From Collinsella provencensis (GTDB lineage Bacteria > Actinomycetota > Coriobacteriia > Coriobacteriales > Coriobacteriaceae), in contig NZ_LT904908.1 of NCBI RefSeq assembly GCF_900199705.1, forward strand, positions 71,426 to 135,425: a stretch of DNA of 64,000 nt, in the 5' to 3' direction. Shown one piece after another: positions 1 through 64,000 of the stretch (within the stretch, counting starts at the first letter, position 1; each line of letters begins with the position of its first letter). The translations under genes and the position numbers were made by a program. Below the pieces are notes generated by a model, which was not told where the DNA came from, did not search any database, and was given only the letters and a program-made list of their open reading frames with translations.

Positions 1-1
1 C

Positions 2-367
2 CATCGTGTGATCGCGGTGGGCACTACGGCGGTGCGCTCGCTCGAAAGCGCGTGGGACGCCTCGGTTGCCGCGAGCGTTCCACCTGTGACGGCGCGCGGA
101 TTCGAGGGCCGTGCAGATAGCGCCGACACGACGGGCGCGGGTGACATCGTGGTGCGTGAGGACGCGACCACCAACCTCTACCTCATGCCGGGATCGACGT
201 TCCATGTGGTCGATGCGCTCATCACCAATTTCCACGTGCCGCGTTCGACCCTCATGATGCTCGTGAGCGCGCTTGCCACGCGCGATCAGATCATCGAAGC
301 CTATACCGAAGCGGTTGAGCAGCGTTATCGCTTCTTCTCTTTCGGTGATGCCATGTTCATCGAATAG
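2..367 (+). CDS. queA: S-adenosylmethionine:tRNA ribosyltransferase-isomerase, C-terminal fragment
   Basis: The open frame enters from the left edge of the window, so only about 121 C-terminal residues are present. The reading [15 protein letters not shown], then [19 protein letters not shown] and [14 protein letters not shown], with an ending around [13 protein letters not shown], is characteristic of QueA. QueA transfers and isomerises the ribosyl group of S-adenosylmethionine onto preQ1-modified tRNA in the last steps of queuosine synthesis. The queuosine partner tgt lies about 2.9 kb downstream on the same strand but is separated from it by other genes. The family is certain; the start is outside the window. 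Confidence 0.95.
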
Positions 368-394
368 GAGAGGCCTTTCATCTTTCTCCATTTA

Positions 395-424
395 TTTCAA
401 ATTTTTTTGGATATCAGGTATAGA
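395..424 (+). promoter_or_regulatory. Candidate promoter for the 431-746 transcript
   Basis: A -35-like TTTCAA (395-400) and a -10-like TATAGA (419-424) are separated by 18 bases, in an AT-rich pocket just after the queA stop. It would start a transcript near 431 that ends at the hairpin terminator at 713-746. Assigned by eye from sequence only. Confidence 0.35.
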
Positions 425-503
425 TGTATGCGCTTTGGGGCATACACAGAGTAAGAAATACAAGCGTCGCAACGTTACCGCGACCGGATAAGGAGGTGGG
501 CCC

Positions 504-572
504 GTGGTGATGGATGATATAGCAGCCTTTGGGTCCGTTGCCTGCGAAACCGAGGTCGAGTTTTTGAGGTAG
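504..572 (+). CDS. Possible 22-residue peptide with a perfect Shine-Dalgarno
   Basis: AAGGAGG at 490-496 stands seven bases before GTG at 504. The frame GTG-GTG-ATG runs for 22 codons to TAG, reading VVMDDIAAFGSVACETEVEF followed by LR. It overlaps the 5' arm of the long-range stem 527-536/639-648, so translating it would open that stem. There is no homology that I recognise. The ribosome-binding site is the only strong evidence; the match could be chance. Confidence 0.3.
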   Translation: MVMDDIAAFGSVACETEVEFLR

Positions 573-712
573 AACGCGAGTGTGATCGCGTGTTCCCGGC
601 GATGTACCGGATAACGACCGGTGAGGATACGCATCGATGGACCCAAAGCAATTGCATGGCGTGTTCCGGCGATTGCGGAAGGGCGTGGTTCCACCGTACA
701 GAGCATAGAACG

Positions 713-746
713 AGCGGCGGCATCGTAGTGGTGCTGCCGCTTTTTT
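713..746 (+). terminator. Rho-independent terminator of the 431-746 transcript
   Basis: An 11-bp stem (713-723 with 731-741) around a 7-base loop is followed by six T on the plus strand. It can end only a plus-strand transcript starting after queA, or queA itself, because the next gene is on the other strand. Confidence 0.75.
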
Positions 747-768
747 GTGCAGATGCGGCACGTTGCAC

Positions 769-803
769 AAAAAGCCCGCCTGGCGAAAAACCAGACGGGC
801 TTT
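769..803 (-). terminator. Rho-independent terminator after the SDR gene
   Basis: Stem AAAGCCCGTCTGG / CCAGGCGGGCTTT on the minus strand (one mismatch) with a run of T after it, 36 bases beyond the SDR stop codon. Confidence 0.8.
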
Positions 804-838
804 GTGCGTATATCACGCGATGCGAGCGATGGAAATCC

Positions 839-1639
839 TTACGGACGCTGGCCCATGCCGCCCTCGAGAGTGACGGTCTCGCCGTTCATGTACTTGAAGT
901 CGGGACCGCAGAGCTGAACGACCACGCGGCCGATCTCGGTCTCGACGTCACCGTAGTGACCCGCCGGCGGCATATGAACGTTGGCCTCGAAGGCCTCGGG
1001 ATATGCCATCTGGAAGTTCTCGAGCTGAGCGGTCCAGGCGAGCGGGCACACGATGTTGACGTTCACGCCGTCCTTGCCCCACTCGTTGGCGGCAACGCGG
1101 GTCAGGCCGCGGATGCCTTCCTTGGCGGCAGCGTAGGAGCACTGACCATAGTTGCCGAACAGACCGGCGCCGGAGGCGAAGTTCACGACGGAGCCCTTGG
1201 TCTCCTTGAGGTGCGGGTAGCACTTCTGCATATACAGGAAGGTGGCATACAGGCCGGAGTACAGAGCGAGGTCGAACTGCTCCATGGTGTGGTCGGCGAT
1301 GGTGACGCCGGAGGCGGAAGCCTGGGCGTTGTTCACGAGCGCATCGATGCGACCGAACTTGGCGATAGCCTCGTCGATGACGTGCTGCACGACAGCTTCG
1401 TTATCCTGGCCAGCGGAAACGTCGGCCTTAACAGGGAGGACCTCAATGCCGTACTCAGCCTCGAGGGACTCCTTGGCAGCCTCGAGCTTGGCAACATTGC
1501 GACCGGTGATAACGAGGTTGGCGCCCTCCTTGGCGAAGGCGATGTCGATGCCGTAACCGATGGAGCCGGCGGAGCCGTCCTTGAGCGTGGCCTTGCCGCC
1601 ACCCGTTACGATAACAGTCTTACCAGTGAAAAGTCCCAT
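839..1639 (-). CDS. Short-chain dehydrogenase/reductase (SDR) family oxidoreductase
   Basis: A 266-residue NAD(P)-dependent SDR enzyme. ATG at 1639 is chosen because GAGAGGGG lies just upstream; the frame stays open further but without a better site. The N-terminal cofactor loop begins VIVTGGGK and resumes with GSIGYGIDIAFAKEGANLV, so about ten residues are inserted relative to the usual TGxxxGIG, somewhat like enoyl-reductase-type SDRs. The NNAQ motif, a catalytic Ser in NFASGAG and YAAAK (Tyr and Lys) are present. The gene stands alone, with a promoter at 1718-1746 and a terminator at 769-803. The substrate cannot be told; a steroid or bile-acid role is possible in gut Coriobacteriia but is not shown here. 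Confidence 0.85.
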   Translation of the reverse strand: MGLFTGKTVIVTGGGKATLKDGSAGSIGYGIDIAFAKEGANLVITGRNVAKLEAAKESLEAEYGIEVLPVKADVSAGQDNEAVVQHVIDEAIAKFGRIDALVNNAQASASGVTIADHTMEQFDLALYSGLYATFLYMQKCYPHLKETKGSVVNFASGAGLFGNYGQCSYAAAKEGIRGLTRVAANEWGKDGVNVNIVCPLAWTAQLENFQMAYPEAFEANVHMPPAGHYGDVETEIGRVVVQLCGPDFKYMNGETVTLEGGMGQRP

Positions 1640-1717
1640 ATGGGTCCCCTCTCGGTCGATGCGGCGAATACGTTCGCCGCGCGCGTGCATTCCTTTTGCA
1701 CGCCACAAACAACGGAT

Positions 1718-1746
1718 ATTCTACCCCGTATTTGCATTTTCTCGAA
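1718..1746 (-). promoter_or_regulatory. Candidate promoter of the SDR gene
   Basis: On the minus strand, TTCGAG (-35, 1746-1741) and TAGAAT (-10, 1723-1718) are separated by 17 bases and lie about 80 bases upstream of the SDR start. The rest of the 1640-1932 gap shows no further gene. Confidence 0.4.
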
Positions 1747-1932
1747 TAGCCGTTTGCTTTGTCCATAATCGATTCGCCAATATGTCAATGAAGGCTAATC
1801 ATTTGCGGACACGTGCAACTTTGATTTCCTTTTGCGGTAATAGATGCGTCAGGCGATTCGTTGTCCTACCGAGACGATATGATGATAGACAGAAAATGAA
1901 CATGCGGCATCCTGCCGATATGAGGGGATCAC

Positions 1933-3288
1933 ATGAACGAGATCGGGAAGAACAACGACGAGCTTGATGGCTTGGTCAACGACTTGAACAACGATAGGAC
2001 AGCCTCGACTATGCCGGCTTTTTTGGAGCGGGCAGCCAGGGGCGAAGTGCCAGTGGCGTCATCCGAATCGAGAGAGAAGGAAGACAGGCCCGATACCCAA
2101 GCCTTTACCCAGGAAGATGAGCCTGCTGTCCCCGAGCAAAAATCGAATGAGCTTGCAGGTAACTTCTTTGCCGAGGGCGTGGCGAGTGTAAAGGAGATGA
2201 GCGCCGCGCGTCGTGCCCACGCAGAGGCACGCGATGAACTCGGCCGTTTGGAATACACCATTTCAGAGCGCGAGTGCGAGCTCGAACATCGTCGTGATGT
2301 GGAGACTCGCTACGAAAGCATCGTCTCCAGCGAAAGCTCCCGCTTGCAGGATGCGTCAGCTGCGAAGCGTGCAGCCGAGCAGCGTATCGAGGAGCTGGCG
2401 GGCGAGATTTCCCAAGCAAAGAAAAAGCTCGATGACATGCGCGATGTCGATGCCACGACGGAGCGCCGCTTGAAGTCCGCGCTCGAAGCGGCGGAGGACA
2501 AGGAGAAGTCTGCGCGAGAATCGGGTCGCAGGTTGCAACGGCGCGTAGATGATGCCAAGCACAATCTCGAACGCGCGAAGCAGGAACGCGAAGAAGGTGT
2601 CGTTGCTGCTCAAAAGGCAATTGAAAGCGCTGCGGCGCTACTCGATACGCTCAATAACGAGTTCGCCGACCTGCAGCGTACCCCTTCTGTCAATCCCGCG
2701 GAGTATTCGGTTCGCTCTGCTCAGCTCGATGGGGAAATCGCCGATGCCGCCGATGCGTTGCGACTGGCTCAGGAGGATTTGCCGCGCGTTCAATATGAGA
2801 CCCAGGCGGCGGTTGATGCCGCCGTGGTGGCCGTGGGAGAGGCGGAGCGCCCCATTGCCTCCGCCAAGGCATCCTTCGAGGCCGTCGCTGCAGCGGCTGA
2901 TGAAGCGCGCGATGCGTACGGGACCGCTAAAGACGAGGCGGAAGCGCGGCAAAAGGAGCAACGCCGCGTGATCTCAACGCTTGAAAAGGCGTCGAAGGAG
3001 CAACAGCGTGTAGCAACGGAGCAGCAGGAGATCATCGACGCTTCTCAGGCTCTCATCGATGAGGCGAACGATATCCACGCGCATCCCGAGGCGACTAAAG
3101 CGCTTGCCCGCGCGCTTGAAGCCGATCGCGCCGAACGCCTTGAACGCGAAAGCGAGATTGAGGAACTGGCTGCCACGGAGCATGCTGTTCGCGAGCGCAC
3201 GCGCAATTCCCGCATACGTTTTATGGTGTTTGTGGCGGGTATCGTGCTGGTAATTGTCCTGGTAATTGTTTTGATTGTTTTAAGGTAG
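1933..3288 (+). CDS. Coiled-coil protein with one C-terminal membrane anchor, function unknown
   Basis: A 451-residue protein. The first ~85 residues are acidic and low in complexity. Residues about 90-420 are almost continuous Glu/Ala/Arg/Lys-rich heptad-like sequence with long helices. A single very hydrophobic segment (FMVFVAGIVLVIVLVIVLIV) closes the protein, so it should be tail-anchored with the coiled coil in the cytoplasm. ATG at 1933 follows GAGGGG. It ends 7 bases before tgt and is probably co-transcribed with it. SMC-like or structural roles would fit the composition, but no family is recognised. Confidence 0.75.
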   Translation: MNEIGKNNDELDGLVNDLNNDRTASTMPAFLERAARGEVPVASSESREKEDRPDTQAFTQEDEPAVPEQKSNELAGNFFAEGVASVKEMSAARRAHAEARDELGRLEYTISERECELEHRRDVETRYESIVSSESSRLQDASAAKRAAEQRIEELAGEISQAKKKLDDMRDVDATTERRLKSALEAAEDKEKSARESGRRLQRRVDDAKHNLERAKQEREEGVVAAQKAIESAAALLDTLNNEFADLQRTPSVNPAEYSVRSAQLDGEIADAADALRLAQEDLPRVQYETQAAVDAAVVAVGEAERPIASAKASFEAVAAAADEARDAYGTAKDEAEARQKEQRRVISTLEKASKEQQRVATEQQEIIDASQALIDEANDIHAHPEATKALARALEADRAERLERESEIEELAATEHAVRERTRNSRIRFMVFVAGIVLVIVLVIVLIVLR

Positions 3289-3295
3289 GAGCTAC

Positions 3296-4435
3296 ATGGA
3301 TCAGTCCCTGTTCAAATATGAAATCGTTGCCGAGGATTCCAAAACCCATGCGCGCGCAGGCGTGCTCCACACGCCGCACGGCGATATCGAGACCCCGATC
3401 TTCATGCCTGTGGGCACCAAGGCCAATGTGAAAGGCATTCCCACCGAGACGGTAAAGGGACTCGGCGCGCAGATTGTACTCGCCAACACGTATCATCTGG
3501 CCATGCGCCCCGGTGCGGACACCATTGCGGAGCTGGGTGGCTTGCACACGTTCATGAACTGGCATGGTCCCATTCTCACCGATTCCGGTGGTTTTCAGGT
3601 GTTCTCGCATAGCGACGCGGTCAAGCTCACGGACGAGGGCGTGCGTTTTATCGCGACGGACTACGACGGTTCGCATGTGTTCTGGACCCCGAAAGACAAC
3701 ATGGAAATTGCCATGAAGCTCGGATCCGACATCTGCATGCAGCTCGATCAGTGTCCTGGTTATCCCGCTACGCGAAAGTTCGTGGAGCGCGCGGTGGAAC
3801 TTTCCAGCATGTGGGCGGAGCAGTGCTATCAGGCCCACACGCGCGATGACCAGGCGCTGTTCGGCATTGTGCAGGGCGGCATGCATTTGGACCTGCGCCT
3901 GCGCTCGCTCAAGCATCTGGAAGAAGCCGGCGATTTTCCCGGTTACGGCATTGGCGGCTATTCGGTGGGAGAGCCGCACGAGGTCATGTTCGAAACGCTT
4001 ACTCCGCTGGTCAGCGAGCACATGCCGCGTCTTAAGCCGCGCTATCTCATGGGCGTGGGCAATCCGACCACGCTGGTGCGCGGTGTGGGTATCGGCATCG
4101 ACATGTTCGACTGCGTGTTGCCCACGCGCACGGGCCGCATGGGCACGGCTTTTTCGAGCACGGGCCGCATGAACCTCAAGAATGCGAAGTACGCCAAGGA
4201 TCCCCGCCCTATCGACGAGAAGTGCACCTGTCCGGTGTGTACGGGTGGATACAGCCGAGCGCTCATCCGTCACATGGTTTCCCAAAAAGAGATGCTTGGC
4301 GGCATCTTGCTGTCACAGCACAACATCTATTTCTTGCTTGATCTCATGCGTCGCGCACGTCAAGCGATTATCGAGGGTCGTTATGCCGAGTTCCAACAGG
4401 AATGGATGGAGAGCGAAGCGGCGGCGGATTTTTAA
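3296..4435 (+). CDS. tgt: Queuine/preQ1 tRNA-guanine transglycosylase
   Basis: A full-length 379-residue Tgt, which exchanges guanine 34 of GUN anticodons for preQ1 in bacteria. The substrate-binding Asp lies in LTDSGGFQVFS (about residue 96). The loop IGIDMFDCVLPTRTGRMG supplies the nucleophilic Asp (about 272). The zinc site is Cys 310, 312 and 315 in CTCPVC plus a His near 342. ATG at 3296 is preceded by AGGAGC. With queA upstream it forms part of queuosine synthesis. Nothing unusual is seen. Confidence 0.97.
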   Translation: MDQSLFKYEIVAEDSKTHARAGVLHTPHGDIETPIFMPVGTKANVKGIPTETVKGLGAQIVLANTYHLAMRPGADTIAELGGLHTFMNWHGPILTDSGGFQVFSHSDAVKLTDEGVRFIATDYDGSHVFWTPKDNMEIAMKLGSDICMQLDQCPGYPATRKFVERAVELSSMWAEQCYQAHTRDDQALFGIVQGGMHLDLRLRSLKHLEEAGDFPGYGIGGYSVGEPHEVMFETLTPLVSEHMPRLKPRYLMGVGNPTTLVRGVGIGIDMFDCVLPTRTGRMGTAFSSTGRMNLKNAKYAKDPRPIDEKCTCPVCTGGYSRALIRHMVSQKEMLGGILLSQHNIYFLLDLMRRARQAIIEGRYAEFQQEWMESEAAADF

Positions 4436-4503
4436 GATAGCTAGACGGCGCAACGCTATACGGAACAACGCCCGCCGCGTGGAACTGAGGGGTAATCGCA
4501 ACC

Positions 4504-5271
4504 ATGTATAAAGTAGCCTTTTTCGATGTCGATGGAACGCTTCTGGAGTTCAAAACCCATCGCGTTCCGCAGAGCACCTGGCGCGCCATCGAGTCGATGC
4601 GCGAGCGCGGTATCAAGATCGTCATCTCGACGGGTCGTTCCCCACACGAGATTCCCGAGGAGATACGCGAGGGTTTCGATTGCTATGTGACGTTTAACGG
4701 TCAGCTTTGCTACGACGAGCATGGGGTTTTTCGGGAAGCGAGCATTGACGAGGCAGATGTTCGCGCCATTGTGGACGGTTGCTACGAAGGACTTTATGAG
4801 ATGTCGGTGATGCAGCGCGACCGTACATTTTTTAGCAAGCTTACCCCGCGCATCCGCCAAGTTTCTCAAAAAGTCGGCGTCACATACGTTCCCGGTGATT
4901 TAGAAGATGCCTTCACCGCACCAGTTTTCCAGCTCAATGTGTTTTGCGATGCGGAAGACGACCGCTTGTTCCTCGACAAAACGAAAAACGTCGACGTGAC
5001 TCGTTGGACCGAGTTGTTTTGCGACGTGGTACCCCATGGTGGCGGCAAACATTTGGGCGTGCGCGCCGCGCTCGAGCGCTTTGGCGTTGCGCCCGAGGAG
5101 GCGATCGCCTTTGGCGATGGTGAAAACGATCTGTCGATGTTTGCGGAGGTGGGTACGAGCGTTGCCATGGGCAATGCGTGGGATAACGTTAAGTCTCAGG
5201 CGACGTATGTCACCACCGATGTTGATGACGATGGCATTTGGAATGCCTGCCGGCACTTTGGGCTGGTGTAG
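4504..5271 (+). CDS. HAD-superfamily (Cof-type) sugar-phosphatase-like hydrolase
   Basis: A 255-residue protein beginning VAFFDVDGTLLEF, which carries the nucleophile Asp and the acid/base Asp of the HAD fold. Motif II is in IVISTGRS, Lys is in GGGKHLGVRAAL, and the metal-binding motif GDGENDLSM is near residue 205. The Cof (IIB) cap class fits the spacing between motifs. Members usually dephosphorylate sugar phosphates, nucleotides or flavin phosphates; the substrate is not evident. A terminator follows at 5298-5330. Confidence 0.85.
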   Translation: MYKVAFFDVDGTLLEFKTHRVPQSTWRAIESMRERGIKIVISTGRSPHEIPEEIREGFDCYVTFNGQLCYDEHGVFREASIDEADVRAIVDGCYEGLYEMSVMQRDRTFFSKLTPRIRQVSQKVGVTYVPGDLEDAFTAPVFQLNVFCDAEDDRLFLDKTKNVDVTRWTELFCDVVPHGGGKHLGVRAALERFGVAPEEAIAFGDGENDLSMFAEVGTSVAMGNAWDNVKSQATYVTTDVDDDGIWNACRHFGLV

Positions 5272-5297
5272 GTTCTGCGGTTGAAACGGGATAGATA

Positions 5298-5330
5298 ATC
5301 CCACCCCATTTTCACGGGGTGGGATTTTTT
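5298..5330 (+). terminator. Rho-independent terminator after the HAD gene
   Basis: ATCCCACCCC (from 5298) pairs with GGGGTGGGAT around a short loop and is followed by six T, 27 bases after the HAD stop codon. Confidence 0.85.
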
Positions 5331-5391
5331 CGATGCGTTTGGGCAGGCAGATAGAGCTTTTGTACAGCGGAGTCCGGCGAGCTCGTTGACG

Positions 5392-6483
5392 CTACTGTTT
5401 GTCTGCAGGGAAAGTCACGCCCATCTGACGGCGTGCTTCATCCATGACAGCAAGCGATGCGAGCGTAACGGCGCGGAAGCTTCCCACGGTTCCGAAGGGG
5501 CCAGCGGGAGCTTCAGCCGGCTTGGTACCGGCGGCGACTGCCTCGCATGCAGCGGTGAAGTCCTCGACTTCGTGCAACATGAGATTGGCGGGCTGGGCGG
5601 GGAGCTCAAGTTCGCTCGTGACGGTTTGAGCGACCGAATAGCCAAGGGAACCGAGCGATGGATTCTGGACGCGCATATCGAGGCGCACGTGTTCGGGATT
5701 TGCGATGGCGTCGATCGTGAGCGTGCCGAGTTCTCCTTCGATTTGGCTTTCGGCGAGGTCGTTGACGTTCTTGGCATGATGCGTGCTGGCTACCATGTTG
5801 GGGTAGGTTGCCAAGATGATGCCTGCGCAGTCGATGGGACCATTCGTGAGGTCATAGAGGGACTCATCGAGCAGGGCACCTGCCGCCTTGACCGAAGTGG
5901 GAGCACCGAATAGGGCGATGAGAGGTTCGACGCTATAGATTCCGATGTCCATGAGCGAACCGGTGGCCAAATTGCAATCAAAGACGTTCGAGTGACGCCC
6001 GGCGAGAATATCCTCGTAACGGGTTGAGTATTTGCCGAAGCGAATGGTGGCGCGGCGGATAGTTCCCAGCTGGGGGAGGGTATCGCGTATTGCGTAGAAC
6101 GCCGGGTCGTGAAGTGGGCGCATGCCGTCGAATGCAACGACGCCCGCTGCGTCGGCGGCGCCGAACACCTCACGGGCTTCGCGCTGGTTGGCGCAGAAGG
6201 ATTTCTCGACGAAGACATGCTTGCCGCCGGCGATGCAGGTAAGAGCATGGTCGTGATGGAGGGCGTTGGGGCTTGCCACGTATACGGCGTCGACTTCGGG
6301 ATGGGAGGCCATTTCCTCAACAGAGGCGAACGAATAGGCGCCGCCGTGCTCTGCCGTGAACTTCGCCGCGCGCTCAGCGTCACGCGAACAGGCGCCGATG
6401 AATGTCGCACCGGGAGTTTGGGAGATTGCATCGATGAATACGGAGGTGATGGTGTTGGTGCCAATGGTTGCGATGCGGATCAT
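5392..6483 (-). CDS. Gfo/Idh/MocA-family oxidoreductase
   Basis: A 363-residue NAD(P)-dependent sugar or cyclitol-type dehydrogenase. ATG at 6483 follows AAGGAG; an in-frame extension to 6558 lacks a ribosome-binding site. The N-terminal Rossmann fold begins MIRIATIGTN and is followed by FIGACSRD. VDAVYVASPNALHH and GKHVFVEKSF (the EKP motif reads EKS here) are typical of the family. The C-terminal part holds the substrate-binding alpha/beta domain. It stands as a single gene and the substrate is unknown. Confidence 0.9.
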   Translation of the reverse strand: MIRIATIGTNTITSVFIDAISQTPGATFIGACSRDAERAAKFTAEHGGAYSFASVEEMASHPEVDAVYVASPNALHHDHALTCIAGGKHVFVEKSFCANQREAREVFGAADAAGVVAFDGMRPLHDPAFYAIRDTLPQLGTIRRATIRFGKYSTRYEDILAGRHSNVFDCNLATGSLMDIGIYSVEPLIALFGAPTSVKAAGALLDESLYDLTNGPIDCAGIILATYPNMVASTHHAKNVNDLAESQIEGELGTLTIDAIANPEHVRLDMRVQNPSLGSLGYSVAQTVTSELELPAQPANLMLHEVEDFTAACEAVAAGTKPAEAPAGPFGTVGSFRAVTLASLAVMDEARRQMGVTFPADKQ

Positions 6484-6638
6484 GGTTTCTCCTTCTACTC
6501 GCTCGCGTACGGATGAGGACTGGGATGGATGGAGCTTGACGGAATGCGTGCTTTTCAAGGGCCCAACAAGGGTGGACGAACTGGCTGGGTACTTTTCATA
6601 GTTGACACTACTATTTTGAGACGTTGTTCGCCTTGCGT

Positions 6639-7118
6639 CTAGGCCTCCGTGAATCCGGTGTCGATGTGATGGGGTCCGTGATCGGCGGCGACGGTGGCAA
6701 GTTCGTCACACCGTTCATTGAGTTCGTGTCCGGCATGCCCCTTCACCCAATGAAAGCTCACGTGATGGGGCTCCTTGGCTGCAAGTAGGCGTTTCCACAG
6801 ATCGACGTTCTTCACCGGTTTTTTGTCGGCGGTTTTCCATCCGCGTTTGATCCACCCCTCAACCCAATGCTGATTGAAGGCGTTGCAAACATATTGCGAG
6901 TCGGAGTGAATCTCAACATCGCACGGGCGGTTGAGCGCCTCAAGCGCAGCGATGACTCCCAGCAGCTCCATGCGGTTGTTCGTGGTGCGCTCATAGCCGC
7001 GCGAGAGTTCGAGCGTATGTTCTTTGCCCGAGGGGGCGGTGTAGGACAGTACGGCGCCGTAGCCTCCGTGCCCGGGATTACCGCGCGATGCGCCGTCGGT
7101 GTGGACGATGACTTTCAC
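6639..7118 (-). CDS. rnhA: Ribonuclease HI
   Basis: A 159-residue RNase H, which cleaves the RNA strand of RNA-DNA hybrids. The four acidic catalytic residues are visible: Asp in TDGASRGN, Glu in NNRMELL, Asp in HSDSQYV and Asp in NERCDELA. The [10 protein letters not shown] loop holds the usual His. GTG at 7118 is chosen because GAGGGGAG lies upstream and the length then matches the family (~155); the open frame extends to 7478 but that part has no family similarity. Confidence 0.93.
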
Positions 7119-7322
7119 GAGTTGATATGCTCCCCTCGAATCGAATACGTATTTCATAGTAAGGCATGCGAGTGGTAGGGCAGTGGGGGAATTCGTGTAC
7201 ACCGCGCGGGGCACACGGTGGTGCAAGCCGTTTGGGTATGATGGTTGGCAGGGTATCGGTCCGGTGCTTTCGTTGGTTTGTTTGGATGAAGGTGCCGGTT
7301 GCATGCGATGAGGAGACGTGTG

Positions 7323-7991
7323 GTGCTGAGCAAGCGCTTTCAGGGATTTGCAGAGGTTGCCGGTGCGCCTGCGCAGAAACTGGGCAGCGATGAGCTGCTT
7401 GATGTGTTCGAGGATGAGGATGCGTACGTTGCCCATGCGCTGGTAGAGGACATGGAGCTTGCGTACGAGTGCACCCATGCGGCGACCTGCGAAGGAATGA
7501 CATTTCGCTCATGCGAGTTCGACCACGTTGATTTTCGTGACAGCACCTTCCGCGACGTAAGGTTTGAGAACTGCCGATTCATCAATTGCGCCATGGATAA
7601 GGGCTGGCTCAACCGCGTGGACTTCGTGGGGTGCTCTGCTCCTGGGTTGAGCTTGCTTCAAGCGCGTCTTGCGGGGGTTTTCGCGTGCGATACGGATTTT
7701 TCCTATGCGAATTTCTCAGAAGTTTCGGTCGATCAGCTCAGGCTGCATTCCTGTCGGCTTCGAGAGACGGCACTGCAGCGCGCCAAGCTCAAGCGCGTGA
7801 GCTTTGACGAATGCGACCTTACTCGTTTGGACGTGTTTGGCACGAAGCTCGCGGGCATCGATTTCTCAACCTCGATATTCCAGGCACCGGTGTTGTCGGG
7901 CGATTACCATGAGTTGCGCGGAATCATCGTTGCGCCCGAGCAGGCGATTGAGTTGGCGGGCTTGCTGGGCGTGCGCGTGCTCGATGAGTAG
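7323..7991 (+). CDS. Pentapeptide-repeat protein
   Basis: About 222 residues with a run of A(D/N)LXX-like units, for example [20 protein letters not shown] and later [31 protein letters not shown]. These build a right-handed quadrilateral beta helix. Starts are uncertain: GTG at 7323 (or 7320) follows GAGGAG at 7310-7315, while ATG 7308 and TTG 7299 lack a well-placed site. It is divergent from rnhA and 15 bases before nfo. Some pentapeptide proteins protect DNA gyrase; nothing here proves that. Confidence 0.8.
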
Positions 7992-8006
7992 GGTAGGGGA
8001 AACACT

Positions 8007-8882
8007 GTGTTGACAATCGGTTGCCATCTTTCCACTTCAAAAGGTTTCACCGCTATGGGCAAAGCTGCGTTATCCATCGGGGCGAACACGTTTGCCTTCT
8101 TTACGCGCAATCCGCGCGGCGGCAACGCCAAGGAGCTCGACTTGGATGATGTCGCGGGACTTCAGCGCATATTGGACGAGCATTCGTTTGGGCGTCTGGT
8201 TGCTCATGCGCCCTATACGTATAACGCCTGCTCATCCAAGGAACGTGCCCGCGAGTTTGCCCTCGAGGCGATGGCGGAAGACCTCAAGCGCATGGAGGCA
8301 TTGCCAGGGCAGTATTACAACTTTCATCCCGGGGCACATGTGGGGCAGGGTGCCGATGTGGGGATCGTCCTGATTGCAGAGACGCTGTGCTATGTGATGT
8401 TTGAGGGGCAGCGCACGTGCGTGCTGCTTGAGACGATGGCGGGCAAGGGTACCGAGATCGGGCGGAGCTTTGAGGAGCTTGCGCGGATTATCGAGGCGGT
8501 TGCGATGCGCCGACCGGAACTTGCAAGGTCGGAGATGCTCGGTGTTTGCCTTGACACGTGTCACATTCACGACGGCGGTTACGACATCGTGCATGATTTG
8601 GACGGCGTGTTGGCGGAGTTCGACCGCGTGGTGGGGCTTGAACGCTTGAAGGCCGTGCACCTCAACGATTCCAAGAACCCGTGTGGTGCACACAAGGATC
8701 GCCACGCACGCATCGGCGAGGGGTATCTGGGTGACGAAGAGCTCGGCGGCGGTGAAGCTGTGCTGCGTGCACTGGTGACGCATCCTGCCCTGCATGACCT
8801 GCCGTTCATTTTGGAAACACCGCAGGATGACCTCTCCGGCTACGCTCACGAAATCACGTATCTGCGCAGTTTGGCGGAGTAG
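8007..8882 (+). CDS. nfo: Endonuclease IV (AP endonuclease)
   Basis: A 291-residue Nfo homologue that incises abasic sites in base-excision repair using three zinc ions. Seen motifs: GCHLSTSKGF at the N-terminus, NTFAFFTRNPRG, APYTYN, YNFHPGAHVG, LLETMAGKGTEIG, GVCLDTCHIHDGGYD, HLNDSKNPCGAHKDRH and FILETP. GTG at 8007 is preceded by AGGGG. It overlaps nothing and probably shares a transcript with the pentapeptide gene; copy A of the hairpin repeat begins 42 bases after its stop codon. Confidence 0.95.
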   Translation: MLTIGCHLSTSKGFTAMGKAALSIGANTFAFFTRNPRGGNAKELDLDDVAGLQRILDEHSFGRLVAHAPYTYNACSSKERAREFALEAMAEDLKRMEALPGQYYNFHPGAHVGQGADVGIVLIAETLCYVMFEGQRTCVLLETMAGKGTEIGRSFEELARIIEAVAMRRPELARSEMLGVCLDTCHIHDGGYDIVHDLDGVLAEFDRVVGLERLKAVHLNDSKNPCGAHKDRHARIGEGYLGDEELGGGEAVLRALVTHPALHDLPFILETPQDDLSGYAHEITYLRSLAE

Positions 8883-8923
8883 GTGTAGAAAATGAATCAT
8901 CGTCGGTGATAGCCCGCAAGGGA

Positions 8924-9024
8924 CCGAACCCATTTCGTCGAATGCGAGTTCCGCACGAGCCGAAGCGTCCAGTGGACGCTTCGTGCGAGCAGGACTGCCC
9001 GAGCAGACGATGAAATGGATTCGG
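8924..9024. repeat. Long-hairpin repeat, copy A
   Basis: An imperfect palindrome of about 100 bases between the convergent nfo and ABC exporter genes. The outer stem pairs CCGAACCCATTTC with GAAATGGATTCGG. The inner hairpin is GAAGCGTCC / GGACGCTTC around AGT. Conserved boxes GTTCCGCACG and AGGACTG stand on either side of the inner hairpin. It belongs to the same family as 31411-31503, 34841-34941 and 45953-46052. There is no poly-T, so it is not a plain terminator. Confidence 0.8.
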
Positions 9025-9037
9025 GATCCCTGGCGAG

Positions 9038-10843
9038 TTATTCCGTCTCTAGGAACGCGCCGGTCTGACGATTCCACAAAGCGGCGTACTCGCCATCGGA
9101 TGCGGAAAGCTCCGCATGGGTGCCATCTTCGACGATATCGCCGTCTCGGAGCACTACGATGCGGTCGAGTGCGGCAACGGTGGAGAGGCGGTGCGCCACT
9201 ACGATGGACGTGCGTCCATGCATGAGGTTTTCGAGTGCGCCCTGCACCAATGCCTCGGATTCGGAGTCAAGCGCCGAGGTCGCCTCGTCCAGCACGAGAA
9301 TGGGCGCGTCGGCGAGGATGGCGCGCGCAATTGCCACGCGCTGACGCTGGCCGCCCGAGAGCTTGACACCGCGCTCGCCGACCAGCGTATCGAGCCCTGC
9401 GGGGAGGCGATCGATGAACTCAAGCGCATTGGCGAGCTCGGCAGCACGACGAATCTCCTCGTCACTTGCATCGGGTCGTCCGTAGGCGATGTTCTCGCGA
9501 ATGCTGCGATGGAACAGGAGCGCTTCTTGGGGCACGTAGGCAATCTGACGACGCAGACTTTGCTGCGTGCAGGTGGAGATGTCCTGACCATCCACGTAAA
9601 TGTGTCCGTCCTGGATATCGGAAAGACGGAGCAGCAACTTGGTGAGGGTCGTCTTGCCGCTGCCCGAGCGACCCACCAAACCAACGCGTTGACCAGCGGG
9701 AATATGCAGGTTGAGGTCGGTAAACACATGGTCGCCCTCAGCCGCATCGCTGTACGCGAAGCCAAGTCCCTCGAAGTCGATTGCACCTTCGCGTACCGTT
9801 AACGCGGGTGCACCCGGGGCATCCTCAACCAGACGCGGTTCGTCGAGAATGCGCGCCATCTCGCTTGCGTCGCCGATAGCGCGGTTCATGCGCTGCATCA
9901 TGGAGTTGATGTAATTGAATCGCATGGAGAGCTGGTAGGTGTAGGTGAACATCATGACGAGCATGCCGCTCGAAATGCCGAACCATGCGTTGCCGCCTGC
10001 CACGAAAATGGATACGACCAGCATGATGACGGTAATGATGCCGCTCGTGGTAAAACCGCGCTGCATAGTGGCGCGCATACTGCGGGATTCCGCCTGCATG
10101 GCGGCAAGGTCCGCCTCGTCGAAGAGCTGCTTCTCAAAGTCCTCGCGTCCGCACGTCTTGACGGCGAGGATGTTGGTCACAGCATCGGAGAGCACGCCCG
10201 AAAGATGGTTTTGCGCTTTGGCCGTTGCGGCAGAAAGCGGCAAGATACGCTGATACAGGCGGGTTGCCACTATCACGTACACCACGAGCATCACGGCGAG
10301 CACCACCGCGTATGCGGGGACGGCAGGAGTCAAGGCGACAAACGTGCAGACGGTGGAGGCGATGGTGGGGATGAGCGAATACACCACGACATCGACCATC
10401 TGCGTGTAGCCGCTCATGAACTTGCTCGTCTGGCTTACGAGCGCTCCGCCAAAACGGCTGGTGTGGAAGGTCATGGATTGGTTGGAAAGTGTGTCAAAGC
10501 ACAGGCGGGCAAGGTGGTAGTTGCCGTTTATCTGCAGCTTGTAGACAGCGTAATCCTGCAGTTTGGAACAGATTTGACCCACAAGGTTCACGACGAGCAG
10601 TGCCAAAATGTACGGGCCGAAAACCTCCCATACCTGTTCGGCTGCGACGGGAGATGCTTGTACTCGATCCACGATGAGGCCCATCAGCCAGGTGTTCACG
10701 AACGTGAGGAGCGCCACATAAGCCACGGACGTGAAAACGGCGAGAAACGCCGCACCGGGTTTCATGCGGGTGACTTCCCAAAAACGCCTCAGCGTGCGCT
10801 TGATGGCGGGCTTCTCGAGTTTAGATACGTTGCGTTGCGACAT
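9038..10843 (-). CDS. ABC exporter, fused membrane and ATPase domains
   Basis: A 601-residue type IV ABC exporter half-transporter. ATG at 10843 follows AAGGAG. Residues about 30-320 hold six transmembrane helices (for example GAAFLAVFTSVAYVALLTFV). The ATPase has Walker A GRSGSGKTT, the Q-loop YVPQEALLF, signature [15 protein letters not shown], Walker [13 protein letters not shown] and the switch His in IVVAHRLST. Such proteins act as homo- or heterodimers; no second half-transporter is adjacent, so a homodimer or a distant partner is likely. The substrate (drug, lipid or peptide) is unknown. Confidence 0.92.
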   Translation of the reverse strand: MSQRNVSKLEKPAIKRTLRRFWEVTRMKPGAAFLAVFTSVAYVALLTFVNTWLMGLIVDRVQASPVAAEQVWEVFGPYILALLVVNLVGQICSKLQDYAVYKLQINGNYHLARLCFDTLSNQSMTFHTSRFGGALVSQTSKFMSGYTQMVDVVVYSLIPTIASTVCTFVALTPAVPAYAVVLAVMLVVYVIVATRLYQRILPLSAATAKAQNHLSGVLSDAVTNILAVKTCGREDFEKQLFDEADLAAMQAESRSMRATMQRGFTTSGIITVIMLVVSIFVAGGNAWFGISSGMLVMMFTYTYQLSMRFNYINSMMQRMNRAIGDASEMARILDEPRLVEDAPGAPALTVREGAIDFEGLGFAYSDAAEGDHVFTDLNLHIPAGQRVGLVGRSGSGKTTLTKLLLRLSDIQDGHIYVDGQDISTCTQQSLRRQIAYVPQEALLFHRSIRENIAYGRPDASDEEIRRAAELANALEFIDRLPAGLDTLVGERGVKLSGGQRQRVAIARAILADAPILVLDEATSALDSESEALVQGALENLMHGRTSIVVAHRLSTVAALDRIVVLRDGDIVEDGTHAELSASDGEYAALWNRQTGAFLETE

Positions 10844-11063
10844 GGGTGCTCCTTGGAGTATGTGGTCGCGCTTATTCGCGCGGAGGCCTTTCGTTGCGCG
10901 CACAACGTTATCCCTTGGACTGCGCTCCAGGTCAAGCTTTCACATAAAAGCCCATGTTTGTAAGGAAGCCGTAATGGTTGCAAGAGGGTTGTAATGAAAG
11001 CGGGTGCCGCGATGGGGTACGATATCCCCACATTGCACGGGAACGGATGAATTGAGTTGTTCC

Positions 11064-13046
11064 ATGAACCATGATGAGATTTTGGAAATGCTGCGTCGGG
11101 CGGGCGTTGAAATCCCGAGCGGGGCAGACGACGAACCCATCGACGTCGAGGTTGAGGTCGAAGACGCCGCATCGGATGCGGATGGGTCGGCATCATCCAC
11201 CTCTGATGCTGCGAACGAGGGAAAAACCGCGCATTCCGGCAAGAATGGAAAGCAAAAGCGCACTAAGCGCCCACGTGGCCGCCATGCAAGGCGCGCGACT
11301 CCAGCTTTTATGCAACGGCTCGCTCAATGGAGTCGGCGCGCGCTCATCATACTTGTCGTTGTTCTTCTCATTGCCGCTGCGGTGAGCTATTGGTGGTTCC
11401 ACCCCGCGCTCAACCTGCAGAGTCCGCAGGTGTGGAACTGGATTAACACTGCCGCTATCGTGGCGATCGTCGGCCTCAAGATCGCCGCGACTCGCTCTGC
11501 ACACCACGAAACCTTGCTCAATCGTTTGGTGGCGCTTCCCGCTGCTGTCATCGTGTTGTTTTTTGTGGGCGTGCTCATGGGCGCCTCGTTCATTCCCGGT
11601 AACGCCGAGCGCTACGCCACGGTGCTCAAGACGACCGAAGGCGACTTCTCCGAGGATATCGAAGAGGTCGATTACGCCGATGTTCCCGTGATTGACCGCG
11701 CGTCGGCACAGCTGCTCGGTTCGCGTGCCATGGGTTCCATCCCTGAGTACGTGAGTCAGTTCGAGATTTCCGATGCATATAGCCAAATCAACTACCGCGG
11801 ACGACCCGTGCGCGTGAGCCCGCTTACGTATGCCGACTTGTTCAAATGGCTGAGTAACCGTTCTCGCGGCATTCCCGCCTACGTGCTGGTCGACATGGTT
11901 ACGCAGGAGTCCGAGGTCGTGCGCCTGGAGCAGCCGATTCTTTACTCCGAGAGCGAACCGCTCGCCCGCAATATCGATCGCTATGCGCAGCTCAAATACC
12001 CCACCTATATGTTCGACCAGAAGAGCTTCGAGCTCGATGAGGACGGGACGCCGTGGTGGGTTTTCCCGGTGCAGCGGCGTACCATCGGTTTGTTCGAGGG
12101 CACGACAATCCAGCGCGTCGTACTGGTAAACGCCTGCACAGGTGAGACCGCCGACTACGCCATCGAGGATTGCCCCGCATGGGTGGACCGCGCGTATCCG
12201 AGCGATCTGATCGTGGAGCAATATAACTGGAGTGGCGCTTACAAGAACGGCTGGCTCAACTCGTGGCTCGGCCAGCAGGGCGTGGTGCACACCACGCGCG
12301 GCACCGACGGCAACTTGGGCTACAACTATGTTGCGCAAGGCGATGACGTCTATATGTATACGGGAGTGAGTTCGGTAACGGCGGACAGCTCCAACATCGG
12401 ATTCATTTTGGTGAACCAGCGAACGGGCGAGTCTCATTTCTATCCGGTTGCCGGTGCCACCGAGGATTCCGCGATGGCGTCCGCCGAGGGACAGGTTCAG
12501 AACCTCAAATATGAGGCAACGTATCCGTTGTTGCTCAATATCGCAGGTCAGCCTACATATTTCATGGCGCTTAAAGACAATGCTGGCCTCGTGAAGATGT
12601 ACGCGATGATCAATGTCGAGCATTATCAAAGTGTGGCAACGGGTGCGACGGTCGCCGCTTGCCAGGAAAACTATCTGCAGCTGCTTGCGTCTTCCGGTGC
12701 CCTTTCTGAAGAGGAAGTGGAGCAGGTGGGTTCCGAGGTCGAGGTGACGGGAACCATCGCGAGTATGGCGCAGGCTGTGATTGACGGAAATTCGCACTTC
12801 TATCTCACGCTTGAAGGCGATAATGCGATTTACGACGTGGCGTTGCCCGGCTTGTTGGATATCGTGCGCTATCGTACGGGGGATTCCATCACGCTCAGCT
12901 ATGCGAAGAAAACGGGCGAGGACGAAGAGCCCGCATCGGTGCGTACCGTAACGGCGATTTCCGGTTATCGCGCGACGCAGCCATCCCCGGCAGACCAGCC
13001 GCCTGCAGATGTGTCCGAAGATGGAGTGAATGACGAACCGGCATAA
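11064..13046 (+). CDS. Large membrane protein with an extracytoplasmic domain, function unknown
   Basis: About 660 residues from ATG 11064 (weak ribosome-binding site). Residues 1-80 are disordered: first acidic (EPIDVEVEVEDAA), then strongly basic (KQKRTKRPRGRHARR). Hydrophobic segments lie at about 93-111, 126-142 and 155-175. A ~480-residue soluble part follows, probably outside the cell, with motifs such as YVLVDMVTQESEVVRLEQ, YPTYMFDQKSFELDEDG and GFILVNQRTGESHFYPV. The C-terminal ~100 residues (EVEVTGTIASMAQAVIDG and on) resemble an OB-like beta domain. I recognise no named family. It stands divergent from the ABC exporter and has its own terminator. Confidence 0.75.
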   Translation: MNHDEILEMLRRAGVEIPSGADDEPIDVEVEVEDAASDADGSASSTSDAANEGKTAHSGKNGKQKRTKRPRGRHARRATPAFMQRLAQWSRRALIILVVVLLIAAAVSYWWFHPALNLQSPQVWNWINTAAIVAIVGLKIAATRSAHHETLLNRLVALPAAVIVLFFVGVLMGASFIPGNAERYATVLKTTEGDFSEDIEEVDYADVPVIDRASAQLLGSRAMGSIPEYVSQFEISDAYSQINYRGRPVRVSPLTYADLFKWLSNRSRGIPAYVLVDMVTQESEVVRLEQPILYSESEPLARNIDRYAQLKYPTYMFDQKSFELDEDGTPWWVFPVQRRTIGLFEGTTIQRVVLVNACTGETADYAIEDCPAWVDRAYPSDLIVEQYNWSGAYKNGWLNSWLGQQGVVHTTRGTDGNLGYNYVAQGDDVYMYTGVSSVTADSSNIGFILVNQRTGESHFYPVAGATEDSAMASAEGQVQNLKYEATYPLLLNIAGQPTYFMALKDNAGLVKMYAMINVEHYQSVATGATVAACQENYLQLLASSGALSEEEVEQVGSEVEVTGTIASMAQAVIDGNSHFYLTLEGDNAIYDVALPGLLDIVRYRTGDSITLSYAKKTGEDEEPASVRTVTAISGYRATQPSPADQPPADVSEDGVNDEPA

Positions 13047-13125
13047 ACCTGCCGGTGCCATTTCGCCCAATCAAACATACAGCGCGGTATCGAGCGCATT
13101 GCTCGTGCTCATCGCGCTATCGAAC

Positions 13126-13157
13126 AAGGCCCGATTCCAATGTGGAGTCGGGCCTTT
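13126..13157 (+). terminator. Terminator after the large membrane protein gene
   Basis: AAGGCCCGATTCC pairs with GGAGTCGGGCCTT (one G-T pair), followed by TTG. It stands 80 bases after the stop codon. Confidence 0.75.
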
Positions 13158-13230
13158 GTATATGTCTACCAAGTATGGGCCGTTCTTTTGTAAAAACGAT
13201 CAAAGAAAAGCTTGGTATCGGTGAATAAAA

Positions 13231-13331
13231 TTGCATCAAGGAAACAGATTCATGCATTCCTTTAGATGAAATTGAAACAGAAATGAAACTTTCTGCATTT
13301 TTTATTCTCTTGATGCAAATGCGTGTATACT
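13231..13331 (+). promoter_or_regulatory. Promoter/operator region of the first amino-acid importer
   Basis: In the gap before the binding-protein gene, a perfect 10-base inverted pair, TTGCATCAAG (13231-13240) and CTTGATGCAA (13309-13318), flanks an AT-rich stretch. The second arm sits directly before a -10-like TATACT (13326-13331), where a -10/-35 spacer would be. This suggests paired operator half-sites or a DNA-loop site, though an RNA stem is also possible. No clear -35 is visible. Confidence 0.4.
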
Positions 13332-13386
13332 GCCCCCTCAAGCAATTGCCGCTTCTATTCGATACTTTGTAAGAAAGGATAAGACC

Positions 13387-14202
13387 ATGAAGAAGTTTGG
13401 AGCACTCGCCGCTTCTGTGGCGATGGTAGGGGTAATGGCGCTTTCCGGTTGTGGAGCTGCCGGTAACGCAGGTTCCGCCCCGGCTGGGGATACTACCGCT
13501 GAGGGTTATTCCCTTGTGAGCGAGGGCAAGCTCACAATCGGCACGTCGGCGGAGTACGAGCCGTTCGAGTACATGGAGGACGGCGAGTACAAGGGCTTCG
13601 ACCTTGAGTTGGCTGGCATTCTCGCCGATAAGCTCGGTCTCGACCTCGAGATTGTGAACATGGACTTCGATGGCATCTGCGCGGGTGTTGCCTCTGCCAC
13701 CAAGTTCGACATCGGCGTCGCCGCGATTTCCGTCACGCCCGAGCGCGAGAAGGAGATCGACTTTACGGATCCCTACTACATGGACGACCAGGCCATCGTA
13801 ACCATGAAGGACAACGCCGACATCACGGGCGACAATTACACGGAGGCCCTGAACGTCGAGGGCGTGAAGATCGCCGTTCAGTCCGGTTCCACTGCCGAGG
13901 CATATGCCAAGGAGAACTTCCCCGAGGCTGAGCTGGTCCCCTTCAAGAACGCCACCGACTGCTTTGCCGCCGTCCAGTCCAACCAGGTTGTGGCGCTGGT
14001 GACCAACCGCTCCGTCGCTCTCCAGCTGGTTGAGAGCTCCTTCGACAACGAGCAGATCATAAAGTCCGTGTCGACGGGCGAGGAATATGCCATCGCAGTC
14101 AGCAAGGATAACCCTGCGCTCACGAAGGCCCTGAACGAGGCCATTGCCGAGCTCACCGAGGACGGGACGATCGACGAGCTTAAGGCCAAGTACGGCGTCT
14201 AA
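13387..14202 (+). CDS. Amino-acid ABC transporter substrate-binding lipoprotein
   Basis: A 271-residue family-3 periplasmic-type binding protein. The signal peptide ends in the lipobox LSGC (Cys about 22), so it is lipid-anchored. The two-lobed SBP_bac_3 fold starts KLTIGTSAEYEPFEYMEDG and includes GFDLELAGILADKLGL, ISVTPEREKEIDFTDPYY and KIAVQSGSTAEAYAKE. It heads a three-gene importer cassette (binding protein, permease, ATPase). The specificity (polar or basic amino acid, cystine or glutamine) cannot be set from sequence. AGAAAGGA precedes ATG 13387. Confidence 0.92.
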   Translation: MKKFGALAASVAMVGVMALSGCGAAGNAGSAPAGDTTAEGYSLVSEGKLTIGTSAEYEPFEYMEDGEYKGFDLELAGILADKLGLDLEIVNMDFDGICAGVASATKFDIGVAAISVTPEREKEIDFTDPYYMDDQAIVTMKDNADITGDNYTEALNVEGVKIAVQSGSTAEAYAKENFPEAELVPFKNATDCFAAVQSNQVVALVTNRSVALQLVESSFDNEQIIKSVSTGEEYAIAVSKDNPALTKALNEAIAELTEDGTIDELKAKYGV

Positions 14203-14217
14203 GCTTCGGGTTCAATC

Positions 14218-14252
14218 GCCCTCCTCGCAGGAAGCGGGGAGGGCATTTATTT
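14218..14252 (+). terminator. Intercistronic hairpin between binding protein and permease
   Basis: GCCCTCCTCGC (14218-14228) pairs with GCGGGGAGGGC (14234-14244; one G-T pair) and is followed by ATTTATTTG. A partial terminator or RNA-stabilising hairpin here would give more binding protein than permease, a common arrangement in importer operons. Confidence 0.6.
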
Positions 14253-14324
14253 GCCTTCGAAGTTGCACCACGAAGGTTAGTTGCCGCCGTACATGAAAAC
14301 GGCTGCTTGATGAAAGGTAATGTC

Positions 14325-15704
14325 ATGGGAAACGGGAAAACACAGGAGGCCAGTGGTCTCTGCGGAACATGGGCGCACGCATGCAACGTGTTGCTTCGTG
14401 TGTTTGTCGCCTGCTGTGTCGCTTGCGCTGCCATGAGCATGGCACCTGCTTCGGCTCAGGCGCTTGAGGTCGAGAAGCTCACGTGCCGCCCCAACGGCGA
14501 CACGGGAAGCGACGTTCTCGGTGGCGTCGAGACACGCATTACCTGGGAAGTTCAGGCAGATGAAGACGAGGCACTCTCAGGACTCTCGCTCACCGTCCCC
14601 CAGGGGGCGACGTATTCGACGGAGAATCTGCGTCTTACCATGTTGTTCGGCGAAGACCTCATGGAGCGCGAGTTCATCGAGCCTGCCATTGAAGAGGATG
14701 GCGATACCCTGCATCTTGCATTCCCTGAAACGGCGCCAGCGGGGCGGTTCTTCCGCCTTGAGGTGTACGGCGTGGTGTTCCCGTCCGAGGGCGGCGATAT
14801 GCAGTGCGAGGGAACCTATGTCCTTGCCGACGGCAGCGAACACGAGGTGGCGGGCATCCCAGCGGTTCATATCACGTCGGTAACCCCGTTTGACCAGTTC
14901 AAATCCTACTTGGAAGAGCAGCCTTGGGTTGCGTCGTGGAATTCGAACACCTTCCTGCGCCTGTTTTTCAACCCGGTTCTCGTGGTGAGCAGCCTGCCCA
15001 TTATCTTTACAGGCTTCCTCATGTCGCTCGCCATCGTGCTGGCGGCGTTTCCGCTCGCCATTCCCTTCGGTTTCATGTTTGCGCTCATGCGTGTGTCCAA
15101 GTCGCGCATCCTGCGTACCCTTGCGAGCATCTATGTGAACCTCATCCGCGGCACACCGGCGTTTTTGCAGATTTACATCGCGTTTTTCGGCTTGCCGCTT
15201 GCAGGTGTGAACATCGATAACTACGTTTTGGGCGTCATTGTGATGGGCATGAATTCCTCGGCGTATCTCTGCGAGATTTTCCGCGCGGGCATCCAGTCCA
15301 TTCCCAAAGGCCAGTCCGAAGCGGCGCGCTCGCTCGGTATGACTGCCACGCAGACCATGGTCTCGATTATCATCCCGCAGACCTTCCGCAACGTGATCCC
15401 TACGCTTACCAGCGAATTCATCTTGCTGTATAAGGACACGTCGCTTCTCGCCGCGGTCGGCGTGATGGAAATCGTGATGTACGCCAAGACGATTGTCGCT
15501 ACCACGGGATCCATTACCCCGTATGTGGTCGCCGCCCTGTTCTACCTGGTGGTTACGCTTCCCCTGGCGCGCGTGGTCAGCGCTCTCGAAGAGCGGCTCA
15601 CGCGTTCCACTGCGGGAACAAATGCCGGCAAGGTTGAGAAGAAGCCCGCAAAGAGCGCGGGGACCGTGGTTCCGACGCCGCCCGATCACATCGCCAATCT
15701 GTAA
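14325..15704 (+). CDS. Amino-acid ABC transporter permease with a secreted N-terminal domain
   Basis: About 459 residues from ATG 14325 (AAAGG upstream; ATG 14310 is an alternative). The C-terminal ~230 residues are a His/Glu/Gln/Arg-type permease, with five or so membrane segments and the ATPase-docking loop IQSIPKGQSEAARSLGMT. Unusually, a signal-peptide-like segment (residues ~20-45, ending ASAQA) and about 150 extracytoplasmic residues (TWEVQADEDEALSGLSLTVP, then FRLEVYGVVFPSEGG) come first. That domain has an immunoglobulin-like beta look, and its role is unknown. It is followed 12 bases later by the ATPase gene. Confidence 0.88.
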   Translation: MGNGKTQEASGLCGTWAHACNVLLRVFVACCVACAAMSMAPASAQALEVEKLTCRPNGDTGSDVLGGVETRITWEVQADEDEALSGLSLTVPQGATYSTENLRLTMLFGEDLMEREFIEPAIEEDGDTLHLAFPETAPAGRFFRLEVYGVVFPSEGGDMQCEGTYVLADGSEHEVAGIPAVHITSVTPFDQFKSYLEEQPWVASWNSNTFLRLFFNPVLVVSSLPIIFTGFLMSLAIVLAAFPLAIPFGFMFALMRVSKSRILRTLASIYVNLIRGTPAFLQIYIAFFGLPLAGVNIDNYVLGVIVMGMNSSAYLCEIFRAGIQSIPKGQSEAARSLGMTATQTMVSIIIPQTFRNVIPTLTSEFILLYKDTSLLAAVGVMEIVMYAKTIVATTGSITPYVVAALFYLVVTLPLARVVSALEERLTRSTAGTNAGKVEKKPAKSAGTVVPTPPDHIANL

Positions 15705-15716
15705 GGAGCGAGTCTC

Positions 15717-16505
15717 ATGAGTGATATGACACATGTTTCGACGGCAGAGCCGTGTGCCCCGGAGGGTCAAACGAACGAGGTCGTTGTACAGATTCGCGGA
15801 CTGCAAAAAAGCTTTGGCGATAACGTCGTGCTACGTGACATCAATCTCGATGTCCATCGCGGTGAGGTCGTCGTGGTGCTCGGTCCTTCGGGATCCGGCA
15901 AATCCACGATGCTGCGGTGCGTGAATCTTCTTGAGACTCCTACCTCAGGTGAAATCGTGGTCGAGGGCGTTGACATCACCAAGAAGGGCGTCGATATCAA
16001 TAAGGTCCGTTCGACGCTCGGCATGGTGTTCCAGCAATTCAATCTGTTCCCGCATTTGTCCGCTAAGAAGAACGTGATGATCGCCCAGCAAAAGGTGCTC
16101 AAGCGTTCAGCCGAGGAAGCGGAGCGTATTGCGATCGAGGAACTCGGCAAGGTGGGTCTCGCTGAACGTGTCGACTTCATGCCCTCGCAGCTTTCGGGCG
16201 GACAGCAGCAGCGCGTGGCAATCGCCCGTGCGCTCGCCATGAACCCGCATGTCATGTTGTTTGACGAGGCAACGTCGGCACTCGATCCCGAACTTGTCCG
16301 CGACGTGCTGGGCGTCATGCGTGATTTGGCGCGCGAGGGTATGACCATGATCGTGGTGACGCACGAGATGGGTTTTGCGCGCGATGTCGCCGACCGCGTG
16401 ATCTTTATGGACGGTGGCGTCATCGTGGAGGAGGGCACGCCCGAGGAGGTTTTCGATCACCCGAAGTCGGATCGAACCAAGGACTTCTTGGGACATATCG
16501 CCTAG
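15717..16505 (+). CDS. Amino-acid ABC transporter ATP-binding protein
   Basis: A 262-residue GlnQ/HisP-type ATPase. Walker A is GPSGSGKST, the Q-loop is [11 protein letters not shown], the signature is [15 protein letters not shown], Walker B is [12 protein letters not shown], and the switch His is in [20 protein letters not shown] lies eight bases before ATG 15717. It completes the importer cassette that begins at 13387. Confidence 0.95.
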
Positions 16506-16606
16506 CGTGTTTTCAATCATACGCGTCTTCCCACATGCCGTCCGTATCGCTGCCATGCGCGAGCGTATGACAGCCATGCATATCGTTTCAAGTTGGCCCA
16601 TGTAAC

Positions 16607-16637
16607 AAGCGTCCGTCGATGCGCGGACGCTTTTTTG
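16607..16637 (+). terminator. Terminator of the first amino-acid importer operon
   Basis: AAGCGTCCG pairs with CGGACGCTT across an 8-base loop and is followed by a six-T run, about 100 bases after the ATPase stop codon. Confidence 0.85.
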
Positions 16638-16730
16638 TGATGGTACCCTCGCATTTCTTCTCTCAAAATCTTGCGTTTATCGATTTGATATGCCACTTTA
16701 TGAGGAGGGAAAAGGGTGCGGGAGGTCGTC

Positions 16731-17948
16731 ATGGCTGATCAAAACGTTTCACGTCGAGGAATTCTCGCAGCCACTGGATGCGCTGCAGCAACTTTGCTTT
16801 CAGGCTGCAATCACGAAGGTTCTGAACCTGGTCTGCAACTTGGTTCATCCGAACTATCCGATGCGCAGGATAATAAGCCCGAGCCAACGTTCGCCGAGAA
16901 AAAACTGTCGGAAATGACGATGGAACAAAAGGTCGCCCAGCTGTTCATCGTAACGCCTGAATCGCTGACGGGCGTGAGCGTGGCAACGGCTGCTGGAGAC
17001 ATGACCCGTGCTGCGCTTGAGACCTATCCCGTGGGTGGCCTGTGCTACTTTGGACGGAACATTACGGGAAATCAGCAGCTACGCGACATGCTTGCGAATA
17101 CGCGCGAGATGGGCTGTGTCGCAGGCGCCGGTATCGCTCCGTTCTTGACTATCGACGAGGAGGGTGGTCCGCTCGTGGCCCGCGTGGCGAACAGCGGGTA
17201 TTTTGACGTCGAACATTTCTCGAATATGGCCGACATCGGAGCTTCGGGAGATGTGACGCACGCGGCGTATGTGGGGTCTTCCATCGGCTCATATCTTCAC
17301 GAGATTGGATTCAACGTCGATTTTGCACCCGATGCCGACGTGCTCACCAATCCCTATAACACGGTGATCGGTCCGCGTTCGTTCGGAAGCGACCCGCAGC
17401 TCGTTGCCGATATGGTCGCAGCCGAGGTTGACGCCATGCTCGATGCGGGCGTGTTGCCTTGCATCAAGCATTTTCCCGGCCATGGCGATACGGCGGGAGA
17501 TTCGCATACAGGCGCCGTATATGCCGAGCGTTCCCGCGCCGACATCGAGGCATGCGAGTTCCTTCCTTTTATCAGCGGCATTGAGGCTGGCTGCCCACTC
17601 GTCATGGTTGGGCATATCGAGACACCGAACTTTGCGGCCGATGGCCTGCCTGCCTCGCTTTCGAAGACCATGATGACCGATGTGCTGCGCGACCAGCTTG
17701 GGTTTGGCGGTGTAATCGTTTCCGATTCGTTTGCCATGGGAGCCATTACCGAGAATTACACACCTGCCGACGCGGCGGTGCGCTACTTCCAAGCTGGTGG
17801 CGACATGCTGCTCATGCCCGAGAACCTTGAGGAAGCCTATAACGGCGTGTTGTCTGCAGTTCAGCTGGGAGACATATCCTCGGAGCGACTTGATGAGTCG
17901 CTTGCCCGCATTCTCGCGCTCAAGGAGCAGGTCGGGTTGCTGGCATAG
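16731..17948 (+). CDS. Glycoside hydrolase family 3 lipoprotein (beta-N-acetylhexosaminidase-like)
   Basis: About 405 residues from ATG 16731 (GGAGGT upstream). The N-terminus SRRGILAATGCAAATLLSGC combines a twin-arginine-like motif with a lipobox, so export as a Tat-type lipoprotein is likely. The GH3 barrel carries FLTIDEEGGPLVAR, DFAPDADV and CIKHFPGHGDTAGDSH (the NagZ-type His/Asp pair). The nucleophile Asp is expected in VIVSDSFAMGAI. NagZ-like enzymes release N-acetylglucosamine from muropeptides or glycans. The C-terminal GH3 sandwich domain is absent, as in NagZ. Confidence 0.9.
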   Translation: MADQNVSRRGILAATGCAAATLLSGCNHEGSEPGLQLGSSELSDAQDNKPEPTFAEKKLSEMTMEQKVAQLFIVTPESLTGVSVATAAGDMTRAALETYPVGGLCYFGRNITGNQQLRDMLANTREMGCVAGAGIAPFLTIDEEGGPLVARVANSGYFDVEHFSNMADIGASGDVTHAAYVGSSIGSYLHEIGFNVDFAPDADVLTNPYNTVIGPRSFGSDPQLVADMVAAEVDAMLDAGVLPCIKHFPGHGDTAGDSHTGAVYAERSRADIEACEFLPFISGIEAGCPLVMVGHIETPNFAADGLPASLSKTMMTDVLRDQLGFGGVIVSDSFAMGAITENYTPADAAVRYFQAGGDMLLMPENLEEAYNGVLSAVQLGDISSERLDESLARILALKEQVGLLA

Positions 17949-17987
17949 ACGCTCATTTCATTCATGCGACGATGTACTGAAGGCAAT

Positions 17988-18058
17988 CGCCCCGATAAGC
18001 GATGGGCTCGTCGGGGCTATTATCGTTGACCGTCGTTTTACCCCGGTTTATCGGGGCG
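17988..18058. repeat. Structured inverted repeat between convergent genes
   Basis: A perfect 11-base pair, CGCCCCGATAA (17988-17998) and TTATCGGGGCG (18048-18058), encloses a second GC-rich hairpin candidate around GGCTCGTCGGGGCT. It lies between the ends of the GH3 gene and the Fe-ADH gene, so a two-way terminator is the simplest reading, although T-runs are poor. Confidence 0.6.
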
Positions 18059-18066
18059 TTAGAAGT

Positions 18067-19308
18067 TTACAGCGCGCTTTCGTAAATGGCACGGGCATCA
18101 TCCAACGTGAGTTTCTGGAACGATCCAAAGAGCTCTCCGCGATTGATGCGAAGTCCCTTGAGCAGCTGATCGATGTCTTCCGCATGAACACCCAGCTCAG
18201 TGAGGGTGGTGGGCATGCCGATGGATGCGAAGAAATCTTGCAGTGCGTCAATGGTCGCCTCAACGGCATCGTGCTCCGCGCGTTCCGGCGTGATTTCCTC
18301 GTCGATGTCAGACAGATCATCGACTTCGGGGTCGATCGGCTCAATGCCGAACACCTGCTTGCCGAATGCAAGGAAGCGCTCGGGATGTCTCTTCCATACG
18401 TAGCGCATCCAAGCCGGGAATATAACGGCAAGGCCTGCTCCATGGGTGATGGTAGTGTCGAGGGCGGAGAGCTCGTGCTCGAGTCCGTGGCAGCTCCAGT
18501 CGCCATCGCGCTGCCCCGGGACACCCAAGCCACAGCCGGCAAGACCGTTATGGGCGAGCGTTCCCACCCACATGAGCTCGGCACGTGCGTCATAGTTTTC
18601 CGGCTCGTCCATCACGATGTTTGCGGCGTCGATCGCGGCGCGAATAAGCCCGCAGGCGATATTGTCGGTGACGCCCACGGAGGGCTCTCCCGAGAAGAAG
18701 CGTTCCATGATGTGCGCCATCATATCCGTCACGCCCGCGGCGGTTTGGTAAGGGGGCAGCGTGAAGGTGAGTTCGGGATCGAGGAACGAGATGACGGGGC
18801 GATTGAATTCTGTGGTGCAGCCGCACTTGAGATTTTCCGCATCATTGCTTATCACGCAAGAGTTCGATGCCTCGGAACCCGAGGCGGGGGTGGGCACCAC
18901 TGTGGCCACAGGCACATGACGCTCGGGTTTTGCGCGCTTGCGCCAGAAGTCCCACGCATCGCCCTCATAGGGCGCTGCCAGAGCAATGCCCTTCGCGCAG
19001 TCCATCGCCGACCCGCCGCCTACAGGCAACACTATGTCGATGCTCTCACGGCGGACGATCTCGGCGCCCTCACGCACCAAGCCGATCTCCGGATTGGGGC
19101 GCACGCCGCCGAGCTCGCGGTATTCCACGCCAGCATGTTCGAGCGATGCCTTCACGCGATCGAGCGTGCCGGTACGAACCACCGATCCCTGTCCGTATAC
19201 GATGAGTGCGCGCTTGTAGCCGGCGTGGGCGAGCTCTTCTCCAACGTGGTCGATGACGCCTTTGCCAAAGATCAATTTGGTGGGGGAGCAGAAGGTGAAG
19301 TTGTTCAT
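18067..19308 (-). CDS. Iron-containing alcohol dehydrogenase (butanol-dehydrogenase-like)
   Basis: A 413-residue group III alcohol dehydrogenase. N-terminal FCSPTKLIFGKGVIDHVGEE and the NAD(P)-binding VLPVGGGSAMDCAKGIAL are typical. Metal ligands are an Asp and three His, with candidate sites in WSCHGLEHELSAL and THGAGLAVIFPAW. Overall it resembles YqhD/BdhA-type enzymes that reduce aldehydes with NAD(P)H. ATG at 19308 follows GGAAAGGACC. It lies 43 bases downstream of the LUD-domain gene and is probably in one operon with it. Confidence 0.92.
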   Translation of the reverse strand: MNNFTFCSPTKLIFGKGVIDHVGEELAHAGYKRALIVYGQGSVVRTGTLDRVKASLEHAGVEYRELGGVRPNPEIGLVREGAEIVRRESIDIVLPVGGGSAMDCAKGIALAAPYEGDAWDFWRKRAKPERHVPVATVVPTPASGSEASNSCVISNDAENLKCGCTTEFNRPVISFLDPELTFTLPPYQTAAGVTDMMAHIMERFFSGEPSVGVTDNIACGLIRAAIDAANIVMDEPENYDARAELMWVGTLAHNGLAGCGLGVPGQRDGDWSCHGLEHELSALDTTITHGAGLAVIFPAWMRYVWKRHPERFLAFGKQVFGIEPIDPEVDDLSDIDEEITPERAEHDAVEATIDALQDFFASIGMPTTLTELGVHAEDIDQLLKGLRINRGELFGSFQKLTLDDARAIYESAL

Positions 19309-19351
19309 GTCGGTCCTTTCCAGATAACGTGTTGCCGCCGGATTGTGATGG

Positions 19352-19990
19352 CTAGAATCCGAGTTGTTCGCCTACGAGAATGACGTGGATACGGTCGTTG
19401 TGGCGCGAATGGCGCGTGATGACCTCTTGGCAGCACATGCAGCCTTTCGCATGGCATTCGGCGCAAACTCCCGTGAGTTCACACGGGGTGTTCGTGTGCA
19501 GACGTGCCGCATTGAGGGGGCAGGATACGGTGCGGATGCGCTTGATACCGCTTTCGACATCCGCCACCACCTTGTTCATGCCGGCGATGACGCATACGTG
19601 TTTGGGACCATGCAACAGGAGCGAGAGTCGGTTGGCGTTGCCGTCGATGTTGACGAGCTCTCCGTCGACCGTGATGGCGTTCGTGCTCATAAAGAACCAG
19701 TCGGCGCTTACCTGGTTGCGCCACATTTCCTCCTGCTCTTCAGGTGTGGTAGCTGCAGCGCGATCAATCATACGGCATCCCGCATTGGCAAGGGCGGCTT
19801 TCACGCCGCTTTCCCCAAACGTTACGCTTCCTCCCCAAGTCACGCTTGCATCGTGAGGAACGAGTTCGAGCGCGAGTTCGACGGCCTCAGCGGCTGTTGC
19901 GCAATGATGTCCCGTCATGTTGCGACGTTCAAGTTTTTTGATGATGGTATTGGCAGTTGCACGATAGGCGGATTGTCTTACTTCGTCCAA
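19352..19990 (-). CDS. LUD-domain protein (lactate-utilisation-type)
   Basis: A 212-residue single-domain LUD protein. Seen: SVTWGGSVTFGESGVKAAL near residue 50, SADWFFMSTNAITVDGELVN and IDGNANRLSLLLHGPKHV, VIAGMNKVVADVESGIKR. The C-terminus adds a Cys cluster, GVCAECHAKGCMCCQ, that may bind an iron-sulfur centre or zinc. The start is TTG at 19990, set by GAGGAGG five bases upstream. It is translated just before the Fe-ADH. Related proteins support lactate oxidation with LutA/LutB, but those partners are not here, so the role is open. Confidence 0.85.
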   Translation of the reverse strand: MDEVRQSAYRATANTIIKKLERRNMTGHHCATAAEAVELALELVPHDASVTWGGSVTFGESGVKAALANAGCRMIDRAAATTPEEQEEMWRNQVSADWFFMSTNAITVDGELVNIDGNANRLSLLLHGPKHVCVIAGMNKVVADVESGIKRIRTVSCPLNAARLHTNTPCELTGVCAECHAKGCMCCQEVITRHSRHNDRIHVILVGEQLGF

Positions 19991-20116
19991 AATATCCTCC
20001 TCGCAGATGTGCTAACGACCTTTTCATTGTTCCACGTTTACTCGTTCCTATACAACGACATCATGAGCTTGTGTTCGATGTGGGGTATTCGGGTTCTGGT
20101 TTGCTTCCTTGCAGTT

Positions 20117-20509
20117 TTAGCCCTCTTCAATTTGCGCATCGCGTTCAATGGAACGGATGTCGTCAAAGGGAATGACGGTTTTGACAATCTGCAGCCGTCT
20201 GAGCGTCGTGTCTATACGTGCCACCATGCCCGAGGCGGTGCGGTACGCATCCCAGTCGTAATACGTCACGCGAATCATATCGCCGCGTTTGACCTGCGTG
20301 ATGGTTCGTGAGAGCGCGAGGGCCTCCTCCTCGGTGAGTTCATGACGCGGTTCCGTCACGCGTTCTTGTTGTCGAGCGAGTTCGTAGTATCCCGTTAAAG
20401 CGGCAAAGGGCATGAACTGCGCGGCACGGCTTGCGCGTGGTTGCCCATTGGCAGTCAAGCGATTCGTGCTCTGGTCATGCAGGGCCGTATCGAAATAGTC
20501 TCTAGGCAC
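20117..20509 (-). CDS. YolD-like protein, partner of the Y-family polymerase
   Basis: About 130 residues from GTG 20509 (GGGAGG six bases upstream; GTG 20539 is an upstream alternative). Motifs RAAQFMPFAALTGYYELARQ and a C-terminal beta-rich part (GDMIRVTYYDWDAYR, VKTVIPFDDIRSI) match the YolD-like family often encoded next to UmuC/UvrX-type polymerases. Its start overlaps the polymerase stop by 8 bases, so the two are translationally coupled and expected to be SOS-induced together. Confidence 0.8.
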   Translation of the reverse strand: MPRDYFDTALHDQSTNRLTANGQPRASRAAQFMPFAALTGYYELARQQERVTEPRHELTEEEALALSRTITQVKRGDMIRVTYYDWDAYRTASGMVARIDTTLRRLQIVKTVIPFDDIRSIERDAQIEEG

Positions 20510-22136
20510 GATGTCCTCCCACCTGATCGTTGCGTTCACGTCCCGTGGCTTCTGACCGCAGGCTTCTTCCCATGATGAGCGCGTTTTTGCCGTAACGGCC
20601 TTTTACGTCGATGATCGCCCGCTGCAGCTCACGCTCACGTTCCTCGCGTTCTACGTCGGTAAACAGATCGACTGTCGCGAACTCCTCGGGCAGCAATCCG
20701 CCGAACCCTATGCTCATGCGCTTAATCGGCCGCCGCGGATCGACGCTTTGCTCAAAGAGCGTTTCGAAATACGCCAAGAGCTTCCTACGCGAGTTCGTGC
20801 GTTCGCCGAGCTTTCGCTGTTTGCCCGCATGACCATATCCTTTACGTCCGTGAACGGGCTGCGTACCATGTTCGCCTCGAAACATTGCGCGCTGCACGGT
20901 TCCTTCGGCTATGAGATCGCGTTCCAATTCGGGGGAAGCTGGCTTCTCGCATGAACATTCGCCCGGGGATTTGAGGGATTGGAAACTGCGTTTCGCATCA
21001 GGTTGGCCAGAAGCTCTACGAGCACCAGTGCTTTCTCGCGCAGCTGAAGCGGCTACTCTTGGGGGGCGTGTTGTCTGTCGTGCAACGTCTTCAGCTGTAC
21101 TGTTGCGTCGCTGCCCGCAGCCGTCTACATACGATGCGCTTCCGCTCGCATCGAGCCTACGCAGCTCCTTTATCTCGCTTCCATATCCCACCGAGAGTGA
21201 GATGCTGCTGGCCACCAACCCCTTTTCCACAAGGTCGAGTACGGAGTTTTCCACCATTTCGCGCAGTACGGTCAACGCTTCCCCATAGGAATAGTTGCGT
21301 GCCAGCACCTGTCCGTTGACCGAAGAGGTGTCCTGAGGTCTATACGCTTGGATTTCGGCGATGGTACAGGGCTCGACGCCATGCGCGTGGTCAATGAGAT
21401 ACTCTGCGTTAACGCCAAATTCGCGATACAGGATGCGTTGGTCAAGCGCAGCGACACCCATGAGGTCGTAGACATGGTATTTTGCGAGGCGTTCTGCCGT
21501 TCCCGGTCCAATGCCCCAAATGTCCGTGATGGGTCGATGACGCCAGATTTCGCGTTTGAAACGTTCTTCGTCGAGAACACCGATCCCGTTCTTTTCATGT
21601 TTGGCAGTGATGTCAAGTGCCACCTTGCAGAGAAAAAGATTAGGTCCGATGCCTGCGGTGGCAGTGATTCCGGTTCGCGCGAGTACCGCTCGGCGCAGGC
21701 GCTCGGCAAATTCGCAGGCCGTCAGGCCGTAAAGAGCAAGGTAGGGCGTAGCGTCGATGAAGCACTCGTCGATGGAGTAGGCGTGTATGTCTTGCGGACT
21801 CACGTATTCAAGGTAGATACCGTAAATACGTGCAGACACCTCCATGTAGTGGCGCATGCGCGGTTTTGCGGCGATGTAGTCGATGGAGTCCGGAATCTCA
21901 AACACGCGGCATCGATTGCGTACGCCCAAGTTCTTCATGGCAGGGCTCACGGCAAGACAGATTGTCGAGCGTCCACGTTCCAGGTCTGCCACAACCAGGT
22001 TTTGCTTGAACGGGTCGAATCCGCGATCGACGCATTCCACCGAGGCGTAAAACGTCTTGAGGTCGATGCAGATATAGGTCCGTTCCCATGTGTTGGAGGT
22101 TGGATGGGCATTCAAATCGTCAACGCGGTAGGCCAT
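20502..22136 (-). CDS. Y-family DNA polymerase (UmuC/UvrX-like)
   Basis: A 544-residue translesion polymerase from ATG 22136 (AGGGAGG upstream). The catalytic site is visible: Asp in CIDLKTFYASVEC (about 26) and Asp-Glu in YSIDECFID (about 110). The thumb helix-hairpin-helix is around ITDIWGIGPGTAERLAKYHV. The little-finger domain starts SYGEALTVLREMVENSVLD. A ~110-residue polar, Arg/Ser-rich stretch (roughly residues 325-440) interrupts this domain before the RRPIKRMSIGFGGLLPEEF strand, making the protein longer than usual. A LexA-type box lies 30-41 bases upstream of the start codon. Confidence 0.9.
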   Translation of the reverse strand: MAYRVDDLNAHPTSNTWERTYICIDLKTFYASVECVDRGFDPFKQNLVVADLERGRSTICLAVSPAMKNLGVRNRCRVFEIPDSIDYIAAKPRMRHYMEVSARIYGIYLEYVSPQDIHAYSIDECFIDATPYLALYGLTACEFAERLRRAVLARTGITATAGIGPNLFLCKVALDITAKHEKNGIGVLDEERFKREIWRHRPITDIWGIGPGTAERLAKYHVYDLMGVAALDQRILYREFGVNAEYLIDHAHGVEPCTIAEIQAYRPQDTSSVNGQVLARNYSYGEALTVLREMVENSVLDLVEKGLVASSISLSVGYGSEIKELRRLDASGSASYVDGCGQRRNSTAEDVARQTTRPPRVAASAARESTGARRASGQPDAKRSFQSLKSPGECSCEKPASPELERDLIAEGTVQRAMFRGEHGTQPVHGRKGYGHAGKQRKLGERTNSRRKLLAYFETLFEQSVDPRRPIKRMSIGFGGLLPEEFATVDLFTDVEREERERELQRAIIDVKGRYGKNALIMGRSLRSEATGRERNDQVGGHRA

Positions 22137-22159
22137 GAGCCTCCCTTCGCCAAGAAGCA

Positions 22160-22178
22160 CTATAGAACTTATGTTCGA
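22160..22178 (-). promoter_or_regulatory. LexA (SOS) box in the polymerase promoter
   Basis: GAAC-TTAT-GTTC (22166-22177) matches the Gram-positive SOS consensus CGAACNNNNGTTCG except for the outermost base on one side. On the minus strand it directly precedes a -10-like TATAGT (22165-22160), so bound LexA would cover the promoter. Confidence 0.75.
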
Positions 22179-22362
22179 TAATATGGCATCGTCCGGACAT
22201 GGTCAAATACGCGTTTGTACTGCAGAAGCGCAGAATTGCCGCAGATAGTGGAAGCGCATGGGTACAATGCTCGCCATGGAAATGTCACATTGTGTTCGAT
22301 GACAGCACGGCGAAATCGACGGCCCGTGTCGTCGAGCACTAACGTTCAGGAAGGGCGTGACC

Positions 22363-22890
22363 ATGCCGATAGACATGCTCATCACCGATTTCGTGGTGAA
22401 CAACGTGCGCACTCCATGGCTCACGCCACTCATGGAGTCGCTGTCCAATATCGCCACGGCGCCAACGCTCATCGTGATGCTGCTTGTGCTCGCCGCATTT
22501 GTTCCCGGCAGGCATCCGGGATGGTTCTGCACGTTCAACATCGCGGGCTCTGCCTTGCTCAACCAGGTGCTCAAAGCCATCGTGCAGCGTCCGCGACCCG
22601 ATGTGGCCCTGCGCTTGGTGCATGCGGGTGGATATAGTTTTCCCTCGGGGCATTCGATGGCGGCCATGGCGTTTTTCGGCCTGTTGATCTGGCTGGTGTG
22701 GCGCACGGTTGAGGACAAGCGTATACGCGTACTTATATGCTCCGCCCTTGCCGTGCTCATCGCTCTCATCGGATTTAGCCGCATCTACCTTGCAGTGCAT
22801 TACTTCACCGACGTCATCGCCGGCTTTGCGATCTCATTTATCTGGCTGGTGCTCTACACCAAGTTTGCAGCGCCCAAGCTCCTCGACTGA
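22363..22890 (+). CDS. PAP2-family membrane phosphatase
   Basis: A 175-residue membrane protein with the three-part PAP2 motif: KAIVQRPRPD (about 66-75), GGYSFPSGHSMAAM and SRIYLAVHYFTDVIAGF. About five hydrophobic segments place the active site at the outer membrane face. Such enzymes hydrolyse undecaprenyl pyrophosphate, phosphatidate or similar lipid phosphates. ATG at 22363 sits eight bases after GGAAGGG; GTG 22357 is an alternative. Confidence 0.9.
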   Translation: MPIDMLITDFVVNNVRTPWLTPLMESLSNIATAPTLIVMLLVLAAFVPGRHPGWFCTFNIAGSALLNQVLKAIVQRPRPDVALRLVHAGGYSFPSGHSMAAMAFFGLLIWLVWRTVEDKRIRVLICSALAVLIALIGFSRIYLAVHYFTDVIAGFAISFIWLVLYTKFAAPKLLD

Positions 22891-22925
22891 TGGCTCGATG
22901 GAGTCGGACGGAGGCTTGGCCTTCG

Positions 22926-24107
22926 TTAACGCGTTGCCTTGAGCTTGGCGAAGAGTGTGGGGGCAGCGCCGCGCACCCATTCGATGAACATGCCAGATAG
23001 CAGGCAGAGCGTTGCGCTATTCATGCGATAGGGTACGAGCATGAGTTTCATCTTGGTGCTGTGCGGACGCGCGCTGGCAAGCGCCGGGCGTACGGCGGGG
23101 GAGGCGAGCATCTCGGCCACCTTAGCGCGTTTTTGCCCAAAACTCTTGGGGTTCTTGGGCGAGCATTCGTTCGCCACACACCCCACCAGGCGCTCGATAT
23201 AGCGACGGCTCACCATCTCGTCAGCCACGGTGTCGTCGGCCATGTCCCAGTGGGCATAGAGCTCGCGCATCCACTCGTTTTCCGTTTCGCGTTTCTCGAA
23301 CACGCCGTCGCGGTAGCGGGCGGTTTCGGAGTCGGCACGGCGGCGGAAGAAGCGATAGAGTGGCTCACTCGTCACGCTGACGCGCTCTACGTCGCGAATG
23401 TAGTCGAGCACGAAGGGGAAGTCGTCCCAGAAAACATCGCGGAAGCGGATGTCGAGGTCGTTTAAGCGGCTGGCCAGGAACATCTTGTTCCAGGGCGGAT
23501 AGAGCATGTTGTTGTCGAAGAGCTCAGGGGAGGCATGGTGGAATTCCTCGGCGGTGCGATACGTGCCGCCAGGCACCTGTTTGACCTCGACGTAGGTGTT
23601 GTCGCCCGAGTCTTCACCGTTGCCGTAGCCGGTTGTGGTCACGATTTCAAAGCCGCTCACAGCGAGCTCGCACCCATCGCGCTCCATGAGGTTGTAGAGC
23701 GTTTCGAGCATATGGGGCACGCATTCGTCGTCCGCGTCCACAAAGACGATATAGCGCCCGTGTGCCCGGTCGATTGCAAGGTTGCGCGCCGCGGGGGCTC
23801 CGCCGTTTTCCACGTGCAGCACGGTGAGGCGCGGGTCTTCTGCGGCCATGCGGTCGAGAATCGTGCCGGTTCCGTCGCGGGAGCCGTCGTCCACTACGAT
23901 GATCTCGATGTTGGAGAGCGTTTGATCAAGTACGGAGCGCACGGCCGCCTCGACGTAGGCCTCAACGTTGTAGGCGGGGATGATGACGCTTACGAGTGGG
24001 GAGGCGGCATCCGTGGCATTGCCGTCAGCCGTTTGAGCCGCAACGCTTTCCGCGTTTTCAGCCTCGGTGCGGTTCTCGTCGATGTTGTCGTGTGTGCTGA
24101 GTGCCAC
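22926..24107 (-). CDS. Family 2 glycosyltransferase
   Basis: A 393-residue GT-A enzyme. After a polar N-terminal tail of about 35 residues come LVSVIIPAYNVEAYVEAAV and IEIIVVDDGSRDGTG, with the DxD-like site in YIVFVDADDECVPHML. A hydrophobic C-terminal stretch (YRMNSATLCLLSGMFIEWV) may be membrane-associated. The start is GTG 24107 after AAAGGGAG. It follows another GT2 gene after an 11-base gap, so the two probably build the same surface glycan. Confidence 0.88.
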   Translation of the reverse strand: MALSTHDNIDENRTEAENAESVAAQTADGNATDAASPLVSVIIPAYNVEAYVEAAVRSVLDQTLSNIEIIVVDDGSRDGTGTILDRMAAEDPRLTVLHVENGGAPAARNLAIDRAHGRYIVFVDADDECVPHMLETLYNLMERDGCELAVSGFEIVTTTGYGNGEDSGDNTYVEVKQVPGGTYRTAEEFHHASPELFDNNMLYPPWNKMFLASRLNDLDIRFRDVFWDDFPFVLDYIRDVERVSVTSEPLYRFFRRRADSETARYRDGVFEKRETENEWMRELYAHWDMADDTVADEMVSRRYIERLVGCVANECSPKNPKSFGQKRAKVAEMLASPAVRPALASARPHSTKMKLMLVPYRMNSATLCLLSGMFIEWVRGAAPTLFAKLKATR

Positions 24108-24118
24108 GTCCGCTCCCT

Positions 24119-25279
24119 TTATGCGCTCGGTTGAGAATCATCGGCGTGCCGATGCAATCCGGCGCGCTCGCAGGCGAAGAACAAACCATTCTCGCGCCAA
24201 GAGTATACAAGTTCGCGTATGAGTGCGAGACGGTACGCGTGGTTTCCGCCTGCGGCGTTCGCATCACCTTCATAGCCGGTTTCAGCGAGATAGCGTTGTT
24301 TCACCGCAGGCGATACGTCTTTGAGTCCGAGTGCAGCGTCCACGTTCATGCCGCGCAGGACCTGGTGTAACAGATCGGCGATACGCGGGTCGTCCATGGC
24401 CGGCGTATCCCACAGATGTGCGGCGTATCGAAAACCGATGCTCGCAAGGGACGAGAGTACGCCCTCATCGTTTGCCCAGCGGCTTTGCGCAGCCTCGTCC
24501 CTCATTTGCAACCAACGGATAAGTGAGAGGTCCGCCCCTTTGAGAACGCTGCTCGAACCGGGGCGGTCCTCGCGGTAGCAGTACCAGGCGTCGTCGGTGA
24601 AGGCGATGCGTTCGGCTTGGCACATGGCACGCATTACGAAGGGGTTGTCGACCCAGCCCGCACCCGGAGCTTCGATGAAGCGGGTGTTCGTTGTCTCGAG
24701 GAAATCGCGTCGATAGATAGCCGACCACACGGAAGGGTGCCAGCGCACCAGCAAAGGCGATTCACCGAGCGTCGTGACGCCCTGCCTCCAGGTGCGCACG
24801 CCGCGATGACGCAGGAGCGAGCCCCAGATGCGCTGTTCGGGAGTATCCGGCATCCACACGCGCTTGTAGGTCGATTTCACCACGTCGGGTATGTCGCACG
24901 CTTGGGCGATGGCGAACAGCTCACCGAACAGGTCTCCGTCCAGGTAATCGTCCGGCTCGACGATGCCCAGGTATACGCCATCCGCCGCAGCGAAGCCCGT
25001 GTTGACCGCCGCGCCGTAACCGCCGTTTTCCTTGGAGATGATGCAGACATCGGGCAGCGAAGGGTCGCGTTCGGCGCGCTCGGCGTAGCGCTCGGCAATT
25101 GCGAGACTGCCGTCGGTGGATCCGTCGTTTACGATGATCAGCTGCAGCGAACGGCCGAGGCTGCTGCGGATGGAGCCCAGGCACTGGTCAAGGTAACGTT
25201 CGACGTTGTAGACCGGTACTGCGACCGAGACGAGGTGTCGACCTATTGCATGATGTTCCATGTGGTTTGCAGAGTTCAC
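24119..25279 (-). CDS. Family 2 glycosyltransferase
   Basis: A 386-residue GT2 protein. LVSVAVPVYNVERYLDQCL, LIIVNDGSTDGS, NGGYGAAVNTGF and GIVEPDDYLDGDLF show the nucleotide-sugar-binding fold and the metal-binding acid pair. The C-terminal part is helical and has no known domain. GTG 25279 is used, with AAGGCGG about nine bases upstream; the site is only fair, and ATG 25261 is possible. First gene of a two-gene unit with 22926-24107. Confidence 0.87.
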   Translation of the reverse strand: MNSANHMEHHAIGRHLVSVAVPVYNVERYLDQCLGSIRSSLGRSLQLIIVNDGSTDGSLAIAERYAERAERDPSLPDVCIISKENGGYGAAVNTGFAAADGVYLGIVEPDDYLDGDLFGELFAIAQACDIPDVVKSTYKRVWMPDTPEQRIWGSLLRHRGVRTWRQGVTTLGESPLLVRWHPSVWSAIYRRDFLETTNTRFIEAPGAGWVDNPFVMRAMCQAERIAFTDDAWYCYREDRPGSSSVLKGADLSLIRWLQMRDEAAQSRWANDEGVLSSLASIGFRYAAHLWDTPAMDDPRIADLLHQVLRGMNVDAALGLKDVSPAVKQRYLAETGYEGDANAAGGNHAYRLALIRELVYSWRENGLFFACERAGLHRHADDSQPSA

Positions 25280-25643
25280 GTATGCATCCGCCTTCTGTGC
25301 GTAGGAAGCATTTTTCCAGATGCCATTATACCTGCGATTAATGGTTTGCCGTACGTAGCAGAGCGGCGATCAGCAATAATGCGATATGTATTTTAATATA
25401 TAAGAATTATAATATATTAATACGCTTTTTGTTATACAAAGATGTTAGATGTTGTTATTGCGGAGAAGCTACTTCAGATGTCAGGTTAGTCGGATTACAA
25501 CGCCTTTGCTACCAGCGAAAATCAGATGGTCACGTCAAAGCTTCAGGTTGCATGTTAGATACTTCCAGAAAGTACGACAGACAAGCATTTGTTTTCTGCC
25601 CGATTTGGACTCAATCACCATGCTGCTCGGATACCGTAGAGCT
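25280..25643. other. AT-rich intergenic region before an accessory gene
   Basis: No convincing gene. The stretch 25375-25440 is strikingly AT-rich (runs such as TTTTAATATATAAG and ATTATAATATATTAATA) compared with its GC-rich surroundings, as expected for an acquired segment or an AT-rich promoter. The frame of the downstream gene is open from 25449, but the extra N-terminal residues do not look protein-like. Confidence 0.55.
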
Positions 25644-26729
25644 ATGGACATGCTTATTTGCAACATATCGGCTTTACGCTACCACCGTATTCCCTCTATT
25701 TGTCGAGAGGACTTTCTCGCGCGTCTCGATCGAACAAGTCGCATCAACGCATCTGCCCTCCTAAATGATGAAGCAATCTCTGGCTATCTAGGGTGCCAGC
25801 TTCATGTGCTTGTTTTCGATCAATCTCATCGAGGAAGATTCAGGTATCAATGTAACCATCTTTGGACCGGAGATTTGCCGTCGGGTTCTTTTACTCGGAT
25901 TGGATCTTATTTCGAAGTGGCAAGTCCGGCATTTACGCTTTTGGGATTAGCCTCCTTTTTATCAGATGTTCAACTGGGGATGCTCGTGCATGAGATGCTC
26001 GGCGGATTTGCGGTTGTAAAACTTCCATCTGAGCATCGTAATCAGGTTAAAGCTCTGATTGATAGTGGCTGGCATGGAAGCGATGGATGGAGTCCGGTTT
26101 TGAATGCGCGGCATGAACTGACCGATCTTTGGCAACGTCCGCCTTTGCTCGGCGTTGATGAGCTTATTGCGTTTGCGGAACGGAGCAAGGGACGTCGTGG
26201 TTCGGCTCGTTTGCTGAAAGCTGCAGAGGGTTTTCTTGGCGAAGCGCGGTCTCCCTTTGAAGTTTGTGCCGGGCTTCAATATGGATTGTCTAGGCCCCGT
26301 GGCGGAGAGGGTTTCAATGTTCTTCTTAACGAGAAAATCCCTTTAAGTCGTCAAGCGAGGGCGCTGTGCGATCAGGGTGTATGCTATGCCGACTTGCTTC
26401 TGACGAGTAAAGACGGGCTCAAACAGCTGGTTGTCGAATGTCAAAGCAGACTGATTCATGGAAACGCAGACCAGCAGATGATGGATTTTAATCGTCAAAC
26501 AGCCTTGGCATCAATGGGATATGAGTACATTCCTCTCACATATGCTCAGCTCGTACAACCTCAACGGCATCGGGCTATGGTGCGTTTAATCGCGGAGAAG
26601 CTTGGTGAAAAGTACTGCGAAAAGAAAGAGCTTTTGCTTGAACGAGAAGAAAAACTAAGGCGAGAACTGTATTCGGATTGGGGTTCAATCGGAAATTGGA
26701 ATTCTTCGCACAAGAGTCATCGTCGTTAG
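25644..26729 (+). CDS. PD-(D/E)XK (DUF559/Vsr-like) nuclease-like protein with an AbiEi-like architecture
   Basis: About 361 residues from ATG 25644; the start is uncertain, as no strong ribosome-binding site is seen and the frame is open from 25449. The N-terminal two-thirds (MDMLICNISALRYHRIPS onward) is an unrecognised helical part. The C-terminal ~110 residues fit a DUF559/very-short-patch-repair-like fold: Glu in ARSPFEV (~206), Asp in CYADLLLT (~250), Glu-x-Gln in VVECQS (~265-267), then DFNRQTALASMGYEYIPLT. Similar proteins are common accessory genes in Actinomycetota, often near AbiEi-type antitoxins. Base composition is lower in GC than its neighbours, suggesting transfer. A nuclease function is inferred only. 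Confidence 0.6.
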   Translation: MDMLICNISALRYHRIPSICREDFLARLDRTSRINASALLNDEAISGYLGCQLHVLVFDQSHRGRFRYQCNHLWTGDLPSGSFTRIGSYFEVASPAFTLLGLASFLSDVQLGMLVHEMLGGFAVVKLPSEHRNQVKALIDSGWHGSDGWSPVLNARHELTDLWQRPPLLGVDELIAFAERSKGRRGSARLLKAAEGFLGEARSPFEVCAGLQYGLSRPRGGEGFNVLLNEKIPLSRQARALCDQGVCYADLLLTSKDGLKQLVVECQSRLIHGNADQQMMDFNRQTALASMGYEYIPLTYAQLVQPQRHRAMVRLIAEKLGEKYCEKKELLLEREEKLRRELYSDWGSIGNWNSSHKSHRR

Positions 26730-26795
26730 TTGGAGATTTACAATTAAAACGATACATGAGTCACGGTAAGACGCTTGGATGCCTCGATGGGTTTA

Positions 26796-26937
26796 ATCGC
26801 TACCCTCATATGGGAAGGTCAATTCGGATCTCGAAAGTAGACAAGGTAACCCAGGAATAAAAACTGCTGGTAGATGACTTGCTCATTTTTTGTCTACTTG
26901 GTCTACCGCGTTTAACCTTCCCACATGAGGGTAGCGA
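26796..26937. mobile_element. MITE-like element with 25-bp terminal inverted repeats
   Basis: The left end (26796-26820) and the inverted right end (26913-26937) share 23 of 25 bases, reading ATCGCTACCCTCAT and GGGAAGGT. Inside, GTAGACAA on the left is matched by TTGTCTAC on the right, extending the palindrome. The 142-bp unit is flanked on both sides by TTTA (26792-26795 and 26938-26941), a possible target duplication. It contains no ORF of note. Confidence 0.65.
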
Positions 26938-26956
26938 TTTTAAAGGGGCCGTTAAG

Positions 26957-26994
26957 GTAAAAGTCCCATTCGTTTTACCGAATGGGACTTTTAC
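26957..26994. terminator. Perfect 16-bp hairpin, probable bidirectional terminator
   Basis: GTAAAAGTCCCATTCG pairs perfectly with CGAATGGGACTTTTAC across a 6-base loop. Both orientations end in TTTTAC. It lies 34 bases beyond the aminopeptidase stop (minus strand) and just outside the MITE-like element. Confidence 0.7.
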
Positions 26995-27027
26995 GGGAAT
27001 CAGCGAGAGCGAATAAGCGGCGGAAAC

Positions 27028-28419
27028 TTATGCGCGGTTGATGAACGCCATGTAGCCCTTGTACGCCTCATAGACGTCGGCCTTGTTCGTGATCTCCCAC
27101 AGGGCGTGCATGGACAACACGGCAACGCCGGAGTCGATGACATCCATGCCGTATTCAGCCAGGATGTAGGCGATGGTGCCGCCGCCGCCCGCGCCGATGC
27201 GGCCGAGCTCGCAGGTCTGGAAGGCAACACCCGCCTCATCCATGATGTCGCGCAGCAGCGCGATGTACTCGGCGTCGGCGTCGTTGGAGCCGCCCTTGCC
27301 ACGTGAGCCGGTGTACTTGTTGAAACACAGGCCGTGGCCCATGATGGCGGCGTTCTTCTTCTCGAAGCGGTCGGCGTAGGCGTTGTCGAATCCAGCGGAA
27401 ACGTCGGAGGAGAGCATACGGGAGTTTGCAAGCGCGCGACGCAGCGCCAACGGGCTGTCCTCACCGGCGAGCGCCATGACCTCGGCGACGGTGTTCTCAA
27501 AGAAGCGGCTCGTCATGCCGGACGCACCCACGGAGCCGATCTCCTCCTTGTCCACGAGCAGCGTCACGCTCGTGCGCTCGACCTTTTCGACAGCGAGCTG
27601 GGCGGCAAGTGAAGTATAGGCGCACACGCGGTCATCTTGGCCGTGACCAATGATCATGGAGCGGTCGAGGCCCATCTCGCGAGCCGGGCCGGCGGGAACG
27701 ACCTCGAGTTCAGCGGAGAGGAAGTCCTCTTCCTCGATGTCAAACTTACTCTTGATGAGGTCGAGGAACATCTGCTTGACGGGCTCTTTCGCCTCGTCGT
27801 CGCCCTCGATCACCACGGGACGGCCGGCCACGATCACATCGAGGTTCTCATGGTCGACGGCCTTGCCGGCGGGCTTTTCCATCTGGTCGCCTGCGAGGTG
27901 GATGAGCAGGTCGGAGATGCAGAACACGGGATCGGCTGGGTCTTCGCCCACCACGACGTTCACCGTGGCGCCGTCCTTTTTGCACACCACGCCGTGCAGC
28001 GCCAGCGGAGTGGCGACCCAGTGATAGGCCTTGACGCCGCCATAGTAGTGCGTGTCGAGATAGGCCATGTCGCCGGCCTCGTACAGGGGGTTCTGCTTGA
28101 GGTCGAGGCGTGGGGAGTCGATATGCGCACCGAGGATGTTCATGCCCTCCTCGAGCGGGCGCTCGCCCATATTCACGAGCATGAGCGTCTTGTTGTGATT
28201 CACGGCGTAGACCTTGTCTCCCGCCTTGAGCTTGCGACCCTCAGCGATGCAGGTGTCGAGGTTCACGTAGCCAGCGGCTTCGGCGAGCTTGACGGAGGCG
28301 GTCACGCACTCGCGCTCGGTCTTGTTCTCGCTGATAAACGTGCGATAGTCCGTACAGAGTCGCTCAAGATCGGCAAGGGCGTCGTCGTTATAGTTCTTCC
28401 AGGCGTTCGGTCGCTCCAT
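27028..28419 (-). CDS. M18-family aspartyl-type aminopeptidase
   Basis: A 463-residue metallo-aminopeptidase. The di-zinc site is recognised in NILGAHIDSPRLDLKQ (His and Asp), LLVDKEEIGSVGASG (Glu-Glu) and later residues such as the C-terminal MHALWEITN. KAYHWVATPLALHG and FNKYTGSRGKGGSNDADAEY are M18 features. M18 enzymes release N-terminal acidic or neutral residues from peptides in the cytoplasm. ATG 28419 follows AAGGAAGG. A single gene in the same orientation as nothing adjacent. Confidence 0.92.
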   Translation of the reverse strand: MERPNAWKNYNDDALADLERLCTDYRTFISENKTERECVTASVKLAEAAGYVNLDTCIAEGRKLKAGDKVYAVNHNKTLMLVNMGERPLEEGMNILGAHIDSPRLDLKQNPLYEAGDMAYLDTHYYGGVKAYHWVATPLALHGVVCKKDGATVNVVVGEDPADPVFCISDLLIHLAGDQMEKPAGKAVDHENLDVIVAGRPVVIEGDDEAKEPVKQMFLDLIKSKFDIEEEDFLSAELEVVPAGPAREMGLDRSMIIGHGQDDRVCAYTSLAAQLAVEKVERTSVTLLVDKEEIGSVGASGMTSRFFENTVAEVMALAGEDSPLALRRALANSRMLSSDVSAGFDNAYADRFEKKNAAIMGHGLCFNKYTGSRGKGGSNDADAEYIALLRDIMDEAGVAFQTCELGRIGAGGGGTIAYILAEYGMDVIDSGVAVLSMHALWEITNKADVYEAYKGYMAFINRA

Positions 28420-28599
28420 GGGAGTCCTTCCTTAGGTGGATGTACATACCGTAGGCTATGGTAACACGGTGCGATTTTGCTCACGCAAGTTCGCGTGCGG
28501 CAGCGCGTGATTTTACCGTGCGAACACTGTCGTGCGCCACGCTGTCCGCACGGTGCCGTAGACTGAGTTAAACACATTTCATCGGGAAAGAGACTTCCT

Positions 28600-31386
28600 A
28601 TGACTGACACTTCCATTGCCGCGTCCGCCGACCCCGCCGCTTCCGACCGCCGTCGCGTTATCGCCGTCATCGACGGCAACTCGCTCATGCACCGCGCCTT
28701 CCACGCTGTTCCGCCCACCATGAACGCGCCGGACGGCCGCCCCACCAACGCGGTGTTCGGCTTCCTCAACATGTTCCTCAAAATGGTCGACACGTTCACG
28801 CCGGATGGCGTGGTGTGCGCGTTCGACAAGGGCCGCCCGCGCGTCCGCATGGAAATGCTGCCAACCTACAAGGCGCAGCGTCCGCCCATGGACCCCGATC
28901 TGCATGCGCAGTTCCCCATGATCAAAGAGCTGCTGTCCGCGCTTTCCATTCCCGTCCTCGAGGTCGAGGGCTGGGAGGGTGACGACATCCTGGGCACGCT
29001 TGCGCGCCGTGGTGAGGAGCAGGGCTGCGACATGTACCTGGTGACGGGCGATCGCGATATGTATCAGCTCGTTACCGAGCACGTGAACGTGGTATCCACA
29101 CGCAAAGGCCTCTCCGACATCGCTATCATGACGCCTGAGAGCGTGGACGACCTGTATCACGGCATCACGCCCGATTTGGTGCCTGATTTCTACGGTCTTA
29201 AAGGTGATACATCTGACAACATTCCCGGCGTCCCGGGCATCGGCCCCAAAAAAGCGAGCGCGCTCATCGCCCAATATGGCAGCCTGGATGAGGTAATCGC
29301 CCATGCCGACGAGGTCAAGGGCAAAATGGGTGAGAACCTGCGCGCCCACATCGACGACGCGCTGCTCTCGCGCAAAATCGCGACCATCATGACGAACGCG
29401 CCTGTCGAGTGCGATCTATCCGAGGTCTCGTTCCCGTCGTATGACGCTACGGCGGTGAGCTCGGCGTTTGGCACACTTGGCATCGGCGCCATGCAAAATC
29501 GCTTCCTGGCGTTGCTGGGTACCAGTGCTTCGGCGGTGGAAGCTGCCACTCCGTTCGAACTGCCTGCGGTCATGTCGGCGCGTGCGGAGACGGGCGAGGG
29601 TGTTTCCGAGGCGCTTGCCGAGCTGTCCCGTGCCATTGAGGCAAATGAGTGGTTGGGCATCACGCTCGATGACGACAAGCAGGAGGGGGCGCTTTTCGGC
29701 CTCACACATACGTTGTGGGTATGCACCGAGCGCGCCTTGCTCTCGTTCGAAGAGCCTGAAAGTGCATTCGGCTTGGCCGCTTTTGAGGGTCTTGAAGGGG
29801 CGTGCGGCCTGATTGGCGGCGTGCTTCTGCGTGCATTTATCGAGGGCAAGGTCGTGGCGCCGGATATCAAGGCGTTACTCCACGAGCTTTCTCCCATCGA
29901 CTCGAGCATGCCGGAGCACATGAATGCGCTCGACATCGATCCCGCGCATATATTCGACACCGTGGTCGCGGCGTACCTTCTCGATTCGATTCGTTCGGGC
30001 TTTGACGACGAGTACCTGGCGAGCACATACCTGCATGTAACGCTACCGCTTGCGGTGGGGGAGGACGGCGCCGCGAGCGACGCCCCGGTTCGCGCTGCAC
30101 GCGCTGCCTATCTCGCGCGTGAGGTGCGTGAGCCGCTGGCTGCGGCATTGGAAGCGAACAACGCCGCACCCATTTTCTCTCAAATCGAGATGCCGCTCGT
30201 GCGTGTATTGGCGTGCATGGAGCGCGCGGGCATGTATGTCGACCCCGATAATCTGGCGGAGCAGTCCACTGCGCTTACGGGACAGATCGAGGAGCTTGAG
30301 TCGCGCATCCGCGAGCTTGCGGGCGACGACTCCTTCAATCTGTCGAGCCCCATGCAGCTCTCGCACATTCTGTTCGATAAGCTCGGCCTGCCTACCGCGG
30401 GGCTCAAAAAGACCCAGCGCGGATACTATTCCACCAATGCCAAGGTGCTTGAGGACCTTTCGCACGACCATGAGATTGTCCGTCTGATTTTGGAATACCG
30501 TGAGAAGACGAAGATCAAGTCGACGTATCTCGACACATTGGGTCCCTTGCGTGCAGCGGATGGCCGCGTCCACACCACGTACAACCAAACCATCACGGCC
30601 ACCGGGCGTCTGTCGAGCTCCAATCCCAATTTGCAGAACATCCCGACGCGTTCCGAGTTGGGTCATGCGGTCAAAAAGGCATTTTCCATTGAGGAGGGCT
30701 CGGTTTTCGTCGCCATCGACTACTCGCAAATCGAGCTGCGTCTGCTCGCACATCTTTCCGGTGACGAGCATTTGGTGAGCGCCTTTATCGAGGGCGAGGA
30801 CTTCCATGCCGAGACGGCAGCGCGCGTGTTCGGCGTGGGGATTGAGGACGTGACGCCCGCTCTGCGCTCACGTGCCAAGGCGGTGAACTTCGGCATCGTG
30901 TACGGTCAGCAGGCGTACGGCTTGTCGCAGACACTTGACATCTCCATGGCCGAAGCGCGCGAGATGATCGACGCCTACTTCCGTGCTTATCCCGGGGTGC
31001 GCACTTATTTGGACAAAACTGTGGCAGAGGCCAAACGCACGGGTTATGCCGAGACGCTTTATGGTCGTCGCCGTCCCATTCCGGAGCTGCGCATCGCGGC
31101 GCAGCGCATGTTCGGCGAGCGTACGGCCATGAATCATCCCATGCAGGGCACGGCAGCCGACATCATCAAAATCGCGATGGTGCGCGTGGCCGAGCGCCTG
31201 CGTGCCGAGGGATTTGCGGCGCAGATGATCTTGCAGGTGCATGACGAACTCGATTTCGAGTGCCCGACCGGCGAGGTCGATCGCCTCATCGCAATGGTGC
31301 GTGAGGAGATGGAGCATGTGGTTGAGTTGCGTGTTCCCCTCATCGCCGATGCCAGCGTGGGCGAAACCTGGGCGGACGCGAAGTAA
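28600..31386 (+). CDS. polA: DNA polymerase I
   Basis: A 928-residue PolA. Residues about 20-310 are the 5'-3' exonuclease (IDGNSLMHRAFH, VEGWEGDDILGTLA, LVTGDRDMYQLV, GLKGDTSDNIPGVPGIGPKK). The middle region keeps the 3'-5' exonuclease fold but not its acidic residues, so proofreading is probably absent, as in many Gram-positive PolA enzymes. The polymerase carries SSNPNLQNIPTR, VAIDYSQIELRL (motif A), RAKAVNFGIVYGQQAYG (O-helix) and LQVHDELDFE (motif C). ATG 28600 follows AAAGAG. Repeat copy B begins 25 bases after the stop. Confidence 0.97.
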   Translation: MTDTSIAASADPAASDRRRVIAVIDGNSLMHRAFHAVPPTMNAPDGRPTNAVFGFLNMFLKMVDTFTPDGVVCAFDKGRPRVRMEMLPTYKAQRPPMDPDLHAQFPMIKELLSALSIPVLEVEGWEGDDILGTLARRGEEQGCDMYLVTGDRDMYQLVTEHVNVVSTRKGLSDIAIMTPESVDDLYHGITPDLVPDFYGLKGDTSDNIPGVPGIGPKKASALIAQYGSLDEVIAHADEVKGKMGENLRAHIDDALLSRKIATIMTNAPVECDLSEVSFPSYDATAVSSAFGTLGIGAMQNRFLALLGTSASAVEAATPFELPAVMSARAETGEGVSEALAELSRAIEANEWLGITLDDDKQEGALFGLTHTLWVCTERALLSFEEPESAFGLAAFEGLEGACGLIGGVLLRAFIEGKVVAPDIKALLHELSPIDSSMPEHMNALDIDPAHIFDTVVAAYLLDSIRSGFDDEYLASTYLHVTLPLAVGEDGAASDAPVRAARAAYLAREVREPLAAALEANNAAPIFSQIEMPLVRVLACMERAGMYVDPDNLAEQSTALTGQIEELESRIRELAGDDSFNLSSPMQLSHILFDKLGLPTAGLKKTQRGYYSTNAKVLEDLSHDHEIVRLILEYREKTKIKSTYLDTLGPLRAADGRVHTTYNQTITATGRLSSSNPNLQNIPTRSELGHAVKKAFSIEEGSVFVAIDYSQIELRLLAHLSGDEHLVSAFIEGEDFHAETAARVFGVGIEDVTPALRSRAKAVNFGIVYGQQAYGLSQTLDISMAEAREMIDAYFRAYPGVRTYLDKTVAEAKRTGYAETLYGRRRPIPELRIAAQRMFGERTAMNHPMQGTAADIIKIAMVRVAERLRAEGFAAQMILQVHDELDFECPTGEVDRLIAMVREEMEHVVELRVPLIADASVGETWADAK

Positions 31387-31410
31387 AAGGAGTCCGTTCG
31401 ATTGCGTTCA

Positions 31411-31503
31411 GACATATCATTCCGTGCTCAAACAGTCCTGCGCAAGACGAAGGCGCCAGCGGCACCTTCTTTGCGTGCGGAACTGCGTATGGAACGATAT
31501 GTC
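31411..31503. repeat. Long-hairpin repeat, copy B
   Basis: The outer stem GACATATCATTCC / GGAACGATATGTC encloses the boxes ACAGTCCTGC and GTGCGGAACT and an inner hairpin GAAGG...CCTTC. It lies in the gap between polA and the second binding-protein gene. Same family as 8924-9024, 34841-34941 and 45953-46052. Confidence 0.8.
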
Positions 31504-31643
31504 CGGACGCAGATGAACAGAGCCAGGGTCTTGTAAGGTACGTGTTTCTTTTAGGTTTCCGAATGCCGAGACAGCTGTCACTCCACTTCGATGGAGTAAC
31601 CTATGGCCAGCACGCGGAACTTTGTCACATTAAGTTGTAAGCG

Positions 31644-31685
31644 AGAAGGGGATGGGCCCCTTCTGGTTGCGCCGTGCGGAAGGGG
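31644..31685 (+). promoter_or_regulatory. Two mutually exclusive leader hairpins before the second binding-protein gene
   Basis: AGAAGGGG (31644-31651) can pair with CCCCTTCT (31657-31664), or that same CCCCTTC can pair with GAAGGGG (31679-31685). Neither is followed by a T-run; the ribosome-binding site AGGAGG begins at about 31701. The arrangement allows two RNA states before translation, but no known riboswitch core is recognised in 31504-31713. Confidence 0.35.
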
Positions 31686-31713
31686 TCTCACTACATTCTT
31701 CAGGAGGTACATC

Positions 31714-32634
31714 ATGAACAACGAGACTTTTGACCTGCAAATTTCTACCATGCGTTCGCGCCGCGAATTCCTCAAGCTTTCGGGACTCGCCGTGTTGGGC
31801 ATGGGAAGCATGATGGCTCTCTCTGGATGTGGACCCGCCGCCCCGAGCTCCAACGGGGGTAGCGCTGCCGATGGCGCTGCAGCCGGTGCCGGTGTTCTCG
31901 GCGACGGCAAGACGCTCCGCGTAGGTATGGAAGCCGCATATGCTCCGTATAACTGGCAGGTATCCGAGGCTTCCGACACCACCATTCCCATCGAGAACGT
32001 TTCCGGCGCTTATGCCGACGGCTATGACGTGCAGGTCGCAAAGCGCATCGCCGACGCCCTCGGCATGGAGGCCGTTGCCGTCAAGCTCGACTTCTCCGCG
32101 CTTATCGACGCGCTGAACAACGGCCAGATCGACATCGTGTGTGCCGGCATGTCAGTGACGCCCGAGCGTACCCAGGCCGCTGATTTCTCCGAGTCCTATA
32201 TCGACGACGATATCGTGCTCATCACCAAGGCCGATTCCCCGTTCGCCTCTGCGACGACGTTCGCCGAGCTTTCAGGCGCTTCGATCCTCGGTCAGGCGGC
32301 CACGATGTTCGACGACGTTATCGAGCAGATCCCCGATGTCAATCACATGACGCCCGCCGAGACGGTGCCGCTGGTCGTTCAGGGTCTTTCCTCGGGCACG
32401 TGCGACATCATCACGTACTCCATGCTCTCGGTGCCCAAGCTCATCGAGGTGTATCCGGATTTCGTGCAGCTTGATATGGCAGACACGTTCGAGGATTCGA
32501 TCATGCCCGACAACGCGGCGATCGCCAAAGGCCAGGACGATATCCTCGCAAAGATCAACGAGGTCATTGCTGACATTCCGGTCGAAGAGCGTCAGCAGAT
32601 TTGGAACGAGTGCATGGATCGCCAGCCGGCCTAA
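31714..32634 (+). CDS. Amino-acid ABC transporter substrate-binding lipoprotein (Tat-type)
   Basis: A 306-residue family-3 binding protein from ATG 31714 (AGGAGG upstream). The N-terminus has a full twin-arginine motif, SRREFLKLSG, followed by a lipobox LSGC, so it is probably exported folded and lipid-anchored. The binding lobes show LRVGMEAAYAPYNWQV, GYDVQVAKRIADALGM, DIVCAGMSVTPERTQAADFS and ASILGQAATMFDDVI. It starts the second importer cassette. The tryptophan-containing N-terminal loop suggests a polar amino acid, but the specificity is unknown. Confidence 0.92.
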   Translation: MNNETFDLQISTMRSRREFLKLSGLAVLGMGSMMALSGCGPAAPSSNGGSAADGAAAGAGVLGDGKTLRVGMEAAYAPYNWQVSEASDTTIPIENVSGAYADGYDVQVAKRIADALGMEAVAVKLDFSALIDALNNGQIDIVCAGMSVTPERTQAADFSESYIDDDIVLITKADSPFASATTFAELSGASILGQAATMFDDVIEQIPDVNHMTPAETVPLVVQGLSSGTCDIITYSMLSVPKLIEVYPDFVQLDMADTFEDSIMPDNAAIAKGQDDILAKINEVIADIPVEERQQIWNECMDRQPA

Positions 32635-32722
32635 TCAGTACAGTCAATGCTTGAATCAGGGCGCGCGTCGAGAGTTCGACGTGCGCCCGCGCTGCGTTAG
32701 GTTCTCTGGCAAGGAGTAGGTT

Positions 32723-33916
32723 ATGAGTACCGTTTTTTCGAGCGCGCCCGCGCGTGGCCGTTTCGCTTCGTTCGTGCTAAACGACCACCGTTATGTGCTG
32801 CTCGGGACGAGCGCGGTGGCGTTTATCGGCATGATGCTGTCCAGCATGTCTCGCCCCGCGCTCAGCTTCCTCGCACCGTATTACACGGTCGAGCTTGTCA
32901 TGTATTACGTGCTGGTGGCATGGCTGGTGCTGAGCGCCATCGCCCTGGCATTCAAAGTCATGTACCGAGAGCGTTATGCGGCCAAAGCCCCGTTTGCACG
33001 TGCGGGTGTCAAACAGGCTGTGCGCTACGGCTCGTATATCGTGTGGGCCATCACGGCGGTTTTCATTCTCGACCGCTTGGTTATGGGAATCGCCTCGGCA
33101 TGGACTGCAGCGCTCGCAGCAACAGCCCGTCCGCAGGATGACCTGCTGCAGGGCATGTTCTACATCGTGTGGCATGACCGCTACACGTTCTTGGCAGGTC
33201 TTATCACCACGATCGAGCTTGCCGTGTTCGGTACCATTGCGGCGTTCTTCCTCGCACTGCTGCTCGCGTTTTGCCGCATCCAGAAAATCGACCGTGCGGA
33301 TAACGACTTTATGCGCGCCGTCAAAAGTGTTGCCTGCAGTTTTGCCAAGGGCTACAGCACCGTGATTCGCGGCACGCCCATGATGATTCAGGCCATGATC
33401 ATTTATCCCGCGATCTTTGGCCTGCTCAAGGGTACCGGTATGTCCACCACCGAGGTCAATGCCGTGTGGACGCCGTTTTGGGGCGGTTTGCTCACCATCA
33501 TCCTCAACTCCACGGCGTACATGATGGAGGTGCTGCGCGGCGGTATCGAGGCGGTCGACCCCGGCCAGATGGAAGGTGCCCGTTCGCTCGGCCTTTCGCA
33601 GTGGCAGGCCATGACGCGCGTGGTGTTCCCCCAGGGCATCAAACATGCCATCCCCGGTCTGTCTAACGAGCTCGTGGTGAACATCAAGGACTCCTCGGTT
33701 CTTTCGGTTATCGGCACGTTCGATTTGATGTTTGCCAACACAACCGTGACGGGCATCTATTACAACCAGCTGCAGCCCAGTCTTATCTCGGCGGCAATTT
33801 ACCTGTGCCTCACCATGATCGCCTCGTGGCTGCTCGGCAAGTTCGCGCGTCATTTCGATGTGCAGCCCGAGCCGCTCGGCAGCACGTCCGATCAGACGCT
33901 GGTGGGAGAGGAGTAG
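32723..33916 (+). CDS. Amino-acid ABC transporter permease
   Basis: A 397-residue permease. The first ~150 residues carry three or four additional hydrophobic segments (for example YVLLGTSAVAFIGMMLSSM) not found in minimal GlnP-type proteins. The core starts FLAGLITTIELAVFGTIAAF and includes STVIRGTPMMIQAMIIYPAI and the docking loop AVDPGQMEGARSLGLSQWQ. AAGGAG precedes ATG 32723. It is followed after 3 bases by its ATPase gene. Confidence 0.93.
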   Translation: MSTVFSSAPARGRFASFVLNDHRYVLLGTSAVAFIGMMLSSMSRPALSFLAPYYTVELVMYYVLVAWLVLSAIALAFKVMYRERYAAKAPFARAGVKQAVRYGSYIVWAITAVFILDRLVMGIASAWTAALAATARPQDDLLQGMFYIVWHDRYTFLAGLITTIELAVFGTIAAFFLALLLAFCRIQKIDRADNDFMRAVKSVACSFAKGYSTVIRGTPMMIQAMIIYPAIFGLLKGTGMSTTEVNAVWTPFWGGLLTIILNSTAYMMEVLRGGIEAVDPGQMEGARSLGLSQWQAMTRVVFPQGIKHAIPGLSNELVVNIKDSSVLSVIGTFDLMFANTTVTGIYYNQLQPSLISAAIYLCLTMIASWLLGKFARHFDVQPEPLGSTSDQTLVGEE

Positions 33917-33919
33917 ACC

Positions 33920-34729
<810 letters not shown>

Positions 34730-34840
34730 CGAGCGCTCAACGGCATTGGCTGAGAAAAACGAACAAGACACGTTGTGCACTATCGAGCTCATAGGACAAA
34801 ATGGGTGTCCGACTTAGGGCCGTCCGGGGGGTGCGCCGCT

Positions 34841-34941
34841 CGCTCGCATATCATTCCATGCTCGAACAGTCCTGCGCAAGACGGAGGGCCCACTGGGCCC
34901 TCCTTTGCGTGCGGAACTGCGCGTGGAACGATATGCGGGCG
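34841..34941. repeat. Long-hairpin repeat, copy C
   Basis: The outer stem CGCTCGCATATCATTCC / GGAACGATATGCGGGCG (one mismatch, with a G-T pair) encloses ACAGTCCTGC and GTGCGGAACT boxes and an inner perfect hairpin GGAGGGCCC / GGGCCCTCC. It lies 111 bases after the importer ATPase. Same family as copies A, B and D. Confidence 0.85.
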
Positions 34942-34950
34942 TGCGTCGCG

Positions 34951-34980
34951 GGCGGGACTGCCCGAGCGCCGGATGACACG
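34951..34980. repeat. Half copy of the long-hairpin repeat
   Basis: GGCGGGACTGCCCGAGCGCC with GGATGACACG after it matches the 3' half of copies A and D (AGGACTG..CGAGC..CGGATGA) but lacks the inner hairpin and the other arm. It directly follows copy C in the opposite sense, like a broken second insertion. Confidence 0.6.
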
Positions 34981-35511
34981 CGGGCGGGCGACTCGGAAAC
35001 GGGTCCTTTGTTGTTGCGGGATGAGGGCGCGACATAGCGAAAATGCGATCGCGCCGCGCCCGGCGCCTGATTCGGCGGCAAGGCGGTGTCGCGCCGCGCC
35101 GCGCATCTGCGCGTATTCATCTCCATCGTCGTTTCCCCAGTTGGTCGGCGCGTTAAAAAATTCCTTTGCACAATAAGGTGGGGTTTTCGCATTGCTTCGG
35201 CGAAATCCCGGGTAGACGGCCCGTTTCGGAAAAACGGCGACGCCCCTACCAGCGGTTTCGTCGCCACGGTTTTTCGACTACTCGGCAAAACCCGATCGGG
35301 ATGCAAAAACCCTGCCGTATCGTGCATCCGCGTCGTGCACTTGGCCGAACTCCGGCGCACTCGCTACCGCATGACGCGGGAAAACGCCGGCGGCCCGCGC
35401 CATCAACCCCGACCCGGATACACATTTTGTCCAACAAGCTCACCATCGCGCACGTGCGATGCGCCATCTCGAAACTGCTTCGAAACAAAACAAGCGATTT
35501 GAAAAAGTTCT
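34981..35511. other. GC-rich intergenic region with no recognised gene
   Basis: Open frames here are long only because of base composition and resemble no protein. The stretch 35030-35130 is dominated by CGCGCC-type repeats. Two imperfect copies of a ~27-base motif (35182-35210 and 35268-35294, sharing GGTTTT, CG, CT, CGGC, AAA and CCCG in register) stand 86 bases apart. It may contain an untyped RNA or remnants of mobile sequence. Confidence 0.4.
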
Positions 35512-35539
35512 TTGTGCTGCAAGCGCTTTAGGCTACTAT
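35512..35539 (+). promoter_or_regulatory. Candidate promoter of the arg leader and argGH
   Basis: TTGTGC (35512-35517) and TACTAT (35534-35539) with a 16-base spacer, about 90 bases before the leader ORF. It would give a leader transcript of roughly 430 bases before argG. Confidence 0.45.
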
Positions 35540-35629
35540 AGTGAACATCGCAAACGCCGCTTGGCGGGCAAAACCAACCGTTTGCGGATACTGATTGCGA
35601 TTAACAAGCGCTACGAAAGGTTCGTTCAC

Positions 35630-35743
35630 GTGACTCAGGCACTGGCTACATATCAGGCTCTGGCGGATTCCGCCATCATGCCCGGCCAGAACGCCGCCAC
35701 TGCGAACCGCCGACGCCAGCGTGCAATCTCTCGACGACGATAA
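35630..35743 (+). CDS. Arginine-rich leader peptide (attenuation control of argGH)
   Basis: A 37-codon ORF from GTG 35630, with GAAAGG nine bases upstream. The last 11 codons read R-R-R-Q-R-A-I-S-R-R-R before TAA, i.e. seven arginine codons (CGC, CGA, CGC, CGT, then CGA three times). Its 3' end (35728-35734 and 35737-35743) can pair for 14 bp with 35808-35814 and 35800-35806, just ahead of a terminator at 35818-35843. Arginine starvation should stall ribosomes on these codons. The ORF is open further upstream to 35459, but the likely promoter lies inside that extension. By analogy with his/trp/thr leaders this is a strong attenuation leader; the exact switch is inferred. Confidence 0.75.
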   Translation: MTQALATYQALADSAIMPGQNAATANRRRQRAISRRR

Positions 35744-35817
35744 CTCGTTGCCCCTGTTGTCATGAAGGTCGCACGTGGCCTTCGCCGGGACCCAATCGAT
35801 TATCGTTTCGAGAGAGT

Positions 35818-35843
35818 AACCGCCTCAAGGGCGGTTTTCTTTT
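35818..35843 (+). terminator. Attenuator hairpin upstream of argG
   Basis: AACCGCC (35818-35824) pairs with GGCGGTT (35830-35836) and is followed by TTCTTTT. It stands 74 bases after the leader-peptide stop and 138 bases before argG. The same AACCGCC occurs within the leader ORF at 35705-35711, offering a competing partner for the 3' arm. Confidence 0.75.
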
Positions 35844-35980
35844 ATCTCGCCATGGCAGGCGTACATCGCGCCCATCGCCATAGTACGCAACCTGCCATGC
35901 GCCTCAAACTCTCAAAGTGATACCGCTGTCGATTGGGTCCATCCCTCTTTCGGTGTAAACGTCGATGAAAGGACGAACCC

Positions 35981-37276
35981 ATGAGCAAGGAACTCACCAA
36001 GGAAAAAGTCGTACTCGCGTACTCGGGCGGCCTCGATACGTCTGTCTGCATCAAATGGCTGCAAAATGAGATGAACCTTGACGTCATTGCCATGCTCGGC
36101 AACGTCGGCCAGGAGCATGACGGTCTTGAGAAGATCGCGGAAAAGGCGAAGATGCTCGGCTGCGTCGCCGTCGAGGTCGTGGACATGGTCGACGAGTTCG
36201 CCTCTGAGTACCTCACCTGTGCCATCGCCGCCAACGCCATGTATGAAAATAAGTATCCGCTGCTTTCCGCCCTGTCGCGTCCGCTCATCTCCGCACACTT
36301 GGTGGATGTCGCGCATACGTACGGCGCTGCTTATGTTGCCCACGGTTGCACGGGCAAGGGTAATGACCAGGTGCGCTTTGAGACCTCCATCGCCACGCTC
36401 GACCCATCTCTCAAGGTGATCGCCCCCGTGCGTGAGTGGGACCTCGGTATGCGTCCCGACGAGATCGCATATGCCAAGGCGAACGGCGTCCCGGTGGCGC
36501 AGAGCATCGAGAAGCCCTATTCCATCGACGATAACCTGTGGGGTCGTGCTATCGAAGCGGGTGTGCTCGAGGATCCATGGGCTGAGCCGCCGGCGGACAT
36601 TTGGACCATGACGTGCGATCCGGTTGACGCCCCCAATGAGCCAACCTATGTCGAGGTCGGTTTCAAGGCCGGCGTACCGTGCAGTCTCGACGGCGCCAAG
36701 ATGCCGCTGCCCGCGCTCATCGCTCAGCTCAACGGTATCGCAGGCGAGAATGGGTTCGGCCGTATCGACATGATTGAAAACCGCTACGTGGGCCTCAAGT
36801 CCCGCGAGTGCTATGAGGTTCCAGCTGGTCTCGCTCTCATTCAGGCTCACAAGGCGCTCGAAGACCTGTGCCTGGAGCGCGACGTGCTCCATCACAAACT
36901 CGCCCTTGAGCAGCTTTGGGCCGACCAGGTGTACAACGGTCGCTGGTTCAGCCCGTTCAAACAGGCGCTCGATGCGTTCATGTCCTCTACGCAGCAACAG
37001 CTCACCGGTGCGGTCAAGCTCAAGTTCTACAAGGGCGGCTGCGTGGTGGTGGGTCGTTCCTCTGCCGCAGCGCTCTACGATGCCGCGCTTGCCACCTATG
37101 ACAACGACGACGCCTTCGATCAGAAGGCCGCCAAGGGCTTCATCGACATCCAGGGTCTTTCCCTCAAAACGTGGGCGACCAAGAAGGCGGCACTCGAGGC
37201 CCCTTCGCAAAGCGCCGCTTTCGATGTGGTGGCGGGGACGCAGCCCGTCGCTTATGGCAAGGCGGTCAACTACTAG
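35981..37276 (+). CDS. argG: Argininosuccinate synthase
   Basis: A 431-residue enzyme that joins citrulline and aspartate using ATP. The N-terminal ATP-binding loop is VVLAYSGGLDTSVCIKWL, then VAHGCTGKGNDQVRFE, YSIDDNLWGRAIEAGVLEDP, GRIDMIENRYVGLKSRE and VYNGRWFSPFKQALD. It is about 30 residues longer than many ArgG proteins, with the extra part at the C-terminus. ATG 35981 follows AAAGGACG. It is followed by argH and is likely controlled by the arginine leader upstream. Confidence 0.96.
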   Translation: MSKELTKEKVVLAYSGGLDTSVCIKWLQNEMNLDVIAMLGNVGQEHDGLEKIAEKAKMLGCVAVEVVDMVDEFASEYLTCAIAANAMYENKYPLLSALSRPLISAHLVDVAHTYGAAYVAHGCTGKGNDQVRFETSIATLDPSLKVIAPVREWDLGMRPDEIAYAKANGVPVAQSIEKPYSIDDNLWGRAIEAGVLEDPWAEPPADIWTMTCDPVDAPNEPTYVEVGFKAGVPCSLDGAKMPLPALIAQLNGIAGENGFGRIDMIENRYVGLKSRECYEVPAGLALIQAHKALEDLCLERDVLHHKLALEQLWADQVYNGRWFSPFKQALDAFMSSTQQQLTGAVKLKFYKGGCVVVGRSSAAALYDAALATYDNDDAFDQKAAKGFIDIQGLSLKTWATKKAALEAPSQSAAFDVVAGTQPVAYGKAVNY

Positions 37277-37346
37277 GAACTCTTGATCTGGGCAACTTGC
37301 ATCCCCTGACTCGGTTACGGATGGGATTGCCCAGCGGGAATAACAG

Positions 37347-37374
37347 CGCACGCCTGTTTTGCGGCAGGCGTGCG
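37347..37374 (+). other. Intercistronic hairpin between argG and argH
   Basis: CGCACGCCTG pairs perfectly with CAGGCGTGCG around an 8-base loop. No T-run follows, so it is more likely an RNA-processing or stability element than a terminator. Confidence 0.5.
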
Positions 37375-37430
37375 TTCGGGTGTTGCGCGGCCTCGCGATA
37401 GGGGCAGCGCAGGTGAGAGGAGCAATGCAC

Positions 37431-38858
37431 ATGGCGCTTTGGGGCGGACGATTCGAGGGAACGGTCGCGACTTCCACACAAGAGTTTGGCGCGTCGCTGC
37501 CGGTTGACAAGTACCTGTATAAGCAGGATATCGCGGCGTCGAAGGCACATGCCGCGATGCTTGCCAAGCAGCGGATCATCAGCCTCGAGGACGCTGAGGC
37601 CATCACGGCGGGGCTCTCCGCCATCGAGGCGGATATCGAGGCCGGCTCGTTCGCGTTCGACATCAACGACGAGGACATCCATATGGCGGTGGAGTCCGAG
37701 CTCACGCGTCGCATCGGCGAGGCGGGAAAGCGCCTGCATACGGGGCGTTCGCGCAACGATCAGGTGGCAACCGATACGCGCCTTGCCGCCAAGGCGCTTG
37801 CCAAGCAGCTGATGGAAGCGAACCTGCAGCTCCGCCATACATTGGTGGATGTGGCGAACGCTCACCCCAAGGCGGTGTTTCCCGGTATGACGCACCTGCA
37901 GCATGCGCAGCCGGTGCTCTTCTCCCATCATCTGCTGGTGTATTACTGGATGTTCACGCGCGATTTCAAGCGCCTGCTCGCGGCGTTCCAGGCGGCCGAC
38001 GCCAGTCCGCTCGGCGCGGCGGCGCTTGCGGGGACCTCGTATCCGCTCGACCGTGTGGCATCTGCTTACGCCATGGGTTTTACGCAGGTGATTCCCAATT
38101 CGCTCGACGCGGTGAGTGACCGAGATTTCCTGCTCGACCTGCATTATGCATGCAGCACCATGGCTCTGCACCTTTCGCGTCTGTCCGAGGAAATCGTGCT
38201 GTGGAGTACCACGGAATTCGGCTTTATCACGCTTTCGGACGAGTTTTCCACGGGCTCATCCATCATGCCCCAGAAAAAGAACCCCGATTTCGCCGAGCTC
38301 ATTCGCGGTAAGACGGGTCGTGTGTATGGCAACTTGCTGCAGCTGTTCGTTACATGCAAGGGTTTGCCGTTGGCGTACAACAAAGATCTGCAGGAGGACA
38401 AGGAGGGCGCACTCGATTCTGCCCGTACGCTGCTGCAGAGCCTCGAGGTGATGGCGGGGATGATAAAAACGATGACCGTGAACACGGATGCCATGCGTGT
38501 GGCGTGCAACAAGGGGCATTTGGCGGCGACCGATGTGGCGGATTACCTCGTCAAGCATGGCATGGCGTTTCGTGAGGCCCATGCGATCGTGGGCGGTCTT
38601 GTGCTCGAATGCGAGCATCGCGGATGCCAACTCGATGAGTTGCCGTTTGAAGTGTTCCAGGAGGCGAGCCCGCTATTTGGCAAGGACATCGCAAACGCGC
38701 TCGATATCAAAGCCGTTGTCTCGGCTCGTTTTACCGAAGGCGGTACGGCTCCTGCGGCAGTGAGGGAGCAGATGAAGCTCGTGTGCTCATCGCTCGTTGC
38801 CGACGAGGCGGCGCTGATGGGCCTTTCGCCGGTGATTGAGATGGGAAACCTGAGCTGA
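37431..38858 (+). CDS. argH: Argininosuccinate lyase
   Basis: A 475-residue member of the fumarase/aspartase superfamily that splits argininosuccinate into arginine and fumarate. The N-terminus MALWGGRFEG, DIHMAVESELTRRIGEAGKR, LHTGRSRNDQVATDTRL, FPGMTHLQHAQPVLFSHHLL and the signature loop GSSIMPQKKNPDFAELIRGK are all present; the catalytic Ser lies in that loop. ATG 37431 is preferred over 37425 because GAGGAG is then eight bases away. It completes the two last steps of arginine synthesis with argG. Confidence 0.96.
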   Translation: MALWGGRFEGTVATSTQEFGASLPVDKYLYKQDIAASKAHAAMLAKQRIISLEDAEAITAGLSAIEADIEAGSFAFDINDEDIHMAVESELTRRIGEAGKRLHTGRSRNDQVATDTRLAAKALAKQLMEANLQLRHTLVDVANAHPKAVFPGMTHLQHAQPVLFSHHLLVYYWMFTRDFKRLLAAFQAADASPLGAAALAGTSYPLDRVASAYAMGFTQVIPNSLDAVSDRDFLLDLHYACSTMALHLSRLSEEIVLWSTTEFGFITLSDEFSTGSSIMPQKKNPDFAELIRGKTGRVYGNLLQLFVTCKGLPLAYNKDLQEDKEGALDSARTLLQSLEVMAGMIKTMTVNTDAMRVACNKGHLAATDVADYLVKHGMAFREAHAIVGGLVLECEHRGCQLDELPFEVFQEASPLFGKDIANALDIKAVVSARFTEGGTAPAAVREQMKLVCSSLVADEAALMGLSPVIEMGNLS

Positions 38859-39045
38859 GCCCACTCATATTGTGTGCGGGCGGTGAATGTTCCGAGGTGA
38901 TACTTTGGGATCGAGCCGCCCCTCCCTTGTACGTGGACCGTTTGCGGAGAGGCCCGTTCACGCGGTGTCGCTTCCGCCACAGGTACGATACGATGCCATG
39001 GTGCCATTGCGCCTATGCCAACAACTACGACAAGGGAGAATTATC

Positions 39046-39459
39046 ATGGCTAATTTCGAAAAGACCTTCATCATGATCAAACCCGACGCGGTTCGTGATC
39101 GCAAGAGCGGCCTCATCATCGACCGTATCGAGCGCTGCGGCCTTACCATCGAGCGCATGGAGAAGTGCGAGCTCAATACCGAGCTCGTGGAGCAGCACTA
39201 CGCCCACCTGGCCGATAAGCCCTTCTTCGGCGATTTGGTCTCGTTCATGACGAGCGGCCCCGTCATCAAGATGATCGTTTCCGGCCTCGACGCCGTTGCC
39301 AAGATGCGCACCCTGATGGGCGCCACCAACCCGCTCGACGCCGCCCCCGGAACCATCCGCGGCGACTTCGCGCACGACGTGAACGAGAATGTGATTCACG
39401 GCTCCGACTGCCTTGATAACGCCCAGATTGAGATTGAGCGTTTCTTTGGGCAGGCGTAA
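39046..39459 (+). CDS. ndk: Nucleoside diphosphate kinase
   Basis: A 137-residue NDK. FIMIKPDAVRD near the N-terminus, MGATNPLDAAPGTIRGDF and the phospho-acceptor His in NVIHGSDC are the family hallmarks. It equalises nucleoside triphosphate pools by transferring phosphate from ATP. ATG 39046 follows AAGGGAG. The next gene starts two bases after its stop codon. Confidence 0.97.
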   Translation: MANFEKTFIMIKPDAVRDRKSGLIIDRIERCGLTIERMEKCELNTELVEQHYAHLADKPFFGDLVSFMTSGPVIKMIVSGLDAVAKMRTLMGATNPLDAAPGTIRGDFAHDVNENVIHGSDCLDNAQIEIERFFGQA

Positions 39460-39461
39460 CG

Positions 39462-40826
39462 ATGTTGACTGAACGTGATCAGGCCCTGTGTGACCTGCTT
39501 AACGGCGAGCTTATCTGCGCGCTCGGCTGCACGGAACCCATTGCCGTTGCATATGCGGCGGCCCTCGCTCGTTTGGTACTCGGGTGCGAGCCGGAGTCGC
39601 TCGAGGTCGGTTGTTCGGGCAATATCATCAAAAACGTCAAAAGCGTGACCGTTCCCAATTCCGAGGGCATGCGCGGTGTTGAAGCCGCAGCGGTCCTCGG
39701 TGCGGTGGGCGGTAACGCCGCCGCCTCGCTTGAGGTCCTCGAGGGCATTACCGATGCGGATCGTGCTCGTACGCGTGAGCTTCTTGCTCAAAAAGGCTAC
39801 TGCGACGTGTCGCTGGTCGAGGGCGTTCCCAACCTGTATATCGAGGTCAAGGCCCATGCCTTGGGTCACGTGTCGGAGGTTGCGATCTCCGAGCATCATA
39901 CCAACGTCGTGCGTTGCACGCGCGATGGCGTCGCTGCGCAGCAGCTGTGCCCCGCGGCTCGCGGCGGAAGCGTAGAGGACACTTGCAGCGGTACCTGCGC
40001 GCTCATGACCGCGCTGAATTCCGCGGGCGAGAACGATGTGGCTACCAAGCCGGCTGCCCCTGTACCGGGACTTTCGCTTGACGTTATCCTCGATTTTGCC
40101 GAGACCGGTGACATCGAAGCCGCCCGCGAGGCGTTGGAGCGTCAGATCAAGCTCAACACGGAGATCTCCGAGGAAGGTCTTGCCAATGCGTGGGGCGCTG
40201 AGGTGGGACGTACTCTGCTTGCCACACGTGGTGAAGATCTCGCGAGTCGCGCCCGTGCCCGTGCAGCTGCCGGTTCGGATGCGCGCATGAGCGGTTGCGC
40301 TTTGCCGGTTGTGATTGTGTGCGGGTCGGGCAACCAGGGCATTACCTGCGCGCTGCCCGTGGCGACATATGCTTCCGACCTTGGTATCGAGGGTGAGCAG
40401 CTACTGCGTGCCGTTGCGCTTGCCGACCTCGTCGCCGTTCACGTGAAGAGTTACATCGGCGCGCTTTCCGCTTTTTGTGGCGTGGTTTGCGCTGCATGCG
40501 GTGCGGCTGCCGCTATCACGTGGATGCGCGGCGGCACGCGTGCGCAAATCGGCGCGACGGTGGTGAACACACTCGGCAACGTGGGCGGTATCGTGTGCGA
40601 CGGTGCCAAGGCGAGCTGCGCGGCGAAGATTTCCGCTGCCGTCGATGCCGGCATTTTGGCAAGCGATATGGCCTTGGCTGGTCGCGGCTTCCGTGCCGGC
40701 GAGGGCGTGGTTCAGGAGACGGTTGAAGAGACGATCGCCGCCATGGGCTACGTGGGCCGTGTTGGCATGAAAGACACGGATGTCGAGATCTTGAACATCA
40801 TGATCGGCAAGACCGAGTTGAACTAG
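39462..40826 (+). CDS. UPF0597/CyuA-type L-cysteine desulfidase
   Basis: A 454-residue cytoplasmic protein of the YhaM/CyuA family (related to the L-serine dehydratase alpha chain). The N-terminal CALGCTEPIAVAYAAALAR and VGCSGNIIKNVKSVTVPN are signatures; other Cys residues in VCGSGNQGITCALPV and CDGAKASCAAKIS are candidates for the iron-sulfur cluster ligands. Characterised relatives degrade L-cysteine to pyruvate, sulfide and ammonia. ATG 39462 is two bases after ndk and its ribosome-binding site is weak, so it is probably translated by coupling. Confidence 0.85.
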   Translation: MLTERDQALCDLLNGELICALGCTEPIAVAYAAALARLVLGCEPESLEVGCSGNIIKNVKSVTVPNSEGMRGVEAAAVLGAVGGNAAASLEVLEGITDADRARTRELLAQKGYCDVSLVEGVPNLYIEVKAHALGHVSEVAISEHHTNVVRCTRDGVAAQQLCPAARGGSVEDTCSGTCALMTALNSAGENDVATKPAAPVPGLSLDVILDFAETGDIEAAREALERQIKLNTEISEEGLANAWGAEVGRTLLATRGEDLASRARARAAAGSDARMSGCALPVVIVCGSGNQGITCALPVATYASDLGIEGEQLLRAVALADLVAVHVKSYIGALSAFCGVVCAACGAAAAITWMRGGTRAQIGATVVNTLGNVGGIVCDGAKASCAAKISAAVDAGILASDMALAGRGFRAGEGVVQETVEETIAAMGYVGRVGMKDTDVEILNIMIGKTELN

Positions 40827-40872
40827 CGGTTTTAACCTGGGTTATCGCCCGGGATAAAGCAAGCGATTTTAC

Positions 40873-40903
40873 GGCGGCGCGTTCACGTGGGCGTGCCGCT
40901 TTT
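40873..40903 (+). terminator. Terminator after the cysteine desulfidase gene
   Basis: GGCGGCGCGT can pair with GCGTGCCGCT (three G-T pairs) around an 8-base loop, followed by TTTA. It overlaps by two bases the end of the convergent HAD gene. Confidence 0.55.
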
Positions 40904-41666
40904 ACGTTTCGCGGTTCGCCTTCGATTGCATATGGAAGCGCTCTTCGATTTCGTTGAAATTCGCCGCAAAATCCGCCATCGACCCGCACCAAAGTGCACG
41001 TTTGGGTGCGCCTGCGCCGACGTATGCGGTTTGCAGGCCAAAGCTGGCAGCGGGGAAGTCGCGCTTGGGATCGTTGCCCACCATAAGCGTTTCCTCGGGA
41101 GCAAGACCCAATTTGTCCAGCGCTTCGCGGTAATAGCCCGCATCCGGCTTGCAGCGGGTGGAGTTCTCCCATGTGGTCACCAGCTCAAAAGGCATATCGA
41201 GCATGTCACCCCACGCCATGCGGCATTCGATGCATGCACGTGAGAAGCTCGGGTTGGTGAGCAACGCGATGCGATAGCCATGGTCGAGCACCGTTTCAAC
41301 CGCCTTTTGTGCACCTTCGCGCGGACGCGCGCTGACCACGCGGTCGTTTTTGCGGGGAAGGATTTCGCGCTCGTAAAAATCAAGCGCATCGAGAACGGCA
41401 GGATCCGAATAGGGGAGTCCACAGCGCGTCTCAAGCGCATCGAAGAAATAACGGAAATTCGTACGGGTATCGCCCTCGTCGCGCTCCGCGTTATTGAGAT
41501 CGAGCATCGCACTGGCGTAGGCGCTGAACAGCGTAAACGTGCGTTTGCGGGAAATCTTTGCAAGCAAGTCCGCTTCATCCATGGCATACATGGCGATGAA
41601 GGCGCTCAGATTGATGCTGAGCAGGGTATCGTCCATATCGAACACGACTGCCTTCAAATCTGCCAT
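40902..41666 (-). CDS. HAD-superfamily hydrolase
   Basis: A 254-residue HAD protein with a helical (type I) cap. AVVFDMDDTLLSI holds the two catalytic Asp, ALLTNPSF is motif II, the Lys lies in STRCKPDAGYY, and MVGNDPKRDFPAA is motif IV. ATG 41666 follows GGAGGCG. Substrate unknown; small phosphometabolites are usual for this group. Convergent with the desulfidase gene. Confidence 0.85.
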   Translation of the reverse strand: MADLKAVVFDMDDTLLSINLSAFIAMYAMDEADLLAKISRKRTFTLFSAYASAMLDLNNAERDEGDTRTNFRYFFDALETRCGLPYSDPAVLDALDFYEREILPRKNDRVVSARPREGAQKAVETVLDHGYRIALLTNPSFSRACIECRMAWGDMLDMPFELVTTWENSTRCKPDAGYYREALDKLGLAPEETLMVGNDPKRDFPAASFGLQTAYVGAGAPKRALWCGSMADFAANFNEIEERFHMQSKANRET

Positions 41667-41929
41667 GAGCGCCTCCTTCCAAATACAAACGCAGGCTACG
41701 TATCACGTGTTGTACCCAAGTATGGCAGCTTTGGTCCCAAGAAAAAATGAAGAAGCCCTTATATCTCGATTACAAAATGCCATTTTCCGCACTCGTCGAG
41801 TCGCGAATCATCGTGAGATTCACCTGCACATGACGACATGCACGTGATTGCGATGGTCCAAAGGGTTGTTACTCGCGTGTACGATGGCTGGAAAAATTAG
41901 GCCGCTCGCACAAAAATGCCGCTTTATCC

Positions 41930-41958
41930 TTGCAATTTGCAGCGTTTCCCCGTAGTCT
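41930..41958 (+). promoter_or_regulatory. Candidate rpsA promoter
   Basis: TTGCAA (41930-41935) and TAGTCT (41953-41958) with a 17-base spacer. The transcript would carry a leader of about 145 bases in which GGCCCCCGA (41999-42007) can pair with TCGGGGCC (42079-42086). The rest of the 41667-42110 gap shows no gene. Confidence 0.4.
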
Positions 41959-42110
41959 ATTCAAACGTGATTGCGTCCGCGTCACGATAGTATCTGTCGG
42001 CCCCCGAGATTGTGCCAAACGGTGCACGCGTTCTACGGGCACATGCCCGCCGTTCGCAACCATCTGCAGGTCAGGTAATCGGGGCCCCGTAGTTCGAAAG
42101 GGGTCCACCT

Positions 42111-43289
42111 TTGAGTGAGATTCAGAACTCGTCCATTTTCTCCCTCGACGACGTCGATACGGAGGAGATGAACAACCTCATCGACAATTCCATTACCGAT
42201 TTCGATGAGGGTGACCTGGTTAATGGCACCATTGTGAAGATCGAGCGCGACGAGGTTCTCGTTGACATCGGCTTCAAGTCCGAGGGCGTCATTCCCGTCC
42301 GCGAGCTGTCCATCCGCAAGGACGCCAACCCCGCTGACCTCGTCAATGTTGGCGATGCCATCGAGGCCCTCGTCCTTCAGAAGGAGGACAAGGACGGCCG
42401 TCTGGTGCTTTCCAAGAAGCGCGCCGAGTACGAGCGTGCCTGGAACCGCATCGAGGAGAAGTTCAACGCCGGCGAGAACGTCGAGGGCGAGGTTATCGAG
42501 GTCGTCAAGGGTGGTCTTATCCTCGACATCGGCCTGCGCGGCTTCCTGCCCGCCTCCCTCGTTGACCTGCGCCGCGTGAAGGACCTCGCTTCCTACATGG
42601 GCACCCGCATCGAGGCTCGCGTCATCGAGATGGACCGCAACCGCAACAACGTCGTGCTTTCCCGCCGCGTTGTGCTCGAGGAGTCCCGCAAGGCCGAGCG
42701 CTCCGAGATTCTTGCCAAGCTCAAGAGCGGCATGCGTCTCAAGGGCACCGTTTCCTCCATCGTGGACTTCGGTGCGTTCGTGGATCTGGGCGGCATCGAC
42801 GGCCTCATCCATATCTCCGAGCTCTCTTGGAACCACGTCAATCACCCCTCCGAGGTCGTCAAGGTCGGCCAGGAGGTCGAGGTCGAGGTTCTCGACGTCG
42901 ATCTGAACCGCGAGCGCATCTCCCTTGGTCTCAAGCAGACCACCGAGGATCCGTGGCGCGCGCTGGTCAAGAAGTACCCCGTTGGCGCTATTGTCGAGGG
43001 TACCGTTACCAAGCTCGTCCCGTTCGGCGCGTTCGTCGACCTTGGTGACGGCATCGAGGGCCTCGTGCATATCTCCGAGATGGCCAACAAGCACGTCGAC
43101 CAGCCTGCCCAGGTCACCGCTGTGGGCGCCAAGGTCCAGGTCAAGGTCATGGAGATCGACCTCGACCGTCGTCGTATCTCCCTGTCCATGAAGTCCGCTG
43201 CCGAGACCCTCGGCATCGAGATCGAGGTCACCCCGCTCGAGGGTGAGGCCGAGGCTGAGGAGAAGGCCGAGGAGGCTGACGCCGAGTAA
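42111..43289 (+). CDS. rpsA: 30S ribosomal protein S1
   Basis: A 392-residue S1 with four S1 RNA-binding OB domains. Their openings are visible at GDLVNGTIVKIERDEVLVD, GENVEGEVIEVVKGGLILDI, GMRLKGTVSSIVDFGAFVDL and GAIVEGTVTKLVPFGAFVDL. It helps messenger RNAs bind the 30S subunit. The start is TTG 42111, with AAGGGG seven bases upstream. The short four-domain form is usual in Actinomycetota and Firmicutes. A strong terminator follows at 43319-43354. Confidence 0.95.
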   Translation: MSEIQNSSIFSLDDVDTEEMNNLIDNSITDFDEGDLVNGTIVKIERDEVLVDIGFKSEGVIPVRELSIRKDANPADLVNVGDAIEALVLQKEDKDGRLVLSKKRAEYERAWNRIEEKFNAGENVEGEVIEVVKGGLILDIGLRGFLPASLVDLRRVKDLASYMGTRIEARVIEMDRNRNNVVLSRRVVLEESRKAERSEILAKLKSGMRLKGTVSSIVDFGAFVDLGGIDGLIHISELSWNHVNHPSEVVKVGQEVEVEVLDVDLNRERISLGLKQTTEDPWRALVKKYPVGAIVEGTVTKLVPFGAFVDLGDGIEGLVHISEMANKHVDQPAQVTAVGAKVQVKVMEIDLDRRRISLSMKSAAETLGIEIEVTPLEGEAEAEEKAEEADAE

Positions 43290-43318
43290 CGCGGCTTTGC
43301 GTTTTAACTCGCACCTTT

Positions 43319-43354
43319 ACGCCCCTGTCGCAAATAACGCGATAGGGGCGTTTT
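43319..43354 (+). terminator. Terminator after rpsA
   Basis: ACGCCCCTGTCGC pairs with GCGATAGGGGCGT (one mismatch or bulge) across a 6-7 base loop and is followed by TTTTC. Confidence 0.85.
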
Positions 43355-43381
43355 CATATCATTCAAGCGTTGGGAGAATTC

Positions 43382-44086
43382 GTGTCGCAACTTGCGTCTG
43401 CGTCGCATGACATTGCCGACTACCCTGTGGTGTTATTTGATTTTGATGGCACGGTGGCTGATACCGTTCCGGCGATTTTACGCGTGGCAACTGAGACCCT
43501 TGCGCGTCATGGTATCAGCGTTCCGCGTGAGCGCATGCTGCTCATGGTTGGTCCGCCGCTGGAAGAGGGGTTCAAGCTCATTAGCGGTGTATCAGAGGAG
43601 GATGCCATCGCGTTTGCAGCTGAGTATCGCAAACTGTTCGATGAAATCCTTGAACCTGCAGACTATCCCGTGATGCCGGGGATCGTCGAGCTACTTGATG
43701 CATTGAATGCCAAGGGTAAGCGCCTCGCTATCGCAACTTCACGTATTGAAGCGGTAACCTGCCGCATGGCCGAGTGCCTGGGTCTGGATCAATTCGAGGC
43801 GATTGCCGGTCGCGTCATCGGTACGCGCTATTCAAAGACTGAGTCGATTCAAGCCGCTCTCGATATGCTGGGTGTCGACGCATCTCAAGCCATAATGGTT
43901 GGTGACCGATTCTACGATGTAGAGGGGGCCGCCGCTTTGGGAATTCCCTGCGTAGGAGTGTATACGGGGGCGGCTGCCCAAGGCGAGCTGGAACAGGCGG
44001 GTGCGTTGGCAACAGTGCATGGCACCGAGGAGCTTGCCACGTTGTTTGGTGTTTCGCAAGCTGACAGCCGAGATATGGCTGGATGA
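43382..44086 (+). CDS. HAD hydrolase, phosphoglycolate-phosphatase-like
   Basis: A 234-residue protein with VVLFDFDGTVADTVPAI (nucleophile), LAIATSRIE (motif II), the Lys in GTRYSKTESI and MVGDRFYDVEGAAALGIP (motif IV). The four-helix cap and length match Gph/PpaX enzymes, which act on phosphoglycolate or pyrophosphate. GTG 43382 follows GGGAG. A single gene with a hairpin element after it. Confidence 0.85.
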   Translation: MSQLASASHDIADYPVVLFDFDGTVADTVPAILRVATETLARHGISVPRERMLLMVGPPLEEGFKLISGVSEEDAIAFAAEYRKLFDEILEPADYPVMPGIVELLDALNAKGKRLAIATSRIEAVTCRMAECLGLDQFEAIAGRVIGTRYSKTESIQAALDMLGVDASQAIMVGDRFYDVEGAAALGIPCVGVYTGAAAQGELEQAGALATVHGTEELATLFGVSQADSRDMAG

Positions 44087-44147
44087 ATGACTGAGGAACT
44101 TGACGCTTTATTTGGCGCTGCACGCGCGGAATGGCATTCTATCACGT

Positions 44148-44268
44148 GAATTCGGTTCAATTATCTTGTTAGTCTGAGTAGAGCGGGTACATAGACTCGC
44201 ATCAACTGGGGTTTTGTTGCAAGAAAACGGGTGTCTACTACCCCCTCCCAAAAAATTGAACCGAATTC
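44148..44268. repeat. MITE-like inverted-repeat element
   Basis: GAATTCGGTTCAATT (44148-44162) is repeated perfectly in inverted form as AATTGAACCGAATTC (44254-44268). The 91 bases between hold no ORF. The only other content of the 44087-44390 gap is the dipeptidase leader. No clear target duplication is visible, so a regulatory stem is an alternative. Confidence 0.55.
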
Positions 44269-44390
44269 GAATAGTTTACGGAGTGCCGTATACTGCTGAT
44301 GGGGGTTCTTTAGCAGATATCCTGCATGTGAAGGTATGTCTAACGGTATGCTAAACAGATGTGAATCGATTTGTGCGAAAGGGGCAATCG

Positions 44391-45815
44391 ATGGATAGCG
44401 GTTTGTTGTTCCAGGTAGAATCCTATGTTGATGAAGTCTGGGAGGACGTGGTGAGGGATATCGCCGCACTCGTTTCTCACCCGTCGGTTGCCGACTCTGC
44501 ACAGGCGGAAGTGGGCGCTCCCTTTGGCAAGTCTGTGCGCGCCGCGCTCGACTGCGCATTAGGTATCGCTGAGCGCCTGGGGTATCAGGTGAGCGATGAC
44601 GACGGATATCTCGGCATTGCCGATATCCCGGGTGAGCGCGCTGAGCAGGTGGCGACCATCGCTCATGTGGACGTGGTTCCCGCCGGTCCTGGCTGGAATA
44701 CCGACCCGTTTACCATGGAGCGCCGCGAGGGCTGGCTGCTCGGACGCGGTGTTATCGACGACAAGGGTCCAGCAGTGCTATCGCTGTATGCGGGTGCGTA
44801 TCTGCTGCGCGAAGGCGTCACGCCGCGTTATACCTTCCGCGCGTTGCTTGGTTGCGACGAAGAGGTGGGTATGACCGACGTGCACCACTATCTTGAGTCT
44901 CATGATGACCCTGCGTTCCTCTTCACGCCCGACGCGGAGTTCCCCGTGTGCAATGCGGAGAAGGGCTGCTTTGGCGGCACCTTTACCAGTGGAGAAATAG
45001 AGCACGGGGCGATTCGTTTTTGGAGCGGTGCCGAGGCGACGAACGCCATCCCCAGTGAGTCGATTTGCGAGCTCACGGTGTCCGTCGATGAGTTGCCTGA
45101 ACCGCACGCGCATGCCGATCGCCTGGCCATTGAGGCAATCGAGGACGGCGTGCGCATTACCGCCCATGGCATCGGTGGCCATGCGTCGATGCCCGAGGGC
45201 ACGCTGAATGCGATTTCTCTTATCGTGACGTATCTGCAGGAAGTTACGGCTGTGACGCCGGAGCTTTTCGACCCTGCGGAGCGTGCGTTCCTTGATTTGC
45301 TTTCGACCGTGCACGAGGATACGGCGGGCAACGGTATCGGTATAGCGACATCGAGTCCCGCATTTGGACCGCTCACTTGCAATGCGGGCACCATCGAGGT
45401 CAAGGACGGTCGTCTTGCGCAGACCATCGATGTGCGTTTCCCCGACTCCATCGAGGTCGATGAGATGACCATGATCTGCAGCGCATGCGCATCGCAGTAC
45501 GGTGCCACGTTCACGCTCGATCGCGCCAAAGAGCCGTTCTCCGTTTCGGCCGATAGCCCTGCAGTACAGACGCTGCTTGACATCTACCGTCAGACCACGG
45601 GCAAGCCTGCGCAGCCGTTCTCGATGGGCGGCGGAACCTATGCGCGTAACTTCGCGTGCGCTGTTTCCTTTGGTCCCGAGGACGGCAGTATCGAGCTGCC
45701 CGACTGGGCGGGCACTATGCATGGTCCCAATGAGGCGGCAAACGAGAGCCTGCTCAAAGACGCGCTCAAGATGTACATCCTCGCCATTTTGCGACTGAAT
45801 GAATTGGAGCTGTAA
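44391..45815 (+). CDS. M20-family dipeptidase (PepV/Sapep-like)
   Basis: A 474-residue zinc peptidase. Metal and catalytic residues appear in VATIAHVDVVPAGPGW (His, Asp), GVIDDKGPAVLSLYA (Asp), LLGCDEEVGMTD (Glu pair), FTPDAEFPVCNAEKG and near the C-terminus MHGPNEAANE. The dimerisation/lid domain begins at IRFWSGAEATNAIPSES. ATG 44391 follows GAAAGGGG. It likely hydrolyses dipeptides taken up by the cell. The small membrane-protein gene starts one base after its stop. Confidence 0.92.
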   Translation: MDSGLLFQVESYVDEVWEDVVRDIAALVSHPSVADSAQAEVGAPFGKSVRAALDCALGIAERLGYQVSDDDGYLGIADIPGERAEQVATIAHVDVVPAGPGWNTDPFTMERREGWLLGRGVIDDKGPAVLSLYAGAYLLREGVTPRYTFRALLGCDEEVGMTDVHHYLESHDDPAFLFTPDAEFPVCNAEKGCFGGTFTSGEIEHGAIRFWSGAEATNAIPSESICELTVSVDELPEPHAHADRLAIEAIEDGVRITAHGIGGHASMPEGTLNAISLIVTYLQEVTAVTPELFDPAERAFLDLLSTVHEDTAGNGIGIATSSPAFGPLTCNAGTIEVKDGRLAQTIDVRFPDSIEVDEMTMICSACASQYGATFTLDRAKEPFSVSADSPAVQTLLDIYRQTTGKPAQPFSMGGGTYARNFACAVSFGPEDGSIELPDWAGTMHGPNEAANESLLKDALKMYILAILRLNELEL

Positions 45816-45816
45816 G

Positions 45817-45933
45817 ATGGAAAACCTTCCGCCGTTTGTGCAACAGCTCATTTACATCGGCATCATCGTGGTTGCGATGCTTTTCGGTAACCAGCTGTTC
45901 AAAAAGCGCCACGGAGGCCGCAAAAAGAAATAA
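45817..45933 (+). CDS. 38-residue single-pass membrane protein
   Basis: MENLPPFVQQLIYIGIIVV is the first half and AMLFGNQLFKKRHGGRKKK the second: one hydrophobic helix with a basic tail, giving an N-out/C-in topology. ATG 45817 comes one base after the dipeptidase stop, with GGAGC nine bases upstream, so translation is coupled. No family is recognised. The strong membrane pattern and tight spacing make a real gene likely. Confidence 0.65.
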   Translation: MENLPPFVQQLIYIGIIVVAMLFGNQLFKKRHGGRKKK

Positions 45934-45952
45934 TTTCTCTGATTTCGTAAGA

Positions 45953-46052
45953 CCCGAGCATATCGTCTGCCGCGAGTTCCGCACGAATAGAAGGCCCCAG
46001 CGGGGCCTTCGTCGTGAGTAGGACCGTCCGAGCGTCGGATGATATGCTCGGG
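45953..46052. repeat. Long-hairpin repeat, copy D
   Basis: The outer stem CCCGAGCATATC / GATATGCTCGGG is perfect and extends outward through GATTTC / GAAATC. Boxes GTTCCGCACG and AGGACCG flank an inner hairpin GAAGGCCCC / GGGGCCTTC. It lies 19 bases after the 38-residue gene and before the convergent GNAT gene. Best-preserved outer stem of the family. Confidence 0.85.
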
Positions 46053-46079
46053 AATCGTGAAATCGGGGAGAGAGCGAAC

Positions 46080-46724
46080 TTACGCTTCGTCACCGTAGAC
46101 GTAGACGATGAATCCGTCTCCCGTGTCCTGGCTGTGATCCTCGGCGATGCGGGTCATGCCGATGTGGTCGTAGAACTCGTAGTCGGAACGGTTGTCGCTC
46201 ATGAGGAAGAACTTGGTGCAACCCGCGTTGTGCAGTTCGGTGCGGGCACGGTCGATGAGTGCGCGGCCCAGACCCTTGCCCTGCCACTCGGGACGGATAA
46301 TGATGAGGTTGATCTGGCCCTGAGCGTAGTCGTTTCCCGTGGCGGCAAAACGATCGGCGGTCGCCTTCTCGCGCGTGTCGCCAAAGAGACAGCCCTCAAG
46401 GCGCTCGTCGGCGTCTTTTGCGCGCTCAGTCGCCATGGCCAGAAGCTCGTCATAGCGCGCTTGCCAGTAGGGGTTCGTACGGGGAACACCCTCATCGAAA
46501 ATACCCACACAGCACGCCGCGATAGGCTCGCCGTCATGTTCGGCGACCAGGGCGATGGGGGAGCGCTGGAACTGCATGGCAATGTTGTAGCGGCCGGCAA
46601 GCAGGGCGTCTTCAAAATCGCCGCGATTGCGCAGGCTGTTGGTCCAAAGCGTGCAATACAGATCGGCAAGGGACTCGAGGTCCTCAAGCTTGGATTCGCG
46701 GATGGTGATGTCGTCGAGTGACAT
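46080..46724 (-). CDS. GNAT-family N-acetyltransferase
   Basis: A 214-residue protein: N-terminal ITIRESKLEDLESLADLYC, then the acetyl-CoA-binding motif A INLIIIRPEWQGKGLGRAL and LMSDNRSDYEFYDHIGM near the C-terminus. ATG 46724 follows AGGAG. The acceptor (protein, amine or antibiotic) cannot be told. It stands divergent from the ABC-F gene. Confidence 0.88.
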   Translation of the reverse strand: MSLDDITIRESKLEDLESLADLYCTLWTNSLRNRGDFEDALLAGRYNIAMQFQRSPIALVAEHDGEPIAACCVGIFDEGVPRTNPYWQARYDELLAMATERAKDADERLEGCLFGDTREKATADRFAATGNDYAQGQINLIIIRPEWQGKGLGRALIDRARTELHNAGCTKFFLMSDNRSDYEFYDHIGMTRIAEDHSQDTGDGFIVYVYGDEA

Positions 46725-46882
46725 AGATGCTCCTAACGTGCGGCGCGAACGGCATTACATCGTCTATACCCATTGAGTCACAGAGAGAATCTTTCAGTCT
46801 CCATCAGCTCGGCGGGCGGCACGTGATACCGACTTTGGTTTAAGATGGTTGGCTGGTAAGCGAATGACGGGAGCAAGCGCGC

Positions 46883-48739
46883 ATGGCTATTTTGCTGAGC
46901 TGTGACAACGTACATCTGGAATATCCCACCAAGCTGATTTTGGAGCGCGTGGCGCTCGGCGTGAACGAGGGCGACCGCATCGGTATCGTGGGCAGGAACG
47001 GCGACGGTAAGTCCACGTTGCTTTCAGTTCTGGCCGGCGAGATCGAGCCCGATGAGGGTCGGGTTACGCACCGTCGAGATGTGACTGTGGGTATGCTCGG
47101 TCAGCGTGATTCGCTCGATGACGCCGATACGGTGCACCGTGCCGTTGTAGGCGACCTATCTGAGTATGAATGGGCGGCAAGCCCGCGCATCCGCCAGATT
47201 TTGGATGGCTTGATCTCCGACGTGCCCTGGGAAGGCCTGGTGGGGGAGCTCTCCGGCGGTCAGCGCCGCCGTGTGGACCTCGCGCGCCTGCTCATCGGTG
47301 ACTATGACATCCTCATGCTCGACGAGCCCACCAACCATTTGGACATCCGCACCATCAACTGGCTTGCCAATCATCTCAAAACGCGCTGGCAAGCGGGTCA
47401 GGGCGGGCTACTCGTCGTCACGCACGACCGCTGGTTCCTCGACGAGGTGTGCCTGTCCATGTGGGAGGTGCATGACGGTGTCGTTGACCCGTTTGAAGGC
47501 GGCTATTCCGCCTATATCCTGCAACGCGTCGAGCGCGACCGAATGGCTGCGGTGATGGAGGAGCGCAGACGCAATATGGCGCGCAAGGAGCTCGCATGGC
47601 TCTCGCGTGGCGCGCAGGCCCGCAGCACCAAACCCAAGTTCCGCGTCGATGCGGCCCGCGAGCTCATCGCCGACGTGCCGCCCGTGCGAAATGAGCTCGA
47701 ACTCAAACGCTTGGCGGTGAGCCGTTTGGGCAAGCAGGTCATCGACGTGATCGATGTCGACGCCGGGTATGTGGGCGATGAGGGCGAGGGTGGAGCGTCG
47801 GCTCCCGTGCTTTCCGACGTAACGTGGCTTATCGGCGCGGGCGACCGCTATGGTTTGCTGGGAGAGAACGGAGCGGGAAAAACGACGCTGCTCAACATCA
47901 TCCAAGGGCATCTCAAGCCGTTGCGAGGCCGTGTGAAAATCGGTGCCACGGTGCGCTTCGGCGTGTTATCTCAGCAGCTCGACGAGCTCAAGCCTTTTGA
48001 GGACGATACCATTCGCGAGGTGCTGGCACGTGGTAAGCGATCCGTTGTGGTCGAGGGCAAAGACACGACGCCCGAAAAGCTCCTTGAGCGTCTGGGATTC
48101 ACCCAGCAACAGTTGTGGAGCCGAATCAAGGATTTGTCCGGTGGGCAAAAGCGCCGTCTGTCGTTGCTGCTCACTATCATCGACGAGCCTAACGTTCTCA
48201 TTTTGGACGAGCCGGGTAACGACCTCGATACCGATATGCTCGCCATTGTGGAAGATCTGCTCGACGGCTGGCCCGGTACGCTCATCTTGGTCACGCACGA
48301 CCGTTTCCTCATGGAGCGCGTGACCGATCAACAGTGGGCACTCATCGACGGTAGCCTGCGGCATGTTCCCGGCGGCGTGGACGAATACCTGCGGTTGGTT
48401 GAGCGCGGGTCGTCTTCCTCTTCTTGCACGCAGGCTCCGGGGTTCGATGGCGGTCCTGCGGATAAGGGCGCGGATACGTCTATAGGTGGTTCCTCGTCTG
48501 CTGCACCTGGCCTTTCGAATGCGGAGCGCCAGCGCCTCAAGAAGGAGATCGCCTCGCTTGAGCGCAAGATGGAGACACGCCGAGGCAAGCTTGAGGAACT
48601 TGAGGCCGCGATGTTTACCATCGACCCCACGGACTTCGCTGCGCTAACCGCTCAGCAACAGACCATTGCTGCAGCGAAGGACGAACTCGACGAGCTCGAG
48701 CTCGCGTGGCTTGAGGCAAGCGAAACGCTAGGGGAGTGA
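46883..48739 (+). CDS. ABC-F family ATPase
   Basis: A 618-residue soluble protein with two ABC domains and no membrane part. Domain 1: GRNGDGKSTLL, ELSGGQRRRVDLARLL, ILMLDEPTNHLD, VVTHDRWFLDEV. Domain 2: GENGAGKTTLL, DLSGGQKRRLSLLLT, VLILDEPGNDLD, VTHDRFLMERV. A charged linker and a C-terminal coiled coil (RQRLKKEIASLERKMETRRG) resemble Uup-type proteins. ABC-F proteins act on ribosomes or on DNA intermediates; no resistance-type signature was identified. Confidence 0.93.
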   Translation: MAILLSCDNVHLEYPTKLILERVALGVNEGDRIGIVGRNGDGKSTLLSVLAGEIEPDEGRVTHRRDVTVGMLGQRDSLDDADTVHRAVVGDLSEYEWAASPRIRQILDGLISDVPWEGLVGELSGGQRRRVDLARLLIGDYDILMLDEPTNHLDIRTINWLANHLKTRWQAGQGGLLVVTHDRWFLDEVCLSMWEVHDGVVDPFEGGYSAYILQRVERDRMAAVMEERRRNMARKELAWLSRGAQARSTKPKFRVDAARELIADVPPVRNELELKRLAVSRLGKQVIDVIDVDAGYVGDEGEGGASAPVLSDVTWLIGAGDRYGLLGENGAGKTTLLNIIQGHLKPLRGRVKIGATVRFGVLSQQLDELKPFEDDTIREVLARGKRSVVVEGKDTTPEKLLERLGFTQQQLWSRIKDLSGGQKRRLSLLLTIIDEPNVLILDEPGNDLDTDMLAIVEDLLDGWPGTLILVTHDRFLMERVTDQQWALIDGSLRHVPGGVDEYLRLVERGSSSSSCTQAPGFDGGPADKGADTSIGGSSSAAPGLSNAERQRLKKEIASLERKMETRRGKLEELEAAMFTIDPTDFAALTAQQQTIAAAKDELDELELAWLEASETLGE

Positions 48740-48759
48740 CTTGACGCATTTGCTGTGTG

Positions 48760-48791
48760 ACCCACTTTGCGCACATGTGGGCAAAGTGGGT
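48760..48791 (+). promoter_or_regulatory. 11-bp palindrome upstream of the metallopeptidase gene
   Basis: ACCCACTTTGC (48760-48770) and GCAAAGTGGGT (48781-48791) form a perfect inverted repeat with a 10-base centre, 45 bases before the next start codon. Without a T-run it may be an operator, or a hairpin after the ABC-F gene. Confidence 0.45.
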
Positions 48792-48836
48792 ACAAGCACA
48801 GGGATATGCTTCGAGGACATTCGAAAGGATTTTGGT

Positions 48837-49544
48837 ATGCCCTATTACGGATACTATGGATATGGCTATGGGTTTGACCCCTTGTACCTGCTGCTTATCT
48901 TGGTCACCACGGTTTTGGGCCTTGCTGCGCAGGGATACATCAACTCCACGTACAAGGTGTGGAGCCGCGTGGAGTCCGACGGTTCGCGTGGCGCCGATGT
49001 CGCGCGCCGTATGCTCGACGAGAATGGCTGCCAGCGTGTGGGCATCAGGGCCGTGGCGGGTCATCTGACCGACCACTATGATCCGCGCGATAACAACTTG
49101 TACTTGTCCAACGACAATCTCAACGGCGGTTCGGTGGCGAGTGTCGCCGTTGCGTGCCACGAGGCCGGTCACGCCGCCCAGCGCGAAAAGGGCTACTTCA
49201 TGATAAAGGTTCGAACTGCGCTTGTGCCCGTGGTCAACATTTCCCAGAGCCTTTGGACGCTCGTGTTCATGCTGGGCATTGTGATGAACATGTCCGGCCT
49301 TACCACATTGGCCATCGCACTCTTCGCGTTCTGTGTGATATTCCAGTTGGTCACGTTGCCGGTTGAGATTGACGCGAGTCGCCGTGCGGTCGCCTACATC
49401 GAGCGTTCCGGTATGGGGTCTGTTAACGTTCGTGGTGCCCGTAAGGTTCTCACCGCCGCTGCCCTCACCTACGTCGCGGCTGCCCTGACCAGCATTTTGC
49501 AGTTGGTTTACCTGCTTTTCAGCACGCGTCGCAACGACGACTAA
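48837..49544 (+). CDS. Zinc-dependent membrane protease (YugP-like)
   Basis: A 235-residue protein from ATG 48837 (GAAAGGA upstream). A Tyr/Gly-rich N-terminus is followed by a membrane helix (LYLLLILVTTVLGLAAQGY). The HExxH site lies in VAVACHEAGHAAQREKGY, and further membrane segments occupy the C-terminal half (QSLWTLVFMLGIVMNMSGL and LTYVAAALTSILQLVYLLF). The family is conserved but poorly characterised. Confidence 0.88.
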   Translation: MPYYGYYGYGYGFDPLYLLLILVTTVLGLAAQGYINSTYKVWSRVESDGSRGADVARRMLDENGCQRVGIRAVAGHLTDHYDPRDNNLYLSNDNLNGGSVASVAVACHEAGHAAQREKGYFMIKVRTALVPVVNISQSLWTLVFMLGIVMNMSGLTTLAIALFAFCVIFQLVTLPVEIDASRRAVAYIERSGMGSVNVRGARKVLTAAALTYVAAALTSILQLVYLLFSTRRNDD

Positions 49545-49616
49545 CCGTTGCGAGATTTTGTGTCCGCACGGGCAATTACGATAGGTGCATAACGAGTTTG
49601 ACGAGAGGGGGCATGT

Positions 49617-51068
49617 GTGGCTGGATGGGATCTCACGGGTTCAAGTTCGAGCGCAAGCGGAGCTGAGAAGGCGGAAGCCTTAACCGTATCGCAGGCTGCC
49701 GAAATGGCGGCTGGAGCGCTCAATACTATTCCAAGAATCACCGTTTTGGGCGAAGTCACCGGTTTTCGCGGTCCCAATGCGCGGAGCGGACATTGCTATT
49801 TTCAGATAAAAGACGAGTCTTCGGCGTTGGATTGCATCGTGTGGCGCGGTGTTTACGACAAACGATTGTTTGACTTGCGCGATGGCTTGCAGGTGCTGTT
49901 TACGGGTACGTTTGACCTGTATAAGCCTACCGGCAAAATGAGCTTCAAGGCCAGTAGCTTTACCTTGGCCGGTGAGGGCTTGCTGCGTCAGCAGGTTGCC
50001 CAACTCGCAGAGAAGCTGCGGCTTGAGGGGTTGATGGAGCCCGAGCGCAAACGGCACATCCCAGCGTTTTGCATGCGCGTCGCGGTGGTTACATCGCTTT
50101 CCGGTTCGGTGATCAACGACGTCAAGCGCACGCTGCGGCGGCGCAATCCTCTCGTTGAACTCGTGTGCGTTGGATCAAAGGTGCAGGGACAGGGCGCTCC
50201 CGCCGAACTGATTGAGGGATTGCGCCGCGCGGCAAGCGTGGTACCCGCGCCCGATTGCATTTTGCTCGTTCGCGGCGGCGGTTCATTTGAGGACCTCATG
50301 ACGTTCAACGATGAGGCGCTCGCACGTGCGGTCGCGGCGAGCCCGATTCCCGTGGTGACGGGCATTGGGCACGAGCCAGACAATTCGATTTGCGATATGG
50401 TGAGCGATCGACGCTGTTCCACGCCCACTGCGGCGGCCGAGTCGGTTGCACCCGAGTTTTCCGAGCTTGTAGCCGCGCTCGATCAGCGCGAACAGCGCCT
50501 GCAAAACGTTATGGTCTCGCAGGTGGGTAATGCTGCTTCTGATACCGATGCTGCTTCAGAACGCATTCGGCGGGCGATGCGCACCTATCTTGACCGGTTG
50601 CAGTTGGTGGTGGATAACGCCAGCACGCGTCCGTGCCTCACCGACCCAACGAACATCATCGATCGCCGCCGTATCGAGCTGTCGCAAACGTTGGATCGTT
50701 TCGTTGCCGCATGCGATCGAGTTCAGGAGCGCTATGCGGCCGATTTGGATCGTTTGGCGCCGCGCTTGCTTTCAAGCACCTCGAGTTTTGCCGCTCGCAG
50801 GCATGCGCTTGATCTTGCTTCCTCTGGTTTGCGTGGTGCCGCGGCGCAGCTTTTGACGGAACCGCAGTCCACGCTGGCGCGCGATGCGGCGGCCCTCGAC
50901 GCGCTTTCTCCGCTCAAGGTGCTCGCCCGTGGTTATTCGATTGCGTATGACGGCGATAACCGGGTTGTTACGCAGGTGAGTTCGTTTACACCGGGCGACG
51001 AGTTGCGTGTTCGTATGGCAGACGGAGATGTGTTCGGAACGGTCACCTCAGTTTCCACTCACGCATAA
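49617..51068 (+). CDS. xseA: Exodeoxyribonuclease VII large subunit
   Basis: A 483-residue XseA. The N-terminal OB fold (ITVLGEVTGFRGPNARSGHC, YFQIKDESSALDCIVWRG) is followed by the catalytic domain with VAVVTSLSGSVINDVKRTL, ILLVRGGGSFEDLMTFNDEA and PVVTGIGHEPDNSICDMVSD, then a coiled-coil part. It degrades single-stranded DNA with XseB, whose gene follows after 23 bases. Start GTG 49617 follows AGAGGGGG. Confidence 0.95.
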   Translation: MAGWDLTGSSSSASGAEKAEALTVSQAAEMAAGALNTIPRITVLGEVTGFRGPNARSGHCYFQIKDESSALDCIVWRGVYDKRLFDLRDGLQVLFTGTFDLYKPTGKMSFKASSFTLAGEGLLRQQVAQLAEKLRLEGLMEPERKRHIPAFCMRVAVVTSLSGSVINDVKRTLRRRNPLVELVCVGSKVQGQGAPAELIEGLRRAASVVPAPDCILLVRGGGSFEDLMTFNDEALARAVAASPIPVVTGIGHEPDNSICDMVSDRRCSTPTAAAESVAPEFSELVAALDQREQRLQNVMVSQVGNAASDTDAASERIRRAMRTYLDRLQLVVDNASTRPCLTDPTNIIDRRRIELSQTLDRFVAACDRVQERYAADLDRLAPRLLSSTSSFAARRHALDLASSGLRGAAAQLLTEPQSTLARDAAALDALSPLKVLARGYSIAYDGDNRVVTQVSSFTPGDELRVRMADGDVFGTVTSVSTHA

Positions 51069-51091
51069 GTATCCGATGGGAAGGATTTGAC

Positions 51092-51358
51092 ATGGCAGAT
51101 TACAAGAACGTTGATGAGCTGACCTATAAGGAAGCGACGACCGAGCTCGAGCTTATCATCCGCGCGCTGGAGAGCGGCGATATGGAGCTCGAGACCTCAC
51201 TTGAGAAATACGCCCGCGGCGTCGAGCTGCTCAAGAGCTTGCGTACGCGTCTCGCGGATGCAGAGCAGAAGGTATCCGTACTGCTTAAAGATGTAGACGG
51301 CACCGATCGCCTCGTCGAGGGCACGCCTGCAGACGATTCGGATACACTGAACCTGTAA
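51092..51358 (+). CDS. xseB: Exodeoxyribonuclease VII small subunit
   Basis: An 88-residue helical protein with LTYKEATTELELIIRALESG and LETSLEKYARGVELLKSLRT, matching XseB. It forms the exonuclease VII complex with XseA. GGAAGGA precedes ATG 51092. Confidence 0.93.
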   Translation: MADYKNVDELTYKEATTELELIIRALESGDMELETSLEKYARGVELLKSLRTRLADAEQKVSVLLKDVDGTDRLVEGTPADDSDTLNL

Positions 51359-51469
51359 AGAGCTGAATGCGCAGAGCGCTCTAATAATTCGGCTGACGAG
51401 CCCGATCTCAAGGCGCGCGCACTCAGTTCCGCACATGTACGTTATCGATAGCATGAGGAGCTGATCGAC

Positions 51470-51805
51470 ATGACCGATTGCATTTTCTGCAAGATTGCTC
51501 AGCACGAGATTCCCTCCACCGTGGTGTATGAGGACGACTTGGTTATCGCCTTCGACGACCTCAATCCCCAGGCACCCGTGCATACGCTGGTGATTCCCAA
51601 GGAGCATTACGAGAACGCCATCGATGGGGTTCCCGCCGAGACGCTCGCCGCCATGATGCACGCCGTTTCCGAGGTTGCGCGCATCAAGGGGCTCGATGAC
51701 GGCTTCCGTTTGATTTCCAACAAGGGCGAGGCGGCTGGCCAGACCGTCATGCATTTCCATATGCATGTACTGGGAGGAAAGCCCCTGGGCGAGGGTTTGA
51801 TCTAA
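51470..51805 (+). CDS. HIT-family protein (HINT-like)
   Basis: A 111-residue histidine-triad protein. CIFCKIAQHEIPSTVVYED at the start and the triad HFHMHVLGG near the C-terminus are typical of HINT phosphoramidases that hydrolyse adenosine 5'-phosphoramidates. ATG 51470; an acceptable GAGGAGC lies upstream. It sits between xseB and ackA as a single gene. Confidence 0.93.
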   Translation: MTDCIFCKIAQHEIPSTVVYEDDLVIAFDDLNPQAPVHTLVIPKEHYENAIDGVPAETLAAMMHAVSEVARIKGLDDGFRLISNKGEAAGQTVMHFHMHVLGGKPLGEGLI

Positions 51806-51940
51806 TTTCGTAAATCCAAAGATGCTGCGGCGTTTATCTAACACCGTCATTTCGGCGTGTCGATTGCGTTACCATTGCGTTGTGTTAACCGTGTTTGCAC
51901 GGTCGGTTTTGTGCGGGCACATCGTACCTAAAGGAGAGTT

Positions 51941-53113
51941 ATGAACGTTCTCGTCCTCAATGCAGGCAGCTCGAGCCTCAAGTTCCAGCTGATGAACACG
52001 GAAACCCGTGAGGTTTTCACCAAGGGCAACTGCGAGAAGATCGGTCTTGAGGACGGTATCTTCGGTTACACCGTGGGCGATGGCGACAAGGTCAAGGAAA
52101 CCGTCGTGTTCCCCGATCACGGTGCCGCCATTCGCAAGGTGATGGGCCTTATCGAGGAGAACGGCTTCACCATGGAGGCCTTCGGCCACCGCATCGTTCA
52201 GGGCGGTTGGCACTTTATGGACTCCGCGCTCGTTGACGACGAGGTGCTCGCCAAGATTTACGAGGTTGCCCCGCTGGCTCCGTTGCACAACTACGCAGAG
52301 GCGGGCGTAATCGAGTTCTGCCGTGAGGCATACCCCGAGCTTCCGAACGTCACCGTGTTCGACACTTCCTTCCACATGGGCATGCCGCCCGCGGCCTACA
52401 CCTATGCGCTGCCGCGCGAGGTTCGCGACAAGCTCCACATTCGCAAGTACGGTGCCCATGGTACGAGCCATCGTTACGAGTGGAAGACCGCTAAAGAGAT
52501 GATTGGCGAGTCCTGCCATCGCGTGCTGTCCTGCCACCTGGGCAACGGCTCTTCGCTGTGCGCTATCGAGGACGGCGTGTGCCGTGACACCACCATGGGC
52601 CTGACCCCGCTCGATGGCCTTATGATGGGTACCCGCTGCGGCTCCATCGACCCGGCGACCGTCTGCTATCTGCAGCGCGAGGGCGGCTACACCGCCGACG
52701 AGGTCGACACCATGATGAATAAGCAGTCCGGTTTCCTGGCTGTGAGCGAGCTCACAAGCGATGTCCGTGACATCCGCGAGGCTGCGGACAAGGGCGACGA
52801 GAATTGCCTGCTCGCCCTTGACCTCTTCATCTACAAGGCGGTTGCCCAGGCCGCCGCGATGATCGCCTGCATGTCGGGCGTCGACGTCATCACTTTTGCC
52901 GGCGGCATCGGTGAGAACGACTGGGAGACCCGTCAGGCCATCTGCGAGTGCCTCGCCTGGATGGGTGTGCGCGTGGACCGCGAGAAGAACGCTGCCACGT
53001 GCTTCGGTGCGAGCGGTGTGATTTCCACCGATGATTCCGCGGTGACCGTCATGGTGCTTCCCACCGACGAGGAGTACATGATTGCGTGCGACGTGGAACG
53101 CCTCGCCAAATAA
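51941..53113 (+). CDS. ackA: Acetate kinase
   Basis: A 390-residue acetate kinase making ATP from acetyl phosphate. The N-terminal VLVLNAGSSSLKFQLMN, FGHRIVQGG, FDTSFHMGMPPAAYTYALP, RKYGAHGTSHRYEW, SCHLGNGSSLCAIEDG and TFAGGIGEN are family signatures. AAGGAG precedes ATG 51941, and a strong terminator follows. The partner pta lies about 0.9 kb away on the other strand. Confidence 0.97.
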   Translation: MNVLVLNAGSSSLKFQLMNTETREVFTKGNCEKIGLEDGIFGYTVGDGDKVKETVVFPDHGAAIRKVMGLIEENGFTMEAFGHRIVQGGWHFMDSALVDDEVLAKIYEVAPLAPLHNYAEAGVIEFCREAYPELPNVTVFDTSFHMGMPPAAYTYALPREVRDKLHIRKYGAHGTSHRYEWKTAKEMIGESCHRVLSCHLGNGSSLCAIEDGVCRDTTMGLTPLDGLMMGTRCGSIDPATVCYLQREGGYTADEVDTMMNKQSGFLAVSELTSDVRDIREAADKGDENCLLALDLFIYKAVAQAAAMIACMSGVDVITFAGGIGENDWETRQAICECLAWMGVRVDREKNAATCFGASGVISTDDSAVTVMVLPTDEEYMIACDVERLAK

Positions 53114-53123
53114 CAACAACTTG

Positions 53124-53149
53124 GCCCCCTGCGCTGCAGGGGGCTTTTT
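53124..53149 (+). terminator. Terminator after ackA
   Basis: GCCCCCTGC pairs with GCAGGGGGC around a 3-base loop and is followed by five T, ten bases after the stop codon. Confidence 0.9.
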
Positions 53150-53172
53150 GTTACCGTTCGATTGAGGGACAG

Positions 53173-53904
53173 ATGCCTATGAAAATCGACCAGGCTCCGG
53201 AGTCTGTGGTTCGCCTCACCGATCGCGTGTATTATCTGCCTCATTTTGAGCCCACCGATCGCCCGATTTTGGGGTATGTGCGCGGGGATCGTTATTCCTT
53301 GGCAATTGATGCCGGTGCCTCGCCTGCACACGTTTCCAATTTTTATCGGGCTCTCGACGCAGAGGGGCTTCCGCATCCTACCTATACGGTCTTAACGCAC
53401 TGGCATTGGGACCATGCATTTGGCATGTCATGTGTAGAAGGCGCTACGGTCGCCTCTTGTGCAACAAATGAGCTGTTGGCGGAAGAAGCGCGTCTCAGTG
53501 CGATCGACGAGACGTATTGGGATGGTATGCGTCGGGAAACGCGCGGTTTTGCGGATGAATATCCGATTGGTTCGATTCCGACGATCGTGCAGTCTGACAT
53601 TCAGTTCGAGGACACGCTGACGTTCGATTTGGGTGGCGTCGAGGTTCGGTTGTTCCGTTCCGTAGCCCCGCATACCGACGATTCGGTTCTCGTCCATATT
53701 CCGCAGGAGCGTGTGGTGTTCTTGGGCGACTCGGTGTATGGCATGTGCGATGAGCAGGGCGAGCACAGCGTCGACAGGACAAAGCTCGAGGTGCTGGCTG
53801 CTACGGTACGTGGGCTTGATTGCGAATGGTTTGCGCAGGGGCACTGGGAGCCGCTCGATGCAGTTGGCATCGAAGAGGATCTCGACCCTGTTGAGGAGCA
53901 ATAG
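53173..53904 (+). CDS. Metallo-beta-lactamase-fold hydrolase
   Basis: About 243 residues from ATG 53173 (GAGGG upstream; ATG 53179 possible). The zinc motif LTHWHWDHAFGM is clear, with a further Asp in VFLGDSVYGM and a terminal His in FAQGHWEPLD. The fold hydrolyses thioesters, lactones, phosphodiesters or similar; no subfamily is identified. It lies between ackA and the convergent pta. Confidence 0.87.
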   Translation: MPMKIDQAPESVVRLTDRVYYLPHFEPTDRPILGYVRGDRYSLAIDAGASPAHVSNFYRALDAEGLPHPTYTVLTHWHWDHAFGMSCVEGATVASCATNELLAEEARLSAIDETYWDGMRRETRGFADEYPIGSIPTIVQSDIQFEDTLTFDLGGVEVRLFRSVAPHTDDSVLVHIPQERVVFLGDSVYGMCDEQGEHSVDRTKLEVLAATVRGLDCEWFAQGHWEPLDAVGIEEDLDPVEEQ

Positions 53905-53964
53905 CTTCGGTATGTGAGGGGCAATAGTCCAGTACCGTACATTTGAGAGTGCTGCTTGGTAGAG

Positions 53965-54000
53965 AAACGGGTCGCACGACGTTTGACGTACGACCCGTTT
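53965..54000. terminator. Bidirectional hairpin terminator between MBL gene and pta
   Basis: AAACGGGTCG (53965-53974) and CGACCCGTTT (53991-54000) pair perfectly, with a smaller ACGTC-type hairpin inside. It lies between two convergent stop codons and can serve both. Confidence 0.75.
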
Positions 54001-54029
54001 GCATGCTCGGGATATGTGAGACCGTGAGC

Positions 54030-55010
54030 TTACTCGGCCATCTGAGCCTGAACGGCGGTGATGGCGACGACGCCCACGATGTCCTCAGCGGAGCAGCCGC
54101 GGGATAGGTCGTTCACCGGCTTGGCGATGCCCTGGAGAATCGGGCCGTAGGCCTCGGCACCGGCGAAACGCTGGACGAGCTTGTAGCCGATATTGCCAGC
54201 CTCGAGGTCGGGGAACACAAGCACGTTGGCCTTGCCGGCAACGGGAGAGCCCGGAGCCTTGAGCTGGGCAACGGACGGCACGATGGCAGCGTCGAGTTGC
54301 AGGTCGCCGTCGATGGCGAGCTCAGGGGCCTTCTCCTTGCAGAACGCGGCGGCCTCCTGGACCTTCTTGGCGACCTCGCCGCCAGCGGAACCCATGGTGG
54401 AGTAGGAGAGCAGCGCCACGTGCGGCTCGGCACCGCCCATGAACGTCTGCCAGCTGTGCGCGGAGGCGATGGCGATCTCGGACAGCTCGTCGGAGGTCGG
54501 GTTGATGTTCAGGCCGCAGTCGGCGAAGATGAGCGTGCCGTCGGTGCCGAACTGCTGGGTGTCAGTGCACATGATGAAGAACGCGGAGACGAGCTTGGTG
54601 CCGGGAGCGGTCTTGAGGATCTGCAGCGCGGGACGCAGCGTGTCGGCGGTGGAGTGGCAGGCACCCGACACGAGGCCGTCGGCGTCGCCCATCTTGACCA
54701 TCATGGTGCCAAAGTAGGTCGCATCGTTCATCTGCGCACGAGCCTGCTCGATGGTGACGCCCTTCTTGGCACGGAGCTCAGCGAACTTCTGAGCGTATTC
54801 CTCATGCTTGGGGCTGCTCTTGGGATCAATGACCGTGACGCCGGGCAGGTCGATGGTCGCGGGGTCGCCCAGCACGACGAGGTTCGCGAGATCTTCTTCG
54901 ACGATGATCTTAGCCGCATCGATGGTGCGCTGGTCTTCGCCTTCGGGCAAAACGACGGTTTTCTTGTTGACCTTTGCCGCGGCCTTCATACGGTTCAGGA
55001 AATCGCTCAT
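54030..55010 (-). CDS. pta: Phosphate acetyltransferase
   Basis: A 326-residue short-form Pta converting acetyl-CoA to acetyl phosphate. VVLPEGEDQRTIDAAKII, DGLVSGACHSTADTLRPALQ, FIMCTDTQQFGTDGTLIFAD, VALLSYSTMGSAGG and VLVFPDLEAGNIGYKLVQR are typical. ATG 55010 follows AAGGAG; the frame stays open upstream but with no site. With AckA it gives acetate and ATP, the expected fermentative route. Confidence 0.96.
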   Translation of the reverse strand: MSDFLNRMKAAAKVNKKTVVLPEGEDQRTIDAAKIIVEEDLANLVVLGDPATIDLPGVTVIDPKSSPKHEEYAQKFAELRAKKGVTIEQARAQMNDATYFGTMMVKMGDADGLVSGACHSTADTLRPALQILKTAPGTKLVSAFFIMCTDTQQFGTDGTLIFADCGLNINPTSDELSEIAIASAHSWQTFMGGAEPHVALLSYSTMGSAGGEVAKKVQEAAAFCKEKAPELAIDGDLQLDAAIVPSVAQLKAPGSPVAGKANVLVFPDLEAGNIGYKLVQRFAGAEAYGPILQGIAKPVNDLSRGCSAEDIVGVVAITAVQAQMAE

Positions 55011-55189
55011 GACGCTCCTTGTAGAAACGGGTCCATCTGCGCTTGGTCGTGATGGGCTTTTGGTATGACGGGGCAATTATATTCCTCTGTGGCTATAATC
55101 GAAGGGATGAAAAGACGATGTGTGGTTGTGACGGCCGCCGCCCATCGAACGAGAGCAAGGGGCCGCCGCAGTCTGCAAGGAGCAATATC

Positions 55190-56392
55190 ATGCAGATCAA
55201 CTCTGGTCTTCCGGCTGATTTTAATCCGAGTTCCTACGACATGATCGTCGTAGGCGCTGGTTACGCGGGTGCGGTGTGCGCTCGTCGCCTTGCCGAGACC
55301 TCCGGTTTCCGTGTTGCCGTGCTCGAACGCCGCAACCATATCGGTGGCAATGCCTACGACTATTACGACGAGGCGGGCGTTCTGGTCCATCAGTACGGTC
55401 CGCACATTTATCACACGTTTAACGAGCGCGTCCACTCGTTCCTCTCGCGTTTTACCGAGTGGACCGACTATCAACACAAGGTGCTTGCAAACGTGCATGG
55501 ACAGCTTATGCCCGTGCCGTTCAACCATAAGAGCCTGTTGCTCGCCTTTGGCGAGGAGCGCGGAGAGCAGCTTTTCTCCAAATTGGTGGAGACCTTTGGT
55601 AGGGACGTCAAGGTACCCATCTTGGAGCTGCGCAAGAAGAACGATCCTGATCTTGCCGAGATCGCTGATTACGTGTACGAGAACGTGTTCCTGCATTACA
55701 CCATGAAGCAGTGGGGCCAGACCCCCGACCAAATCGACCCGTCGGTGACGGCGCGCGTGCCGATTTTCGTGGGCGATGACGATCGCTACTTCCCGCAGGC
55801 GCCGTTCCAGGGCATGCCCGAGGCGGGCTATACCGTGCTGTTCGAGAACATGCTCGATCATGATCTCATCGACGTGTATGTAGACGTTGACGCGCGTGAC
55901 ATCTTCGAGCTTGACGAGACCACCGTCAAAGTTTGCGGCAAGGTTTATGGTGGCGAGGTCGTTTATACCGGCCCGCTCGATGAGCTGTTCAACCTCGATT
56001 TGGGCGCGCTGCCGTACCGCACGCTCGACATGAAGTTCGAGACGCTCGACATGGATCAGTTCCAGCCCGTGGGTACCGTGAACTACACCGTGAGCGAGGA
56101 CTTCACCCGCATCACCGAGTTCAAGAATATGACTGGTCAGGTCGTCGAAGGCAAGACCACCATCATGAAGGAGTACAGCCACGCCTATGAGCCGGGCAGT
56201 GGCCAGACTCCGTATTACGCGATTCTGAGCTCCGACAATCGCAAGCTGTATGAGAGCTATCTCGAGCGCGTGAGCCACATCACCAATTTCCATACCGTCG
56301 GCCGTTTGGCGGAGTATCGCTATTACGACATGGATGCTGTAACCGCTTCGGCCCTGAGTCTGTCTGATGAGATTATCGCCTGTCATGCTTAG
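55190..56392 (+). CDS. glf: UDP-galactopyranose mutase
   Basis: A 400-residue flavoenzyme forming UDP-galactofuranose. The FAD-binding MIVVGAGYAGAVCARRLAE, RRNHIGGNAYDYYDEAGV and YGPHIYHTFNERV open the protein; YTMKQWGQTPDQIDPSV, RVPIFVGDDDRYF and VYTGPLDELFNLDLGALPYR are further Glf marks. ATG 55190 follows AAGGAG. It overlaps the next glycosyltransferase, suggesting galactofuranose is added to a surface glycan. Confidence 0.96.
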   Translation: MQINSGLPADFNPSSYDMIVVGAGYAGAVCARRLAETSGFRVAVLERRNHIGGNAYDYYDEAGVLVHQYGPHIYHTFNERVHSFLSRFTEWTDYQHKVLANVHGQLMPVPFNHKSLLLAFGEERGEQLFSKLVETFGRDVKVPILELRKKNDPDLAEIADYVYENVFLHYTMKQWGQTPDQIDPSVTARVPIFVGDDDRYFPQAPFQGMPEAGYTVLFENMLDHDLIDVYVDVDARDIFELDETTVKVCGKVYGGEVVYTGPLDELFNLDLGALPYRTLDMKFETLDMDQFQPVGTVNYTVSEDFTRITEFKNMTGQVVEGKTTIMKEYSHAYEPGSGQTPYYAILSSDNRKLYESYLERVSHITNFHTVGRLAEYRYYDMDAVTASALSLSDEIIACHA

Positions 56393-57512
56393 TTCAGATT
56401 CTGCCGCGCCCGTGCGCGATCTTGAGCGCGAGCGCGCCGAATTCCCTGTTGAGACGCTGTCTGTTACGCCGGCGGGGAAGAGCCATAAAATTGTGACGTT
56501 CGGTATTCCGAGCTACAACGCCGCAAAGGACATGGATCATTGCATCACGTCCATCCTCGAGGGATCCAAGTTCGCTCCCGACGTGGAGATTATCATCGTC
56601 GACGATGGCTCCAAGGACGAAACGGCGCAGAAGGCCGAGGAGTGGGTCGCACGGTATCCGGGCATTATCCGTGCCGTTCATCAGGTGAATGGCGGCCATG
56701 GTATCGCCGTGCGTGCTGGACTGCGTGAGGCATGCGGCACCTATTACAAGGTTGTCGACTCGGATGACTGGCTTGACGCCGATGCGCTTTCGACCATGCT
56801 CACCATCTTGCGCGGGTTTGAGGAGCGCGACCAGCGCGTCGACTTGTTCATCTCGAACTACGTCTATGAGAAGGTGTTTGAGGGGACGCACAACACGGTG
56901 AGCTACCGTATGGCGCTTCCGCGTAAAAAGATCTTCACGTGGGACCAGATCGGTCGTTTCCGTCCCGATCAAAATCTGCTTATGCATTCGCTGTGTTACC
57001 GCACGGATGTGTTGCGCTCGCATGAGCTTCCGCTACCGCCGCATACCTTCTATGTGGATAACATCTATGCGTATGTGCCGCTGCCCAACTGCAAAACGCT
57101 GTACTACGCCGATATCGACCTGTATCGCTATTTCATCGGGCGTGAGGGGCAGAGCGTTAACGAGAAGACCATGATTAGCCGTCTCGACCAGCAGTATCGC
57201 ATCACGCGCATCATGATGGAGGCCTATCACCTGTATGACGATGTCGAGCAGGACAAGCTTCGCTCGTATATGATGGGCTACTTCACCATGATGATGGCGA
57301 TTTGCTCGGTTATGACTAAGCTTTCCGACAAGCCGGGTATCGATGAGGAGCTCAAGAAGCTTTGGGCCGACCTCAAGGCATACGACGAAAAGATGTATCG
57401 CAAAGCGCGTCACAGCCTGATTGGCTGGGGAACGAATCTTCCTACCAAAGCGGGTGAAACGACGACGATCGGTTTGTACCGCCTGGCGAGCAAGATCTTC
57501 AAATTCAATTAG
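56385..57512 (+). CDS. Family 2 glycosyltransferase
   Basis: About 375 residues. KIVTFGIPSYNAAKDMDHC, VEIIIVDDGSKDETAQKA and YYKVVDSDDWLDADAL show the GT-A fold with its DxD-type metal site. ATG 56385 overlaps the glf stop by eight bases; ATG 56367 is an upstream alternative. With glf immediately upstream, transfer of galactofuranose or of another sugar in the same polymer is the likely role. A strong terminator follows. Confidence 0.88.
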   Translation: MLSSDSAAPVRDLERERAEFPVETLSVTPAGKSHKIVTFGIPSYNAAKDMDHCITSILEGSKFAPDVEIIIVDDGSKDETAQKAEEWVARYPGIIRAVHQVNGGHGIAVRAGLREACGTYYKVVDSDDWLDADALSTMLTILRGFEERDQRVDLFISNYVYEKVFEGTHNTVSYRMALPRKKIFTWDQIGRFRPDQNLLMHSLCYRTDVLRSHELPLPPHTFYVDNIYAYVPLPNCKTLYYADIDLYRYFIGREGQSVNEKTMISRLDQQYRITRIMMEAYHLYDDVEQDKLRSYMMGYFTMMMAICSVMTKLSDKPGIDEELKKLWADLKAYDEKMYRKARHSLIGWGTNLPTKAGETTTIGLYRLASKIFKFN

Positions 57513-57539
57513 TTTTTCAATTTGTCTTGCATGATGTTA

Positions 57540-57576
57540 CGCGCCATGAACCACTGTGGTTCATGGCGCGTTTTTT
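57540..57576 (+). terminator. Terminator after the glf-glycosyltransferase operon
   Basis: CGCGCCATGAACCA pairs perfectly with TGGTTCATGGCGCG around a 3-base loop and is followed by six T. Confidence 0.93.
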
Positions 57577-57682
57577 CAAAAATGACGGAAATGCGCAATT
57601 CTTTTCGAACATGGCGGGTACAGGCAGATTTGACACTCGTCCTACCTGCGCTTTTGCTATCAAAAATCGCTGTCTACTCGGG

Positions 57683-57718
57683 AAGACGGAGATGATTTAT
57701 GCATTTCCGTCTTTTTTT
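57683..57718 (+). terminator. Second plus-strand terminator, perhaps ending a small RNA
   Basis: AAGACGGA pairs with TCCGTCTT (57683-57712 region) and is followed by a seven-T run on the plus strand. No plus-strand gene lies between this and the terminator at 57540-57576; a perfect -35 TTGACA at 57630-57635 and TGCTAT at 57655-57660 (19-base spacer) could start a transcript of about 50 bases ending here. Confidence 0.6.
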
Positions 57719-57731
57719 GGGCATCCGGCCG

Positions 57732-59237
57732 TTACACTGCAATGCCGCCGAGAGCGACCGCTTGGTAGATGGTGATGCCGAGGGTAACAACGCCAATGCC
57801 CAGAATTACGACGGCAAGTACGCGCTCAAAAGGAGTCATGATCTTTTCGTCCCCGAATTCACGACGTGCGCGCACGTAGAAGAAGATGCCGGGAATATAG
57901 GCGATGCAGCAGAGCATGAGCTGATGCACGCCCGACATAACCACGGCGACCACGAGGAAGATGACGGCGAATGCGGCGCGCACCATGTCACTTGTGGTGA
58001 TACCAAATTTCTGGCGCGCCTCGGGTCCTTTCGATCCCTGTTCAACCATGAAAGCGGCGGCAAGGGCCCATGCGATGACGATGGACGCGGTGCACAGCGA
58101 ATAGGCAAATTGATATGCCGCCTCGGAGAACAGCATGATGATGGCAAGCAGCTGAATCATCATGCCTGTGGTGAGGAGGCACTTGGTGGGAGCTCCATAG
58201 GTGTTGAGCTCGGCAAACGTATGGGGAAGCAGGCGCATCTCTGCCATGATTTGCATTGCCTCGGAGGCAAGGATGGTATAGGAGAGCCATGCGCCAAAGA
58301 TGGAGATCACCAGACCGCCCGAGATGAAGGCGCCGCCCCACGGACCAACCGCAGCCTGGAAGATATAGGGCATCGATGGGGCGTTGAGCTGCATGAGCTC
58401 CTCACGGGTAAGGAAGCCGTAGGGGAGAATGGATGCGGCGACATAGATGATGACGAGCGCCGTGCAGCCAAGGACGGTAGCGCGCGACACGTCGGACTTG
58501 CGTTCGGCGCGGTGACCGAGCACGCTAGCGCCTTCCATACCCACGAAGACCCACATCATGACCATGAAGCAGTTGACGATTTGGTTGCCTGTGCTGCCAG
58601 GGGCGGTCTCTCCACCCAGGTTGTTGGCAAGCGTTCCCCAAAAGTCGACGGTGAACACATCAAAGCTGAACGAGAAGATCATCACGACGATGAACGCGAA
58701 GATGGGAACGAGCTTGCACACCATGACGATGGCGTTAAGGACGCTCGCCTCTTCTACGCCGCGATTGACCAGCAAGACGATGAGCCAGTTGAGCACGGAG
58801 ATGAAGACGATGCTGCCGACGGTGAGTCCGTTGGAGAACGGTGGGAAAAAGTAGCCGATTGCAGTGACGAGCATGACGCCGAACGCGACGTTGCCGATCC
58901 AGATGGAAAGCCAGTAACCCCAACCCGAGACGAAGCCCACAAACGGGCCGAAGCCTGCGTTCGCGTAAGAAACGATGCCGTCAAGGTCGGGGCGGACGAT
59001 CGAGAGGCGTCCGAATGTCGTGGCGAGTGCCATAAAGCCGATACCTGTGATGACCCAGGCGAGCATGGCGGGGCCGGGTGTCGCGGCAGCGGAGATGTCG
59101 GTCGAAAGCGCGAATACGCCCGAGCCGATTGACGAGCTGATGACGAGTGCCACGAGGCCGATCAGGTTGATGCCGGTTTTCTTAGGCGATTGCGTCGTGC
59201 GGGCATCATAGGACGGAACGGGCGTTTTGGCGGACAT
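57732..59237 (-). CDS. APC-superfamily basic amino-acid/polyamine antiporter (ArcD-like)
   Basis: A 501-residue permease with 12-13 hydrophobic segments. The first helix region LIGLVALVISSSIGSGVFAL, MLAWVITGIGFMALA, FMVMMWVFVGMEGASVLGHR and AWLSYTILASEAMQIMAEM match the arginine/ornithine and lysine antiporters of the APA family. These exchange a basic amino acid for its product (ornithine or a polyamine). No arginine deiminase genes are in the window. It ends a run of minus-strand genes with short gaps (20-78 bases). Confidence 0.88.
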   Translation of the reverse strand: MSAKTPVPSYDARTTQSPKKTGINLIGLVALVISSSIGSGVFALSTDISAAATPGPAMLAWVITGIGFMALATTFGRLSIVRPDLDGIVSYANAGFGPFVGFVSGWGYWLSIWIGNVAFGVMLVTAIGYFFPPFSNGLTVGSIVFISVLNWLIVLLVNRGVEEASVLNAIVMVCKLVPIFAFIVVMIFSFSFDVFTVDFWGTLANNLGGETAPGSTGNQIVNCFMVMMWVFVGMEGASVLGHRAERKSDVSRATVLGCTALVIIYVAASILPYGFLTREELMQLNAPSMPYIFQAAVGPWGGAFISGGLVISIFGAWLSYTILASEAMQIMAEMRLLPHTFAELNTYGAPTKCLLTTGMMIQLLAIIMLFSEAAYQFAYSLCTASIVIAWALAAAFMVEQGSKGPEARQKFGITTSDMVRAAFAVIFLVVAVVMSGVHQLMLCCIAYIPGIFFYVRARREFGDEKIMTPFERVLAVVILGIGVVTLGITIYQAVALGGIAV

Positions 59238-59315
59238 GGCGGTGCAGACCTCGTTTCATGCGGATAACAGTTCGGCGACGTAGCGTCACGATACAGAATA
59301 CGGCAAAAGCCCCGT

Positions 59316-60323
59316 CTATTCCATGCAATCTCGATGTGCGGGCAGTCCATAAAGACTCGTCGCCTCGGTGCACCCTGCGACAATCGCAGCCTCAAGCGCG
59401 CGCGTTGCCACAAGACCGATAAGGTCGAGAGGGATTGCGGCGCCTGCCTCCGCATCCAGAGCGCCCGATGCAAGTACGTAGATGGTATCGCCATCGTTGG
59501 TGGTGTGCGTGGGGCGAATGGTGTGGGCGTAGGCGTCTGCCGCCATCTGGGCGACTTTGGTCGCCTGTGCTTTGGTGAGCGCGGCGTTGGTGACGATGCA
59601 CGAAATGGTGGTGTTCGTGCGGTCAAGCGGCATGGAAAGCTGAGACGCCATGGCGATCATCGCTTCTTCCATGTCGATGATGTCGGTTCCGTCTGCGGTT
59701 GCGCGCATGCCGGCGATGGGTTTGAGCGTGGCGGGGTCGACGACGTTTCCCACGGCGTTGACGGCTGAGATGGCACCGACTTGCAGCGGACCGAGTGCGA
59801 AGGCGCGAGCACCGAGTCCGCCCTTCATGGCGCACTGAGGTCCCGCGAGCTTGCCGACCGTCGCACCTGTACCGGCGCCTACGCTGCCTTCTGCCAACGG
59901 GGAACCGGGGTCACTTCCGAGCGCCTCGCGCACCGCAGCGATGCCCGCCTGGTCGGTTGGGCGCACATCTGAGCGGCCAAAACCCAAGTCGAACAGGCAA
60001 CTGGAGCAGACGATGGGGACCTTGCCCACGCCCACGTCAAGGCCGATGTCATGTGCTTCAAGTTCGCGAATGGCACCGGACGCAGCTTCGAGTCCGTAGG
60101 CGGAACCGCCGGAAAGCATGACGGCGTGAACTTTATCAACTGTATTTTCGGGTCGCAGCAGATCCGTTTCGCGGCTTGCGGGCGCCGCACCGCGCACATC
60201 GACGCCGCCCGTGGCACCCTGTGGTGCGACGATCGCCGTGCATCCGGTGGCGGCGTCCAAGTCGGTGTAATGTCCAAAGCAAAAACCGGGGATTGCGGTG
60301 ATGGCGATAGGAGAGAGGCTCAT
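59316..60323 (-). CDS. P1-family (S58, DmpA-like) aminopeptidase/esterase
   Basis: A 335-residue self-processing hydrolase from ATG 60323 (GGAAAGG upstream). The mature N-terminal nucleophile is expected in TNTTISCIVTNAALTKAQ; other typical parts are GFCFGHYTDLDAATGCTAI near the start, VMLSGGSAYGLEAASG, EGSVGAGTGATVGKLAG and IRPTHTTNDGDTIYVL. Relatives cleave D- and beta-amino acid amides and esters. It follows Maf with a 60-base gap. Confidence 0.9.
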   Translation of the reverse strand: MSLSPIAITAIPGFCFGHYTDLDAATGCTAIVAPQGATGGVDVRGAAPASRETDLLRPENTVDKVHAVMLSGGSAYGLEAASGAIRELEAHDIGLDVGVGKVPIVCSSCLFDLGFGRSDVRPTDQAGIAAVREALGSDPGSPLAEGSVGAGTGATVGKLAGPQCAMKGGLGARAFALGPLQVGAISAVNAVGNVVDPATLKPIAGMRATADGTDIIDMEEAMIAMASQLSMPLDRTNTTISCIVTNAALTKAQATKVAQMAADAYAHTIRPTHTTNDGDTIYVLASGALDAEAGAAIPLDLIGLVATRALEAAIVAGCTEATSLYGLPAHRDCME

Positions 60324-60383
60324 GGGCTTTCCTTTCCTCAACGGATGGGTCAGATGGTTCGAAACGATTCGAGCGAGCTGTCC

Positions 60384-60950
60384 TTAAGCGGACCGTTCGT
60401 CTGTCTTCAAAGCGCGGACGACTTTGGCGATGGGCAGCCCGACGACGTTGTAAAAATCGCCGTCGATCTTTTCGATCAGTATGCGTCCGTATGTACCCTG
60501 GATACCGTAGGCGCCAGCCTTGTCCATCGGCTCACCTGTCGCGATGTAACGCTCGATTTCGCTGTCGTCCAATTCATAAAAGGCGACGTCGGTGATATCG
60601 ACAAACGAGCGAACCGAATCGTCTCGTACAATACAGACACCGGTGGCAACTTGATGTGTGCGCCCGGAAAGTTCGCGCAACATCTGGAAGGCGTCTGCCT
60701 CGTCAACGGGCTTGCCGAGCAACTTGCCATCAAGCGTGACGATGGTGTCGGCGGCGATAACCGTCTCTCCCTGTTCACGATATTCGGATGCGACCGCTTT
60801 GGCTTTGGCGCGTGCCAGCCGTTCCACCAATTCAAAGGGCCCCTCGTTCGGGAGCGCGGTCTCGTCGATGTCTGCGGGGATAACGCGCACGTCAAACCCC
60901 GCCTCGCGCATAAGATCGATGCGACGCGGGGACTGTGAGGCCAAAATCAC
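60384..60950 (-). CDS. maf: Maf-family nucleotide pyrophosphatase
   Basis: A 188-residue Maf/YhdE-type enzyme hydrolysing modified or canonical nucleoside triphosphates. ILASQSPRRIDLMREAGFD at the start, IAADTIVTLDGKLLGKP and SGRTHQVATGVCIV in the middle, and AYGIQGTYGRILIEKIDGDF near the end are the family motifs. GTG 60950 follows AAAGGA. Confidence 0.94.
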   Translation of the reverse strand: MILASQSPRRIDLMREAGFDVRVIPADIDETALPNEGPFELVERLARAKAKAVASEYREQGETVIAADTIVTLDGKLLGKPVDEADAFQMLRELSGRTHQVATGVCIVRDDSVRSFVDITDVAFYELDDSEIERYIATGEPMDKAGAYGIQGTYGRILIEKIDGDFYNVVGLPIAKVVRALKTDERSA

Positions 60951-60970
60951 GTGAGGTTCCTTTCGGCGAT

Positions 60971-61516
60971 TTACAGCTGAATGGATTCTTTAACTTTTGT
61001 GACGGCGGTTTCACCTGCGATGTCGTTGAGAATCGCCAGCGCAAAGGGGAGCGCCTGGCCCATGCCCGATGCGGTGATGATGTTGCCGTCCACAACCACG
61101 CCTCGGTCGCCCACATAGCACCCTGCGGGGAAGTTCTCTTCAAAGCCGGGGAAGCAGGTTGCCTGGTGCCCCTCAAGTAAACCGAGCTCCGCCAGGATAA
61201 ACGGGGCGGCGCAAATGGCGGCAACGTGTTTGGTGACGGCAAACTCACGCACGACATCGCACACACGCTCGTCGTCACGCAGATTGGTGGCGCCGGGTAG
61301 ACCACCGGGAAGCACCACGTAGTCGTATTCGGAAAAATCGACCTCGTTGAACAGCTGGTCGCAAATGAGCGGAATCTGCTGGGAGGTCACAACCTCGCGC
61401 GTATCCATAGTTGAGATGAGCGCTGCGTGGACGCCCCCTCGACGCAGCACGTCAACAACGGTCAGACATTCGATGGTTTCAAATCCATCTGCGGCGAGTA
61501 CGGCGACACCGGCCAT
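60971..61516 (-). CDS. DJ-1/PfpI-family protein
   Basis: A 181-residue class I glutamine-amidotransferase-like protein. VAVLAADGFETIECLTVV holds the conserved Glu, VVLPGGLPGATNLRDDE the oxyanion region and AAICAAPFILAELGLL the nucleophilic Cys (about 102). Members include deglycases, chaperones and ThiJ-like proteins; the precise role is open. ATG 61516 follows GAGAGG. Confidence 0.9.
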   Translation of the reverse strand: MAGVAVLAADGFETIECLTVVDVLRRGGVHAALISTMDTREVVTSQQIPLICDQLFNEVDFSEYDYVVLPGGLPGATNLRDDERVCDVVREFAVTKHVAAICAAPFILAELGLLEGHQATCFPGFEENFPAGCYVGDRGVVVDGNIITASGMGQALPFALAILNDIAGETAVTKVKESIQL

Positions 61517-61551
61517 GACAGGTCCTCTCTCGTGGGGTTGAATTGAGGGTG

Positions 61552-62874
61552 TTATACCCGCTTGACCCGCGTAAGATGCACTACCGTTTCACAATGGAAC
61601 GTTTGCGGGAACAGGTCGACCGGAGTGGCGGAAACGGGCTTGAACGTTCCCTCGTCTACGAATCTGCGCAGGTCGCGTGCGAGTGTGGCGGGATCACATG
61701 ACACATATGCCACGTCGCGCGCACTCGTGCTCGCGATAAGCTCAATCGCGTCGGGCGCAAGTCCCGCGCGCGGGGGATCGACGATAAGCACGTCGGCGTC
61801 CTCATCGGGGAACTCGCGCACGGCATCGCCGCCGATGACATCAACGTTGGTGATATTGGCAATATCAAGGTTGCGGCGCAGGTCGCGCACGGATGGTCCG
61901 TACGATTCAACTGCGCTCACGAAATCGCAGCGACGGGCGAGCGGCAGTGTGAACGTGCCCGCGCCGCAATACAGGTCGATGCCGAGTTCGTCGGGTTGCG
62001 GGTCGAGCGCCTCCATCACCAGGTCGATAAGAATCTCGGCGGCGGCAGTGTTTACCTGGAAGAAGGAGGGTGCGGAAAGGCGCATGTTCTCGTCGCCGAT
62101 CTTTTCGGTCCACGAGCCCTCGCCCGAGAGCGCCTCGACGCCCGTGACCTTACGTGCGCGTTTTTCGCCTTTGGACATCACGCGTACGATGCTCGTCGCT
62201 TTGATGGCGTCGCCGAGTACGCGCGACACCTGAGCGCGCGGGAAACCGCCTGTGGGGGTCCAAAGTGCCACTTCGACTGCACCTGTGCGGCGCGAGGCGC
62301 GGATGCCCGCGCGCTCAAGTTCGAGGTCGCGGGAATTACTCAGGTATCCCAGGGCGCCCACGACCGCCTTGATGTTTTTGGCCTGCTTTTTCTCAAAGAG
62401 GGGGCAGGTGCCGACCTTCACGATCTGCTTGGGGTCACGCCCGTGCATCCCCAGGCGAAAACGTCCGTTTTCACGCACGGGGGCGAGCTCGACCTTATTG
62501 CGATATCCCCAGGCATCCTTGGCATGGCGCAGGGGTTGCACGAGCTCGTCGACCTCGTCTGCGGTGAACTTGCCGATACGTGCGAGCGTCGAACGCAGGT
62601 TTTCCACCTTCGCCGCATGTTGAGCCTCCCACGACAGGTTGCCCCACGGGCAGCCCCCGCATACACCGATGAACGGACAGGGAGCGCTTATACGGGAAGG
62701 AGAGGGCTCGAGCACATCTTCGACGACAGCGCGCGAAAACGAGGGGCCATCCTCGACGATGCGTGCATCAACGACGTCGCCGACCAAGCCGCCCGAGACG
62801 AACACCGCTTTGCCTTCAGGCGTGCGAGCCAATCCGTTTGGCCCGTAGGTCATGGTTTCGATGGTGAGCTGCAT
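61552..62874 (-). CDS. RlmD/RumA-type 23S rRNA (uracil-5-)-methyltransferase
   Basis: A 440-residue enzyme from ATG 62874 (GAGAGG upstream). An N-terminal TRAM domain (LTIETMTYGPNGLARTPEGK) is followed by the iron-sulfur Cys set CPFIGVCGGCPW with another Cys in KVGTCPLF. The methyltransferase part holds FFQVNTAAAEILIDLV, GIDLYCGAGTFTLPLA (SAM), DVLIVDPPRAGL and VAYVSCDPATLARDL with the catalytic Cys. RlmD (U1939), RlmCD and TrmA-like alternatives cannot be separated by eye. Confidence 0.93.
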   Translation of the reverse strand: MQLTIETMTYGPNGLARTPEGKAVFVSGGLVGDVVDARIVEDGPSFSRAVVEDVLEPSPSRISAPCPFIGVCGGCPWGNLSWEAQHAAKVENLRSTLARIGKFTADEVDELVQPLRHAKDAWGYRNKVELAPVRENGRFRLGMHGRDPKQIVKVGTCPLFEKKQAKNIKAVVGALGYLSNSRDLELERAGIRASRRTGAVEVALWTPTGGFPRAQVSRVLGDAIKATSIVRVMSKGEKRARKVTGVEALSGEGSWTEKIGDENMRLSAPSFFQVNTAAAEILIDLVMEALDPQPDELGIDLYCGAGTFTLPLARRCDFVSAVESYGPSVRDLRRNLDIANITNVDVIGGDAVREFPDEDADVLIVDPPRAGLAPDAIELIASTSARDVAYVSCDPATLARDLRRFVDEGTFKPVSATPVDLFPQTFHCETVVHLTRVKRV

Positions 62875-62916
62875 GGTCGGTCCTCTCGGCTGCAAGCTGC
62901 AAATACCCGATACATA

Positions 62917-62942
62917 CGAAAAAGGCCCCGTTACCGGAGCCT
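62917..62942 (-). terminator. Terminator-like hairpin in the duplicated tRNA tail
   Basis: On the minus strand, AGGCTCCG pairs with CGGGGCCT (one U-G pair) across TAA-type loop bases and ends in five T. It resembles the tRNA terminator at 63104-63129 and is part of the same duplication. Confidence 0.65.
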
Positions 62943-62946
62943 AGAC

Positions 62947-62974
62947 AAATCCTGTGGTGGAGACGAAGGGGATC
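62947..62974 (-). repeat. 28-base copy of the tRNA-Ala 3' end
   Basis: Identical over 28 bases to 63133-63160, which runs from just beyond the CCA into the T arm of the tRNA. The copy stands 186 bases away and is followed (minus strand) by its own terminator-like hairpin. Such a duplicated 3' end is the mark left by integration into a tRNA gene, or by decay of a second tRNA. Confidence 0.7.
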
Positions 62975-63103
62975 CGCGTTCGGCTTCGCCGCCCGCTCCG
63001 GCTTCGGGCGCCTCCGGTGCCCTCGCCCGCTTGCGGGAAACGCTCCGCGTTTCCTGGTTCGCTCGCGCCCTCTCGGGTTCGATCCCGGCTCGATGGATGT
63101 ATA

Positions 63104-63129
63104 TGAAAAGACCCCGTTGCCGGGGTCTT
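63104..63129 (-). terminator. Terminator of the tRNA-Ala gene
   Basis: AAGACCCCG pairs perfectly with CGGGGTCTT around four bases, followed by TTC on the minus strand, 12 bases beyond the CCA end. Confidence 0.85.
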
Positions 63130-63140
63130 GAAAAATCCTG

Positions 63141-63216
63141 TGGTGGAGACGAAGGGGATCGAACCCTCGACCTCCTCGATGCGACCGAGGCGCTCTCCCA
63201 GCTGAGCTACGTCCCC
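63141..63216 (-). tRNA. tRNA-Ala (anticodon CGC)
   Basis: A 76-base cloverleaf with encoded CCA. The acceptor stem GGGGACG / CGTCTCC contains the G3-U70 pair that identifies alanine tRNAs. The D arm is GCTC/GAGC, the anticodon stem CCTCG/CGAGG with loop GTCGCAT (anticodon CGC, reads GCG), and the T arm GAGGG TTCGATC CCCTT. A terminator follows. Confidence 0.96.
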
Positions 63217-63288
63217 AGGACAAGTGATTATTCTAGCAACCATGTGCCGCTTGTCAATGAAAAACTAACACGCTTCGCATTCGAGGCA

Positions 63289-63459
63289 CAAAGAAACCGC
63301 CCCTCACTTCACGTAAATGAACCCACCTCTGCAAGGTGGGTGCCCTCATCGTCCAGTTCCAGCTTCCTTAACAACGAAGGATACCTGTACTACGCACGAC
63401 GTTTGGGCTCCCTAAATAAACGCGACGGTTCACCCAGTTGCTCCGCGAGGGGCGGAACA
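63289..63459 (-). ncRNA. ssrS: 6S-like RNA
   Basis: A minus-strand transcript of about 170 bases is suggested by a -10 TATGAT (63470-63465) and a closing stem between its ends: CCGCCCCTC at the 5' side (63455-63447) pairs with GAGGGGCGG at the 3' side (63305-63297), followed by TTTCTTT. Inside are a CTTCGTTGTTAAGGAAG hairpin and a strong ACCCACC/GGTGGGT hairpin near the 3' end. Length, paired ends and a mostly double-stranded rod match 6S RNA, the regulator that binds sigma-70-type RNA polymerase. A family search would be decisive; the sequence shows no ORF. Confidence 0.6.
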
Positions 63460-63532
63460 CCTTTATCATAAAATACGCCGCCTGCGATACCAGTCTTGAC
63501 TTACAAAAATTGTTAGCGGATGATGGTGTGCA

Positions 63533-63556
63533 GGCCGCATCTCTGCGGCTTTCTTT
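63533..63556 (+). terminator. Hairpin with U-rich tail before the radical-SAM gene
   Basis: GCCGCA pairs with TGCGGC around a four-base loop and is followed by TTTCTTT, 24 bases before the start codon. A TTGACT (63494-63499) upstream could be a -35. Either a terminator of a short leader or an attenuator. Confidence 0.5.
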
Positions 63557-63579
63557 ATATCGAGAGGTCTTTGATCGCC

Positions 63580-64000
63580 ATGAATTCCCTGCTCAAACCC
63601 ACGTCGATCGAATCGTGTGCACTTTGTCCGCGCGCATGCGGGGCACATCGAGCGTTCGGTGACAGCGGCGTTTGCGGGGCTGCCGATGCGCTCAAGCTCG
63701 CTCGCGCGGCGCTTCATATGTGGGAAGAGCCGCCTATTTCGGGTGAGCGCGGATCGGGGACGATCTTTTTCAGCGGCTGTCCGCTTAAATGCGTGTACTG
63801 CCAAAACCACGAGATTTCGACGGGGAACTTCGGTATCGAAGTGCCAGCTGAGCGTTTGGTCGAAATCATGTTCGAGCTGCAAGACCAAGGTGCTCACAAC
63901 ATCAATCTCGTGACGGCGACGCATTACGCGCACTTGCTGCCACACGCCGTTTCCCAGGCTCGCGCGCAGGGGCTTGCCATTCCCATCGTGTACAACACGA
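63580..64000 (+). CDS. Radical-SAM protein (PflA/PflX-like), N-terminal part
   Basis: The frame from ATG 63580 runs off the right edge, leaving about 140 residues. An N-terminal Cys-rich segment (ESCALCPRACGAHRAFGDSG, then VCGAA) is followed by SGCPLKCVYCQNHEIS, the CxxxCxxC cluster that binds the radical-SAM iron-sulfur centre. This layout matches the pyruvate-formate-lyase-activase-like COG1313 group. GAGAGG is 12 bases upstream. The function of the group is not settled. Confidence 0.88.
   Translation, partial: MNSLLKPTSIESCALCPRACGAHRAFGDSGVCGAADALKLARAALHMWEEPPISGERGSGTIFFSGCPLKCVYCQNHEISTGNFGIEVPAERLVEIMFELQDQGAHNINLVTATHYAHLLPHAVSQARAQGLAIPIVYNT

Follow-up and report, generated by a model that had tools for sequence, protein, structure and literature searches.

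The window, a 64,000-nucleotide stretch of the 1.74-Mb genome of Collinsella provencensis (G000), carries argG and argH, encoding argininosuccinate synthase and argininosuccinate lyase, preceded by a leader that comprises a short arginine-rich open reading frame (ORF), a set of RNA helices, here called P0 to P5, and an intrinsic terminator. The features are as follows.

35534–35539 (+): probable −10 element, TACTAT, of the leader promoter, assigned from TTTAGGCTACTAT, which is common to the related leaders L007, L013 and L018
35615–35620 (+): Shine-Dalgarno (SD) site of the leader ORF, GAAAGG, read from the sequence
35630–35743 (+): leader ORF with a GTG start, 37 sense codons and TAA, MTQALATYQALADSAIMPGQNAATANRRRQRAISRRR, from the sequence and its homologues
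35711–35743 (+): conserved C-terminal block of the ORF, RRQRAISRRR-stop, by comparison
35735–35750 (+): P0, the ORF end (35735–35740) with 35745–35750 directly past the stop, from folding and the RNAalifold consensus
35728–35816 (+): P1, the ORF end (35728–35743) with 35800–35816, from pairing and the arm-swap test
35751–35789 (+): P2, a hairpin within P1, limits approximate, from folding and the arm-swap test
35788–35800 (+): P3, 5′ arm, from the arm-swap test
35928–35940 (+): P3, 3′ arm, forming 13 pairs with 35788–35800, from the arm-swap test
35818–35843 (+): intrinsic terminator, a hairpin (35818–35836) with a U-rich tail to 35843, adjoining P1, from scan and folding
35908–35921 (+): P4, a possible second partner of the P1 3′ arm, from folding, strong in the window and not general
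35933–35982 (+): P5, predicted pairing of 35933–35952 with the argG SD and start region (35967–35982), sharing 6 nt with the P3 3′ arm
35981–37276 (+): argG, by NCBIfam match
37359–38858 (+): argH, by NCBIfam match from residue 27 on

The true start of argH probably lies inside the listed ORF limits. A consensus promoter scan listed no plus-strand promoter at 35534–35539, and the leader peptide matched no family. Directly upstream of the leader, at 32723–34729 (+), are genes for the permease and ATPase of an ABC transporter of the polar amino-acid type, with no match at cut-off among the listed NCBIfam equivalogs, and further upstream, at 31610–31683 (+), is a Corio-PBP RNA (RF02945; 82 bits, E 4.3e-15). 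Rfam gave only sub-threshold matches at the leader itself, and no T-box matched at the gathering threshold in the window or in eight relatives.

The leader peptide and its distribution

The initial annotation had proposed an Arg-codon leader peptide ahead of argGH, a 37-codon ORF with seven arginine codons among its last eleven and CGA-CGA-CGA at the stop, and its coordinates were right. The tail reads CGC-CGA-CGC-CAG-CGT-GCA-ATC-TCT-CGA-CGA-CGA-TAA. Across all six frames of the window, at least seven arginine codons among the last eleven occur at 2 of 1183 open stop codons, the other being the stop codon that ends at 6242 (+).

In a comparison of argG upstream regions, the check that the annotation had suggested, both the arginine-rich ORF end and P1, which covaries (see below), proved to be kept. 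An ORF ending in RR-(Q/R)-R-(A/T)-I-(S/A)-RRR-stop lies upstream of argG at 31 of 32 argG loci of the genus and at none of 18 loci of other families; the lone exception in the genus, L026 of genome G025, has a short upstream region without a leader. A search with a DNA pattern for the ORF end gave exactly one occurrence in each of 39 of the 43 genus genomes, and a backward control gave none. The four genomes without a single copy are G025 and three without a full argG match (G020, G023 and G027), of which G023 and G027 are incomplete. A looser pattern found 45 stretches in a collection of named genomes, with an argG start 163–395 nt downstream in 41. The sequence of another match, L088, ends right after an argG-like start. 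Three matches in other phyla (L054, L070 and L074) were excluded, as no argG was found. The named records with the element are chiefly Collinsella, with Enorma, Candidatus Limicola and Coriobacteriaceae.

For comparison, 43 distinct leaders were reduced to 26 non-redundant ones at about 90% similarity, 17 from the argG search and nine from the DNA pattern (L053, L062, L067, L069, L077, L082, L085, L088 and L093). A 41-row set of leaders lacks L051 and L121, for which no start was recognised. Of 297 genomes of the order searched with a model built from the 26, 47 have the element, many of them sources of the model; all 47 belong to a single family, and to 3 of 107 genera. The element was absent from 14 listed genomes of three other genera of the same family, all of which have an argG match, partial in one of them, and a plasmid collection gave no match to it.

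The codon pattern points to selection on the C-terminal peptide, because differences within the last ten codons fall almost entirely at third positions and those in the preceding 18 codons are spread evenly. Comparing the 26 leaders in 325 pairs gives, for the last ten codons, 74 differences at first, 88 at second and 763 at third codon positions, 633 of the codon differences being synonymous and 162 nonsynonymous. For the 18 codons 5′ of them, in 22 leaders, the counts are 1374, 1403 and 1394, with no sign of protein-level constraint. Motif codons 1, 8, 9 and 10 are CGA and codon 2 is CGC in all 26 leaders, nine of which were found by a DNA pattern that fixes some of those bases; across 42 long ORFs of the window, CGA makes up 9.7% of arginine codons. 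Between the arginine blocks, Ala is kept in 25 of 26 leaders, Ile in all 26 and Ser in 24. Towards the N terminus the ORFs vary across clades, and those of C. aerofaciens are short. With an in-frame, conserved arginine end and changes at third positions, the leader ORF has the product-codon character expected of an attenuator, and as judged from conservation and codon pattern its identification as an Arg-codon leader peptide is strongly supported.

Conservation of the C-terminal residues in a set chosen partly by DNA pattern is also what an arrest peptide might leave, RRQRAISRRR in the exit tunnel halting the ribosome at the stop codon or the CGA run with free arginine or another molecule as effector, beyond uncharged tRNA-Arg alone. 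The conservation of residues that include Ala, Ile and Ser while their codons vary, together with the unconstrained 18 codons before the conserved peptide, would fit such an arrest. Part of that conservation, however, was imposed by selecting nine of the 26 leaders by DNA pattern, and the leader codons also take part in RNA pairs; we consider an arrest peptide unlikely. The same conserved residues might instead belong to a small arginine-rich protein with a function of its own. That reading, and with it the idea of an incidental leader with argG under the control of ArgR alone, appears highly improbable to us, as the N-terminal parts are clade-specific, the C. aerofaciens ORFs are short, and P3 and P2 covary in the non-coding part of the leader.

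Helices of the leader RNA

To assess each helix, the duplex energy of a leader's own arms was compared with that of arms swapped between leaders in 20,000 permutations; the arms are short and were picked from the sequences by the analyst. In 14 leaders spread over the clades, P3 averaged −16.7 kcal/mol with its own arms and −9.8 kcal/mol with swapped ones, and no permutation was as good. As good were 1 permutation for P2, 1 for P1 (ORF arm) and 21 for P1 with its inner extension, and in all 26 leaders 0 for P3, P2 and P1 and 10 for P1 with the extension. Displaced P3 arms gave no signal (6456, 15,853 and 18,260 of 20,000 permutations as good). P1 lies where the initial annotation had placed it, as a 14-bp pairing of 35728–35743 with 35800–35814, and can be extended to 35816; its 3′ arm was better than shuffles in 24 of 26 leaders.

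P3 is the best supported element, linking the leader to the segment just 5′ of the argG SD site. Standard pairs of several types occur at each of its positions 4 to 9, pair 6, for instance, as CG, AU and UA. In an ungapped nine-pair frame, all nine standard pairs form in 18 of 26 leaders and fewer in L016, L020, L025, L053, L062, L069, L085 and L088. An initial duplex search for P3 over a wide range was discarded as noisy, since in 10 of the 26 leaders over 10 of 100 shuffles did equally well. RNAalifold on a plain MAFFT alignment returned no structure other than P0 and a small hairpin, neither showing two-sided changes, probably because loop lengths differ between leaders. P4 was set aside as a core element: it is strong in the window, missing from the predicted fold of L007, and formed by different letters in some members of the tanakaei/aerofaciens group.

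Two further conserved stretches were observed. Nine leaders (L023, L045, L046, L047, L048, L067, L077, L082 and L093) carry, between the leader ORF and argG and 5′ of the P3 3′ arm, a nearly palindromic block close to GTGTGCGCAGCGCA or GTATGCGCAGCGCA. On its unpaired side, P2 (35756–35764 in the window, and the equivalent positions elsewhere) is in many leaders more conserved than a simple stem requires, with a consensus near GTTCGCATG, possibly reflecting contact with a protein, a ligand or another part of the RNA.

P5, like P3, had escaped the initial annotation, whose set of elements was otherwise right in P1 and the terminator hairpin. In the predicted folds, P5 takes up three or more nucleotides of the argG SD region in 24 of 26 leaders, and in 22 it includes one or more of the AUG, thus placing a helix over the ribosome-binding site as in a translational attenuator. 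Its covariation is borderline, with 1171 of 20,000 permutations as good in 14 leaders and 152 in 26; a displaced P5 arm gave no signal (12,542). In L016 and L019, the argG loci of genomes G008 and G017, whose ArgG proteins are 97.8% identical, codon 2 of argG (GGC or AGC) and the facing P5 arm both differ and the pairing is kept. The ArgG proteins of these two loci are 86% identical to those of another family of the order (L044 and L049) and about 61% to that of the window; the gene behind the leader seems to have been exchanged there and the leader kept.

The helices compete for the same nucleotides. P5 and P3 share at least 3 nt, between the P5 5′ arm and the P3 3′ arm, in 25 of 26 leaders, and at its other end the P3 5′ arm overlaps P2 in all 26, with P1 plus its inner extension overlapping P3 in 24. 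With P5 blocked by P3, and P3 in turn overlapped by P1 and P2, the core of the leader thus resembles a leader-peptide switch acting on argG translation. Opening the SD and start region costs 6.3 kcal/mol with P3 enforced and 8.6 kcal/mol without it. Enforcing P3 makes opening easier by more than 0.5 kcal/mol in 21 of 26 leaders and harder in 3; merely allowing it makes opening easier in 18 and harder in 7. The mean probability of P3 is 0.45 with a ribosome at the stop codon versus 0.24 at the first arginine codon (p 0.011), higher at the stop by more than 0.1 in nine leaders and lower in two. The window's own P3 stays at 0.99 for all three ribosome positions, and the ensemble cost of SD opening is the same across ribosome positions (p 0.45). 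Equilibrium folding is weak evidence for leaders of this length, in which the co-transcriptional order of folding probably matters.

We propose, with moderate confidence, that the leader acts in cis on argGH as a sensor of arginine, with the ribosome that translates the leader ORF as its reader. The ORF, its C-terminal peptide, P1, P2 and P3 are established by comparison of the leaders, and P5 and the exclusions between folds are predicted; we infer that arginine shortage is the signal, and likewise the sign of the response, the sequence of steps and what the terminator does in the window. The position of the ribosome while the rest of the leader is being synthesized would select one of two exclusive folds. 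When the ORF end is free, it would pair as P1 with the arm 60–70 nt downstream, around P2, trapping the P3 5′ arm, so that P5 could shut the argG SD site and start codon and argG would be off. When charged tRNA-Arg is short, slow decoding of CGA-CGA-CGA would keep the ribosome on the last arginine codons or the stop; P1 would then be blocked, P3 would form and break P5, and argG would be translated. That argG should be on under arginine shortage is suggested by the pathway. A stall at the first arginine block would be predicted to favour P1, the off state, which counts against this translational scheme.

Terminators and transcription attenuation

The terminator hairpin that the initial annotation had placed at 35818–35843 next to P1 was recovered as a stem at 35818–35836 followed by a U-rich tail. 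A local scan saw 2 terminator-like patterns against 1.8 expected, and it is conservation in the window's clade, rather than this count, that argues for a genuine terminator. By the analyst's judgement, strong intrinsic terminators occur in 9 of 26 leaders (the scan flagged 14), five in the window's clade (the window, L007, L013, L014 and L018) and four in a sister clade. Two leaders, L082 and L088, were too short for the argG tree; in this tree the terminator leaders other than L088 form two groups, of five and three, requiring one change each. We suggest that the terminators would be additions, in these two clades, to a general translational device.

In the trp, his, leu and thr attenuators, a short ORF rich in codons for the product precedes alternative RNA folds and a terminator. 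The argG leader shares the product-codon ORF, the alternative folds and, in some lineages, the terminator. It differs from them in its arginine codons, in its conserved C-terminal peptide, in having strong terminators in only 9 of 26 leaders and in the long-range helix, common to all leaders, that reaches the structural gene's SD region.

Classical transcription attenuation as the main mechanism, with a stall at the first arginine codons giving P1 as antiterminator and a ribosome at the stop giving the terminator, is nonetheless suggested by several features. The terminator stands directly at the P1 3′ arm in all nine terminator leaders, and in the sister clade this arm doubles as the 5′ arm of the terminator; there, too, the upstream block carries RRRR, four successive arginine codons. 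The computed terminator probability, P(T), with the first arginine codon versus the stop in the A site, rises from 0.004 to 0.945 in L028, a sister-clade leader in which P1 and the terminator exclude each other, and from 0.63 to 0.98 in L088. The change is small, however, in L021 (0.93 to 0.98) and L024 (0.86 to 0.93). In the window's clade, the terminator begins 0–2 nt past P1 with no overlap, and P(T) is 0.945–0.996 at every codon position tested from the first arginine codon to the stop. Without a ribosome and with 60 nt of additional 5′ sequence, P(T) is 0.45 in the window, 0.41 in L018 and 0.97–0.98 in L007, L013 and L014. Since the terminator merely abuts P1 and is predicted at all arginine and stop positions, attenuation is unsupported in the window's clade. 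Of the attenuator that the initial annotation envisaged, the pieces are thus present and P1 is kept, and exclusion between P1 and the terminator is not seen in this clade. Its proposed competing partner, AACCGCC, which the first arginine codons (35705–35711) have in common with the terminator arm, occurs in the window and was rejected, being missing at that place in the other 25 leaders. With strong terminators confined to nine leaders in two clades of the argG tree, we regard classical attenuation as the main mechanism as possible but doubtful.

Under the translational scheme that we prefer, the sister clade might combine two steps. As P1 excludes the terminator there, a stall at the first arginine block would let transcription pass; but since the state that has the terminator also has P3, the transcriptional and translational signs conflict unless the steps are sequential. 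An early stall would spare transcription, and later arrival of the ribosome at the ORF end would open argG.

No description of a bacterial argG leader peptide was found in the titles, abstracts and passages of the open-licence literature, and term look-up returned no such motif in the main texts of PMC8632094, PMC2965389, PMC8040213 and PMC2864571. Similar in design is the LEU element before leuA (PMC1262725), described there as having a product-codon ORF, pairing that reaches the SD site and alternative folds, likewise in Actinobacteria. In the LEU element, the Leu codon run itself pairs with the leuA SD box, according to the passage on that element in PMC1262725; in the argG leader, the end of the arginine ORF pairs with the P1 3′ arm, not with the SD site. 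Passages of the same paper mention experiments in which the Leu codons were without effect, and report no conserved RNA structures ahead of arginine operons. As in the argG leader, the account of the speF leader ORF, orf34 (PMC6386406), has Arg codons in an ORF and a ribosome whose position sets the folds and exposes an SD site; orf34 differs in controlling ornithine decarboxylase, in having two Arg codons in a longer peptide and in involving Rho and RNase G. In Staphylococcus aureus, rbfL is likewise described as sensing arginine shortage through rare Arg codons in a leader peptide (PMC13009471), although its eight codons overlap the SD site and a ribosome stalled on them turns the gene off by occlusion. 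Arg-specific T-box leaders are presented in PMC1262725 as RNA control of arginine genes, and differ in that translation would be the sensor in the argG leader.

ArgR and arginine metabolism

Arginine synthesis is usually controlled by ArgR or by a T-box. An argR gene was found in 54 of 58 genomes searched, that of the window among them, and its presence would be compatible with ArgR alone controlling argG. Scans of 300 and 230 nt upstream of argG for sites resembling TATGCA-N6-TGCATA, with at most one mismatch, would speak against this: there were none in the 26 leader genomes. Such inverted repeats, which we take to be possible ARG boxes although the motif may not be that of this lineage, lie upstream of argG at 5 of 13 leader-less loci of sister genera (L160, L161, L164, L171 and L173) and at none of 7 other leader-less loci. 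The leader may thus have replaced an ArgR operator. In an extended form, to which we assign a low probability, an arginine-responsive arrest peptide acting through a P3-type helix on the argG SD region would have replaced that operator in a single lineage of gut Actinobacteria, and two clades would have acquired terminators at a later stage.

No match to ArgJ was found in G000 or in the genus genomes G005, G015, G020, G027 and G033; in G000, arginine deiminase gave three strong matches and ornithine carbamoyltransferase four above cut-off. Arginine control of argGH would suit this physiology: without an ArgJ match and with three deiminase matches, expression of argGH in the presence of arginine would presumably drive a wasteful arginine–citrulline cycle. 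In this common gut genus, argGH is preceded by a conserved leader-peptide RNA that has a helix to the SD region as its basis; as terminators are limited to two clades, the locus could reveal how control by leader peptides originates and moves between the transcriptional and translational levels.

The argC gene was located in 7 of 8 relatives. No conserved Arg leader precedes the argC operon in the eight, and the best ARG-box-like sites at argC, scored for a spacing of 6 only, have two mismatches. In L142, an arginine-rich frame lies close to argC.
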